DNA of 64,000 nt, taken from NCBI GenBank assembly GCA_014871385.1, contig CM026426.1:67169692-67233691 (forward strand). Reading direction: 5' to 3'. The notes beneath the pieces are model-generated. The model had not been told where the DNA came from and did no database searches. It saw only the letters and a list, made by a program, of their open reading frames with translations. Positions 1 to 64,000 of the stretch are shown one piece after another. Position 1 is the stretch's first letter; each line of letters starts with the position of its first letter. The DNA is from Ceratodon purpureus. Taxonomy: Eukaryota; Streptophyta; Bryopsida; Pseudoditrichales; Ditrichaceae. The position numbers and the translations under genes are program-made.

Positions 1-234
1 AGATGAGATGGTATCATGGGAGAGGTTGTCGTCCTCTGAAGATGATTTAAAGTATTCATATTTACAGACTATTTCTAGGAGTGTTTTGAGTATAATTTTA
101 AAATGAGAGGAATCAAAATAATATAAAATGGTCGACGTTTATTGTTTAATTAATATATTAAAATGTCTATAACTAGTAAATTTCAAGGTTCCGTGCGCTG
201 TAGTTTTGGACGTTTTGGTGGTTGATCTTCATCG

Positions 235-1215
235 TCAGGTTCTCTTGTCCGCTTCCGTATTGGGAACCCAGTCAAATCGTTTTCCCCAGATTGATCCGGT
301 TTGTCCACATCCAACTCGATCCAGCCAAATACCTTCATTATCTGCTTTCCATGCGCAATCTATACACTTGATAGGCATTGAAACGTGGTTTTGCAGAGGA
401 GGTGTCCATATTTTAATATCTCTACGATAAGCCATAGTCCCTAGGTCTTTAAAATTGCATATCCAAGTCGAACTCAGTAAATGTTCATCAGTGCGTCGAT
501 TTGAGGATATTCGAAAAAATCGTTCGGATATGTGTACTCGAAGGCGTCTTGGAATTTTCACAGTGTTCCTTGTGCCATCCACAACTCCAAATGTAAGCAT
601 TAATTCATCATCCAGATCATTAAAAATAGAGATCCTATACTCTGCGAGGTGTTCGTGGTGGTCCTCGTCCTCATTCCAATGTTGAAATAGCTTCTACTGA
701 TGTCTACCGCTAAAAGGATGGAACTGAGAAACATACAAACCATCTCGTTCAATATTCCATCGACACAAATATGTATCAGGGCTGGGACCTGGTTCATAGA
801 TTGGACAATTGTCATCGTTGAAATTTGTATATTCGTGCCGCATAAGACGAGCATTTGGATGCTCGCAGATGCACATGTAATCTATCTCATATTTTATGGC
901 ACAATTCCATTCGCGGATTTCGTATTCAAAATCACAAAACAAACTATCTTCAAAATCGAGAAGACCGCGGCCAACTTCGACAGATGCATGAGCTTTGATT
1001 TGATCAAATACGACGTTTTGCTTTTTTGGCACCCCATGATCATAGACCTTTTCGAAGCAATCTAGCCATACCTTCTTGTGAATATTATTTATAATTTCTA
1101 CTGGTGACAATACATTCTGTGGAGTTTCCTCATCAAATGATTGTACTTGTCGGAAAGTTGTCAAAATTAAGACATAGAATAGTAAAAAAGCGCATTTAAG
1201 TCTATGATCTTCCAT
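235..1215 (-). CDS. putative secreted protein gene with one in-frame stop
   Basis: One minus-strand frame runs from an ATG at 1215 to a stop at 235, broken only by a TAG at 694-696. The N-terminus (residues 1-27) looks like a signal peptide: a short charged start, then the hydrophobic stretch FLLFYVLILTTF, then a polar region ending near VQSFDEE. The mature part has scattered cysteines (WLDCF, LFCDF, WNCAI, YMCICEH, NCPIYE, YLCRW), and after the stop there are further ones (STWICNF, KCIDCAW, RVGCGQ), typical of an extracellular disulphide protein. I do not recognise the family. Similar Cys-rich style on both sides of the TAG suggests one gene of about 326 residues that has acquired a stop, or a missed splice event near it. 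Confidence 0.42.
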
Positions 1216-2134
1216 GCTATTAAGTAAATGTGAATTCTGATTGAATTCTAATAATTATTAGAAAAAATTTGAAGTTTACAAGGACAGCTATTTAATTCTT
1301 CAAATATTCTGAAAAGGTGTTGTGAATTCTGTCTATCCATCCATATCACTTATGATGACTTTTCAATAACAGTTATACTTTTGGAATATAGAAATAGTCA
1401 TAGTACAGCAGTTACTTATTCAAAAGATTCCTGGAACGAATACATAATTCATAACATAAATAGACGACGAGCTTGGTAGCTATGGACAATGAATTGAAAC
1501 TTGAAGTCCTTTAATTTATTAAAATAAAACTTGGAAGTCTGAGTTTGATACTTATTGCAGAGTTCTAGATTAGACTCAGATCGGATCGAATGAAAATCCC
1601 TAAAAACCTTATGAGACTTGGATGTGCATTCGTTTGTACTTAGGACATTGACTTCATTTTTTAAGGAAAGGGGAGCTTAAGTGTCGATGAGATAAGGTGA
1701 GCGGATTTGCATGAGAAACATGGAAACTTAAACACCTCGAAAGAGTTATAAGCACTTGCTAGGTTTGAAAACAAACGTACACAGTAGAATCACATAAGTA
1801 ATTCTTGTACCTACAATTAAAATCTACATTCAGTTGTTACAGAAAATAGTCTTTCAGAATAATTGTCTCCTAAAATCCTCAATGTATTAGTGCTCGCATG
1901 TATGAAGGTTTTGCGCAGAAAAAAACCAAGTACATAAAGGATTCAATGGACAATGCGGAAACCAGCTAAATCTTGAAGTGCTACGAAATTCAGGAAAGGA
2001 AATGAGAAAGCAGAACTATGGAATAAACTTATCCTCACTCTCTGAAGCACTGTTCAGAATGAAAGGGCAGAAACTAGGATTATATTTTCTGCAAGGACTA
2101 GATGAGGCACTCGAACTAGTGGAAGAAATCTGAG
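1216..2134. other. AT-rich intergenic stretch
   Basis: About 0.9 kb with no credible reading frame, domain or repeat. It separates the secreted-protein gene from the 3' end of the ParB-like/methyltransferase gene, both on the minus strand. I see nothing else in it. Confidence 0.5.
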
Positions 2135-2524
2135 CTAATTCTTCTGCCAAGCCTTTGATGTAGCAAGGAAGTCCATCAGTTCTGCTTGGTGAGCGGTACT
2201 CTCTCCAAAGACGTCTCAAATTTAGAGTTCGAGTGCAAAAACAATTTGACTTTTAGGTACCAAAAAAATTGTCAAGAGAATACTTAAGAACAGTAAATAA
2301 AGAATGATGAAAATGATAACGAACTTACTCACATAAATCTACGGCTTCCTCCTCTGGAAGGACTTCGTTATCCTCGGTAAGATCTATAACTTCGGATGGC
2401 GCAACCGCATGAGGCACTGCCGCGGTCCTCTGAAGAGGCTCCAGAACCTCCTTGAAAATGTGCTTGTCCCCTTCAAGTGCCACAATCGCCCTCCTTGTTG
2501 CCTGGGCGGCCAATACAGCAGCCC
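2135..2524 (-). CDS. exons 8 and 9: end of methyltransferase-like domain, copy 1
   Basis: Exon 8 (2524-2333) follows acceptor TACTTTCAG and completes motif I: after the join the protein reads DLSPGT, then R, then AAVLAAQATRRAIVALEGD, the typical post-motif-I helix and acidic strand end that binds S-adenosylmethionine ribose in this family. An acidic tail follows (SEVIDLTEDNEVLPEEEAVDL), which also resembles a SUMO-interaction motif (VIDLTED). Exon 9 (2214-2135) adds 26 residues (YVFGESTAHQAELMDFLATS...) and ends at TAG 2137-2135. The phase-1 junctions of exons 7/8 and 8/9 agree. Confidence 0.5.
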
Positions 2525-5500
2525 CTGAAAGTACAATCGAAGGAGTGTGAGATCACATAATACAGAGAGGGGGAAGCATGATAAAGTGTACAGAAAAAGT
2601 GCTTATCTATTTGTCAATTTCAGCCCTTTTGCAAAAACTGCACAAAAGTGATGGAAAGATGTAATTGAAGTCAATTTTTTTTGCTAATATAGATTCTCAA
2701 CTTCTTTTTGTACAACTCAGAAAAGTTTCATGCTAAGTAGACACTTTAAAGTTATTGTATGAGGGCTTCAAACCCAAGCAAAGTGGATGTAGATATTTGA
2801 AAAAGTGGCTATAAAAGAACAAAAAATTATCTAAAAATCACTTTTGATGAAGTGGGGCTCTCTGTATGTTTAAGAGGTATTCTAAAATAGGCAATTCATA
2901 TATTCATTATTTGATTTAGAATTCCAAAAGTATCGCAAGGATGTGTTTTAAGAGGGTCACTTCCGCAATACTTTTTGTCACTTTTTCTTCACTGAACATT
3001 GTTTTTTAAATTGGAAAAAACATCCTCTAAAGTCAATAGAGGGCCCGAAATGAAGAAATGAAGACATTGAAAAAGTTCATTTTCATGATTTAGAACTAGT
3101 GGCCAAATTAAGTTTCGATTGAAGATCTTTTCTTCCTGAAGATGTATACAAGATACCTTATGACACCTTAAAAAGTGACTAAAACACTCAAAAACCACAC
3201 CAAAATGCTCAAAATCAGATTTGAGCTTTGAAAAACAGCACACTTCATAATCACTTCCATTTGGTCACATCGGTCACTTTGTTGTACACTTTATCATGCT
3301 TCCCCCCAGAGGGAGTCAGTAAAGGAAAACTAAAAATATGTAATATAAACTTACGAGTTCCCGGGGAGAGGTCACAGATAATCCCATTTTCGGGAGTAAG
3401 TCCGCCAATAAGGAGCTCCATCAGGGCCTGAGACTTTTCTTTTGGACCTCTCCAAAGGAAGTCAGAATCCTTCCTCTTCAACGTGGATTCTTCAGTCACG
3501 ACATTAAAAAGAACATCATCCTTGGCAAGGTTGATTTTCGCAAATTGTGGCCCTGTGACAATGGTTAGGTCCTTCGGTTTCCTAGCCACGGGCTTGGTGA
3601 AGCTGCGCACTAATAAGACGGCCCTAAACATCAAAGTCTGCATTCACCACAAGGTTGTCAGTACACTTGCAATAGTAAAATAAGGTAAATAAAATAAACA
3701 TTGGTTTGTGGCGAATTTGGTAGGAAATTCATACCAATCGTGAAGGGTCCAAAGGGTGTATATGGTGGAGAGAGTTGACAATGATCCACTCTTTCTTTAC
3801 GGCCAGGTTGTTATTTTTGAGGAAGCTTCCCAAAACCTTCGTGATGTGGCTGCTGTCCGGAATAAAAAAGAGAAGAGCCCCATCATCGTGAAGGAAGCCT
3901 CGGGAAAAACCAACAGTCAGCTTAATGTAATCCTGCACCAACTCATTCCATAGAGGGACATGCTCCGGGAATTCAGAGACTCCAGGGACATACAACCCGT
4001 CCGGAAAGTCCGCAATCACCAAGTCCACTGCGGGTTTTTGATCAACCAATCCTAAAAAGTACATCTGCCGACTTGCTCCCACCTGTTGGAAAAAAATGAG
4101 TTAAAACCCGAAATGATGCAAATTTGAAATCACTGGATTATCAAGTTATGAACATAAAATAGAATGATTATTTAAAAGCTTACCTTGGTCAGAAATGCAA
4201 TCATGGCCTCAAAGGATGGTGGGTATTTGCCTCATTTGGACTTGTAATCCACCATCATGTGAAAAGCCTCATCTAGGATGAGAAGCTTTGTCGAGTGTCG
4301 GGTAGAGGATGCTGCCGCCGACATGGTCTTCATGGCTGGAGGAGTAAACTAGGAGGGAGCATCCTTAGAAGCAGTGCATGCTGGAGGCGCTTGTACTGTG
4401 GACGGGGAGGAGGAGAAGGATTGGGCTGAGTGACCCTGGGCTCGGTTTGTTGACCCTCGTTGCCTGCAGCGGTGTTTGCGGGAATGTCCTCCTCTACCTG
4501 CTCATCAACCGGGTCCTCTGCCTTCCGCTTTGCTCCCCTTCCTTTCCTCCCCCTGGAAGACGCCTTTCCCTTTGGAGAGCCTGCTGCTGCTTGCTGGTCC
4601 GTAGAATCCAAGGGCGCGGCCGCTGCCAGAGCTGGCTGAAGGGAATCTCGAAGTGCCACAGCAAAAGCCGGGCACTTCTTTGGGGGACAGTCTATGTACC
4701 ACCCACATCTTTCATAGTGAACTGGCTCCCAAGCCCTAAGCATCGCAGGCGTATACATACACTCCGAATTCGAAGTGTCAAGGTAGTTAGGAAAAAATGC
4801 CGGTACCTTTGAAATAGCCTTCCTCGGTAGGAGAACATACTTGAAGTACCTGTAGAGAACCGTGCGAACAGCTGGATGAAAATTTGGTTGCTGATCCGCG
4901 GTCTTGTTCTTATGAACCTGGTCTCCAGTGAATTCCCTAAAAAAAGCAGAGTCCCAGTGCTGACACCTCATGGCCTCAACATAATCAAAAATATGCTGAA
5001 TAGGATCCCCTTTGTCTCACGTATAGTTAACCTCCACTCCCAAGTCCAAAAGAACTCCCTTGAAGAGCTCCTCGACCTCCACGGCTAACTGAAACAAAAA
5101 TAAATACACAAACCAGAATATCAGTGAAAGATATATTCTAAGGTTCATGAATCTAATTCATGGACAGTGCCTTTTCCGGCACCTGCACGAGGGCCCCCTC
5201 TTCGGCACCCGCATGAGCCTGAGGCTTATGCGGAGACTGAAGAGGGGCCCCCCATGGCACTGCCGTTGACGGCAGTGCCAGTCGGTGGTGCCTCCAGCAC
5301 CCGCATGAGCCTCAGCCTCATGGGGGTGGATGAGCAGCAGAGAAGCTCTGCTGCTCCTCCACCGGCATGAGCCTGAGGCTCATGCGGGTGCGGAAGAGGG
5401 GGCCCCAAAGGCACTGCCGTCAACCGCAGTGCCAATGGAGGTGCCTCCAGCACCCGCATGAGCCTCGGGCTCATGCGAGTGAGGGAGCAGCAGAGTCAAT

Positions 5501-8421
5501 CTGCTGCTCACGCACCGGAATGAGCCCGAGGCTCATGCGGACGCCGAAGAGGGGGCCACGAAGGCTCTGCCGCCAACCGCTCATGAAGCATAAAATATAA
5601 TCTTAAAAAGAAGTGAGGAATACTTACTTGAGCCCACCAAGTGGCCTTATGGAGCCAAGGAGGGAATACAACGTCGGAGAAGTTAGGCTTGGGAAACTTA
5701 TAGGCATCGCGGATTGCTAGAGAAGAGTTCCACCTTTGGAGCCACTTGATCATCATGGGCGTGGGCATCGCCGAAGTTGCCAACATCCAGAGCTTCTCGT
5801 GTTGCATTTCAGGCTTATCAAATTTTCTGTAGTGTAGTTTTACCTCCTCAAGAAATGCCGCCGTGTGCTTTGGGTCTGCAAGCGGCAAATACTTCCGTAG
5901 CTCCCCAATAAGCTTGTCCTCCATTGCCTTAACTGCCTGGGCAACCCACTCGTCGGCCGACCGCTATGTCCATTGCTCAGGGTCGGGGTATTTGATCTGA
6001 AATCTCTCCTGAGCAGAATGTGCGGCTTCACCTAGCTCTTGGTGAATTTCTACAAGAATATGAAAGTTATTCATTCCGATAATAAGACAGAATTGAATCC
6101 ATTTGCATGGCCTGGTTTAAGGAGCGCATACCTGATAAAGAACCGAGCATAAGGCTTCAACGGAGAGTGTGTACCAGGTCCTCTTCTCCACGGCCTGTAT
6201 CTTCTTAGCTGCTTCCAGAACCGGCTGCGGTACTAGACCCTCAAAGTATGAGATTGGCTGAGGAGCTATGTTTTGGACGCGGTACAGTTTGTGGACAAGA
6301 TTAGTTGACACATGAGATTTCTAATTCCTCCTGTACATGTAGAAAATCCAGGTTATTAGCACACTCTAAAAAGAAGACAAATCATATCAAAGCTTAAAAA
6401 TTAAAGATCACTCACCAGTTAACTTTGTGTAACGCGGTCAAGGCGGAGGGTACGTCCCCTCTCGGATCGAGAATTATACTTTTCACACTGTAATGCCAGT
6501 TGATATCTCCCGAATGGTACGCCTCAATAATCGGCATCCACGCCTGCAACCTATGGTTACCATCCCAGACATGGTACATCTTGTTCGAAAACATCAGCAA
6601 GTCGTCATCTATGCGTAAGCTCTGCTCAAAGTCTTCATTAACCTCCTTCCATTCCTTGGACCAGGAGGCCTCAATTGCCGGGGTGACTTCTGCAGTGTGC
6701 CCATGGTTGTCTTCCAGGGCAACATAAAAATAGCCCTCCATGTAACCATCCCTAACGAAATGAGCAGCAAGGTTGTTCACATCATTCTTCAGGAATGGGG
6801 GCACAACCGGCAATGACACCATACGACAAAGAGGTATGAAGATTCGTCCCTTCGCCTTCCGCTGCCACTTCAATCTCTCCAGGCGTGCTGCCCTGTTGAC
6901 CGATTTCTTGTTCACAAGATCATACAACTTCTGCTTGAGGCCTCGGTCCGATAAGGGAACTGCAACAAGAAGTCCATTGAGGAAATTAGAACGCGCCCAT
7001 AACATGCACAACCCGAGAGCATAACATGTTACAAAAAAAAGTATAGGTGACTGTAGGCAATCCATTAGGCACTGCAAAAGCTGTGCCGTTAACGGCAGTG
7101 CTTTTCCAATGCCCAATGGATTGCCTACAGTCACCCTCGTCACTGAAGCTTCGGTGACGAAGCCGACCCTGAGCGATTCCTCAGGCACTGCAAAGGCAGT
7201 GCCCTTAACGGCACTGCTTTTGGAGTGCCAGAGGAATCGCTCAGGGTCCGATGGAGGCGTCCCAGGCTTCGGTGACGAAGGCGACCCTGAGCGATCTAGA
7301 AGGCACTGCAAAGGCAGTGCCGTTAACGGCACTGCTTTTGCAGTGCCTGAGAAATCGCTCATGGTCGCCTTCGTCACCGAAGCTTCGGTGACGAAGGCGA
7401 CCCTGAGCATTCTAGTGGCACTGCTGAAGCAATGCGGTTAACGGCACTGCTTTTGCAGTGCCACTGGAATGTCTCAGTGCCCATCCTAAGCACCAACCAT
7501 GTTAACAAGGTCGGTGCTGAGGTTTGGCGGTGAGACATTCCAGTGGCACTGGAAAAGCAGTGCCGTTAACGGCACTGCTTCAGCAGTGCCACTAGAATGT
7601 CTCACCACCCACTACCATGACCGATCCTTGTCAATAAGGATCAGTACCAAGGATGGGCAGTGAGCGTCACGAGTGGCACTGCAAAAGCAGTGCCGTTAAC
7701 GGCACTGCTTATGCAGTGCCTTCTGAATTGCTTACTGCCCATCCTTGGCACCGATCCTTGTCAACAGGGTTGGTGCCATGGACGGGGTGTGACCAATTCA
7801 TAAGGCACTGCTTTTGCAGTGCCTCTCGAGTTGCTCACTGCGCACCTTCTTCACCAAGCTTGTTGATCGAGCATGGTGTAGAAGGTGGGCCGTGAGTCAC
7901 TTTGGAGGCACTGCAAAAGCAGTGCCGTAAACGGCACTGCTTCAGCAGTGTCTTCCGGATGGTTCACAGCCCTCTCCACTGGAGCACCGATGGAGGAGGA
8001 GGGGTGCGAGAGAAGACGCGGAGGGTATGGGAGGGACTGCACAGGCAGTGCCGTTAACGGCATTGCCTGTGCAGTCCCTGCCATACCCTCCGTGTGCTTT
8101 CTCCGAGCCCTCCTCCATCGGTGCTGCGGTGGGAATGCTCCCTGGACAAGAAAGTGAGCCCCGCAAAGGCAGCGTGGTTAAGGGCACTGCCTTTGCGGTG
8201 CTCACTTTCTTGTCGGAGTACACTAATACCTCCGAGGTGGATTACGAGGGAGCGCATCAAATTGAATAAAACCCTAGAAGCTTACCTTGCGGTTGTGTGT
8301 CGGAGGTGTCGTGGCTCTCCTCTTGGAGATCCTCCGATGTTGGGATATGCTCTGGCAAGTTTTGCGTCTCCTAGAGTCCATCAGAGCGAGCTGCGGATTG
8401 AGCACCGGAATGGCTCGCCAT
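2135..8421 (-). CDS. ParB-like / DNA methyltransferase-like gene, copy 1 (whole locus)
   Basis: Nine minus-strand exons are supported by GT-AG junctions: 8421-8286, 6959-6416, about 6320-6132, 6050-5628, 5088-4184, 4082-3735, 3637-3355, 2524-2333 and 2214-2135. Domain order is N-terminal Ser/Gln-rich leader, ParB/sulfiredoxin-like domain with the WDGNHR signature, helical middle, basic NLS-like linker (KGKASSRGRKGRGAKRK), then an N6/N4 methylase-like fold with motif IV before motif I. Phases match at exon 1/2 and across exons 6-9. Exons 1, 4 and 5 each carry in-frame stops and exon 5 a frame slip, so this copy is probably a decaying gene. A colinear, diverged homologue lies at 58.3-63.4 kb. 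ParB plus N6/N4 methylase is a combination known from bacteria and phages. The protein would act on DNA in the nucleus; this is inference. Confidence 0.6.
3355..4082 (-). CDS. methyltransferase-like exons 6 and 7, copy 1
   Basis: Exon 6 (4082-3735, phase 0 both ends) contains AVDLVIADFPDGLYVPGV, which sits where N6/N4 DNA methylases have motif IV (usually DPPY or SPPY); here it is a degenerate DFPD. It is followed by the hydrophobic strand DDGALLFFIPDS and the helix SFLKNNNLAVKKEWIIVNSL. Exon 7 (3637-3355) ends with FLWRGPKEKSQALMELLIGG and GIICDLSPGT, matching the 'h-t-KP--ll--li' and 'vlDpFaGsGt' blocks (motifs X and I) of the PF01555-type family, in that family's order (IV before I). The intron cuts motif I after Thr. 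Both exons are open. The altered motif IV makes catalysis doubtful. Confidence 0.55.
4184..5088 (-). CDS. basic-linker exon 5, copy 1
   Basis: The exon starts after acceptor TTTGTTTCAG (AG at 5090-5089) and ends at donor CCAAG|GTAAGC. It begins LAVEVEELFKGVLLDLGVEV, continues through RYFKYVLLPRKAISKVPAFF and a Cys/Trp segment (HYERCGWYIDCPPKKCP), then an Ala/Gln-rich linker with a basic block (GRKGRGAKRK) likely to be a nuclear localisation signal. After a frame slip it closes with TKLLILDEAFHMMVDY and a segment leading into the methyltransferase exons. It carries at least two in-frame stops. The equivalent exon of copy 2 (61083-60369) has matching order but low identity. Confidence 0.45.
5160..5590. 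repeat. 154-bp palindromic tandem array inside intron 4/5 of copy 1
   Basis: About 2.8 tandem units of roughly 154 bp. Each unit has two dyad centres: one at GGCACTGCCGTTGACGGCAG (centres near 5267, 5421 and 5574), the other at GAGCAGCAGAGAAGCTCTGC (near 5341 and again near 5493). Between them lie mirrored blocks of CACCCGCATGAGCC and GGCTCATGCGGGTG. The array fills most of the 539-bp intron (5089-5627) between exons 4 and 5. Each strand could fold into long hairpins. Confidence 0.8.
5628..6320 (-). CDS. helical middle exons 3 and 4, copy 1
   Basis: Exon 3 (about 6320-6132; donor TATCAG|GTATGC) encodes a helical stretch containing PQPVLEAAKKIQAVEKRTWY. Exon 4 (6050-5628; acceptor TTCTTGTAG, donor CAA|GTAAGT) encodes EIHQELGEAAHSAQERFQIK and, near its end, a Trp-rich segment with WLQRWNSS and PPWLHKATWWAQ. 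The second copy has clear counterparts (KRRWYKMTCDAVSEVY at 61.9-62.0 kb; VLKLWNSTPEEKQKY and WLNRRAWWEQV at 61.4-61.6 kb), so these are conserved parts of the protein rather than chance frames. One stop lies in exon 4, and the 3/4 junction is one base out of phase as I read it. Function unknown; no family recognised. Confidence 0.5.
6416..6959 (-). CDS. ParB-like domain exon, copy 1
   Basis: This exon (acceptor TTGTTGCAG at 6960; donor GTGAGT at 6415) codes for a domain resembling the ParB/sulfiredoxin N-terminal fold. The first strand and loop appear as RIFIPLCRMVSLPVVPPF, corresponding to the 'I-pl--l-p' start of ParB domains. The nucleotide-pocket/catalytic loop is YHVWDGNHRLQAWMPII, matching the family pattern 'v-dGnhRl-A'. 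The final strand is WHYSVKSIILDP. A basic stretch (LERLKWQRKAKGR) precedes the domain. In bacteria the fold is a CTPase switch or nuclease; the Gly-Asn-His-Arg residues are retained here. No following ParB helix-turn-helix is evident, so centromere-type DNA binding is not assured. The exon is fully open. Confidence 0.6.
7040..8225. repeat. ten-unit train of nested palindromes in intron 1 of copy 1
   Basis: The core is GGCACTGC-AAAA-GCAGTGCC, then GTTAAC, then GGCACTGC-TTTT-GCAGTGCC: each arm is a small palindrome and the whole is a larger one. Centres fall near 7090, 7206, 7324, 7439, 7567, 7697, 7929, 8055 and 8179, spaced 115-130 bp, with a half-unit (one arm only) near 7812 that keeps the register. 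Flanks are also mirrored, for example CTGTAGGCAATCCATT against AATGGATTGCCTACAG, and spacers are themselves palindromic (GTCACYGAAGCTTCGGTGAC). The intron runs from 8285 to 6960, so the array makes up nearly all of it. Confidence 0.85.
8286..8421 (-). CDS. exon 1 of ParB-like/methyltransferase gene copy 1
   Basis: The ATG at 8421-8419 opens a polar leader (MASHSGAQSAARSDG, later PEHIPTSEDLQEESHDTSD). The exon is 136 nt long, ends in phase 1 and stops at a clean donor (CAAG|GTAAGC, GT at 8285-8284). The next exon starts in the matching phase, which supports the join. One TAG interrupts the frame about midway, where CAG would give Gln. The composition is that of a disordered tail. The 1.3-kb intron that follows holds the nested-palindrome array. 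Confidence 0.45.
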
Positions 8422-8835
8422 ATCCTAGAGATTGCGAGGACCAAGTTAGACAGAGTGAGGGGCTTCACCTTGAAAAAAAAAAACGGAGCTTCACCAAAAA
8501 TAGACCGATAGAAGGAGTTACTGAAACAAGAGGTGGGCGTAGCGAAGGCTAGGACCGAGAGGAGAGAAAAGAGGGTTTGGTTAATCGTAAGGAGAAGGGG
8601 TCGGGTGGAGAATTAGGGCACACAGTTTTAGCGAGCCTAGTTAAGTGATGGACATAATGAGAGGCTATGGACTGAAATTAGGGTATTGATTGCTGCTTAG
8701 AGTATTGGGACTTAACCCTGATAATTGCAACGGGAAAGCTAAAGAGGTTGAAAATCCGTGGAAGTCTCATATAAAAAATAATGACGGAATGAACAGTGAA
8801 GGGACTCTCAAACGATCTCAAAATTAAATCATACC

Positions 8836-9109
8836 TTCCTTTCTTGGCCTCGCATTTGCTGGGAATCCGAACTCTTACTGTTTTCCTTCCTTCCTCGCCT
8901 TCCATACTGCTTTGGAGTATCTTCTGTGAGAGCACCTAGCGCTTCCTCCACCTCCGTTCCAAAATTTAAAACTTTCTGTAATCCGGTAGTCTCTAAGCCC
9001 TCAGTCGTCATCTTTCTAGTTCTCATCATCCGACTATTCCTTAAAGACTTTGCACTACTAAATAACAAACCTCTCCTTCTTCTCTTCTTCTTAGTCGGAG
9101 CCTGCATAT
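8836..9109 (-). CDS. basic exon of an unrecognised minus-strand gene
   Basis: A minus-strand frame ends at a donor (GGAAG|GTATGATT) near 8836 and contains a very basic block, APTKKKRRRRGLLF, typical of a nuclear localisation signal, followed by a Glu-containing helix (VLNFGTEVEEALGALTED) and a polar Arg/Ser tail. The same frame extends upstream to about 9250 (LAICKSMSKTYCLPSSPRLN) across a single TAG. It may be a 5' exon of another gene or an upstream part of the ParB-like locus. No family recognised. Confidence 0.3.
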
Positions 9110-9655
9110 CAAGACCCTAATCCGCAAAACATCTAGCCAGATTGCAAACGCTAACTTCGACATAAGGATGATTGAGTCTCGGGGAGGAAGGGAGACAATA
9201 AGTCTTAGACATACTTTTGCAAATTGCAAGAGGAGCCTCCAAATTAAAACCAGTGTTCCTTGAAGCCAGTGCACTCAGAAAATTTTAAGCAGTACCATCA
9301 TTATCATTAATGCAAAATCTGATACCAGGAGTTGATATTTATCTTTCAAATGACCTCTCAATCTAAAACAATACAGATACCCATCAAAACGAATTAAGCC
9401 CACGATGAAGATTTTATTAATCCGTTAAATTTACATCTTAGCACCCACGACCTAATTGAAACTGACGGCTTCTTAATTCATTGACATCACTAATTCATTC
9501 CCCTTTACATCTAAACTGAAAGCATATTGTGCTAATGAACTAACGAATGAATCCTGCACATCTAATAAGTAGAACACATGTAATGCACTAATCTTCTCAA
9601 CCTCTTTTCACTAATTCGTGTCGTCTCATTCCAATCTTCCAACACACTGCCGCGA
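9110..9655. other. spacer before the MULE-like transposase
   Basis: Roughly 0.5 kb of AT-rich DNA with several short repeats of CTAATTCATT-like words. It would hold the promoter of the plus-strand transposase gene, but I cannot point to a clear TATA box or terminal inverted repeat. Confidence 0.35.
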
Positions 9656-12600
9656 ATGGCGCATCTCTCTGTAGACAGAGTGTTAGGCATGGCCGTCCTC
9701 AGAGCTCATGGTGTTGGGATTCCACTTACAGTGAGGGTAGATGAGGATGGCTTGGCAACTGTTACGGCGCAGCGCCTTAGCCTGAGGTTTCACTTTAGAG
9801 AGGAGAGTATTAGTTTAGAGGAGGAGATTTATGATGATGAGACCAATGAGATCACACACACTCTGGATCAGGTTTCAGAGAAAGACGATGACGATAACAT
9901 GTTGTGGAACCTCTATCTCGGTAGATACAGAGTTTATGGTCTTACAGAGTCTCAGATACAGGCGTCGGCTGAGATTCTAACTCCTCGTCGATCATCTACT
10001 ATTCAGACTCCTCTGCCATGCGATGTAAAGGTCAAATTAGAGCCAGGACTGGATACTCCGGATGTACCTCCAGTCATCTCCCTTTCTTCAGACGAGGAGA
10101 CAAGTCCGCTGAAAGCAGCACCTGGGGTTCCAAAACAGACTATAGAATCTAGAATGCCATTGGATTTCCCAGTCAAGAGCTCCAATACCTCACAATCTTC
10201 AAAGGACGAGACTGCCAGTGTCATCCCTCTCATTCGGAGTCTTGCGGAGAGACCACGCAGAAGTAACATTTTGAAAAGAATAGATTTCTCCTTGGTGAGA
10301 CACGAGAAGGTTGAGTATTTACCTGCTGTGTTCGACGACAACGTGATCTTTGAGCTCCCTCCTGTTGGTGATGGAGCTTCCAGGACGCAAGCGAAGGCAA
10401 TGCAGGGAATGGACAAGCGTTACGATGGACATGTATGGACCAAGACAATCACAACCAACATCGCTAACGATTTCCGCCTCGCTTTCCGCTACTCCAGCTG
10501 CGTTGGTTGGCTGCGCTGCAACAACCAGGACTGTGCATTCCGCAACCGTCGACCGCGAATTGTTGAGGTAAAGGAGACCGAGTTTGACGGATGTACCCTA
10601 CAACCACTTCAGGTAGCTCAGCCTCCACCAGCTGATTCATCAATTGTCTGCAAGGTATGTAAAGAGCCTCCTGCATGTATTGCTACATGTGGAGCGAAAG
10701 TTTATTACGTGATTGGGAAACCCAACCAGAGCAAGGCATGTATCCATATCGGAACACATGATCACCCAGTCAAGGTTGGGGACTATAGGGATACAAAGGC
10801 GGAGATTGGGAGCCTAATAGAAGAGCAAGTGGAGATGAATTCCAAGGCTACCAAGAGCGCTGTTGTCTTGGAGGCAGGTAAGGTTCTGATCGTCAGCTAT
10901 CTCCTTCAGCCAGAGGACTCATCACCGAAGAAGCTGAGCATGGAGGAGCTCATCCCGGTCCTGGATCGCTCCAAAGACATGGCATCCCAGAACATCTGCA
11001 ACAAAGTTATGACGTTTCGGCGACTCAGAAGGTACGGTGTTATGGACGCAATCACTAAACTCCGTGGAATCAGTCTGTGGGCGTTTGTCCAAGAGAAAAA
11101 GTTCCCGGGTGAGGGGGCCGAACGGGAAAAAGTTTTTGTGTTCAAGATGTCCGAAGTTGGTCCTGGGACTAGTGTCGACTTGGTATGTCAGATGCAAGCT
11201 GGCGGAGACCTTGAAAACGCATGGATTATGTTTGACCACGTGAAAAGTGTGACGAAATGGTCAACTATGGCTTGCCATGTGTACAACGCCACATACTGCC
11301 GAGTGATGACAATCCCCAGCTGCGACATGCAATCCGAGGATACCGAAGCCCAGCTCGTCTTCTGGAAGAACCTGAATCTCGTCATGAACTGGAACGGCCT
11401 TGAAGCACCAAATTTCAAGGGCTTTATGGCCGACAATGCGCAGGCGAACTAGAATGCTGTGAGGATTATCTACGGCAATGGCAACAAAGAGGACCGAATG
11501 GAGGATCGAGAGAGGTCCTGCCTCTTCCATTGGACTAAGAGCATGCTACAGTATACAGTGAAGTACTTCCATGAAGAACTCCGAGAGCAGCACAAGAAGA
11601 TGTGTAACCAGTACAAGGCAGCTCAGAGTTTGACAGAGGCGAAAACTCTGTACCACGCGTTGCGAGCCTGGTGGGTATGGACCGGGCTTTTGGGCGAGGT
11701 GGCTCTGACCAAACTGGATCAGTGGTTGGCTTATTGGCACCACCGCTACCGCCAGTGGGGAGGATTCATGTCTGGGGTAAGTTATCCCTAGAACTGTGAT
11801 ACGTTCCTTTCATTCCTTATCTTATCACCCTACTCAGAAGAACTTATATCTATGGCTGTCAAGGAAGGCCCTTGAATATCAACGAGGGCACTGTAAAAGT
11901 AGTGCCGTTAACGGCATTGCATTTGTAGTGCCGTCGCATTCGCTCGGGGGCCCCTCACAAAACCATCCTAGATGCTATCCTTTAGTTTCAATGAAGGCCA
12001 TCGAGTGTCAGCGAAGGCGCTGCAAAAGGGGTGCCGTTAACGGCACTGCTTTTTCAATGCCCTAGTTTGCACTTGGGGGCCCCTCACTAAACTATCCTGG
12101 AATATATACTTTAGTGTCAGCGAAGGCCGTCGAGTGTCACCGAAGGGGCTGCAAAAGGAGTGCCGTTAACGGCAGTGCTTTTGTAGTGCCCTCGTCTTCC
12201 CTGGAAGCCCTCACTTAACTATCTTTGAATCTAACTAATTCCTTTGTCTAAACTGCAGAAATTCACGGAAGAAGAACTTACAGAGATGCCCACCTGCAAC
12301 CTCACTGAAACCGTTCACAACAAGTGGCTCCAAGCTTCGGGGAACAACGGCAGCGATCTCTACGTTGCCACCGTCGACGATTATGTTCGGGCATTTCTAC
12401 AGGTTGTTAACTCTTACCTGTTTCTGAAGGGTGAGCTGGGCGGAACACGTCCAACGAAGAAAGAACTGAAGCTTAGGATGGCGGAGCGCAGAGCAAAAAT
12501 TACAGGAAATCCTGCGCTGCTCGAAGATCCCATGCTGGACATGCCTGGAGCAGATGAGTTTTGCACCCGTGAACCTGTCACGCCTGGAGCAAAAGTATTT

Positions 12601-13773
12601 GGATCACAGAAGCGGATGGCCGAAGTACCCATCGGAGCTGAGGAGGAGTCACATCGGCCCGACATGGTTAACTTTTCGCGTCCAAGAGGTCCCGGACGCG
12701 CCGTCAGACCCCGCCTTGTGCAGATGCCCGTGATTGTGGAAGACGATTCTGAACATGACGTTGAGGTAGAAGAGGACCAATCACCCGCACCGAAAGCTCC
12801 TTCACCCTTAGCGTCACAGGAGAATGAAGCAGGCATACGTCATGTCAACGTGGTTGAAGAAACGAAGGTCAATGAGAGAGAGTGGCACATTTCCAGGCTT
12901 CCCAAAACTTCTGCTAAGTGCTGTTGGGCCCAGAGAGCTGTTACGAAAAAAAAATGTACCGAGAAAATAGTGAGGGGCCCAAACTTCACTGCTGCACCAA
13001 CCTACACTAGAGTTTGGACTAACTATCGCAGGAACATAACTGAGAGGACGGACTTCTTCTTCTGCTCCGATGATATTGAGCGCTGCGTGAAAGGCTCTAA
13101 GCGCAAATGGGTAGCACACTACTCGAAGGACCAGGAATTGCCCTCCATTTCAGAGGTCTCGCCAGTGAAACTAGGTACTCACCTAAAGCTCACTGAGATT
13201 CTTGCTCTCGAAGCAGCAGGGTTTCAACTTCCGCAGAAGAAGCCGGTCTCCCCAAGACGCCTCTTCCCCTCTGCCCCGCCCCCTAAAAATCTCAGTTCGG
13301 TGCCAGTTCCTGCAGACGCTGATCGTTATCCTGGTAGGAGAGATGGCAAGATGGTGAAGCGCACTACCACTCGCCCCAATACGGCGCAGCGACTCTCCAT
13401 GGGCTCCTCCGAGTCCCTCAAAGCTCGTCTCCGTTCCGTCACCATGATACCTGAGCCGGGCCATGGTTGCATCATTCAGCTGGATTCGGGCATTGCTCCC
13501 AACATCACACGTTACCATATCACCATCAGCTCTTGCCCTAGCTGCACTTGCCCTGCATTCAGGAAGACGATGACTACTTTTTGAGGCAGGGTTCAGTTCA
13601 TGTACTGTAAGCACATATATCACATCCTCTTGAAGGTCTGCAACCGTGATCCTGAAGCCGAGCTTTTCATCCATGCGCCTACCTTTAGTTTCAACGAAGT
13701 CAAGCTAGTCCGAGAGAGTGGAGTCCTGACTCACCTCTCGGCCAAAAGACAAGAGGCTGGAAACTTTGGATGA
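9656..13773 (+). pseudogene. MULE-like transposase with C-terminal SWIM zinc finger
   Basis: Two exons (9656-11776 and 12259-13773) are joined in phase by GGG|GTAAGT and AACTGCAG. The N-terminus is acidic and serine-rich (VISLSSDEETSP). A zinc-finger-like part follows (LRCNNQDCAFRNR, VCKVCKEPPACIATC). The transposase core reads TKWSTMACHVYNATYCRVMT, IPSCDMQSEDTEAQLVFWKN and PNFKGFMADNAQAN, the Asp-centred blocks of the MULE/RNase H-type fold. The C-terminal SWIM finger is SSCPSCTCPAF ... MYCKHIYHILLKVCN (CxCx(n)CxH). Two in-frame stops remain, at 11450-11452 (a TAG where related proteins have Trp) and 13582-13584, so it is probably inactive but recently decayed. SWIM fingers are common in plant MuDR/FAR1-type transposases. 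Confidence 0.68.
11777..12258 (+). repeat. transposase intron carrying three GTTAAC palindromes
   Basis: The 482-bp intron holds three copies of the GGCACTGC/GTTAAC palindrome, centred near 11910, 12039 and 12168, exactly 129 bp apart. Each copy has the form CTGCAAAAG-GTGCCGTTAACGGCA-TGCTTTT. The repeat unit also contains a mirrored GGGGCCCCTCAC block and TCACCGAAGG-like words. It is the same palindrome family as in the introns of the neighbouring ParB-like gene, on the opposite strand and in an unrelated gene. Confidence 0.8.
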
Positions 13774-14029
13774 CAGGCATTCACATCGCGGACAGTAGTT
13801 AATGTGGATGCTTAGTCACTGGTGATTGAATTTTTCCTTGTACTGAGTCAGCAATACAATTTTCGTATTGCCTATTTCAATATGAAGGTTTTGTCAATCA
13901 CATTTACTTCATTGTGTAAGAGTAGCATTTGCTTTGGACATCGGGCCTACTTACATTGTCTCACCTAACAGTTCAAGTGTACTAGTGCCATCTTTACAAA
14001 TTATTAGCCACTTCATTCTTTCAACTTAC

Positions 14030-14477
14030 CGCATTTAGACATTCCCCTTGCATTTTCAGCGGAATTAGAAACCTCCGGCTGTACTACAGGACAAGCAACA
14101 TTGACGTTCACTGTTTGTTCCTCACTTCGAGATCGTCGTAAGTGGGGACGTTTTGACAGTGGACGCGCTTCACTCTTTCTACCCAATGCTTCCCTAGAAT
14201 AAGTCCCTGGTGGAATCTTCCCAACCTTGGAGTATGCATGATTTGAGAAGGGCACGACCGGCTCCCTCTCAACTACTACAGTACAGCTTGGCTCCTCTAC
14301 AACCTTTGGTCCCCCTATGAGGTCTAATCCTACATTGACCGCAACGTTTCCTGAATGCCCTTCACTGCCACCTTCCGCCTCATCTTCCCCCTCAACCTCC
14401 ACATATGGTTGAAATGGGCCAACGACATCACCAAGTGAGATAGCAGTTTCTCCGACATCTTCCATACCCAAAAACAT
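14030..14477 (-). CDS. uncharacterised exon with acidic and basic blocks
   Basis: An open minus-strand frame begins MFLGMEDVGETAISLGDVVG and ends at a donor (AATGCG|GTAAGT). It has an acidic segment (EVEGEDEAEGGSEG) and a basic Arg/Ser segment (RPLSKRPHLRRSRSEEQ). No domain is recognised. It lies tail-to-tail with the MULE-like transposase. The second exon, if any, would be to the left, where I find only the transposase on the other strand; it may be a chance frame. Confidence 0.28.
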
Positions 14478-14745
14478 GCTCTACTTGGGAGTCGCTCAAA
14501 AAAGAGAATGCACAAAGAAGAAGAGACCTTCTACTGCCACTACCTAAATATCCATGAACTCAGACGTTGGCGCCTTTGAAACGGGGACCGTATAATGATA
14601 AATGAATTTCATCCTTTCAAAGTTGGTCTGTCTAGGACCTTTAGGACTATTCAAATTGATTTGAAGACGGAACTAAAAAATTAGAAATAGAGGGGGAACA
14701 AGCTAAAGGCCTAACTTGAAAAGTTTTAGTTTAAAATTTTTTAAA

Positions 14746-14754
<9 letters not shown>

Positions 14755-14790
<36 letters not shown>
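14755..14790. repeat. 36-bp adenine tract
   Basis: A run of A preceded by short TTTAAAATTTAAATTTAA words. It could be the poly(A) tail of an old retroposed sequence on the plus strand, or a plain microsatellite; no coding sequence of a LINE is visible upstream. Confidence 0.6.
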
Positions 14791-14793
<3 letters not shown>

Positions 14794-17600
14794 ACAGAAT
14801 GGTACAAAAGAAATCTGAAGAAAAAGCTACTCAAAGTGGGTGTGTGTACACCGAGCGCAAAGAAGGATTTCAATGGAGAATTTGAAATGGAAAAAATAGA
14901 GTAAATAGAAAATGAGTAAAGAATAATTAAGAAGAAAATGAACAAAGTAATCAGAGAGTACATTGGCACACGAATTAGAAGATAGCAGGGAGGAATAGAA
15001 TGGATAGATAAATCAGGAATTGACAAGATTATTAGAATGGAAGAAGATGGAAAGCGAAACAAATTCAAATAATTACCGCAATAAGTAATATGTTGAATGT
15101 CATATACATGAGATTGGAAGAGATGTATGAATTTGAAGAAAATGACATAAAATTCAGTAATTTAATTAAGGACCTTACAAAATATAGGATTAGTACAGGA
15201 ACAAAGCGGGAAGGTAGTACATTTTTAATATAAAAACCTTGTTCAGTCCACGGTTATAGGGTATGAAAAAATTCCTGAATCTATTAATATTCTAAGAATA
15301 TTCTCAGAATATTCTTGGAATGTTCGAATATTCTAAATTTATATTCGACTTTCAGTCAAAAAGTTACTTTTTTAAAGATTTTGGACCCAATTTACAGCTC
15401 GCCGCTCTCCAAATCTCCGCTCGCCGCTCGCAGCACGCATACAAGTCTCCCTCCGGGAGACATGACCCTACCTACAGACACGACTTGTCAAATTGACTCT
15501 ACGTACAGGCACACCTTTTAGAAATTAAGGCATAACTAGGAATTAAGAAAGAAGAATGAATTACTTCACCACACTACACAACATTGTGTGAGTGATAGTC
15601 ACATTATGTAAAAAATATAAAAATAGAATTCTATTGTCTAATTGATTGTCAACTTGACTCTGAGTAGCTCACTATATAATTAATTCACAATGCTCTTTGT
15701 CAAATTGAAATTATAGCTTTGATGCACAGTGTATTAATCTGCAGAACTGTAGAATCAGAATGGAGACTCACTGGAGCACATTGGCTACTGTCTAATTGAC
15801 AATTGAATTCAGATTACTTGCTGCATAATGTCTAGTTATCACTGGTCAAATGGACAAGATGGTGGTTCGGTATGCATCCATGTGCATGCATACATTGTCA
15901 GCTTGACTTGCATGGACCATGTCTAATTGACACAGTGGAGAGTTAGTGAGAGTTACAGTGAATGTGGTGACTCACACTGGATATTGTCTATTTGAAAATG
16001 AAGATGCTGATGGAGCAGAGTGAACAGTGGGTGAGATTGTCTATTTGAACTCAGAACAAAGGAAGAGTTACTGAGTGAATAGAAAATAGAAATTATAGAA
16101 AATAAACACAACAGTTTGTCCAATTGACATTGCATTGTTGTGAATGAGAATTATGGAAGAGTAAGAATTCCAGGGGATTACTGGAACAATGAATTGAGTA
16201 TTACTTGATAGTCTTTTGAATTAGATTGGCCATCTGAAATGGAAGACTGAAAATGACTTAGAGTTTATGGAAGATAGATTGAGTACATTGATGGATAAAA
16301 GTGGCATTAATTATTAAAGAGTGATCAACCTCAGTGATTATTAGTTCTCATTATAATAAAACTTGAATGTATTCAATTGGGAAATAGTGTAGTCATTGTA
16401 ATTGAGTAATACAATTGAGAAGCATAGTTGTGATGAATGGTAGACTTGGAGTATGATTGAATGTGAACGAGTAGACAGTGATTACATGTCTAATTGAAAT
16501 GCGATGGATGGGAGGAAAAAGATGAAGACAAGCAAGGAGTTGCTTGAGATAAGTTAATCTATCATAACATATCCCAAAGCATTATTCATAGGCATAAATA
16601 GGTTGAACACTAGATTCTAACCTAGTAATGAATGAACTTACATATGCATAATAAATGCATTGTCTAATTGAACTTGGAAGGGAGTGATGGCAATAAACCG
16701 AGAGATGGTACTTGTCAAATTGAACTCCCATTACCCTTGAACCAATTGAGAGTATGGATTACTTGGGTGGTATGTGACTTGGGGTAATTAAGTCATTAGA
16801 GTTATAAAGAGATTCTTTTAAGGAAATACTTTGCATTCTATAATTCTTTACTTACTACAGTGACCTTTAGTTACGTTAAAAGCTAAATGAAAAGACCTAT
16901 TCCCGTGACTTACCACTATTTGTAAATTTTACCAATTACATACAAGATAAACAAGAGTATTGTAATCATTTGTCAAAACAACCCCGCATATCTCATCAAG
17001 TTTGAACCAAGGGAGTCAATTGCAATGGCAATACACGAGAAAATGTCTCACATGATTTCCTAATTGAATTGCAATACCTTGGAAATCAAAATTGATAAAA
17101 TGTATCGCCAAAATTGTCAAAAAACTCTAAGTTTTCATAAGATCACCAAACATTGTTAACCCTTAATTGCCACAGCGGACCAATATGGTCCTCGATGGAG
17201 CCTTTTGCTGCTTTTGATCTCAACGGTGGCGTTTTTTGAGATTTTATCCGATGTAGTTGATTGTTTTTGAAAAGGGTACGTAACCAAGTTACCTCAACAT
17301 TCACCGTTTTGGATTTCCAAAATTATTTTATTATATATGCAGAAATATGGCAAAAAGCCAATGAAGTTGCATTTTTCTCCAAAACAAGGATGTCAATTAA
17401 GGGTTATAAGTATAAATTCAACCAATCTGCTTACATGAATTTTGATGCAGCTAGCAATGTACCGCAAAACTAAGGTATAATGGAATCAACTTTAGGATCC
17501 AAGGCAGCATCTAAGACGACTTATAAAGTCACCAAACCACAGTAAAATTACCATACCTAAAAGGTACATGCACTTAATATTGATTTGAAAAGCATCAAAC
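14791..17600. repeat. AT-rich DNA with dispersed TGTCTAATTGA motif
   Basis: No gene is seen. Between about 15487 and 16725 the motif TTGTC(T/A)AATTGA(C) recurs about 13 times on the plus strand (for example near 15487, 15636, 15698, 15785, 15921, 15987, 16040, 16115, 16488, 16661 and 16711), usually 50-100 bp apart. The full form TGTCAATTGACA would be palindromic. Dispersed copies in one orientation resemble the subterminal repeats of a non-autonomous DNA transposon, but I could not find matching terminal inverted repeats. Confidence 0.5.
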
Positions 17601-17609
17601 TGTAAGATG

Positions 17610-18510
17610 AATTTCTAATTAAAACATCTTTCCAATCAATTAGATGATTTTCAAATGTTCAACTTTGATGGGGATGTCAAAAGTTCTGAAGTAGAAATCA
17701 TGTGTTGGATCCGACAAACGATTTTTCAATGTTTAGTTTCTATAGGGATGCCAAAATAATTGTAGTAAACATCATCTGTGGGATCTAACAGATGATTTTT
17801 CAATATTCAATATCCATAAAGATGTGAAATTGTTTGTTGTAAAAATTATCTATCGGATCTGACAGATGATTTTTTAATGTTCAGTTTCTATGGGGTAGTG
17901 AAAATAAGATGTGTTGAAATTCATGTGTCGGATCAGACAGTTGATATTTTAGTGTTCAATTTCTAAAAGGAAGTAAAAATGTTTGTAGTAAAAAATAAGT
18001 GTCAGATCCAACAAACGATTTTTTAGAGTTGGGTTTCCAAGGGATTGTGAAAATAATTTTAGTGAAAATCATTTGTCGGATCCAATAGATCCTTTTCCAT
18101 CTCTTATGTCAGTTAGGTACCATGCCATTTTTCATTCATTTGTACAATTTGCAATTAAAATGCCCTAAAATGTGCTTCATCATATAAAATGCCGTCAATA
18201 TTCAAGAGAATGGTTGAAAAGAATAAGGCTCGGCAAATTTGGACGTTGCAAAAATCATCTGTCAAATTCAAAAAATGATTTTCACACCACTATCTTTCAT
18301 TGAACTATGGAAATTGAACTTTAAAAAATCATCTATCGAATCCGGCAGATGATTTTTCATCAAAAGATTTCTATATGGCTGTGAAAAAACCATAGATAAA
18401 ATTTCACATGTCGGATCCAATAGATGCTTTTTTATTCACAATTTTACATGGGGATGTGGAAACTTTTGTAGTAAAAATCATTTGCCGGTTTAGAGAAACA
18501 ATTTTTTCTA
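17610..18510. repeat. ~75-bp tandem array with GGATCC-centred palindrome
   Basis: About ten diverged units, 70-80 bp apart in the best part (cores near 17712, 17785, 17857, 17926, 18006 and 18082, then 18262, 18340, 18410 and 18488). The consensus core is ATCATCTGTCGGATCC followed by its mirror GGATCCGACAGATGAT, then a spacer like TCAATGTTCAGTTTCTATGG. Units differ at many positions, so the array is old. Confidence 0.75.
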
Positions 18511-20268
18511 AGGCTGTGAGATCTTAAGAGCATGCTCCATCTAGGTAGAGGTTACGTAGTGATTTGCGGTGATCACATTTGCAGCAAATTGCATTATTAT
18601 CAATGTGGATAAGTTGTTGAGTTCTTGATCGTTTAGTAAGGTCCAGTGATTCAATGATTAATAGCCACACTTCATTTTTTTGGTTCCTTGTGCTAGTTAA
18701 TGGAATAGATCTTGGGTCCAGTGATTTTAGCTGCCCTTTAAATTCAGTAGTCAAATCCTATAGTTGGCTTTTATGATATTTTTATATGAGGTACCGTAAA
18801 GAAACATAACACCATGTTTGCAATTTTTACATTTAAATTGTTCAACTTCCGATGTTTTGCTTCATGGTGACCATGTGCACCACTCCATTTTAGATTTAAA
18901 AACATTGTGATTAACACGCCACAAAGGTGGAGATGACCATCGGTAAGCTCTAGTCCATTGCAATAGCTCAGGTATTGCCAAGAGAAAAAACAAAATAGCT
19001 GAGGTGGTAGAATGGATCCATGAGATATAGGAAAATATTATAGTTCCCTCCATTGTTGTGCTCAGAGAATGCGCTTACTCCATGGCTTCAAAGAGCAAAA
19101 TTTTGGGTAAATGTAAAAATTTCCAATCACTTTTTGCCTTCTCGATTATAGTGGTGCTATCCTTTTCTTATTGTATTAGTATTTTTTTTGGATTAAGCAA
19201 TCCCTATTCCAGTCCCAAAGCCGCTCTTTCACCCTGATTTGATCCTTACGCATAGTCTTGAGGCCGCTCCCCTCTTAGTCCCATCGAGCCTTTCCCTCAA
19301 TGTTTTGTCTCCTCACTACCCCCTATCATTACGTGCAAAAACAGGTCTAGAAAAGGTCATGTAAGTGGCACGTGAGAGAAAAAAATGGGGCCTGACCGCG
19401 CACTTTTAAGGTGGCCGCACTTGTGCCACCATGGTGTCAGCAACGCCGCCGCCGGGGGTCGAACCAATGACCTTCGCGGGGGGCGTGTGTCCGGCGCTGC
19501 TACAGTGGCGCGCTGACAGTTATCTAGCAAAGCTTGGACCGGTTCCCAAGCCGGCCTGCTCATATCAGCAAACTTTCTGCCAGCACTTTGAACGAGGAAG
19601 TTATGAGTCCGCCAGCCTACCTCCTCCACCGACGACGAGTGTGTGCCGAAGGTTTTTGACCGCGTAGAGAGAGTGAGTGCAGCTAACAAGTATTAGCGCT
19701 ACTGGGGGAGCGTGGCATTTGGAAAATTGGATGCAGCCAGCGGGAGTTGGGGCTGGGAGGATTCCAGTTGATTTGGGAGAGTGGGTGCGGGTTAGTGCGA
19801 ATGGAGAAACACGTGATTGTGGGAATTCGGTGCCGGCAGCAAGAGTTGGCACTTGCTGCGAGTTGTCCAGGTGATTCGGGGTATTGGGTGTTGTGTATGT
19901 AGCGAATTGTGCTTGAGTAGGACATCCTGAATCAAGGTGGAAGTGCGGCTTTCTTCGCTGTCAACTTAATGTGCCGTTTGCTGCCAGCAAGCTACAAAAC
20001 TAGGTAACTTTTTTTTCATATCGATGAATTCTCTGTCTTGACATGATCTAGGCTTTTTGGCCTCCTGGGGGCAACGTTGTGACTAGGAAGGATTATGAAT
20101 TACTTCATCTATAATTACCAACTCAAGATTTTGCTGTCGTCAAGTGCTCAAACTGTGCAAATGTCATTTTCTCTATGCTGGCAGTATGTTCCCTCCCCAT
20201 GGTTGGTATGAAAGGGAGATGTTATAGTTCATTACTGTGTCTCCCAATACCTTGGGGTTTAGGGAAGC
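18511..20268. other. no gene recognised; possible remnants
   Basis: The stretch is AT-rich to about 19.2 kb, then GC-rich. Short open frames on both strands show no recognisable domain. At 19431-19470 a GC-rich segment contains a GGTTCGAC-like word on the minus strand. The first TTGCTGCCAGCAA palindrome appears at 19978-19990, marking the left edge of the X/Y gene block. Confidence 0.4.
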
Positions 20269-21415
20269 ATGGCCAGACGGCCAAAATTGCTAGTTCAGAG
20301 CGTAATTTTGCACAACGATCAAGATGTCCATGGCAATTAGATCCCAATGAGGCTTGATCGGGATTCATGGGTTGTGCTGCAACCAAAGTCGGAAGGGCCT
20401 TAGGGTAGAGAGGCCAGGCGGTATGGTGGAGATAATTTTTGTGGGGCCTTCAAGGCTCAGATCATGGATTTTTCCTGGACACCTCGTGTGCGTGGAGCAA
20501 GCAACCTTGATAAGCTGCTTGTGCGGCATGCGTATCAACCTCGCTAATTAAGCTTGGATCCTGCTGTGGTAGCGAGTAGGCAATGCATAGCCAACTACCT
20601 ATACTCCTCGCACTTTGATGATTGGGTACCCCACATCTATCATCAGTCCCATTCCTGTCCTCCATGCAGTGATTTGGAAGGCGACGCGGAATGGTCAAAG
20701 CCATACAGACTTGTTGGACACGAGTACATTCTTCCTTGGTGGCGTATATTTTCCCCCCGTAGAGCCTATGTTGTACGGGAGGATAGAACCAATCCCACTC
20801 CCTGGTTTCAACGACGTGGAGTGGCCTTTGCCAGACATGCACACCACTGAAGCCTTCAGGACGAAGCTGACAGCAGATTTTTCGAATGCGATGAAAGCGT
20901 CCACTGGCAGTAGTTTCGCCCATGAGCAATGGTTTATGCATGTCCATGTTATGGTGGACTTGTTTGCGGTCGCATGTGACAGCATTCGGCGGACTCCTCC
21001 ACTTTTCGTTCTACACTCTCCATCTGAGGCACTCCTAAGTAGTCTGATTAATCCTGGATGGGCTGAGAAGTTTCACATTGGCTAGGATGTTATCAAGTGT
21101 GTTGTGAATAGGTCCTACATTGTCTTTCGGTACCATGTGGGCAGGCAAACACTATACACCAGGTTCCATTATACAAGGTTTAGGGGTGCTGCCAACAATA
21201 GATGGGATGCAATTGACCACCTACCAGAGGTGGAGATGGCAGAATTCTATTGTACATGAAGAAGGAGACCAATGCCAGCATTTGAAGTGGGCAAGGACTG
21301 GCCTGTATCCCACTTGCGCCATGAAATTGTAATAATGCTCAGAGACAATGATCCCAAAGAGTACAACATGGTTATGGTGGAAGCAGACGGTTCACGTGAA
21401 AAAAGGTACATGTAA
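20269..21415 (+). pseudogene. gene X, copy 1 (degenerate)
   Basis: This is a diverged, broken copy of the gene at 39580-40752. Shared blocks include ATGGCCAGACGGCC at the start, HVMVDLFAVACDSIRRTPP with FVLHSPSEALLSSLINPGW near the middle, and WPLPDMHTTEAFRTKLTADF just before. The reading frame is broken several times by stops and frame slips, so no full-length product is expected. The next gene (Y) converges on it from the right, exactly as in the second block. Family not recognised. Confidence 0.6.
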
Positions 21416-22145
21416 GCAACATCACTCCATTGGTTTTAGATACGCAAGGTGCTGCTGCTTGGTATCAGAATAATTGTACTAACGCATTCTATTGGAGGCA
21501 TTAATGTAGATCAACATACGTAATGAGAGGCGTGTACTTCTTCGTGAGGTGGCGGTTCTGAAAACCATCAAGATAGTGGAAGTGTAGGATAGCAATGTTT
21601 TCACCACGGCATTAAGGTGTTCTATCAGGGTCTTCACGAGTTTGCCCAGAGTATTTGAATTGCCTCCACGTTTCAGTAAACTGATGCCAATATGATTTTT
21701 TGCACATGTAAGGGACTATGCATTGTGCTTGAGACATCATGTATGGTTAAATTTATGTTTTATCATCCCAGACCGGTCTGTAACATTCCTCCTTGATGAA
21801 TGCAAGTCTACTTCTAGAACATCTTGCTGGCAGCAAAGATTAGGGTTAAAGGCAATGGCGACTTTCACAGAATCATGACCAAGGTGGCAGCCACATGTAC
21901 AAAATGCAAATAAAATACGATAAAATTCATCATAAGTGTCCAAGAAAACGAGGTTTGGTTTCCAGAAAGTCTGACCCCTCACTATTGGAACTACTTACAC
22001 ATTGCTGCCACCAACTCGTTGCTTTGACCGCAGCTGCAATCAAGGCAGTCGGGAATCAAGGCAGCACATGAAATAAAATGTGGAACAACGTAAATGCCGC
22101 TAATACTAATCCGCTATGGCACTATCAACAAAAAAAAACAAGACT

Positions 22146-24030
22146 CTATGACACTACCGAGCTCGCGATGGCATCAACAATCTTCTCCATGGCAGCTCTA
22201 GCCAAGTCTTGAGATGTCCCCCCAGACTCTATGGCACTAGTTCTGAGTCCACCACCATGAGAGCCTGTGTCCTCGGCCACCTCACGTGGAGGGGCTTGTG
22301 TCACCTCAAGGAAGCTAAGGTCATCTGACTTTTGGGTGTTGGCAACACCATCGGCATCCCCTACTGCTGCTGGCAGCAATGCCGCGGATACCACAAGCTT
22401 AGCGGAGGTCTTAGCCACGACAAGCGGATCCAAAGCCCCCTCAACCTCTTTAGTATGAGCTTTCTTCCTGACTTCGTCTTCCTCCCCAAAGAAAGAGAAG
22501 TACGGTTAGCCGCCCTCTTGCTGCCAACAACGGATCTCTAGAAGTCTGGTACTCCCACCGCGGACTTGAGAACCTCTTGGAGGTGGTTGAGCTCCGCTTG
22601 AGCTGACACATGCAGTGGAAATCCCCATTGCCCAAGCCACCCCCACTCAAGGAGCGGCGACAACGGCTACACTTGGCGTCAAGGGGAGAAGACAACCTCA
22701 AACATGCAATGTGGGTGTGCCAAGCAGCCGCATGTCAAGGGTACACAAGCGGTGTCAACAAAGTATTGTGCACAGAAGGGGCAAGGGTCTGAAACGTGAA
22801 TAGGGAGGGCTCGAAACTTGGATGGCAGGTGCAGGAGCACACTCTTCGGCCAAATGAATGCTGTTGCCAGCTCAAGGGTCATGATCTCCACACTAAGAAC
22901 CCCGACCTCAGCCTTGGACTTCTCTATATCCCCCACCAATGCTGCGAGCTGCTTCTCCTTGTTGTCAATGCGAAGCTAGGCTTCTTGGGCAGCCTTGCTT
23001 GCATTGGCCATCTGATCACCACCAAGACAGGCCAAAGCATCTAATCGCTTCTTCTCTTCTGCGTTGCCAGCGGCCCTGGCCTTGGTGCTGGCAGCACGGT
23101 GGGCGGCCACATCCTCATAAAACCGGTTCTCGTCATCTTCCTTCTCCTTCAAGAAAGCCTTCCTTGTTCGCAATCTCCAAGAATCACCCCCCTCTGAGCC
23201 TCTTTCTTTGCAAGGACGGCATGAGCTCTTGCTTTCTTGGTCTTGGCCTAGTCCAACTTCGCCTTCGGATCCGAGGTGGATTGGTCTTCATATCTGCTAA
23301 CAGCAAGGGAAGACTTGGGCAGGCTTTCCTCCTTACTCCCTAAGGCCGCCTTCGCCTTGAGCGCGCTTCGAGTGCGACCCCTATCTCCCTCCATCTAGGC
23401 CGTCCTTTACTGCTGCTCCCGGTAACAAGGACGCCGTGGCTAGGTTGAGTGCCGACTCGGTCAATGGCCAAGGATGTGTTGCCAGCAGAGGGCTTGTAAT
23501 CGATGTGGCCAGCGAGCACGTCGATGATGGCCTCGATCTGCTCTCTCAAGGCGGGGGGTGTGAGCTTGAGAGGGTTGCGGGCAGCCCTCTTCTCACGTGC
23601 CTTCTGCAAGGACTCCGCCTTCTGTGCCCAGTTGACATCTTTGCCTAACTCAAAGGTCAGGTGACAACCTCAAAGAAAGGAGGTACCAAATGTCCCTATG
23701 TCAGGGCCTTGACCTCCATACACCTTTGCATGCTGCTTTGTGTAAGCAGCGATAGCCTAGTTGTCACTACAGTCAGCAATGTGGTGGCCCCTCCTGACCG
23801 CTCTCGCCATGTCTCCATGAACAAGGATTTCTTGCATAGCTTGTCACTGCTGAGCTCGGAGAAGGGAATCCCACTGTTGCAAAGACCGTGTCGTACTTTG
23901 CCTTCTTCCTACCAAGAAGAAAGGGAGCTATCTCCACAAGCCTGTCTTCCACATCCTGCGGTAGCAACTGGAGGTCAAAAGGGAGGTTGCACGGCGTGAG
24001 AACGCCGTCGTCCTTGCTGCGGGCAACCAT
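22146..24030 (-). pseudogene. gene Y, copy 1 (degenerate)
   Basis: Minus-strand remnant of the same gene as 41827-43779. It keeps the start MVARSKDDGVLTPCNLPFD, the block PLKLTPPALREQIEAIIDVL, a charged coiled-coil segment (EEKKRLDALACLGGDQMANA), the Cys/His cluster CPFCAQYFVDTACVPLTCGC followed by LAHPHC, and the C-terminal part LARAAMEKIVDAIASS. Several frame breaks separate these blocks. The CxxC...CxCxxxHxxC spacing is RING-like. It sits convergently with X copy 1. Confidence 0.6.
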
Positions 24031-25033
24031 GGCTGCGACACAGCACACACTTGTTAGTGACACAATGCACCGACGACTGTAACCTCACTAACTCATAAGT
24101 ATATTAAATAGGAAATAGACTCCGGAAATGCTAACCCTCTTCGCTGACAGCAAAAACTGTAGCTAAAATAATGAACTTGGCTTCTTCAGTACAATTCTTG
24201 ACAATCTGAGAATAGATACACCTTAAAAAATTAGACTCACACGTGCGACAAAAAATCTCTTATTGGCATAGATTGAGCTCAGATGGACTGGGCACCTCAA
24301 CTTAAACAAGGCTCTGATTCGATGTGCTCGTTGCTTTGTCTCTTCTGTAACTCGACTACGACCTTAGGAGATCAGCACAGCGGGAAGGACGGAGCATGAC
24401 TTCCTCTAACTACAAGGGACACAGCACAAGCTAGGGTCCTGTTCAACAACGACAACGGGCAACAAAATTGTGTTGATACAAAAGAACGCAAACTAGGAGG
24501 AGGGAAAGAGCGACATGGATGGGAGGGTGATCGAGACCGTGACCTAAACAAAAACGGGGCGCAGCCATGAACCCACGGAGGCTTCACCACGGTTGACACA
24601 AGAAATGGACTTAGGAATTTGGTAGGCATGCATTCACTGGCCAACGTCTACAGAATGGAGTATGTCTATGGGCATGCTATGCATCGAATCCCCACCGTTG
24701 AGTAGTAGGTGAACCTTGGTGGACGTCTGCGATTGCCGCTTACGAACTTCGGGAGAGAACGGAAAATTCAGCATTGACTGGATGAACAGTGCCTTGCATG
24801 GCACCGTTCCAATCCTCCCCCGTTGTGTATCGCGTTGCCTTCTTTGCTGTTCAGATATCATCGATACTGTTATCTACATCAGCGATTATGATGGTTGATC
24901 AAGGGCTTGAATGCTGGGTACAAAGTACAAGCACGCATTGAATGGCGTCCCACGGCTAAGTCATGATAGAAAAAATAGGGGACCTCTGGGAGAGCAAGAA
25001 TTGTTGGTCAGAGGAAGGGACACAGAGCCAGCG
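24031..25033. other. spacer with no clear gene
   Basis: About 1 kb between Y copy 1 and the BRCT exons. It holds one near-copy of the 13-bp palindrome (CGCTGACAGCAA near 24142). Short frames with Ser/Arg-rich products show no domain. I see no promoter element that I would defend. Confidence 0.35.
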
Positions 25034-25814
25034 ATGGGCAAGCACACGACGTTGTGCGAGCTGTTGGAAGACGACGACTACCCTCCGGAGCGAGCTCGTA
25101 AGAGATCCCGTGGGCGGAAGGGAAAACGAGATCGGAGACCATGCCCCAGTGCTGACAAAATTTGCAAGGACTTAGACGACCTCTTCAACGACTTCGTCCG
25201 GTGGCACGAGAGTTTAAACTGGTTCAGCCCAGTAGTCTTGTTTCTGGCACCGCGGTCCACTCCTCGTAAGTCTTCGCTGCCTTATTTCTGCGATTTTATT
25301 TGCTTTGTGAACTGTTAACTGAGTCGATCGTGTCTCTCGGCATGTACAATCACGACTGTCACAATGATCTCACCGTCATTGTTATTGGGGCAATGCAGGA
25401 ACCCTGACTCTTTGGAGATCGCCCGGCTTACGTTCAGGAGACTTTCACTCGAGGCGGGAATGCACGGAGCCCAGAGGTCCGATGTGTTAGACAAGAGCGT
25501 CACTCACGTCGTAGCATACTGTAACGACGGGAAGGAGATCCCTCCCAACTACATCCTGTGGAGGTACGTGACCCAAATTGACTCTCTCACATTTCTGTAA
25601 TTAGCAACGCAATGGTTAGGGCAGGCTTGCGGGACACTGATGACCTTGTCTTGTGTGTCACAGTCTCGGAGGGAGAGCCGAGCAAGACCTCGTTACCTTT
25701 AGACTTTATGCGCAGCCAAAACGGGAATTTATTAGAGTTGTATTCAAAGAGTGGGTAACGGATTGCGTGGCTACAGGGAGAGTTTTACCTGAGAGCGGCT
25801 ACAAAGCGTGTTAG
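25034..25814 (+). pseudogene. 3' exons of a BRCT gene, DNA ligase IV-like
   Basis: Three exons are visible: 25034-25265 (basic linker RARKRSRGRKGKRDRR, then SLNWFSPVVLFLAPRSTP), 25399-25563 (NPDSLEIARLTFRRLSLEAG, MHGAQRSDVLDKSVTHVVAY) and 25664-25814 (EFIRVVFKEWVTDCVATGRV, ending LPESGYKAC and TAG). The pattern 'SLEI..L.FRRL..E..MHG' then 'VTH(L/V)V' then 'W..D....G..LPE..Y' is that of the second C-terminal BRCT repeat of plant DNA ligase IV, and the basic linker before it fits too. Exons 2 and 3 join in phase; exons 1 and 2 are one base off. The catalytic ligase domains are not in the window, so this is an isolated 3' fragment, perhaps carried or duplicated by the flanking transposons. Another BRCT protein is possible. 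Confidence 0.48.
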
Positions 25815-27181
25815 CTTGATTTAAGAGGATAGGAAAACAAATTCGGTTCACAAGGCAATTTTGGGAAGGGTTTAGGATTTTTAGGGTTTGCAGTTTAGGA
25901 TTTCTAGGAAATAGAGGGGGCAGGTGAATCAGTCCATGGAGATTTGACAAAAGGAGAACGAGTGTGCCTGGCATTTCTGGAGCACATACGAGCAACAGCG
26001 ATTCAGTCTCGGATTCACATCGGAGATAGGACGACCAAAGTGATTTTGTTTGGAAAATTGGGCATGACGTGCAGGCGTTTTAGAAATTTAGTAAGGGAAC
26101 CAGCCGTTGCCAACATGTTCGCATACAAGATAGAAATGATGTACATGGACTTGGAGGTCCAACTTGTACCGCGTCATTGAACCCAGGTATGTCTCTCTCC
26201 CCACAATGCACACAAACTCAGAGTCCTGGACATGGCCATGTTCGTCTTCGTAAATACACTCACAGGAACCATAGGCTGCTCCTTTTCAGTTGAGTGCCAT
26301 GCCGAACCCCCTCATGATGAATGTAATGTCCTCGTGTAGCACTTGTGGACTCACAATTTTGTGTCGCGTTTGCTGGGAGTTGAGCCTCTCATCATGCTCT
26401 GTACAGGTTCTAGATGTGCAACGCCACAGACAACAACATCCACCGGTTTACCATCTTGGCCGTGGAGTACGGAGCATTGCTGAACTGAAAATGCGTCGCC
26501 CCAAATTAGGAGCCGCTTTCCATATCGAACGGAATGTGGCAAACTGAATGGGAGTCATGGAGTATCCCCGCGCATGCAGGAGATGCGACGGTGGTTGGAT
26601 TTTGGGGGGTTACATGATCGCACGTCACCATCGGCGGTACGGTAGAGATCCGTTTCTATCGCATCCGGTTTTGGTGAGCCATGTTCAAAACCCTGAGTCG
26701 ATTACTATGCTTGGTGATCTTATTTGCGGTGCATAGTCCAGTACACTTTTTGAGCTTTGGTCCCCTTCATCGACATGACGGGGTACCTAAGTGAGAGGAC
26801 TCTGGCTTAATAGTGTTCATATTCTTTTTATTTCAGCCACAATTTGCCTCAGTATGTAGCATGTTAGGGGGTGAGCAGATGCAATTGCGTTTGGACTCGA
26901 ACTGGGACTCCACACAGCTTCTTGCCTGGGTCACACAGAGTTGACCTTCCCCGTAGACCACTCCCGAATTTGCTTCCTATCTGATTTCTCCAGCTCACAT
27001 ATTTCTGTGCTGTCTTCCATGCGAAGACGGGTATCCAGATGTTATGCTTTTAATGATCATGCCCTGGGCCTGATCTGTTGATGTCGGCCACGTTGTTTCG
27101 CTGCGTATCAATTTTAAGTGCTCTAGGAGACTGAATGGGCTTCATTTGTACACAGTAGGGGGTTTGACGTATTGAGAGCGT
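25815..27181. other. spacer with an unrecognised short frame
   Basis: A plus-strand open frame at about 25944-26180 (TKGERVCLAFLEHIRATAIQ, MTCRRFRNLVREPAVANMFA) looks codon-like but has no family I know. The remainder to 27181 shows broken frames and may be the 5' part of the CACTA element. I could not identify its terminal inverted repeat. Confidence 0.3.
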
Positions 27182-27520
27182 GTGCAAACAGCGGTTCTGT
27201 CAGTATGGTGTTGTGCAAGCCTAGTTCTCACTCACCTCATGTGTCGTGCAGAGTGTCGATGGACGCAGATTGCGAGGACCGGTCATAACGCGGAACTGGA
27301 TGCTTTGGATCCCGGATCTTCTGATATTGAAGACGACGAGAGCTCTACCCAATCTGAAAGCAGTGGCTCACTCGGGGAGGGAGATGGAGTGCGTGCACGC
27401 CGCATGGCGTATGATGCCTACGGAAGGGCTGACGAGCTACATCGTGAGGCTGCCTGGAACGCGGGGGGGGGGGGGGGGGGGGACATATCGGGAAGAGGCA
27501 GATGAAGCAGGGGGGACAAC

Positions 27521-28630
27521 ATGGTAGACTTTGACAATTTATTAAGAGAATGCGTCGAACCCGTGTACGCTGATTCCCGCGAGAGCAGAATGCAGTCTAG
27601 GATCGTTCTCATGACTCTGGCGTCTGTATACTCTGACTCAGGAGTTTCGGGCGCCTTTCTAACAGCATTGCTAACCTATTTGGCTGGGACTTTCTTGCCG
27701 GTTGCGAATAGTCTACCAAGGAATACTTACGAATTAAAGTCAATGATTTTGCGACCGGGGCTCGAGCACAAACGGATTCATTCCTGTCATAATGGGCATG
27801 TACTTTACAAGGGAGCAGTGAATGGCAAACTCCAGCAGTGTCCGCGATGCGAGCACCCTCGCTACGTCCCGGGTTCAACGACTGTGTCCTTCGTAGTGAC
27901 CCGATATTTTCCTCCGATCCCAAAACTTATACGACTTTATAAGTGTCCCAAAGTCGCTGCTCTTCTAAATCACTTTGACGGAGTTACCAAAGGAGCAAGG
28001 GTCATGCGATCCGTCGTCGACTGTTTCCAGTGGCAGGAAGTATCCCGGCTTTACCCTGCATTTTGGGACCTCGGAAGTAGCCTCGGTCTTGGTCTAGTCG
28101 CAGATGGCTTGTGCCCACATGGCAAACATAGCTCAAAACACTCAGCTTGGATTATTCTTCTGGCCATCTATAACTTCCTAGGGTGGTTGTGTACGAAAAA
28201 ATTCTTTCTAAACCTCTATATTCTCATTCTTGGGCCAAAGGCGCCCACCTCCGAGACTATTGACAACTATTTAAAGCCCCTGGTCCGCAATTTACTGCAA
28301 CTCTGGGAGGGAGTCCCTACCGTGAATATGAGCAAGCCCGTTCCAAACCGTGACTTCACTTTGAGGGCCGTGCTTTTGTGGACCGTCCACGACTTCCCGG
28401 CGCTAGGACTTATTGCAGGCTAAACAATGAAGTGTTACACGGCTTGTTTAGTCTGCGGTGGAGACACCTTCGCAGAGCACTCTAGCTGCTTGAAGACGAT
28501 ATTTTACCTGGGGAGCTGGAGATTTCTGCCGGAGGGACACAGATTTCAACGGACACAAGCCGCTTTTAACAACAGCGCAGAGCATGGTCATTTTCCGCCA
28601 CGACGCTTAGGCCAGGAAATCATGGACTAG
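27521..28630 (+). pseudogene. Transposase_21 core of the CACTA transposase
   Basis: Recognisable family blocks in order: NTYELKSMILRPGLEHKRIH, then HNGHVLYKGAVNG and QQCPRCEHPRYV, then VTRYFPPIPKLIRLYKCPKV, LGLGLVADGLCPHG, KHSAWIILLAIYNFLGWLC, LNLYILILGPKAP, and FTLRAVLLWTVHDFPALG. The last block normally continues with Ser-Gly-Trp-Ser; here a TAA replaces the Trp codon at about 28422, then the zinc-binding KCYTACLVCGGDT follows. The Asp residues of LVADG and VHDFPA are retained. Confidence 0.75.
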
Positions 28631-29646
28631 GGACGGCAACGTGCGCAATGGTTGAGGAATGGCAAGCAGGAGGATACCGACGAAGACCCTGACAAGGTCC
28701 ATGGCGTGAAACGTTTGAGTGTCCTCTTTGCGCTCCCCAACAAGAAGGTGCGTAAATACCCCGAGAACCTTCTTCTCATTTCTGATCTGGTGAACACGCC
28801 GAGTTTCTATGCTGCAAGTGCTGACAAATGTGGGTGCACATTTTTGGTACTCTGTACGTTTATATAGCGGATTTTTTTTTTAAAGTGAACTTCTGTGGTT
28901 TATTATCGTACATTGTTTTTAATTGTTCAGGACGTCGCAGAAATTGTTATCGTGGCACTATTGGAGACATCCTGAACATTCTCCTCTTGTTCAGAATAAG
29001 ATGAGCAGCGAGGACTCGTTACTGGACGTCCCCTCTTCACATACAGTGATAGCTTAGAAAAGTAGGTAGTACATTTTTAGTATGGTTTAATTCTTAAGAT
29101 CTCTTCTCTCGAAACCACTTACAATAACTGCGTCTCATCTTGACAATGGAAGCCTCTCAGGTCCGGTTTTTAGGCGTTTTATTTATAGCGTACGTGCCCA
29201 CGGTGGTTCTGTATGGTCACCACCGTAGCATGTCCTTCAGTGCCCACTTTGTTGGTCCTTACTGACAAGTCAGTGTCCATGCGAAGTCCACGACGACGAT
29301 GAACTGATTTACGGTGCCTCAGTGATCTAAATTTGACATCTAAGCCAGGCTACGTATTTTAAGTTAGGTTGTGCAGTTTATTTCAAGTAGGTTCGACTGT
29401 GTGAATAGTTGGAATTTATCTAGTTTCATACTAATTGAACTCCGAAAATTCCACTTCTTCCGGCCCAACGCAAAGAGTGTAAGCTTCGGGTCCATTGTTA
29501 GGACTTCTGCTCTGAACTAAATCTCAACTTTCCTGCCCACTCTCTCTTTAACCACGAGATCGCTCTTTGAATTTGCTTCAGGTGTTTTGTATCATCTGTA
29601 AAGTCGTAGACAGTTACATGACCTTGTTTCTGACATTTCTGCTCTG

Positions 29647-30125
29647 TTGTTGTGCCAGGAGCTCCCGGTGCAAAACCTAGTAGACGTCATGCAGGTTGAA
29701 AAAAACGTTGCGGAGAATATACTGAAGACATTATTCGGAGAGAAGGATGGCCCTAGAGTACGGGTTGATCTTGAACAGAAGAATATTAGACGCCACCTAT
29801 GGCTGCGTCGTGTTCCAGAACAGCAACAGCGTGCATTTATGCGTGACGCTACTTACGTTCTGACAAAGGCACAACGTCAGATCTTCTTGAACACTCTTAA
29901 GGATATAAGGCTGCCGTCACACTATTCTAGTGCCATCCACACCAAAATCTCAAAGGATAAGCTTTCTTGCTTGAAATCCCACGACTTCCATGTCCTTCTC
30001 CAGGATTAGATGCCACTGTGCATGCGCAATTGTGGTTGCCCACACTTGACGGCTGTGGTTGTTCGTGTTTTCTGGATGTTTAAAAAAATATGCTCCAAAA
30101 TTGTTGACTGTGAGGAGAGAGTCCC
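29647..30125 (+). pseudogene. 5' part of the DUF4218 region of the CACTA transposase
   Basis: The frame contains LVDVMQVEKNVAENILKTLF, DLEQKNIRRHLWL, FLNTLKDIRLPSHYSS and LSCLKSHDFHVLLQD, the classic end of Transposase_21 leading into DUF4218. Just after it come a TAG and CMRNCGCPHLTAVVVRVFWM, then the nested element starts. The missing rest of the domain resumes at 34066 with FFSEYAETLCLLEKEMPPLF. Confidence 0.72.
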
Positions 30126-30154
30126 CACTACAACAAATCCAGCCCAATGTGACT
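30126..30154 (+). repeat. left terminal inverted repeat of nested element
   Basis: Begins CACTACAACAAATCC and continues AGCCCAATGTGACT. It matches the complement of 34037-34065 except for one base (A versus G in the AATGTG/AGTGTG step). The CACTA start is diagnostic for the En/Spm superfamily. Confidence 0.85.
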
Positions 30155-33154
30155 AGATGTAAACCGGCCCATGTGACCGCGTAGTCACATCAGTCATTAG
30201 TTTAGTCAATTTACATCAGTCATAACAAGGTCCAGTCACGGACTAGTCATGTACCCAGTCATTTTTTTGAGGACCTAGGTGGGAACGTCTTCAAGAACGA
30301 AACATATGTTCCCCTGCGTTGTTCCTATAGTCATGCATTGAGTGCTTACTATCTGGAGTCATACTAACATAGTCATATGGTATTGGTATTTGATTTCTGT
30401 ATGACTTAGTGTTGTCATAGAGCTTGTTCGGGTGACTACATGTAGTCATGTAGTCCTTAACTTGACTAGTAGTAGTTGTATGTTTCAATTAAATGATTTT
30501 GAAGTTATCTAAGTCATTGACTCAATTGGTGAGTGCTGTAAAATTAGTGTAGGTCCATAATCTTTATTTACATAATATCTAACTTCCCTAATCAACATTA
30601 GCGTATTTGCACGCAAACATTTTGGGATGTCATTTTAGTAATACTTGTAAATACAACTTCAAGAATTTGCAACTAATTGCAATGGAGTTCGAAATCATGA
30701 TTCCACTTGTTCTATTCTTCTACTTGATTTGAAAGTTGCACAAAAAATTCTTGTATGCTTAACTTTGCTATAGATTTCAAGAGTTGACGAAGAAGTCATT
30801 ATTGATTGCCTTACCATACTTTTTGAAATGTGAAAGTGATTGCAAAATAACGTAGTCATGTGGAGAGTTTTCTTTATTAAAATTGGTAATGATTGCAAAA
30901 CAACATAGTCATCTAGTAAAAATCAAAAAATTATGAAGACAGACAAATGAAATTAGAATCAATTAGTTTTTACAATATTTTGTTATTTCTAGGTCACTGT
31001 TACTAATTTTTTGAGTTTCAACTTTTCAAGAAATATATATAGTTTTTATTTCAATTTCCATCAACAAGTAATGAATTGACATAATGTTTGTTATTTTAGT
31101 GATCACTTTGAACTTTTTTAATTGATTTAATTTTAAATTCATGTGCTTGATTTCAAGATATTTCATCATTTTATCTAATTTAATTTCATGATTTTCCAAC
31201 ATATAGGCTATAATATTCTTTTTTTAATTTGTCATTTATATTTGGAATTATTTTTTGGCAAAGCTCCGACTAAGGTACCGTAGTTTACTAGTAGCTTTTG
31301 CAATGTTTTGCCTAAAAATTAATTGAAGTGCAAGACGTGGTTAGGCAATTCAAAAAATAATATCTCAAAGTTGGATAATTCTAACTTATATTTTACAATG
31401 CACTCTTCAAAACCATCACATTCCATTATCAACACTATAACTAAATTAATTTAATTTTGGGAAAAACAGAGGAAAGAAATTCCAGAAAATTTAGGCAGAT
31501 TTGTAAATAATTATTTTTTGCCTAAATTGCTAGTAACCTACGGTATGCATTATGCATTACCCCACACAGTTACTTTGAATGGTGGTGCTGTGAATGAGAG
31601 CTTAAAGTTCTACTAACTTACTACCTCCTTCCTTCACTAAAGTCATCCATCAAACCATCATCCTCCCATCTTGGCACCCAACAAGTCAATCCTCAAGTAC
31701 CCTTAAACCTTGACCTCACTTCATTGCAATTTTTCTCTCTCCTCCTCTTGTCATTCTCCTTCTGATTTGTAAATAATTATCTTTTGCCATAGCCATGCGG
31801 AATCACCTCAAGCAGCACACTCCGGAGTAGGAAGAAGATGGTATGCAAATGAGAGGTTGAAGCTCTGTCTATGCAAGCTACTACTTTGTAAGCTCTCTTT
31901 TCCACTTCGTCACTTCTGTATTTTGCACCTTGGTGAAGTTTAGGGTAAAGCCATTCATCAAACCATCTATCTGTTCATTTTAAGTGATCTTTAGCTCATT
32001 TTGATTATATGCTTTGCTTTTTTGTTTTTGAGAAATGTGATGAATTGCTAGGATTTGGTCATTTGATGTGAAGACCCAGCTGTTGATTTTTGTTTGAGTT
32101 TTTGCAATGAGATGAATTTGGGCTTTCATTTGTCTTTGGAAATGACTCTCTCGGAATATAGGACTGTAGGAGAAATGGGTTTCTAAATTTAATCCAAGAA
32201 ACATTGTTTTGGTTAAATGTTGGACTTCAATGATGAGACGGTTTGAAGTGGATTCAGGTTTTGAGTGGAAGCTTAATGCTGCTCTATCTGGTACATGCTT
32301 ATGGTGTTGAATGCAAGTTGTTTTGTTTCATCAAATTGCGTAGGGCAGAGTGATGATTGTTGGGTGGTTTAGTAATCTAGAATGCATGAGTTGCAGGTCA
32401 TTATTCTTCTCAACTAGCATCACGGTGGCGGTGGCACTCGCACCTGCTGGTGTTGCCACGGCCATCACAACAATCTCAAGTACAAGCCCCTGCTCTCTGC
32501 AGTGAAGCTCAGGATATGGACATATGTGATTTACGTTATCTAGTCTGGGGTGAATGGTGTCTGAATTCTTGATGCACTTAATTGGTTTGTTCGTTCAATT
32601 TCGATGCATATCTTTGCTGTGTTTGTTATGAAGCTAATGAAGTCGCTTTTATTCGTATTTATTTGTCATTGAATAAGATGATAGTATTATCGAATGATTT
32701 GGTGTGTTCTTTGATGAGAGGCAATAGGAAGCCTTTGGGAATGACAAACAACACTCTCTCCATTACTTATGTTTTCAATTCCAACAGGCTGTACAACGTG
32801 AAGAGATTAAAGTGTTCAGTTACAAGCCGGATTGTATGAATCTATTGTACTCCTCGTGTTGTAATGTCCGAGTTCCTTATTCATCTTACGGACTTGGTGA
32901 GGATTCTGTGACTTTTGAGTTGTGAGACGGAAGGTTTTTGAATGGTTTTGAAATGGTCCCCAGAGATGATGAAATTGTTGACATTTTAGTCTACTGTGAT
33001 TTAGCTCCATTGCACTCTGGAGGTTTTGCATCGATTTTGGGAGCAGTCACCAGGTCTCGACAGCTGTGACATTGCTTGGGGCCGATGGATCATTTGGCTC
33101 TGCATGTACATCGCTTGAAGCCCGAGGTTGGTATCGAAGGAGGTCAAAAAGAAG

Positions 33155-33283
33155 ATGCGAATGCTTTGGTTCATTAGTAGCAAATGTAGAGAGTGCTGCG
33201 CTTGCAATGGAATGGTGACGAGTTGCGGAGCAGTTGATGCTTGTCACCAGTGTCGCACTTGCATATGTGGCCGATTCAAGTGA
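33155..33283 (+). CDS. small Cys-rich open frame inside the nested element
   Basis: An ATG at 33155 opens a 42-residue frame with 9 cysteines in its last 33 residues: KCRECCACNGMVTSCGAVD then ACHQCRTCICGRFK, ending at TGA 33281-33283. The CxxCCxC and CxxCxxCxC spacing looks metal-binding. A donor-like CAA|GTGAGT overlaps its end, so it may instead be an exon. It could be a captured host fragment or chance; no family recognised. Confidence 0.25.
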   Translation: MRMLWFISSKCRECCACNGMVTSCGAVDACHQCRTCICGRFK

Positions 33284-34036
33284 GTGGCAAACGTTTAAAT
33301 TAGAGTACGGACAGTCAAGTTCTAGTCATAGAAACACTGATTTAAGATTGAAATTTGACTCTCGGTAGTGAAAGAAACAAATATATAAGGACTCCACATA
33401 GTCATCAGATGATATAGATGATATAGGTGACTATCTGTAGTGAATTATATATGACTCTATAGAGTCGTATTATCTCAAGTCTATGTATGACGGAATATAG
33501 TCACAACCACATCACTATTTTGAAACTATTTCAGTATTTGTGACTATGGGTAGTCACCATATCAAATAAAAACTATTTCAGTATTTGTGACTATGGGTAG
33601 TCAATTAGATGTGACTCAAATGAGTCGTATTTTCTTTACTCAATGTATGACTAAGTAAGTCACCATCACACTACTATGCATAGTGATAAAACCATTTATG
33701 TGTTGATTGATACATTACTACAATTAGTCATGCCAATCAAAATATATTTTCGTATTGGTGACTCTGTAGAGTCATATATTGTTGACTATACGTAGTCGTC
33801 TATACAATAGTGGTGACTAAGTATAGTCAACAGTAGATGACTCTACAGAGTCATATTCTCCCAAGTCCCAGAGCAGGTCTCTACTTGAGGTCCCAAAACA
33901 CCATGGGAACGTAGTATCAGGAACAAAAAATGTCTGATGTGACCGCTAGTTAGATTGTCCGAAGCGACTGACTCAAAATGACTAGACACAGTATAAGTCA
34001 CATTTTGGTTTATGCCCTATTCCCGTCATAAAACCC

Positions 34037-34065
34037 AGTCACACTGGGCTGGATTTGTTGTAGTG
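34037..34065 (-). repeat. right terminal inverted repeat of nested element
   Basis: Mirror of the left end: AGTCACACTGGGCTGG then ATTTGTTGTAGTG. The transposase reading frame of the older element resumes immediately after it. Confidence 0.85.
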
Positions 34066-35577
34066 CCTTTTTTCTCGGAGTATGCAGAGACATTGTGCCT
34101 CCTAGAGAAGGAGATGCCCCCTTTGTTCTTCGACATAATGGTGCATCTATGTATTCACTTAGTAGAGGAACTCTTTCTCTGCGTGCCCGTACATGTTTGG
34201 TGGATGTTCCCCTTCGAGCAGTATTACAAGACATTGAAGGGCTATGTACGAAATCATGCAAAGTCCAAAGGGTGTATGGCGAAGGGATACTCTATCGAGG
34301 AGGCTTGCGGATTTGCCACGGAATATATAAATGCAGGGCAGAGCTCAGTGAAGCGGGTATGGGACAGCGAGGAAGACCCTATCATGACGGACATCGTGTT
34401 GGAAGGGAAGGGGAAGGTCTGAGAATTAGACAAGACTCTAGTGGACCACATACACGCATTCGTCATTGACAATGTGGATTGCATAGAGACCTACAGAGAG
34501 TAAGTTGAAAAATCTCCGTATGCTTCTTTGATTGGATACGCAGGCATTAAGTTCATAACCTTTGTATGTCTCGTTTTTTGGTACCGTCTGTTCAGATTGC
34601 AGCTGCCTTCAGGTTAGCTTCGGGACTGACAGTATGATTTGTTGCTGTTTGGATGTTCTCTCTACAACATTCAGTTTTTGACCATCCTCGTGATTTGCAG
34701 GACGTACCAGCCGCTTGTAGAAGAACGCACTGCAGCAAGGGGTAGATGGCGCCGCAGACACCCTGGTCGGGAGAATGGAAGGGGACCAAACTTCCTAGCA
34801 GAGCTTGCCGAGCTCCCCTCATTCAGACTTTGGCTGAAGTCCACGATCGCTGAGGAGATTGCTTCCGACGCAGTAGTGGACCCCAATGTGGAGGCACTGT
34901 CGAAATTCCCTGCTCCTGTCGCCATGAAATACCGCAGCATGTATGGGTATGGATACAAATACCGTGTCAAGAGCGCTGAGACCAGCCTCAAAACATGCGA
35001 CTCGGGGATCGCAGCAACGTTTGTGCGTGAATGTTGCTTCGGCATAAGAGATCAAACTCCGGTTATCGCACCTCTCGAATACGTAGGGAGTCTCAAAGAA
35101 ATCATTGAGCTCAACTACGGCACGTTGAAGCAGGTTGTTCTCATTGGTAGTTGGGTGCGTGCCAATTAGAGAGAGAGTGCTGCCACCGTCAAGAAGGACA
35201 AGTAGGGATTCACCATGGCAAATTTTTCCAGAACCCTCCCCTTCGGTCGTGACTCCTTTGCTTTCCTGTCACATGTGGAGCAAGTTTTTTTCAGTAATTG
35301 CCTGGAGTCTCCAGGATGGAAAGTCGTTGTGTAGACTGAACCACACGGGAGGAGGGTTGTAGCTTTGAACGACAAGGAAGACGACGGTGAACTCTTTCGG
35401 CACGGACGGGACAGTGAATATGCGGGGCTGCAAGTCCCGGATGACCTCCTCGAAGGCCATCTCCCTCCCTCACGTGAAGGCATGGTTATTCGTGTGACTA
35501 ACTTTGCCAACAAGGGAGCTACTGATCTTGTAGAAGTTTTCGAGCGTGACCTTGGCGAGGCCTCCGCTGAAGAGTAA
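34066..35577 (+). pseudogene. 3' DUF4218 and DUF4216 regions of the CACTA transposase
   Basis: DUF4218 resumes with CLLEKEMPPLFFDIMVHLCI and HVWWMFPFEQYYKTLKGYVR, then GYSIEEACGFATEYINAG. DUF4216 follows from about 34.8 kb: ECCFGIRDQTPVIAPLEYVG, LKEIIELNYGTLKQVVLIGS, GFTMANFSRTLPFGRDSFAF and HVEQVFFSNCLESPGWKVVV. Stops occur at about 35167, 35203 and 35333, and the frame ends at 35577 with DLGEASAEE. A probable intron lies near 34.50-34.70 kb. Confidence 0.7.
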
Positions 35578-36922
35578 ATGTGAGTTGCCTCTGCATCACC
35601 TTTTATAATATTGAGTTGCCAGTAACACGGGCTCGTGCATGCAAAGGCCATGGCGGGGCAAAATTCACATATGCCTTGTTATATAAAGTCAGCAGCGTTT
35701 GGACGAATTTCTTTTCACGTAAATCGTCCACATTAAGTTGCTATTAGAAGAAGAGCAAGTTGTTGTTCGAAGTGCCTTCCAAGACAATCACCCCCATAAG
35801 TAATCCATTGTCCTAGTTTAATGATCATCTTCCAATTGAGCACCGATATCCCCTGCCGTGGCCCCTGTTCCGTGCCGAGGAGAGTCTTCGGCCTCCCCTC
35901 TCCGGCGTTCTTGGTCTTCCCCTAACCCGAATCTTGCAGGACCTCTACTTATAGTTTGGAAGGTCACCTTGAACATGAGTGACAGTATCCGAATTGCACC
36001 ATGTCCTAATTTACATGTAATGTAACTGCTTCTTTGCGGAAATTGTAATTCACATAACCATCCATCCTATTTTATTTTTTTAAGTCTTTCTAATTCAGCG
36101 ATTGCTCTTCTTCCAGCCGTCTGTTGTTTTTATTATTTTTATATTTGCCTGGTTTTATGTTAGCACCCTTCCTCTGCCATCCTGTTTTTGTTTGCCTTCT
36201 TTCGTTTTATTATCTCTTTAGATTTTTGTACTGCACTTTATCTCTTATCTTGTTATGTTTCCCCTTTTATTTGCTCAGTTTTACAGTGTCACCTTTCTTC
36301 TGTCCATCCCTTTTTGATATGTTTTCTCTCTCATTGTTAAAATTCTCTTTTTTTTTTTTTACAGTATCATCTTTTCTTTTCTTTTCTTTTTTTTTTAATT
36401 TTTTTTTTCCTTCTCTTTTCTTCTTTTCTTCTTCTTTGGAGCTCTACCTTATTGACGGCAGTGATCGGATTTGTGTTGTAGAGGTGTCCTGTCAGAATCA
36501 AACTAGCACTCCCCCAATTTCAACTGTGAAGCAGTTGCCCACGTTATAGCATAGGTAATTAACCTGTAAAAAGGTCAAGTACACCATGTTTGTTTCCTTT
36601 TTTTTTTCGATGGCAAATGAAAGGATTTCATTGTAACCATGTTTGTTTCCCCCATCTGTGCGTCAGAGCAATTTTGTTCAAGTTACTTTAAATAAAGAAA
36701 TTTTATCACAGTACGCACCTGTAACTCCATCAGTCCCAAGGTCTCGGAGTATCCCTTGTTGGTAATTACCCGAGTTTAATTATCTGTGGGTACATTTCTA
36801 CTTGGTAGCCTATCATAGGGATCCTGGTGTAGTACCTACATCCTTGTACTTCAACTTTGTCCTCCCTTGGTTCCCACAGAAAATAATAATTCCATGGCTG
36901 GACTAATAATTCGATTTGCAGG
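35578..36922. other. non-coding, with a T/C-rich tract
   Basis: No gene recognised. A pyrimidine-rich low-complexity tract runs from about 36110 to 36440. At 36596 a T-run is followed by the hairpin AATGAAAGGATTTCATT. The 3' end of the older CACTA element should lie here or further right, but I see no inverted repeat. Confidence 0.45.
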
Positions 36923-37432
36923 ACAGATTGAGGTCCTACACGCTTGGACGGGAGTGCCTGCATGGACTCTCAGGTAGGCTGCTTGAGAACCCCTTCGCTC
37001 AGAGTAGGAAGCTAGCTTGTCCTAACTCATCTGCGTTGTCCTGTGATCATCGTGTTGTCCTATCTCTCTCCCGTAGGTTACGTCCAGGACACACCATCTG
37101 AAACAAAACGAATTCGGTCAGGATCAGCTGCGCTCAGGTGACCATGGAGCCCTTTTATTTTGTTCTTACTCTGCGAGATCATATCTTTGTCTCTTGCTGA
37201 TTTCAGCCTCTCCCCTGGTAGCTGGTCGTTGCACGTTAAGCGCTGAATTCAGCATTCTGCCGCATCCGCTTCCTGTAATCCTGCATATTTTTTTTTTTTT
37301 TTTTTTTGAAATTACGTTCTACCCTTGTTTCCTTAGCAACTGGACGGAAGCAATCAATATACTCAAGAATTCAAATGATGTCCTACTCAGCATAGCCTAT
37401 GGATTGCTCATGAATGTTGTTCGCAGTGCTTG
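36923..37432 (+). CDS. small spliced exons of an unrecognised gene
   Basis: Acceptor ATTTGCAG precedes an exon encoding DRLRSYTLGRECLHGLSG with donor TCAG|GTAGGC; the next exon (about 37077-37136; acceptor CTCCCGTAG, donor CAG|GTGACC) continues in phase with YVQDTPSETKRIRSGSAAL. A further exon after a T-run acceptor (about 37336) encodes NWTEAINILKNSNDVLLSIA and ends VVRSA at TGA. Consistent phases at small exons suggest a real transcript, either a host gene or a second CACTA gene. No domain recognised. Confidence 0.33.
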
Positions 37433-37925
37433 AGCGCGCCTATTCTCATTTGTTTGTGAACTGACTACTCCATGTCCGTAGGCTGCTGCAAGTATGATTG
37501 TTTGGATTCAATAATTCCACTTGGATGGGAGTTCATGAGTCTCTGCGGATCCATGGCGTGCTACTCCACTGTGACGTGAGTCGTTATTGTGAAGTTCAGC
37601 TCCTTTGGAGAAGCGTATCTTTAGTGGTCCTTCTGTGTGATTCACTCACACATGTGAATTTCGATGGAGATCCACGCCAGCAATGCTCATCCAAGCTCCT
37701 CCACCGTCGGCCCTGGCAGAGAGGCTATTTAAGGTGAGTCTGCTTCCTTTATTTATGTCTGGCACTGTGGGCTGTCTTTGAATCATCTTTGAACTCCTCC
37801 AACCTCTGTTCCGAGGCATTGCTCTCTCTGTCCCGGTATTCACCACTTACTCTCATCCTTCCTGCATTTCCCTCTTCCTCCTCGTACTCCGTTTGTTTCG
37901 CCTCTTGAACTGCTGCTCATTTCTA

Positions 37926-38242
37926 GCAGGTACCAAGGCTTCGTGGGAAGCTGCGATCCCGGATGGTGTGCTATGTGAGCTGTTGAGGCAGGTGACCACA
38001 CCTCCAAACTCCTGGGACGCGCCGCATTACTCGTTGCGTGGCCCCCTCCCCCGCCAGCAATGCACCATCCATTATATAGAGAACGCCCGTTCTACCTGTT
38101 CATACTGGCCCGGCGAGAAGTAATCGACCGGAGCGCTGAGTACGCAGCCATCCGACTCGCGCGCTATGACTTGGCGAACGAGGTGAAAGCCATGTGGGAG
38201 ACAGAGGACGAGTATCTCACAAACCGTTTCCTTCAAAACTGA
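37926..38242 (+). CDS. unrecognised coding segment
   Basis: The frame near 38060-38242 reads PLYRERPFYLFILARREVID, AIRLARYDLANEVKAMW and TEDEYLTNRFLQN before TGA. It looks like a charged, helical C-terminus of a real protein. It may belong with the exons at 36.9-37.4 kb. No family recognised. Confidence 0.3.
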
Positions 38243-38243
38243 G

Positions 38244-39579
38244 AGGTTTTCGGAACCAGTTGGAAGATGGCCGTTCCAATCGCCCACCCTCACCTTCATT
38301 TGTATCCTACCTCCTCTGTGGTTAACGCTGACCTCTCTGTTTTGCGCAACGCACTCCGGGCCCAAGACAATGTGCCGAATGATGTGCTACATAGTCAATT
38401 TCTCATTGCCGCCCTAGACACCTGGGTCTCTCCTCGTCACCGCATTCAGTGGTGCGTTAACCTTCTCCTACTTTGTTAATTACTACATATCTGATCGTGT
38501 GTTTGCATCGTGAATGTTTAGGGAAGATTATCAAGGTAGAATATGATTCCACGTTTTCCTTTCGTCCCTCCCTGTTTTGGAATATCTGTTCCTCTAGCAC
38601 TATTTCCAGCGTCCAAGTCTCCAATGAATTGCGTTCGTTCTTTGTGAGTCGTGGGCTTTAACGGTGTTCATGTCTTCTTTGGTTTTCAGATGGATTTTAC
38701 ATGCGTGGGCCACTGGTGCGGAGTTTGTAAATGTGACTTTATGCCCGATACGGCTAGTCGTCTGTAGGCTAGGTGCAATAGTAACTAGGGACAACCCATT
38801 AGGGGAAGATTGGGGTCTCCAACGGGCCTTTGGTCGGAATCTGTGCTTGAAAATTTGGCCATGCCCGTGCACTTTACCTGCTGGCACCAATGGTGCCAGC
38901 AGGTCGCCAAAAGGTCGCCAAAGGTCGTTCAGGGGGTCCAACCAGCAGTCGCGTAGGAAGGCTTCTCTCCCCCCGCGGGTGTATTCTCGCAGGATGAGAA
39001 CGGAGCCTCTTCGCGCACGGTATCCGAGCATTGCAGAAGGGTGTCAACGGTGGTGGGCTTTATGAATTCCTAGAAAATAGACTTAGCTTGGCCACCTATC
39101 GGAATCGAGTTGCCGCTCCCCCTTTGAGATGCAACGAGCAGAAGGTGTTGATGTTAAAATGCTGCCAACGGTCATTCCGAACCTCATGCGATCTTATGAG
39201 AGAGTTGTCGCGGTTGCGTTGTCAACCAAGATGGAGCCGTGGAGGACTCCAAAGGCTTCGTCAAATTTTTCGATTTGGGTTGTGGGTGGTCACGCATTGT
39301 GCAATAGAGATTTAGGGTTTAGCTGTAGTGGTCTCCCAAACGCTACCAGCGGTCTGGCATCCACATAGGTTGGAGAGAGTACCTGAGTTGGGAATTGGGG
39401 TTTTAGAATGAGGTTTAGGGTAGGTCGTACCTTGCTTGTGACGCCATGGACGTCGGAATTGGCCGTTCGTGATGGCGGAGAGTGTATTGACAGCATGTAG
39501 TTCTCGCGGTTGATGACAGCGACGACAACATTTCTAAGTTTTTGAGTTCACAGTCAAAAATTTCGTGCATTCTAGTGGT
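38244..39579. other. spacer before gene X copy 2, with a 27-bp palindrome
   Basis: No clear gene. At 38877-38903 lies a 27-bp inverted repeat with 13-bp arms (CCTGCTGGCACCA, one base, then TGGTGCCAGCAGG). It is followed by repeats of AGGTCGCCAAA. The arms contain the TGCTGGCA core of the 13-bp palindrome that recurs through the X/Y/Z region. Confidence 0.6.
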
Positions 39580-40752
39580 ATGGCTAGACGGCCAAACTGC
39601 CTCTTACAGAGTGTCATCCTGCATAACACTCAAGACTTGGAGGGCAACTGGATCCCCATGAGGGTGGATCGTGATTCATGGGTTATGCTGCAACCAGCGT
39701 CGGATGGGCCTTGGGGTAGAGAGGCAAGGCGGCTTGGTGGAGAAAAGTTTCGGAGGGCCTTCAAAGCGCAAATCAGAGATTTCTCCTGGATCTCCACAAA
39801 GCATGGAACATGCGACCTCGATAAGGTGCTTGTGCAGCATGCATATCAGCCAAGGCATCTGTGCTCGAATCGCGCGGAGAGAGCAACCAATTTGGGTATG
39901 GCAAACTACCTGTACGCGTCGCTTTCGGAGGATTAGGTACATTCGGCATCTATCCTTGCTCCCATTCTTGTGCTCCATGTCGAGATTGGGGAGGCAACAC
40001 GAAATCGACAAAGCCACGCGGAGTTGCTGGACAGAGGTACATTCTTCCTTGGTGGTCTGCATTTGCCTCCAACAGGTGACACGCTGTACGGGAAGGTTGA
40101 AGCACTCCCGCTTCCAAGATTCAACGATGTGGAGTGGCCTTTGCCAGACATACACACATCTGAGGTGTTTAGAACAAAGCTCACTTTCAATTTTGCAAAT
40201 GCTATGAAAGCAACAACTGGTAGCAGCTTCGTCCACCAGCAATGGTTTATGCCAATCCATGTTATGGTTGATTTGTTTGCGGTGGCTGTTGACAGCATTA
40301 GGCGGACACCTACACTGTTTGTTTTGAATAGTCTATCTAAGGCTCTGCTAAGCAGTCTAATGAACCCATGGTGGAACAAGAAGTTCGACATTGGCCAAGA
40401 TGTCATCAAGTGCGTTGTCAACAGGACCAGCATTGTCTTCCGCTATCATGTAGGAAGACAAATATTATACATCAGGTTCATGTATACAAGGTATAGGGGG
40501 GCTGCCAACAGTCAGTGGGAAGCGATGGATCACCTACTAAAGGAGGTGATGGTGGAAGTGTCTTGTATGTTTAGAGAGAACCTGCTGCCAACATTCGAAG
40601 TTGGCAAGGGTTGGCCAGTATCCCACCTGCGGCACGAAGCTGCAATGGCAATTGGAGATGACGTACATGGGCAGTACAACCTGGTTGTGATAGAGGCCAA
40701 TGGTGTTCATGAGAAAAAGTACGAGTCTAGGCGAATTCATCTTGTCGTTTAG
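39580..40752 (+). CDS. gene X, copy 2 (one in-frame stop)
   Basis: A single frame runs from ATG 39580 to TAG 40750-40752 (about 390 residues), interrupted only by a TAG at 39934-39936. The degenerate copy at 20.3-21.4 kb has Trp (TGG) at that place (FDDWVPHI), so the stop is a single G-to-A change. Blocks: NWIPMRVDRDSWVMLQPAS near the start, EWPLPDIHTSEVFRTKL, HVMVDLFAVAVDSIRRTPTL in the middle, and GWPVSHLRHEAAMAIGDDVH near the end. No signal peptide or membrane segment. No family recognised. It converges with gene Y. Confidence 0.5.
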
Positions 40753-41826
40753 ATGTGTTGGGAATTGGATGTTCAGAGCTCCTTGCTGCCAGCAAACAAA
40801 AATGACAGGATTTGTTGGGTGCAGATCAACCAGCGCCAAGTGAAACACCTTACAGTTGCGGATGTCATGGTTCCCCAAAAGGATCAAGATTGTGGAGCTG
40901 TAGGAAAAGTGATTTCGGGGATGGGTAGTTACAGTATGTAGGATGTCATTAGGTTCTTCGCCAAGTCGTTAGTGAGTTCAGGTAGTGGTTTCGCTTACCA
41001 TTCAGGACTTTCTTTGGGACTTCCTCTATTAACGTATGCGGCAAATTTGAAGGACCCTCGATCTACGTGCTGCTAGTGGAAATTAAAAACAAAGACAGTT
41101 GCAATTAAGAAATGAATCCTAGGGTGCAAATAAAAATTAAAATAAAATATAGAAAGTCTAAACAATGGCCAGGGTTTCAAAGAGCTCGGGTCTGAATCGA
41201 AAAATTGCTTAGAACTTGTAGTGGCGCCATTGACGGTGGAGCCTGCAGCCAGCGCAAAATAAGAAATAAAAACAATTGCAAACAAGAGACCACATGACTC
41301 AAATAAAAAAAAACCACGGTTGATTCTAATAGAATAAGATAAAAATAAAATGAGGTTGTAAATAAGAGATGAAGTAGGTCGCACATGGAAAATAATAACA
41401 TTTTTAAATATTTAAAGGAACCATGGTTGCAAATAATGAACTAAAAAAATAAAAAAGAACAAAAGAGCTTGCAAATAAAACATGCAACCTCGTTGCATAT
41501 AAGAAGGGCAATACAAAGGGAAGAACTTCGATGACGGCCTTGGCTCTCAGATAGCGCGGGCTTGAAGAGAACAATAGGTCGAAAGATAAAATGGCGGCTA
41601 AAATGCAGCCCTTGATGTCGGCAGTCCACAATAAAGAAGAAATACAGTTGCAAATAAAAAAGAAGAGTTACAAGAATGCCATTTCTTTCAAAGAGACATG
41701 GCACTCTAGAGGCAAATTGTTTTCAAATTCAGAAATGTTTGAGAAAGGTGGCCCATAAAAGTCCGGACCTAAATTCGCTGCCAGCAAACCCCTAACCCGG
41801 CCTAGAAAACTGTCCAAGGTGGGAAT
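40753..41826. repeat. X/Y junction with repeated GTTGCAAATAA
   Basis: The spacer between the convergent genes is AT-rich. Between about 41098 and 41660 the word GTTGCAAATAA or a near copy occurs about eight times in one orientation (near 41098, 41132, 41273, 41354, 41424, 41468, 41492 and 41648). Palindromes TTGCTGCCAGCAA (40793-40805) and CGCTGCCAGCAA (near 41776) bracket it. Confidence 0.5.
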
Positions 41827-43779
41827 CTACTCCATAGTTGCATTAGTGGCAATCACCTCAACAAGGCTCGACAGTCCCTCCATGTAGGTGTCGTCCTCGT
41901 TCTTCTCACCTCCACCCGGTCCTTGCGTGGTGGCGAAGGAATCACGGTTCCCATCTCCGGATAGGGCTGCCTGGGTCTCACAAGGAGAGACCTGCGTGGG
42001 ATCGAACGCCAGTAAGTCTGAGTTGGGGAGAGCATCCTCTGCAGTTGCTGCCAACAAACAAGAATTGGAAAAGAAGTAACATTCGGATGTAACAACAAGG
42101 CAGGCAAGAAGCAATGGGTAGGTAGGTTTAGGGGCAACAAACTTGGTCGCCCTAGGCCTTCTTCCACGGAAGCGCGGCCACAGAGGGGGCAACGGGCCGC
42201 TTGCTGCGAGCACGGGGTGAAGCGGGCTCGGCCAGTAGAATCTCCTTGGTGAGGCGTAATTCCTCCGCGGCCTTGGAGTCAAGGTCAAAGCCCCACTCCC
42301 CAAGCCATCTTCTAGTCATGCCCCGCTCGCATCAACGGCATCGGGCGTCCTGGGAGAAGACTTCTTCAAACATACAATGGGGATGTGCCAAGCAGCCGCA
42401 GGTCAGAGGTACGCAGCAGGTGTCAACGAAGTAACGCTCGCAGAAGGTGCATGGGTCGTTGAGGGCTATTGGCAACACCTGGAACTCGCGGGGGTATTGA
42501 GCCAACACCTTCTTCGGCTTCAAGAAAGTTGATGCCAACTCCAAGGCCGAGATCTCCGCTGTTAGCGCAGAAACCTCAGCATGCCTTCTCTGCTCATCAA
42601 CTTCTAACTCCTCCAACTTCTTGTAGATCATATCAATGCGGCCCTGGGCCTCCTCAAGTGCCTTGCTTGCAAGCCCCACCTTGTCTTGGCCTAAGCGGGC
42701 TGCCTGATCAAAGCGCCTCTTCTCTTGATCGTTGACATCAGCCACGACCTTCTTGGCGGTCTTTCGGGCGGAGAAGATGTCCTCATAGAGCTTGGACTCC
42801 TCGGCCTACTTGGCCTTGATAGAGTCCCGCTGGGTCGCAAGGTCAACCTTCACGCGGTCCCGGTTGGCCTCCACCTTCACAAGTGCCGCCTCCAATGACT
42901 TCTTCTTGACGCTGGCGCTGCTGCTCTAGGACCTGCTTCGGATCCGTTGCCACCAAGGGCTGCACCTTGATGGCAGTCGCAGCTGGGGTCTTGACGGCCT
43001 TCTTCTCATCCACGGACTTGGCAGGAGCGGGCAAGGATCTAGGACCCCTGACCTTCTTCGCCTCCGCTGCCGTGAAGGCCTTGGAGGTGGCTCCAACTGC
43101 CCTGGCTCCGCAGCTCGCCTCTGCCCCTCCGCCCTTGCCCTTGCTGCCAGCACCGAGGATGTGGCCAGCAAGGAAGTCGATGATGGCTTCAATCTGCTCC
43201 CTCAAGGCCGGGGGTGTCAACTTTTGCGGATTACGCACTGGGAGCTTCTCACGCCCCTTCTGAAGGGCCTCTGCCTTTTGGGCGAAGTTGACATCCACGC
43301 CCTCCTCAAAGAAGAAGTGGCAAGCCCGAAGGAAGGAGGTCCAGAATGCCCAATTGTCGGGGTCACATCTCCAAATAATTCCTCTGGGCCTCTTGATCCT
43401 CACAGTCAGCAACGTAGTGCCGCCCAGAAGAACGCTCTGGGCATCTGTCGATGAAGTCGGCCTTCCTGCAATGCTTGTCCCCGCTGAGGTCACTGAACTT
43501 GAACCCCTTGTTGGAGAGCTGCAAGGTGCGGTGCAACAAGTCCTCATCGTAATCCGCAGCCTGCCTACCCAACAGAAATGGGGCGAGGTGGTGGAGCTGT
43601 CCATGACGTGCAGGGGGTAAGCCCTCCAAATTAAATGCATCATCCCATGGCGTCTCAACTCCTTCCTCCTTCTTGCTGTTAGCAACCTCGACCACCTCTT
43701 TCTTCACCACGACCTCCTTCTTCTCAGTGCGATCCTCCTCCCGAGAAGCCGCAACCTTTCCCTTCCTACGGCTCGACAT
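41827..43779 (-). pseudogene. gene Y, copy 2: coiled-coil protein with RING-like cluster
   Basis: The start MSSRRKGKVAASREEDRTEK lies at 43779. Then come a Glu/Lys-rich region, LHHLAPFLLGRQAADYDEDL, NWAFWTSFLRACHFFFEEG, PQKLTPPALREQIEAIIDFL, an Ala/Lys-rich linker, a coiled coil (RIDMIYKKLEELEVDEQRRH) and a Cys/His cluster (CTFCERYFVDTCCVPLTCGC then LAHPHCMFEEVF) near 42396-42478. The CxxC-x8-9-C-x4-CxCxxxHxxC pattern resembles a RING or related zinc finger, suggesting ubiquitin-ligase-like or DNA-associated roles (inference). A final exon (acceptor TTGTTGGCAG) ends at 41827. One frame slip near 43370 and another near 42900 break the frame. Confidence 0.5.
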
Positions 43780-44650
43780 CCCTGGCGCTAGTAGTGCGAA
43801 AACAACATGTTTTACGACAGGGGGATCGTGCATGGGAGCTGAATTATGCGTTCGGTTTAGTTGAATTTAGTTCTTACAAAAGAATCCTCACAGCTCTCCA
43901 AACCTTGGCGGCCATGGCTAAACGATCCCAACTAACTCTGCCATTGCCCCCTCTCCACTAACACAACAGTAGAGCAACATTGACAAAATCTCTGGGGGGG
44001 AAAATCAGAAGCTTACTTTTCAGGCTTCGCTGTTGTCTCTCCCTCTCGCTGCCGCAACTCCCCTCTCCCTCCCGCCCTTGAAGCTCCCCCAAGCGCCTTG
44101 GCTCCCCTCTGCTCTTTAGCTTCCTTCTACGCCGCAGCTCCCCTCCAACGTCGAAGCTCCCCTCCGCTGCCGTATCTTCCTGCTCCTCACGCTGCCATAT
44201 CTTCACTGCTGCCTTTTTGCTGCAGGTCTTCCCTGCCTCGCAACTCGCACCTCCACCCTGCTGCCTCCGCCACAGCCCACGCCGCTCCTTGCGCAGCAGC
44301 TCCCTTTGCTGATGTTTGCTGCTGCTGCTGCTCACACCTCGACCCTGCTCCCCCCAAGTGGACCCTCCTCCTCGCAGCTCCACCGAGCTCTTGAGAGCAC
44401 AGCTTCCTCTTGCCCCTTCTGCTGCACCTCAAATGACTACAGTATCCCACATGCGGCTCTCTTCTCCACTTCCCCCTTCTCACGATGTGCCTTCCGCACC
44501 CGCAAACGCTCACGGCCTCCTTTGCACCCACAAATCCTCACAGTCCCCTCCCTACCCACAAATCCTCACGGCCCCCCCCCCAACTAAATGAAAACATTGT
44601 TGGCAGCCACAATCTATATGTCCATACATTGAATTTACAATGGATTGCAC
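43780..44650. other. C/T-rich low-complexity spacer
   Basis: Rich in CGCAGCTCCCCTCC-like words on the plus strand from about 44040 to 44580, ending with a run of C. It would include the upstream region of gene Y. Apparent frames here have biased Pro/Ser/Ala or Arg/Gly products and I do not regard them as genes. Confidence 0.45.
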
Positions 44651-47640
44651 TCAATTCACTTGGTCGTTGCTAGCGTCACCACGGCCGGCGATGTTGCTAT
44701 CGTCCTCATTATCAGTGGAGTTGCGACCTTCCTCAGGATCCACATTGCTGCCATCCTCCCCGAGGTCATCTTCGTTATCAAAACCTCTAGCTTGAGTATT
44801 GTTGGCTCCATTACCTCCAACAATGTTATCAATGCTATAATTGTTGCAGAATAACACTGATGCGCTCTTTGCCACCACCCTGAGCTGTATGCGCTTGATT
44901 CGATGCCTTCGCTTGATGATGGGATTCTTCCATACCCTGGCAACTCCATACGGCCAGACTACCGTATTCCTCCACAAACCAACTGCCATGCCGTACAAGT
45001 ACATGCTGTCAACAGCCACTCCAAGGTTAGTCCTCGATTGAGAATTGAAGAAAGTAAGATCAGCCATCAACCCCTAATTCATTCCAAACATCGTGGATAT
45101 AACTCAACATGTAGTGCGACACATGCTCCTCTCCAAAGGCCTCCAAAAGTGTTCTCCCCTAGGTTTCTATCTTCCCTTTGAACTGGAGTTGTTGTTCTGC
45201 TGTCAGCACCAAGCCGCTGAAATATGGTAAAACCTCTTCAAAGGCTTGCCACATAGCAGCCCTCGCCCTACGATGTGCACCGCCGCCACTATTATTGCTC
45301 TCTGCTTGACATATGTCTTTCCAGGCCTTCTCGTTGCCAGACCAACCGCTTGGTTTAAATAGTCTACTGGCAACAACCCCACTGAAAGATGGTTTCTGTG
45401 GCACATTCCCTATGCTGCCACTCACTTTTGGATCCTTTCTAATCTCCAGATTTCCACCGTGAGCCCCGATAGCTGACAAGGACTTCTCCATTTGCTCTAT
45501 TGCTGTAGCCCTCAGTCTTTGCTCTTGTATGTTCCAAACATAAATGATGTGTTGATGCACAATCTTCTCCGCTAGGTGAACTAGGGCATGAAGTGTATAA
45601 ATGTGCACTCTGTGCAACGGAATTGGCAAGATAGGCCTCCACCTTGTATGTGCTCGCATGTCACAAGGTTCTGGCTCCACAGAGTTGGCAAACAATCCCC
45701 GCACCCAGTTCGGTTTCCCACGTTTTCTGATGGTAGCACTTGCCTGGCTTGCTGTCCCTACGGTAGGCTTCGCCCTCTTCTGCTCGTAGTATATGCAGTT
45801 CATTGCACACGACAGCCTCGACTGAAGCCCGTACGTACACTTGATAGTCTTCATGTCCGCAGCGAGATGCCACTCCACACAGAATTCTCCAACTCGGGGA
45901 CTGTGAGTTTCTCGCCACTGGACTGTGCTGCAATCGCAGATGGAAATTTGGATTTCCCAAATATCCACGAGAGAACTTCGTAGGACTCTTTTTCCACTTG
46001 AAAGGTTGCCACTCGCCAGATTTTCTGCTTCAATTGGACTGAGAAAAACAGCGCATGGTTCCTCTGAATGTCTGGGTCGAGCGCCCTATTCATCAATGTG
46101 ATGCTGACCCGTTCAAATTTCTTGCCATTGACAATCTCGGCCTCGTCCAATTTCATGACAAATACAAGCGGTGCCCCTCTTAACTCTGTGGAAACATGGC
46201 GATTGGATGTGTAAGTCACAGTTAATTGATAAATAACCTTGCTGACAGCAAATTCTGAAAACAACAGTCTGAGTTGATTACGATACCTTCTTCCGTGATG
46301 CCGTAGAAGATCACCATGCTTCTTTGGATCACCTGAAGGTCTATGAATAGGGAATTCTTCTTAGTCAAAACAACTTCCTTTACCATGTCCTCGGACTTCT
46401 TCTCCTTCTTAGAACTTGCTAGCAGCGTAAGTTGACCTTCAGCATGGTAGTATTCACCAATATACTGTGGCAGGTTTGCATTTAACTCCTATGGAAGCAG
46501 TTTCGCATGATAGGGACTTGGCAAAATACTCCCGGAGAATCCTTTGTTCAGATCAGCAATGGGAGCCTTCACAGCTTTGTAGATAGCATCATATCCCCGA
46601 TGGCAAACCCCTGCCTGGTCGCAAGCAGCAAGAATCTTGTCGGGTCCAATGCTCTTACCAATCGATTTAAGCACATTCTTTGCAATCTCTGACTGAACAT
46701 GTGCCATTGCAGGTTTAGAAGCGAGAGCTCTACCTTCATGCCGTGATAGAATTTGAGCTAGTGCTACTGTAGTCCTATTTTGGGACTCTTTATCCCCCGG
46801 AAGTCGAGAGCACTATCGGTTCTCTCGGTTCCTTTGGACAACAAACTGCACCACATCTGGTTGCAGCACTGTCCGCACAAGCTTCACTCTTGCTTTTGAT
46901 CCACCTGATCTAGGTTTTAACTCGTGAATTCCTCTAAGTGCCCGAATCCTACTTTGCATGCCTATGGGGGTCTCCATCTCGAAGCTGGCCCTCCGCTGGC
47001 AGCGGTCAACGTCTTCTAGGAGACCCCGCACATGGCGCTCCAATTGCTCCACCCTTTGGACATGGCAATCACGGACAGCTTGTAATTCAGCTTGCAAATC
47101 CGTGCATGTCTTCTCTAACTCAAGGCAACGTATGAACATCAATTGGACATCTTTGGCTGTCCTTGAGTTGCTGGCCAAAGCTTCGCCTCTAAGCTGAAGC
47201 ACTTCTTTGCTCAACTGTGTCAACTGGATCCACGTCTCCTCCTATGTAGGACCATGTACACAATGATCCAGCAGCGTGTATGTATATCCGCGAAGACCCT
47301 GCTCTCCATGACATATGAATTCAATGAACCTTTTAGCGACTTGATTGGAGGTGGCTTCCCTGTCACTAGATCAACAGGGTAAATGTCTCCATTGATCCAC
47401 AAGTCAATGTTTGTGTCTCCACGCAACCTCCGTGTTGGAAACGAGCACCTCATGCACAGCGCTACTTGCGTAGAACCTCGTCTCATGATTGGTGCATAGC
47501 GTGCGTCGAGTGAAACTTGGGGAATGTACTGATTGCTTTGTGCAGCCCTTGCTGCCATCGTGGACCCGATAGTCGATAGTCTTGATTGAATCTCCCCTGG
47601 TCACGCTTGATGATTTGCACGTAATCAACAAAACTTGTTA
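44651..47640 (-). pseudogene. gene Z: multi-part transposase-like gene
   Basis: Minus-strand blocks in order: WINGDIYPVDLVTGKPPPIK (47.4 kb), a coiled coil (CTDLQAELQAVRDCHVQRVE) and IGPDKILAACDQAGVCHRGY with DAIYKAVKAPI (46.5-47.2 kb, one frame with two stops), then FVMKLDEAEIVNGKKFERVS and ITLMNRALD (46.1 kb), then HRVHIYTLHALVHLAEKIVH (45.6 kb), EEVLPYFSGLVLTAEQQLQF (45.2 kb), GEEHVSHYMLSYIHDVWNEL and an acidic C-terminus (EDDLGEDGSNVDPEEG). The 'D in a strand, later HYM-YIH helix' layout recalls plant-type DDE transposases of poorly known families, but I cannot name one. Several breaks make it non-functional as it stands. Confidence 0.4.
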
Positions 47641-49658
47641 TGATTTTGGGACACATCCTACACCCAATGAAAGACTACAGTATTAGCAAACTCTCTCAAC
47701 CGTGATAATTATTGCTTGACGACTAAATTCACAATCACAAATACTCCGAACCTAATTCGATAGACCTGTGTGGCATCTACAAGCGTTGTCGACCACATAA
47801 CCTACATTGCCTTATGCCGTTGTGGCAGCAAGGGCATTTGAAATCGAAATTCAAATTGCTCAAAAACCCACTAGCCCCTACACACCCCACAAAGGTTTAT
47901 CGAATTAGGTTAACTCACCTTCCCTTTAGGTACATCAGTTTTCATCTCTTCGTTGAAACCTTGGTCGCCGACTGAGAATGACCCCTCGCCGCCGTCGCTG
48001 CCAGCGGACGCTGCCAAGAAATGAATCGGAATCTCAAGTTTGCTCCACCGATCTAGGGCGCCATTGCCACTTGGAATCTTTGGAGCAAATCACATACAAT
48101 TCTGCATCCCGCAGTGCCAGAAATGATTTGCTTGAAGCAGAACAGGGCGCTTCGTTTTCTTGGTGCTGAACGGCGTAAAGCCAGTAGCGCTATCACGCCC
48201 AAATCGTTGTGGCAACAAGTCGAACAATCCGTGGATCGAGGCAACGAATCGAGGCAGTTTATTAATCGCAGAGCAATAATTACCACTCCTTGGCGCTCAA
48301 CAACCACCGTCCACGCCCCTCTCGCCAACGAAGCAAAACCCAGCCACGCAGCTCCCGTCCGTCTCTAAAAGGCCGCCCCGGGCAGCGTTTTAGACCTCTG
48401 CTGACAGCGACAGAGAGGTTTTTGGGCAGGAAGCTCACCGAATCCGGGCTGTCTTACAAGGCCCGTTGGAGACCTCGTTTATCCTCTAATGAGTGTTTCT
48501 TCCATACAAATTTTGTAAATTACATAAGTACTTCAGTTAGCGGTTAAAAATAGGCCATTGAACCTCTAATTGCCGGCATGTACCCAAATAGCAGGCTTCT
48601 CAAAGCCGTATGCTATATGATGGTTTTTTTTGGTAATGTAACCCCTTACAACCAGCAACTCCAGCGGCTCGAGCAGTGGAAAATTCCAGCCCTGTATTCC
48701 TGCGGGATACGTGGGGCTGGTACTTTTGATGGCTAGGGCTGCTGGAAATACCGGTGTGGCCCTGCTATCTCTCACTTCCAAAGACAGCCGCCTCTGATTC
48801 TCCAATGTCAACCTTTCATACCCATTCCTTCCTGGCCAGCTTATAGTTGCCGTAATTTTTGCAGCTTATCTTCAGTCATATGGACATGCCATCCTTCCAT
48901 GCACATGCCATGCGAAGACACTGTCATCCCTTATTCAATCTCCAAACTTAGAAAGTGAGCCCCTTCATCCTACCAACTTCGAAATCTAACTTTTATTTTA
49001 TTTTTTTATTTATTTTTACATTGCATAGATCACTCAACTATCACCTGTTTTTTCTAAAACCACGCTTTAGTGACTATGAATGATACTTGAGTGTCACTAA
49101 TGTAAGATTTTGGTAAGATTTGGATCTTTCAGTAGAAAAAATCTAAACCTTTAAAATCAAATCTGTAATTTGACAACTATTACTAACCATTGAATTCCTC
49201 TAGTAAATTCCCCTATTCTTAACCACCACGACTTCTCTAGTCATAGACTAGGATCCTCATCGTGTAAGTTTTCTTTTTTTGTTAAACTAATTTCCTGCTT
49301 CACCAGCATAGCTCATTTTGAAATGTGGGCCTGTCTGTAAACTATGGCAGTTGCATTAATGAAACCGCCTTGAGTTCTTCCAGTTTTTGGACAACTAAAA
49401 ATAAAAATAAAAATAAAGATAAGAAAAAAATAAGAAGAAGAAGAAAAAGGAGTAAAGAAAAAATGGGAAACAAAGTCTAAGAAAGAAGAAGAATAATAAA
49501 AAATTTAATTTAAAAGAGAATTTGGAATGAGAAGAGGAATATGAAGAAATACTAAAAAAGATTAGAAGACTATCACTTAGGGATTTTGGAGGAAATAAGA
49601 AAAAATAGGATAATTATTATTCAAGAGTCTAACTAATTTAGTTTTCGCCAATTCTAAC
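47641..49658. other. spacer, no gene recognised
   Basis: Contains CCGCTGGCAGCGG-type palindromes at its left side (47995-48007, and a relative near 48402), marking the right edge of the X/Y/Z block. From about 49380 to 49560 it is an A/AAG-rich simple repeat. A T-run with the short hairpin GTAACCCCTTAC lies near 48630. Confidence 0.45.
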
Positions 49659-50770
49659 CTAAAAAATGCAAATTTCTACTAAATTAATGGATTTTGTACA
49701 AAAACTTGAGAACAATGAGCACTTTGACTGTTTACAGGTAGTGAGGAACATGTCACGTGTTATATCCTTTCCTTTAGTCTGGTATTGCTTGAGTAGCTCA
49801 AGATGTTTCTTCATTATTGGGTTGGAGGGATCCTTGTGCCGAAGGCAGTCTTCTACGAAGGACCTAATCTTGGGCAATATATGGACTAAGAAGGCACTAT
49901 GATCTCCATACTTCATACCTCCATGCACCACAAAACCATCCCAATTTACGTTCTTCTCTGAGACATGAGGTAAGTAGAGTAGTCTCTTCACCATGAATTG
50001 TGCAAGGCAGCCCCTTTTGATGGAATTATCCCACTTCTTCTTAGAATCCCGTTTGATTTTGGGTCGGACAGATGCAATATTGGTGTTTCTGTTCTGATTG
50101 TCTTATATTGCATTCCATGTATCTTTGCAAGGGTCGAAAACTTCTCCTGCACCTTAGCCCTCAGACTCCCCTCCATCACATTTCACCATTGCTTGTATCT
50201 CCTCGCAAAGGGCATTCGTGGTGTCACAAAGTATAGACCGTAAGGGTAGGAGTCCCTCAGTGAAACAATTGTCTTGAAAACCTACGGTATTGGCCCCCAT
50301 GGTTTTTTAGTGAATAGACTCCGTTTAAGAGTGAACTACCACGGGTTCCTTTAGAGGACCGCTAGAATTGAACTCAACAGGAGGGTTGTGACTGTGACAG
50401 TGATCGGCCACTGTTCGTGTCACGAGAGGCTATTTCTTCTTCCTCGGAGCATATTTCCGGGATGGCATTTTACTCGGCTTCGCACCTTTCGCTACAGCAG
50501 GAGTGGATGCCAAAGTGATAGGTGATTGTTGGCCCGGATTGGAAGAAGATGGATACTAAACCACAAGTTTAGCGTCACAATACATAGATGACATTGCTGA
50601 TGGCAACATGCTCCTATGTAAGCATATATATTGCGGTACCTGTAATTGGCTTCCTTAGAGAAGATCCATGAATACCCTTTTTTCCTCGAAGCTTTCCTCC
50701 TAGGTGATGCAACATCCGTCACGCACCCTGAGTCAGTCGTGACGGATCCTTGAATCCCTTCTGCAGTTGA

Positions 50771-50775
50771 CAAAG
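50771..50775. repeat. left target-site duplication of the solo LTR
   Basis: CAAAG directly before the TG of the LTR; the identical word follows the terminal CA at 51609-51613. Five bases is the usual length for LTR retroelements. Confidence 0.75.
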
Positions 50776-51608
50776 TGTTAGGTAACTTACAATGCTGGAT
50801 GAATGAAATCTTCTAATCACATTGGACAATGTGTAAGCAGAGGATGAAAGGAGTCAGACAACTCCCAGTTGATGATGGATGGACCGGAGTCAGACAACTC
50901 CAGATTGAGAACATGTGCACTGGGGTTAGACAGCTCTACATTTAGTGCATTGGAGTCAGACCACTCCAAGATTGAGAACATGTGTACAAGAGTTGGACAA
51001 CTCGAGATGAGGTACACTTAGATTAGACTACTGATAGTGGTGAATTATCTTTACTCTAGATATATAGGAGTAAAGATCTAGAAGAGTCTCTGAGTTAAGG
51101 AGATAGAAGATCTAGAATGATCTATGGATTATCTTTACTCCAGATATAGGAGTAAAGATCTAGAAGAGTGTCTGAGTTAGGGAGATAGAAGATCTAGAAT
51201 GATCTATGGATTATCTTTACTCCAGATATAGGAGTAAAGAAGATGGACAGATCTAGAAGAGTCTCTAAGTTCAAGAGATAGAAGAACCTAGAAGGATTTG
51301 TGGATTATCTTTACTCCAAATATAGGAGTGAAGGAGATAGAATGATCTATGAATAGGCTAGACTCTAGGACATAGCCTGAGATAGACTGAAGTTCCTTTT
51401 GGGAAGGAACTAATATATAAAGGCTCGGGGGTGAGATGGTGAGACACTTCTCTAGTGATCACTTCTCTATGGTTGGGTGGTGAGCCTTCGGTCAATATCT
51501 TTTGATCTTTGTAGTTCTATTATAGTTTATTGAGCTTTTATCTTTCCCTTGTCTTTATTGTCTTTTTGTTTGAGAGTTGGTGGCAAACCTATTGGGAGGT
51601 TCGTTACA
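50776..51608 (+). mobile_element. solo LTR of an LTR retroelement (fossil)
   Basis: An 833-bp sequence starts TGTTAGGTAAC and ends GGTTCGTTACA, with the 5-bp target duplication CAAAG on both sides (50771-50775 and 51609-51613). Parts: an upstream region with about five mirrored GGAGTCAGACAACTCC-type units, four ~85-bp tandem repeats, a TATA-like TATATAAAGG near 51414 on the plus strand, then a T-rich leader. No internal coding region is present, so it is a solo LTR left by recombination between the two ends. The perfect target duplication suggests a fairly recent insertion. Confidence 0.78.
51040..51345. repeat. four ~85-bp tandem repeats within the LTR
   Basis: The phrase TTATCTTTACTCCAGATATA begins near 51044, 51129, 51211 and 51304. 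Each unit continues with GGAGTAAAGATCTAGAAGAG and AGATAGAAGATCTAGAATGA. Tandem repeats like this are common upstream of LTR promoters. Confidence 0.75.
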
Positions 51609-52593
51609 CAAAGGAAGTGTTTGTGCCACCAATGCCGGTACCTTCGCCCTTGATACTCTCTTCTTTGGGATTGGTACGGCTGTTCTCTGGTTAGTGACAC
51701 TGCAAGGAGGAGGTCTCAGAAGAGGCTTCTTCTTCCAACTAGATTGTTATTTGCAACTCGTGGTGGGCTGGCAGAGTCTAGAATAGCACTAGGAATTTCA
51801 TTGAGGTCGGGAATGCAATCTGAAGCAGCAATGTTGCAGGAGGCCTGACATGAAATACCGTCGACCACCTTACCCTTCTTCTTCATGGGACGGTGTTTCT
51901 TCGGCAAAAAAACGGGATCCTCCATCATCCAGTCCATGGCCTCCGTCACACATCGAGGGGTCTTTGCCTTGAACTTCCATGGGGGCTTCCTTCCTTGCAC
52001 GCCCTTTGCCCGTTTTGCTCTTGCTTTCCTAAACAGAGCGATGCTGTTGTCTTCAGGGACGGAATTAGGGACCCTAGGTTTTTTCTTCGGCTTAGAAAGA
52101 AGGTCCTCCATAATTGGCTTGATGGTATTAGAGAAGTCCTTTGGTCCGTACTCGCATCTAAACCTACAGATATAGATATAACCCTAAACCGGATGATTTC
52201 TAACCCTTTGACAGCAAACAAATTTGCCAATAAACTGTGACAACGAGAAATATACCTAGTGAATTTCATTGCATTTTTGTGTCCATCTCGACTTTGATTG
52301 GGCTTGCGCTTCTCCTTGTTTGCACGGAATTTGCACTCAGCTCCTTCTTGACTACACAGCATTCCCTGGATGAACTTCTGAAATCTATGTGTAGGGACAA
52401 AACATTGTTGCACAATGTGGGATTTTTTGTGCTCACCACGGGGTGGACGGTAATCAAGCTGCCAACTTAAGTTATGTGGCCCAAATACCCCTACAAGATG
52501 GTTTTGCACGCGGTCCTTGTTCGCCAGTAGTTGGAGTCTATGGATATTGAAACCAGTGAGATCTATTTCTTCACCAATATCATCGATGTCCAT

Positions 52594-55500
52594 CGTAGGG
52601 AACTCCGCATTGCTTCTCTATCTCTTGTCCATAGTCAGAACGTATTCTCTCCTCCCTTGAAGCCGTCGACAGTTGACGTATACCAGAGAACCAGTGTGAC
52701 AACACGACAGACATCAAACATTGCTACAATCTGAGAAGTACAAAACATATCCACTATAGATCAATCTAAACCCAAAACCTAGCACCCGCCTGCAGTGCAA
52801 GAGGAAGATGAAAACACTGAATACCTAATCCACTGGAAACTCTAGATGGGACAAAGAGGGCAATGGAAGGTGTTGACGTCATGGCGGCGTCATTTATTTT
52901 TGAGGCACGATCAGGTGGAGGAACCTAGTGATTCAAGGATTGGCAATGTTCAGTGTCACACATGTGTTGGGATGCGTAGTGTCTCGGTGGTGACAGAGTC
53001 ACGTGCAGGCCAAAATTACTAGCCATGCGAATTACTGGGTTGGGCGGGACGCGAGGAAAACAGCATGGTGCGCCGCTTCCACCTTATCCTTCCTTACATG
53101 CGATATAGCGTTCTCATAGTAGTTATAGCCCTTTCCTACCAAATCCAACAAACTCATTATTAGATGCCCTTGAAAAAAATTCTTAGCTTGGTACGCCTCA
53201 GTTACGAGCATATTCCCTTTCCTTCCAAATCACATTCAGTTCACTCATAATCCTCTCATATCACTCTTCCCTCAGTCTCTGTAACTATTCTAGTGGACTC
53301 ATTGGAGTGAAAAAACTATTCAAACCTTTGACATATCAGTTAGTTTAGGTTAATGTCTCTTTGACATATTCTGTAACCCATCTAGCTACCGGATCGGTCA
53401 TGATTTCATACATGTCGATCTTGCACCCTTTAGCAATTTGCATTGACACTAACTTTAAAAGAAAAGCCATTCAACAAATGTTGATTTTTGTTAACTCCAT
53501 GTGGTTCTATTGTAGCTGATCACCTGGTGTTTCAACTGTGTACTTTCAACTAGGCTGAGTATTGTACATTGACAAGTTGCTATCTATATGACATATACAA
53601 TGTGGTAATCAGACAATCGACAAAGGTTTAGAGAGAGGTTGTGCTTAAGAGTTTATAATGGCACTGCCTCTCACCTGTATCCGTGAAAATCCAACATCAG
53701 AGAGGTGCAAAATTCTTACAAGAAGTGTCTACAAGACAATGCAGCTTGCTATTCCTAACATCATAAAATCACAAGCAACAAATCCCCGCAACATGCATAT
53801 CAAGCGGAATCAATGCTTCATGAACCACATTATTCTCGTGAACCTGCTCGCTAGAAGATGGTTGAGTACACGCCATGGTCACTTAGTAGATAGTTCCAAT
53901 TCCTTGTGAGATTGAATGGCAATGTGCACTTAGATATCAGTGTGCATTGATCTGCGTTTTTGCTTCTGTAACAAACGAAACTACTCCGTAGCATGGCGGC
54001 TGGTGTGGTTACTTGGACATTGGTATCCATGTAGTTCTGAACGTGCGTTTAGATGATCTCTTGTTGCTTGATCATTTTTTTCAGATCATGAGTATAGAGA
54101 AATCTTTTACTCATACAATATAATTCACTGGGATATTATTGTTTGGTATTTTCTCTACCCTTTTCAACATAGGATCTGATTCATCTATTTAATAACTGCA
54201 TCCACCACTGCCTTACAATATAGTCGAGATTTAAGATATGCAGTTGTTTATTATGTAGATTGGTTCCAACTTATAACTGAATAAAATCGTGGAAATCCAT
54301 ATTGTGTTACTACACTGTTCAATCAGCCACCTCATATCACCTTTTCAGCCATTGGTCCTGGCATGCACATATATTATCAACGAGAAAGTGTTTACACCTT
54401 CAAGTCCACATCAAAATCCATCGCAATAATCAGCAAAATTTCGGAAAAAAAAAAAAAACAAACATACAAACACAATACAACACAACACCCCAAACCAATA
54501 ACAAAAGAACACAACATAACATCACATTCTACAAACCTCACTCCACACCTTTTATTAACTTTATTACTAATCCTTGTTTCATGGTACTATAGTGTCCATC
54601 ATTAAAAAGGGAGAGTAGTTTTGTCTCAATGTCCCCTGTCCAGTGGGCACCGGGTCATTGACATTACGAACGGACACTTTATTCACTCCAGCACTGCAAA
54701 AGGGCGGGTGTTTCTATCTATCTGTCAACGCTTGTAAGAAGGATGGAGCGATTTGAAGAGAGCAAGTAGAAAGTAGAAAATTCAGTGATGTGAGGATTCA
54801 GAGGCGAAGTTGAATCTGGCGTGCCACGGAATGGTTAAGGTCTCAGTTGGGTTTGTACAGGTTGAGCCCCTCTTGGGGAGGTAGTAGTTCTCGAGTGCGT
54901 AAATCGGGGTGCAAGTAGGCCTGCGACGTGCAGTGTATCTGTCAACAAGATTACTGGCACAGAACCGAAAAGTCAAAAATCATCACTTGGCCAGAATGTC
55001 ATCCAGTCGTATGTCTGAGCACAAGTATACAACAACGATATGCGTGTTGTACATCAACATCCAAAGTATTATTATTGGATGAGCTTCATCAATTCGTAGA
55101 TACAAACAGATATAATGTAACGTATATAAGTATCAGTATACAAATACTATACGATACTCAAAGGACAAATGACGATTTATGAATTCCACTGCGTGAGAGA
55201 CTTTTAAATCTGCGACGACGTGTAAGCGTAATCTAGATCAAAACAAAATTGAAGAAGACCGTAACCTCAAATTTAATTCAATAAATACCATTTCGTTTAA
55301 AGAACCGTTGGAACAAGGACAATACAAACATAACAAGAACATCGTAAGCTTAACTATTCAAACTTTATCATTTCCTTCAATAAAATAATTCATAATACAA
55401 AATAGAGAGGGCAAACGTTCCAGCCATGGATGGCGCCCGCGCCAGCCTCTCATGAGGCACCCACGCCCATAATCAAAAACCAGCTATTAGATACAATTAG

Positions 55501-55679
55501 ATCAAGACAGTGAGCATGTTTTTTCTTTTTAAGTCAAATGGTGAAAAACTCCATTACAATAATAGAACTTACATACCGTCGAACAACTGAGTCAATGACC
55601 TGATTGGCGCGTAACAGTTCTTAAGAAACTTTTTACCCCTTGGTAATAGCTGGCTACCTGGAGTATCTAATCTATCTGC
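52594..55679. other. spacer without recognised genes
   Basis: About 3 kb of mostly AT-rich DNA. A plus-strand frame at 53658-53909 has no recognisable domain. An A-rich tract lies near 54447. At 55431-55444 is TGGCGCCCGCGCCA, the first member of the GC-palindrome set that surrounds the second ParB-like/methyltransferase gene. Near 55515 a T-run is followed by an AATGG...CCATT hairpin. Confidence 0.4.
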
Positions 55680-55952
55680 CTAGCATGATGGGAGAAGTCC
55701 CTCCAGGAACAGCGTCAGTCTAGTGGATGGCGTCACCTTCGATGCGGCAAACATTGTAAGTTGCTGCCCAACGCTGGCTGAATCCGAATAAGGCTCAGCA
55801 TTCCTCAAAGGCTCAATAGCGAGGCCCGATGCGATAACAGTCAGCATTTTGAGCTTAGCACTAGCGCCAAAGGGCGAGAATATACCGTTACATTCGAGGA
55901 AGTTAATGCAGTACGTACTTGATACAAGACGCAGCAGCTGATCACGATTCAA
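55680..55952 (-). CDS. short unrecognised open frame
   Basis: A 90-residue minus-strand frame (MNRDQLLRLVSSTYCINFLE, later GASAKLKMLTVIASGLAIEP) ends at TAG 55682-55680. It lies 3' of a larger minus-strand frame and may be part of the same gene. No domain recognised; it may be chance. Confidence 0.25.
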   Translation of the reverse strand: MNRDQLLRLVSSTYCINFLECNGIFSPFGASAKLKMLTVIASGLAIEPLRNAEPYSDSASVGQQLTMFAASKVTPSTRLTLFLEGLLPSC

Positions 55953-56152
55953 AATCGAACAGTAACCGCCCTAAAACATATGGCCTCAATATCCATGAAA
56001 AATCATACTGTAAGACTAAACTCAATCCGTGCAAGAGCAATGACTCTGCTTAATGGAGATGATCGTTTTTGAAATCATAGATCGTCTCGCGACCGTACGG
56101 AGGTAATCCATCCACCCCGCTATATGTTTGTAGCCTGAATTTCAACTTCCTC

Positions 56153-56767
56153 CTAGAGTTGGCCATCAGTTATGATGTATCGAGCGGTTCCACGGTGGCA
56201 CCAAGTCGAACCGCTATCATCTAACTGCCAGAAGTCAAGGACTTGCATCATCAGTCGGCCCTTCACCTGTCTTGTGATTAGAACCTCTCTTGGTAGAAAA
56301 GACTGCCATCCGCGAGAAAGGTACAACGCGATACGGTCTGAATTTGGCCCTAAGCCTGAACCCTTTAAAAGCGAATGCCAGTGGTACGGAAATGTGAGGA
56401 TACTCATGCCGTGGGTGTAAGAGATCCAAGAGAAGCAATCGCTTGGGCAAACGTCTAGATGTGGAAAGACAACTGTGAGCGCTTTAAACAATCGACTCGA
56501 TGACAAGGATTTAAACCAGCTCCTAGACAATTTGGGCTTACACATGATGGAGTCATGATTTGGTTCGAAGTCGGAGTCGATGCTATCACTTCCTTCCCCG
56601 ACAACTTCAATACCACCAGCAAAGTCCGACCATCGAAGCGACATTCCTATGAACAAGGAATCCAGTCCTGGGGGACTCAGATGAACAACAAGAAATTCTT
56701 GCACATTCTCAAAACTCTTGCACACACCCGACATGGTGGACTTCCCAACTAGGCTACAAGATGACAT
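56153..56767 (-). CDS. uncharacterised 204-residue open frame
   Basis: Open minus-strand frame beginning MSSCSLVGKSTMSGVCKSFE (start codon by six-frame reading) and including SRSWFKSLSSSRLFKALTVV, CPSDCFSWISYTHGMSILTF and MMQVLDFWQLDDSGSTWCHR. It is the longest single frame in this AT-rich area and lies downstream of the second ParB-like gene on the same strand. No signal peptide, membrane segment or known domain is apparent. Confidence 0.35.
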   Translation of the reverse strand: MSSCSLVGKSTMSGVCKSFENVQEFLVVHLSPPGLDSLFIGMSLRWSDFAGGIEVVGEGSDSIDSDFEPNHDSIMCKPKLSRSWFKSLSSSRLFKALTVVFPHLDVCPSDCFSWISYTHGMSILTFPYHWHSLLKGSGLGPNSDRIALYLSRGWQSFLPREVLITRQVKGRLMMQVLDFWQLDDSGSTWCHRGTARYIITDGQL

Positions 56768-57375
56768 CTATACAAAGACGGAACATGAATTCATGACACG
56801 AACGATGTCAGTCTAGCAGTAAGAAGGAAAACCCAAAGCTTTGGTGAGCAGCTCTCGTCTTTAATTGTGATCTTCAGTAACGAAGCTTCGGTTCGGATAT
56901 AAATTAGTAGACACATCTCAAACACTAAAAAAGGCAATGGCGGGCTATATAATTTTGACATTCAAAATCATAAATGGCAATCTTACTGATCGACTTAGAC
57001 CTGAATTAGATATTTTGTAAAGATATGAAGGTTGATGACGAGATATCTAATTGGACCAAAAACGTCGCCAGTTCAGATAAAAAAAGAGTGAACACAACAC
57101 AATGCATGCTATTTGAAATCTTGGTCATAATCTGCGCATTTAGTAGTAGATCTATAAAAATCTAAACAGAAACTACGCATTCCAAGAAATGGCGCGGGCG
57201 CCATTTGGACTAAGCTTTAAATCCTAGAACAGAGTAGTGGCTCATAAAATGGCGCTTCATCCAATGTCACAAGTGCTGATGGCGTAAATATAAGGATTTG
57301 AGGATGGAGCTTCATCGCCGCGGAATATAGACAGGGAGTCCATTTGAACTCTCCATCTCGGTTGCTGTTTCAGTC

Positions 57376-57810
57376 ATGGCGCTAAGGAAGAGACGGGCAA
57401 GGAAGGCAGCAAATCGAAGATCTAGGCGGGGATGCGCAAGGGGGGCGATTGTGCAACTTGGAGTTCAGGCGCTATCCAAATCTCCTGTGCGGGTATGTCC
57501 GTAGTTGCTTTTGCAAAGGATTGATAGGTGTGCTTCTTTCTTAATATGGGGGTTATGTGGGTTAGTGTTCTTTCTATTTATGCCGGGCGATGACTTTTGC
57601 GCATAGGCCGACTGTATCTGGCATTCAGACTTCCACAGTGCCTTTGATTTCGAGCCTTGGATTAGAGGATTAGCGTTTGCAAGTGAAATGACCCTTACAC
57701 CGCGGAGTGAGACAGCCTGCCACGAATATCCAATGACTGAAGATCCGGTGAGTTCCACCTTCGCAAGGGAGGTAAAATTTGATATTGTAGCTGCTGAACT
57801 TGTCAACTGA
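57376..57810 (+). CDS. small two-exon gene with Arg-rich N-terminus
   Basis: Exon 1 (57376-57492) starts at ATG and encodes MALRKRRARKAANRRSRRGC followed by ARGAIVQLGVQALSKSPVR; its donor is CGG|GTATGT. Exon 2 (57607-57810) follows acceptor GCGCATAG, keeps phase 0 and encodes ADCIWHSDFHSAFDFEPWIR, GLAFASEMTLTPRSE and a C-terminus REVKFDIVAAELVN before TGA. The product would be 106 residues, with a basic leader suited to the nucleus, an organelle or nucleic-acid binding. No family known. A minus-strand frame overlaps it, but the matching splice sites favour this reading. Confidence 0.4.
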
Positions 57811-58295
57811 TCAGCCGATGTAATCTGCGATGCCGTGGAGTCTACAATGGTGGCGGAACTAATTGGGAGATTTTGGGATGACATCGAGATAGCTAGCAAA
57901 AGTGCAGAATGACGGGTGAAGGAGGCCCGATTCTGAGATGACTATTCCATAGACTGTTTGAGTTGTAGATCGAAACGTTGAGGAGAAGCAGGCAATGTGA
58001 TTTCCGCTCTTGCCATCTGAGTATATTAGGGATTTAGGGGTAACGTGGTAGAGTAGTTAGTGGAAAGAAGCCTCCGCGGGCATTTGCAAGTTAAGGAATC
58101 AAAGGAGTCATAATATATCAAGAATGTGCAGTCCAGGATGAACTGTTTTGGGATACTGAGGTTATAGACGATATAATGAAAGGACGCACTCTTACAAATA
58201 CATATACTAACTAGATCTAGTATTGGTACAGGCTACTATACTATAGATGAATAGGTGATAAGTCCTTTCAAAACCTAGCTATTTAAGCTCAGAAG

Positions 58296-59336
58296 CTAAC
58301 TCGGGGCACTTCCAATCCCCACGGAGCTTCCACTCACTGCAGCTTTGATGAACAGATAGGGTTCTTCAAGCTCGTCCATATGTTGTTGCAGGTTCCGAAT
58401 TGGATTGTCGAGTACATCAAAATCGCTCGAGGGTACAACAGCAATGTCTTTGAGAAACATGTTGTACGTAAATCCATCCTCCTCCATTGCGAGTACGTAT
58501 CTCCCGCTCAGTTCGCATGCTTGGACACATGACCCTAGTTAATATCAAAACATGGATTAGTTCTAGTACCATCGACCTCTGTGCCCACTCAAATATCACA
58601 AGGACAGTTATGTTAGCATAGTGCTTACCAACCACAGCCCTCAGGTCGATGACGGCGCTCCCCTTTCTAGTACACATCTCAATCATGCACTCCATGAATG
58701 CTATAGACTTCTGCTTTGAACCACGGTATGAATCATTGTCTCCAAACCGAAGCAGGTTTGCATCGGTGACAACATTCTCAAGCACGTCCGACTGCTCTGG
58801 GTTCCAATCCATCACTTTACTTGCTATCTCATTAAACCAAAAAGAATGATTGGTCATGCTGCGTCGCCTTAGCACCTTGGCTTTGAATAACCTCCTCTGC
58901 GACAATGATAAATTTCAAGGGGTCAGAGATTAGTCTGCATCGATAACTCGTAATTGTACACAAATCGAATCCGAAACACACATGATATTCCAAACTGCCA
59001 ATTGCTTACCCATTGAGGGAAGAGAGGTCTGTGGTTAATAACGTAAAACGTCCTCAAAACTTCCCAGTCCTTTGCCCACTTTGGATTCATCAAATCTGAT
59101 TGTTCCTCCGCGGGAACGAAGAGGAGGAGGAATCCGGAATCAGCTAACATTGCATCTGCAATGTGGAAAATAGAGGCATACGTTGGCTTCCTGACCTGAT
59201 TCCATCTTGGAATCCCAGTCTCATCCGTTGCCTTCACGCCAGGGACTTTGCAGTTATCAAGAGTGTCGCAGATGATAAGGTCCACGCAGTTTGGACTCAT
59301 GACCTTGTTGTGCTGTCTCAACTTTCCACCATTTAT
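58296..59336 (-). CDS. methyltransferase-like exons, copy 2
   Basis: Three exons (59336-59010, 58896-58629, 58534-58296) join in phases 0 and 1 and are open to the stop, 278 codons. Motif IV position reads CVDLIICDTLDNCKVPGVKA, with DTLD in place of DPPY, so catalysis is doubtful. ADSGFLLLFVPAEEQ matches the following strand. SYRGSKQKSIAFMECMIEMC is the family's 'KP--ll--l' block. Motif I is SAVIDLRAVVG, cut by the intron, and continues as SCVQACELSGRYVLAMEEDG, the SAM-ribose strand. Intron position and phase match copy 1 exactly. The C-terminal tail is about 60 residues longer (NLQQHMDELEEPYLFIKAAV). Confidence 0.58.
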
Positions 59337-62300
59337 CTGCAAATTCCATATCAGAATTAGACCCATAATCGGCCATCACAAGTGCACTAAGTGAACGAGC
59401 CGCGGAACAAATTCAGTATTTATCACACGACAAGCGGAGGACTACTCAACTGAGACTGGGAGAACAGTATATTTGCAACATGAATTTCAATCGGCGAACA
59501 AGTTACTCGGGTAGTCCTGCTGCCATGTCATTAACATGGGTGTCCACGAGGTAACAATGACCAGTAGCTAAGTAAGGCAGGAATTGAAACGAGATGATCG
59601 CCAACACCGCAAGAACCTAGAGCAGCTGAGCACAGGCAGAGATTGGGGCAATCAAGGTGGCGCCGGCGCCACCTGACAGAACCGACGAACCGTTGACACG
59701 TGCTCTAAATATGATACATGAAGAACACGGATTTGTTCATTCAGATTGAACAACTCTATGACCTTCTTGACATATGATTGAAATGGACTCATAAATAGTG
59801 TACGTAGAGCTAGGTAATCATTCTTATCAGATCACATGAGACGTCGCAGGATAACTTACTCGCTGAACTGCATTCAGAAAATAAAAAAAAACAGCCTTCC
59901 CAACTCCTTCGACGAACTTCTCCATTGAAATATTCATCGAGAGCTTCACTGTTTTATCTACATCGTGGACTGGCTGTGCCAAAAACTTCACTTGAATCCC
60001 ATCCGGTTCAGATTTTGGTCCCTTCCTGTCCCCCTTCGAGGGGGGCTTCTTCTGAGATGAAATGACCGCCGCCTGGGTTGCTAGTTTGCCCTCATCAGCC
60101 ACATATTGAGGTTTCTCCCCTTGCGGCCTTAAGTTGTGGGTTTTTACAAGGCTAGTTTGAAGTGCGCGAGCACTCTCCTTCTCATTCTCAAGATCAACGA
60201 CTTCTCGACCACTGACCATGGCTGCAACATCACTCACAACTCCGGCTACGTCTGCTGCGATATCATCCCGCTTTGTCGTTGTCTTTCCTTTTCAGGATGC
60301 TATTATTTCCTGCAGCTCAGTAAACAAGACTGGACCGTAAAAATCAGAAGTCTACGGCACGTTAACACCTGCAGTTCTACCTGCAATCGCAGAAACGAGT
60401 GCAGACGATGGGCGGAAAATATGTTCTACCGTGTTCACCTCGCCATCGCGATTAGCTTGGGATTTCTCAATCTGTTCGAGTGCCTCTGCGAGTTCCTGCG
60501 CCTTCTCCTCAAGGGGTGCATTTCTAACCTTCGTTATTCCAGCCAGGACTCCGTCATGGAGATTCCGATCGGAGGCATTGATGTAGTCGTGAACATTTGG
60601 AACGTTTTCGAGATACCACCCAAGAGCTTGCAGGTGTGGTGGAACAAAGATGTCATTCTGTTGCTTGGTGTAGCAACCATGTTCACCTTGCAATCTCCAA
60701 TCGGCAAAGATTGGAAACACCCCTATTCGTCGGGGATCAGAACATGCTCCTCGCAAATAAACCGCACAAACCTCATGACAAACCTTTGAACATCCTTCTC
60801 TCCTCTTTCATACGTGATTTGATCCTCCCACCGCTTATGGCGAAGTGGACCACCCTCGGGAATGAAAATCTTAGGGTAGAACCGATAGAATCCAAAAACC
60901 ATAACAACATCAAAATACTGCTCCAGAAGTACGTTCGCGTTAGGGACTTTCGGGCCGGTCCTTAGGATTCCAACACCTTTCTCACCCTTTGACTTACCCA
61001 CCAGCTCTCTAAATATTTCTTGAACATGGCTATACATCTGCACAGTAAATGATCCGCACAGGATGTTGTTATACCCATCACCCCTCACATGCTAACCAAG
61101 TAAAGGAGGAAAGTAATTGTGGTTTCAAATATAAGCAATCTGTAAAAGCGCATAATTGCATCCGAATAATAAGGCATCTAATTCATAATACAAAAGTTTG
61201 GGACTTCCCATATGAGTTTTCTAAGGGGACACCATACTGTTATTACCGACGGCGATCACCAGTTCATGCTTACACAAACAATCTGAACGGCTCTTTGCAA
61301 GACATCCAAGCCATTCTAAAGAACTGACTGCAACTAAACATTAAAAGCAAATTCGATAAAAAAACAAAAAAAGATACGAAAATGAGGAAAGCATGTGCTA
61401 GAGAAACGAGGCAGCATACTGACCTGTTCCCACCAAGCTCGCCTATTGAGCCATCTCTGAAACGCCGCCCTGGTGAATTCTTTGTCCGGGAAATGATACT
61501 TCTGTTTCTCTTCAGGCGTACTATTCCACAACTTGAGTACCCTGGCAATATCGACCCCTTGGACGCCGACAAGTATACCTAGGTTGTCTACTATCATCGC
61601 ACTAGTCTTGGAGGGCGGTTTTCGGCTGTGAATCTCAAGCTCCTCCATCAGGTGAGGATGATACTTCGGATTGCATAGTCTGAAGAGCTTCTTCATGTTT
61701 TCAATCTTTTCCTTGCGAATCTTTTGTGCACCCATATGCTTTGCCTCTTCGATAGCTATTGCTGTTGGGGGTCAAACTGACTCCTCCTTTAATGCTTTTA
61801 CTGTCTCCCGTTCCGCAAGTGTTATCCCACGTTGCGAAAAAGAATTCGAACACAAATAAGTGAATATTACAGCACGGGATGATGAGCGCTTGCATAGTAT
61901 AATGCTCCTAAAAATTAAAGATTAAAATATTACCTTATTGTAAACCTCGCTCACCGCATCACAGGTCATCTTATACCAGCGTCTCTTGCATACATCACGA
62001 ATCCGTTCAATTTCGTGCTCAGTAAAATAATGCCCATACTCAATCGGATCCCTATTTGCGATCGACATGACTTCGTAAAGGATGTGGGCTAGTTGTTTTT
62101 TCACCGTCGTATTTGGAGTTCCACTGAAAGGGCAAATCTCACAACCGATTAGTATCACGAGGTACAAATCACACCGCACTAATTCGAAACTGAGCATAAA
62201 TACGGCAAGTTGGGCATGGTTGAAAAGTAACGGATCTTTACAACCTATGTCAGTGGCGAACAATAACTCGGTGTGGACTATGGAATTGGACATTGACTAC

Positions 62301-63422
62301 GGTCAGGTATTATCAACCAGAGGTGTTCAGCTTCGAATTTATCAAGGGCTTGCATGTACAGAGTTTTACTCACGATGATAAATAAGAAGGGATCTAATAT
62401 GTGAGAGAGAGGGGTTGGAAGTACGTACTCGTTTATGTCCCTCATAAAGTTGGAAATCCAACCCTGGTCGGCATTGCAATCGTTGAGAACAAAGCACGAC
62501 ACCGAAATAGGTTCGCCATTGTTGTCTTGGATATGTTGCATCCAAGCAATAGCCCTCTGGTTGCCATCCCAGACATTCACATATCGACCTATGATCTGTG
62601 TGTAGATGTCCTTGTTTTCAGGATCACTAAGGCAATAGCCCTTCAATCGATTGTCGAAATCCTCTGAGGCTTGCGACCATCGTTCGACATCGAGAAACTC
62701 AGGATCAAGATATGGCCCAGGGTTGCCACAACACGTTATCCAAAAATTTGTACCCCAGTTGCCAATGTGAAACCCTTCGTAGACGGTCCGGATATCAGCG
62801 CCCAATGGCTTCCGAACCCACCTTGTGGGCCTTAATCTACACAAGGGAATTTCGATACGTACCGGCGTAATTTTCCTGGTCTCCAAGTGTTTCTTGATGT
62901 TCAGATGGCCAAACAAATTGTCCTGAAACTGCTCAAAAGATGAAACTGTCGGGTTTGGATTCACTGTTCTATCAATGGCCTCGTCGAATGGATCCTCCTC
63001 ATACATCGGTTCTATCTCTCCGTACTCGGAATCATTTGTGAAAGTGTTCTCGGCCGCTTCCTATAATAAAGCATAAATAGGCCAGTCAGAGAACATGAGA
63101 TGAAGCATGATAGGACCAACCAGCCCGTACTGTGATGCAAATCAAAGAAGCTTTTAGAAATGCACTGAGAAATCCCCCCATTTGCCTACAATCTTACCTT
63201 GACATGAGTAACCAAAATATAGAAAATACCCTTGGCTTTGTCGAGATATCGCAGGTTAAGGCAACTCAAATTTCAATAAGTGCACTCAGTTAGAATCGTA
63301 GATTGCCTAGCCGCGCCTACGCCAGTCGAGGCATACTAGTTAGACTAGCACTTACCAATACTAATTATCGCGCTTTCACAAAGGGCAGCAATGTCATCAC
63401 ATGCATAAGCTAGGGTGGCCAT
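58296..63422 (-). CDS. ParB-like / DNA methyltransferase-like gene, copy 2 (whole locus)
   Basis: Exons are visible at 63060-62429, 62123-61934, about 61848-61424, 61083-60369, about 60292-59860, 59336-59010, 58896-58629 and 58534-58296; a possible first exon with ATG at 63422 ends at 63356. The order matches copy 1: ParB-like domain, helical middle, basic linker, methylase-like fold. From 60292 to 58296 all junctions are in phase and the frame is open (about 420 codons). Further upstream one stop and one frame slip remain. Sequence identity to copy 1 is low (conserved only at motifs), so the two are old paralogues rather than a recent duplication. Five copies of a GC palindrome lie around and within the locus, outside the exons. 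Confidence 0.6.
59658..59671. promoter_or_regulatory. GC palindrome TGGCGCCGGCGCCA in copy 2 intron
   Basis: A perfect 14-bp palindrome in the intron between the linker exon and the first methyltransferase exon. It is one of five such sites between 55.4 and 63.9 kb. Role unknown; a protein-binding or methylation site is possible. Confidence 0.5.
59860..60292 (-). CDS. linker exon of copy 2
   Basis: The open exon reads TTTKRDDIAADVAGVVSDVA, then a basic/polar linker (SSQKKPPSKGDRKGPKSEPD) and a helix-strand end (MEKFVEGVGKAVFFYFLNAV) just before donor AGCGA|GTAAGT. It joins in phase 0 to the methyltransferase exon. It occupies the place of the basic linker in copy 1. Confidence 0.5.
60369..62123 (-). 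CDS. middle exons of copy 2
   Basis: Exon 62123-61934 (acceptor CCTTTCAG; donor AATAAG|GTAATA) encodes HYFTEHEIERIRDVCKRRWY. The next part (about 61848-61424) encodes AIEEAKHMGAQKIRKEKIEN and VLKLWNSTPEEKQKYHFPDK, ending WLNRRAWWEQ at donor CAG|GTCAGT; it holds one in-frame stop and its acceptor is not canonical. Exon 61083-60369 encodes EQYFDVVMVFGFYRFYPKIF, then after a frame slip LQALGWYLENVPNVHDYINA and a coiled-coil-like EEKAQELAEALEQIEKSQAN. The same order and Trp-rich marks occur in copy 1. No known family. Confidence 0.48.
62429..63060 (-). CDS. ParB-like domain exon, copy 2
   Basis: Acceptor TTTATTATAG precedes EAAENTFTNDSEYGEIEPMY; the donor is AACGA|GTACGT. The ParB-like fold is seen as RIEIPLCRLRPTRWVRKPLG (start strand and loop), GRYVNVWDGNQRAIAWMQHI (the 'v-dGn-R--A' loop; here Gln replaces the His of copy 1) and PISVSCFVLND (last strand). 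Between them is an insertion with CCGNPGPYLDPEFLDVERWS, equivalent to the longer loop of copy 1. The exon is open throughout. A short acidic leader (MYEEDPFDEAID) lies before the domain. Confidence 0.6.
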
Positions 63423-64000
63423 GTCTGTAACATATCAATTAACTATCCGGCCTAAAATTTGGGATGCGATGCGATGGCAATAGACGCAAAGAACTGAATT
63501 GGATGATCACATGACAACAGAATCAAACAAATTGGGTGATTAAAAGCAGAGAATTCCTATTGTAATACCAACATGGCGCCGGCGCCACTCATTTGGTATT
63601 GACTACGACATTTCGAGAAGTTTGTTAGAAAATGCAGAATAGACATAACCTATCCAAACCCTACTCAGCATAATCCACATAACAGATGGGGTTGTTGCCT
63701 ATGTAGTTTCCAATATGAAGATACTGGTTATTAGTGGTAGACGTCGGCCGAAACACTATGCTGCGCTAACGATGTAAGTTCTTTACACATACGTCTAAAT
63801 GACCTATAAACTTGAGGCTTGCAACCCAGAATTGTTTGCAAACATGAATGTACGAAATGGCGCCGACGCCATAGTCCGAAATCACTACAACACATGATCG
63901 GGAAAGTCTACATTTGATCTGTTTGGGAGCGAGATTAGCGGCAGAATCGGTGATAAGGACATCTCCAGTCACCGAATCGATACAATGATGTCATCGAGCC
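63423..64000. other. upstream region of copy 2
   Basis: No gene seen. Holds two GC palindromes (63574-63587 and 63858-63871) in otherwise AT-rich DNA. It probably contains the promoter of the ParB-like/methyltransferase gene on the minus strand. Confidence 0.4.
63574..63587. promoter_or_regulatory. GC palindrome TGGCGCCGGCGCCA upstream of copy 2
   Basis: Perfect 14-bp palindrome about 150 bp upstream of the possible start codon at 63422. A one-mismatch relative, TGGCGCCGACGCCA, lies at 63858-63871. Others with one change are at 57190-57203 and 55431-55444. Position suggests a promoter-proximal role, unproven. Confidence 0.5.

Follow-up and report, generated by a model that had tools for sequence, protein, structure and literature searches.

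VANDAL elements of Arabidopsis are DNA transposons that carry a transposase together with accessory genes and have tandem repeats in the introns of their own genes. VANC often targets tandem repeats, which occur in VANC21 and VANB21 introns and also upstream of VANA21; VANC itself is annotated with the domains DUF1985 and DUF287 (PMC5735166). The repeats vary between related VANDAL elements (PMC10398659). As far as the available portions of these papers extend, the moss element described here is likewise a DNA transposon with a putative transposase, accessory genes and intronic tandem repeats that are unlike between related elements. It differs in that it carries a methylase-like domain instead of DUF1985 and DUF287, that its repeats are palindromes, and that anti-silencing is proposed for it by analogy. 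Mutator-like elements (MULEs) have target-site duplications of 8-11 bp, and in maize mudrB appears to be needed for integration (PMC6446971). In the features covered by the available text of that paper, the moss element shares with MULEs the terminal inverted repeats (TIRs), extra genes and target-site duplications of 9-10 bp, which fall in the MULE range, and possibly a SWIM-like C-terminus.

Fungal DNA transposons carry TET/JBP dioxygenases, for which silencing escape has been proposed (PMC12730594). According to the excerpts of that paper, the likeness lies in a transposon-borne enzyme of the DNA-methylation layer, whereas the enzyme, the transposon superfamilies and the hosts are different. 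In bdelloid rotifers, N4CMT is an allelic gene pair fused to a chromodomain (PMC8885841). Like the moss gene, it encodes a permuted bacterial N6_N4_MTase and has introns in a eukaryote; in contrast to the moss gene, it is a chromodomain fusion and, in the available sections of that paper, not a transposon gene. Wolbachia phage WO and Streptococcus phages carry ParB_N-N6_N4_Mtase fusions, in which an N-terminal GHxR/GNHR domain precedes a permuted methylase, as is the case here. One such phage gene is split into two annotated frames. Unlike the moss gene, the phage fusions have DPPY at motif IV, no introns and no surrounding transposon. In open-licence PMC papers, as far as their available text goes, a literature search found no transposon with a ParB-methylase gene.

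The element, its genes and its copies

A TIR DNA transposon of about 17 kb is present as a dead copy in the window (the whole 64,000-nucleotide stretch of Ceratodon purpureus DNA that was analysed). The element measures 16,862 bp: it begins 1,409 bases ahead of the window's first base and ends at base 15453, and positions 1..15453 are its part within the window. A 17,008-bp copy on a different chromosome is collinear with it, and homology between the two breaks at the TIRs on both sides. The right TIR (15419..15453, minus strand) matches the left end perfectly over 22 bp. It is followed by the right copy of a 10-bp target-site duplication, CGGGAGACAT (15454..15463, plus strand); its left counterpart, CAGGAGACAT, is located beyond the window and is identical at 9 of 10 positions. 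In the C9 copy of the element, the duplication is identical at 10 of 10 positions. Ten further copies were tested, nine of which have duplications of 9-10 bp and one of which has none. The resemblance to Mutator-like elements lies in this long duplication. A genome-wide search with the terminus pattern gave 96 matches, compared to 0 for the reversed control. Two-ended elements number 37, and 14 of them contain the ParB-like exon, the methylase exon and the putative transposase together.

The original prediction had placed a nine-exon, intron-bearing gene at 2135-8421. The nine exons and the start at 8421 were confirmed, while the end was found at 2016 and not at 2135. The gene lies on the minus strand, and its exon coordinates were obtained by aligning each exon of the C9 copy to the window. 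Each of the eight introns of the C9 copy has GT-AG borders, and splicing its exons together yields 1,085 codons, one of them an internal stop. Exon 1 spans 8286..8421. Exon 2 (6416..6959) encodes the WDGNHR domain, with the motif at 6550-6567, and is followed by exon 3 (6132..6330) and exon 4 (5628..6041); preceding exon 4, the window has CAC compared to CAG in the C9 copy. Exon 5 (4184..5087) encodes the central region with the NLS-like KGRGAKRKAE. The place of methylase motif IV, DFPD at 3999-4010, is in exon 6 (3735..4082). Exon 7 (3355..3637, with an alignment one base short at its end) holds the place of motif X, RGPKEK at 3434-3451, and the start of motif I, the remainder of which lies in exon 8 (2329..2524), which continues beyond it. 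Exon 9 and the stop codon occupy 2016..2226, with an approximate 5′ edge, as the alignment begins six bases in. Six in-frame stops, distributed over exons 1, 3, 4 and 5, and one frameshift in exon 5 make the window copy dead, and a working gene was not confirmed there. The proposed NLS-like linker held up: KRK is present in the window copy and in all eight divergent copies, and KRKA in the window and seven of these eight.

Since exon 2 alone matches at least 150 places genome-wide, including that of the window itself, the observation is more than chance. Among the 150 ParB-like exon matches listed, 107 are followed downstream by a methylase exon on their own strand, 56 are preceded upstream by the putative transposase on the other strand, and 48 have both neighbours in this fixed orientation; the wrong-orientation controls gave 1, 1 and 1 among the matches listed. 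Purifying selection acts on the ParB-like exon, with a median dN/dS of 0.024 for autosomal copies, 0.111 on C6 and 0.046 in a second clade. The ParB-like/methylase gene belongs to a high-copy DNA transposon as an accessory gene, and the window copy is a pseudogene.

A putative transposase gene of two exons diverges from the methylase gene. Exon 1 (9656..11776, plus strand) has one stop here, and exon 2 (12259..13773, plus strand) has one premature stop and a SWIM-like CxC...CxH near its end. The match to SWIM PF04434 (E=0.39, 10.8 bits) is below the cut-off of 19.6; many but not all MULEs have this zinc finger. We take the putative transposase to be of the DDE type. A canonical MULE transposase was rejected: the C9 copy has no match to the MULE-type DDE transposase profile PF10551, and 0 of 93 PF10551 places are within 20 kb of any of the 116 putative-transposase places listed. 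In hhalign comparisons with ten MULE domains of the same genome, which used a two-sequence profile, 89 of 100 shuffles scored as high or higher. The KDZ transposase profile PF18758 gave no match here, but it gave none in the control genomes either. The third gene of the element (235..1215, minus strand) is broken here and is open across 353 codons in the C9 copy.

The WDGNHR and methylase-like domains

The original prediction of ParB-like and methylase-like domains in one spliced gene was upheld for the WDGNHR motif, the IV-X-I order and the methylase homology, but not for the ParB fold. The sequence VWDGNHRLQAW, with its GxHR-type motif, does not vary among the nine copies of the window's clade that were aligned. 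Fifteen further copies from other clades include WEGNHR in two, CDGNHR in one and WNGNHQ in one. No ParB domain match was found in Pfam, NCBIfam, PHROGs or PDB, and in the proposed profile check the ParB-like exon did not match PF02195. Because F SopB and P1 ParB, which are plasmid and phage partition proteins, do not match PF02195 themselves, we used a profile of 13 phage ParB domains as a yardstick, with phage phiH left out. The ParB assignment is at the level of the motif, and a ParB fold, for which the conserved WDGNHR is the basis, is not established.

It is somewhat unlikely, in our estimation, that the WDGNHR domain is an unrelated domain with a GNHR motif by chance. The absence of a ParB match in the four databases speaks for this, as does the hhalign probability of 2.6 percent. 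On the other hand, hhalign in its best alignment pairs GNHR with the motif of the phage ParB domains, and a score at or above the real one arose in only 2 of 300 column shuffles, or in 3 of 100 when a smaller alignment was used. The N-to-C order is also that of the phage ParB_N and N6_N4_Mtase proteins, in agreement with the domain pair originally proposed. Additionally, one of nine members gave a weak match (E=0.11) to DndB, which is of the same kind as ParB. Structure models from single sequences had pLDDT values of 39.7 (AlphaFold2) and 40.7, too poor for a fold search. By inspection, GNHR is preceded in the moss domain by a long stretch that is absent from the phage domains. In tblastn searches of phage records with the ParB-like exon, no relative was found, and none was confirmed in IMG/VR contigs (two profiles) or GTDB genome contigs (one protein).

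The N6/N4-type methylase homology of the gene is real, judged by profile and motif comparison. The domain matches DpnA (3.7e-8) and aligns with phage methylases over 195 columns, and the motifs are present in the permuted order IV-X-I. The proposed check against PF01555 was positive, with nine of ten members of alignment A2 matching at E<=1 (1.4e-9 for the best of them); taken by itself, the window copy reaches 21.7 bits, under the cut-off of 26.7. In the usual naming of methylase motifs, catalytic motif IV is DPPY, or more generally (D/N/S)PP(Y/F/W). The window has DFPD where DPPY is expected, and motif IV is [DE][FYL][PL]DG in 7 of 7 members of its clade in A2 as well as in L046 and L048, which are outside this alignment. 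A second clade, with at least 55 matches at >=67% identity, some of which are pieces of one copy, has an aromatic motif IV (DQPF, DQPY or DTPF) in 6 of 6 copies read. In this DQPF clade, all three members included in A2 have ASTG where the glycines of motif I are expected.

A DNA-marking role of the protein is possible. As the catalytic motif is altered in the window's clade, binding without methylation appears at least as likely there. A working amino-methyltransferase would put 6mA or 4mC on element or host DNA, and the mark would protect the element or time transposition. The homology to permuted phage enzymes over the full domain, the aromatic motif IV of the second clade and the low dN/dS argue for such an enzyme, whereas the altered motif IV of the window's clade and the ASTG of the DQPF clade argue against it. 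Taken together, we think it unlikely.

Palindrome arrays in the introns

Palindrome arrays are present in introns of both genes. In the ParB-like/methylase gene, an array with the core TGCCGTTAACGGCA occupies 7045..8110 in intron 1, and palindrome-bearing repeats occupy 5206..5580 in intron 4. The putative transposase gene has an array with a period of about 129 bp in its intron (11857..12233). As for VANC, tandem repeats are thus located within the element's introns. With up to two mismatches, the core has 13 matches in the window, all inside the element and 0 in exons. We collected 313 palindrome units (291 distinct) from 30 sources, chosen by up to three mismatches to the 14-bp core. Eight core-flanking positions, which were unused in selecting the units, carry 1.31 bits each, compared to 0.30 beyond the inner 46 bp. 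A palindrome 22-mer was found at 240 places and its control at 0; all 50 of the places listed, on C1-C3, are within two-ended elements. A form with the same core and other arms was found at 564 places, again with 0 for the control.

The arrays might be self-expanding hairpin minisatellites without a protein partner, and the accessory protein would then serve transposition itself, as in the case of mudrB. Palindromy spans whole units, with outer arms that covary left versus right in compensating changes, and the spacing is regular, mainly 106-108 and 127-129 bp; both features favour hairpins. However, arrays that lie apart in two genes and differ in their spacers share one 14-bp core, which is also present, with other arms, in a further subfamily. 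We regard this explanation as doubtful. Covariation of the arms is not required by a fixed binding site; hairpins or array correction would give the same. The DQPF-clade gene region that was read most fully (L052, L005, L053) has no such palindrome array, and therefore the protein can exist without the array.

Proposed role of the accessory protein

By analogy to VANC of VANDAL transposons, we tentatively propose, with a little less than even confidence, that the accessory protein is a self-recognition or anti-silencing factor. The protein would bind palindromes of its own element through its N-terminal or central part, and its methylase-like part would mark DNA. Alternatively, in the window's clade with its altered catalytic motif, the methylase-like part might be a binding or cofactor-sensing module. 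As a result, related copies would stay expressed or mobile, similar to the VANC effect for VANDAL elements. The element, its linked genes in fixed orientation, the purifying selection, the methylase homology, the palindrome data and the tandem-repeat targets of VANC speak for self-recognition. So do truncated copies: among the matches listed, 16 of the 37 bounded elements retain the ParB-like exon without a methylase or transposase match, and four of these 16 (L032, L033, L036 and L037) carry 11 palindrome units apiece. Against self-recognition stand the lack of significant ParB homology, the covarying arms and the array-free DQPF-clade region.

ParB binds to parS. A further-reaching version, which we consider quite unlikely, is that the transposon has its own ParB-parS-like system. 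Here, the ParB-like methylase-fold protein would read the intronic palindromes and label related copies, truncated ones included, as self, turning off silencing or loading the transposase; one clade would still methylate and the other would be a pure reader. Ancient capture of a bacterial or phage gene that now serves the plant, as originally suggested, is highly improbable in spite of the phage-like domain order, the introns and the NLS-like stretch, and it was rejected for the decayed window copy because of the TIRs, the target-site duplications and the very high copy number.

If the self-recognition proposal is true, the small set of transposon-borne proteins believed to influence the silencing layer would gain a bacterial-type amino-methylase fold, and plant mobile DNA would contain a candidate source of DNA marks other than 5mC. 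The palindrome arrays offer a concrete and cheap binding test, and the two clades, with altered motif IV and altered motif I, respectively, permit a comparison of enzyme and pseudo-enzyme. Caution is also called for, since domains of bacterial appearance on a large sex chromosome of a plant can belong to transposon cargo and not to host genes.

An inverted-repeat element carrying the methylase gene

The genome assembly searched here comprises 362 Mb in 151 contigs. The contig that holds the window (C6:67169692-67233691), C6, has a size of 110.5 Mb. According to a review (PMC8000587), the U and V chromosomes of Ceratodon purpureus each exceed 100 Mb and make up about 30% of the 360-Mb genome; therefore, C6 is probably a sex chromosome.

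A related, more intact element on contig C9 (the C9 copy) aligns collinearly with the window region, beginning 1,409 bases ahead of window base 1 and ending at base 15453, and inverted repeats mark both limits of this similarity. The window element spans 16,862 bp and the C9 copy 17,008 bp. The 10 bases flanking both ends are identical at 10 of 10 positions in the C9 copy and at 9 of 10 in the window element. A duplication of 9-10 bp was observed in nine of ten further elements read at both ends, and none in the remaining one. Mismatched flank pairs (n = 90) agreed on average at 2.8 of 10 bp, with a maximum of 9. The terminal pattern (up to two mismatches) gave 96 genome-wide matches and its reversed control none. 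Pairing of facing ends at most 45 kb apart resulted in 37 two-ended elements, and at least 14 of these hold the ParB-like exon, a methylase exon and the putative transposase together. The insertion sites at C2:3154930 and C7:9004658 have nine target bases in common (GACATGAAG), perhaps due to a target preference. Sixteen of the 37 carry both ends and the ParB-like exon, with methylase and transposase absent among the matches listed (for example C7:9004658-9014005); twelve of these derivatives measure 8.8-11 kb, and all four examined keep the palindrome array.

For the ParB-like exon, 1,830 candidates gave at least 150 scored matches, one of which is the window exon itself. The matches listed show 58-100% identity and lie on C1 to C13 and three other contigs, 74 of the 150 on C6. 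Methylase exon 6 gave at least 150 scored matches (1,697 candidates) and the transposase piece at least 116 (2,279 candidates). Of the 150 listed ParB-like matches, 107 are followed on their own strand, no more than 12 kb downstream, by a methylase match; 56 have a transposase match upstream on the opposite strand, and 48 have both partners. Three wrong-orientation controls gave 1 each.

A third gene lies at the left end of the element (window 235-1215, minus strand; C9 element 1616-2674, with 353 open codons in C9). Its N-terminus is hydrophobic, and its match to plant self-incompatibility S1 proteins is very weak (E = 0.017, below the cut-off). A plus-strand open frame of 132 codons near the left end (C9 element 745-1140) is without a Pfam match.

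A second clade of copies is represented by at least 55 matches (67% identity or more), some of which are pieces of one copy. Six copies read at motif IV carry DQPF, DQPY or DTPF. In one region of this clade (L052/L005/L053), the methylase gene stands head-to-head with a gene whose start is weakly transposase-like (E = 0.025), and therefore the two-gene design may predate the window's clade.

Methylase-like and ParB-like domains

The methylase region matched a DNA methyltransferase in PHROGs (7.1e-7). A profile built from ten copies matched DpnA (5hek) at 3.7e-8 and CcrM at 1.6e-4, and nine of its ten members matched PF01555. Nine phage proteins had been found via a ParB-methylase fusion; hhalign aligned their methylase regions with the moss domain over 195 columns, with 94% probability and a score of 57, and the best of 60 column shuffles scored 24. 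Phage DPPY aligned to DQPF of the second clade and to DFPD of the window's clade. In the methylase-domain alignment of ten copies, motif I reads DLxxG[TS]G in all seven members of the window's clade and DLxASTG in all three of the DQPF clade. This contrast is not clean, because L046, a copy of the window's clade left out of the alignment to limit redundancy, also carries ASTG. By sequence, the domain is a putative enzyme.

The ParB-like domain did not give a ParB match in any domain or protein library searched. VWDGNHRLQAW is invariant in the nine copies aligned, and a WDGNHR-type pattern is retained, slightly changed, in more distant moss clades. In hhalign against 13 phage ParB domains, the moss GNHR falls on the phage ParB motif; this score was matched by 3 of 100 column shuffles, and by 2 of 300 with a wider moss alignment. 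A Wolbachia phage protein carries ParB_N (E = 8.9e-5, below its cut-off) and N6_N4_Mtase, and ParB_N reaches E = 8.8e-11 in a Streptococcus phage relative. Of 50,697 phage records, 610 contain a match to the Wolbachia phage protein (E ≤ 1e-10), which in 312 records spans 80% or more of that protein. Phage proteins with ParB_N followed by N6_N4_Mtase are common, and the domain order is the same as in the moss protein. It is mainly for this shared order that we keep the ParB reading.

Gene structure, decay and selection

In the C9 copy, the methylase gene has nine exons separated by GT-AG introns and 1,085 codons, one of them an internal stop. Eight divergent copies show splice dinucleotides at many matching places, some blurred by alignment edges. 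The window copy (8421-2016, minus strand) contains six stops over exons 1, 3, 4 and 5, and exon 5 is also frameshifted. The putative transposase gene of the window element is interrupted by one stop in each exon, and Asp is replaced by Asn at a possible catalytic position. A working product from the window locus is therefore unlikely; more intact copies were found elsewhere in the genome.

Median pairwise dN/dS of exon 2 was 0.024 for 10 autosomal copies (36 pairs) and 0.111 for 13 C6 copies (77 pairs), and that of exons 2-3 in 12 second-clade copies was 0.046 (52 pairs); these pairs passed a dS filter and are non-independent. Only one pair passed for each of the methylase exons 6 (0.093) and 7 (0.092). 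Exon 2 stops occur in 3 of 13 copies on C6, the putative sex chromosome, versus 0 of 10 autosomal copies; dN/dS is also higher on C6.

Palindrome arrays in the introns

The palindrome TGCCGTTAACGGCA (up to two mismatches) occurs 13 times in the window, always within the element and never in exons; within the methylase gene the copies occupy introns 1 and 4, and the others lie in the intron of the putative transposase gene. In the C9 copy there are 21, located in these three introns and additionally in intron 5 of the methylase gene. A set of 313 units, 291 of them distinct, was assembled from 30 sources by allowing up to three mismatches to the 14-bp core, so that core conservation among them is partly built in by the picking. 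The eight positions beside the core, not used in picking, carry 1.31 bits each, and those beyond the inner 46 bp 0.30. Units are mostly spaced by 106-108 or 127-129 bp. At 45 of 53 positions, left and right arms agreed better than in any of 200 shuffles, a test that overstates independence, as units within an array are related.

The palindrome GCAGTGCCGTTAACGGCACTGC was found at 240 places (control 0), and the 50 listed, on C1-C3, all lie inside two-ended elements. A second form, GTACTGCCGTTAACGGCAGTAC, was found at 564 places (control 0). By inspection, 45 of 50 listed places are within 5 kb of a listed ParB-like or methylase match; for four others the distance to a transposase match is about 10.5-11 kb, and one stands alone. 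Another copy, L044, carries the form CGCCGGTACCGGCG, and L045, L046, L050 and L051 have at most two core matches each, the sequence of L044-L051 having been read without intron 1.

The targets of VANC, the anti-silencing protein of Arabidopsis VANDAL transposons, look like these arrays, which sit in introns of genes that the element itself carries, vary between subfamilies and persist in the four truncated copies examined. With its NLS-like stretch, GNHR domain and methylase fold, the element protein is the natural candidate for a reader, which would recognise the arrays in the introns of its own element. As a fair rival explanation, the arrays may have grown by a hairpin-driven process that involves no protein partner. 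Searches of the open-licence PMC literature did not list a transposon with a ParB-methylase gene. The element extends a known kind, transposons with silencing-related proteins, by a new type of protein.

Outside the element, at window 17700-18425, there is another palindrome array, GGATCC-centred, with the unit ATCTGTCGGATCCGACAGAT; it was found at 7 places (up to five mismatches) versus 0-1 in five shuffles.
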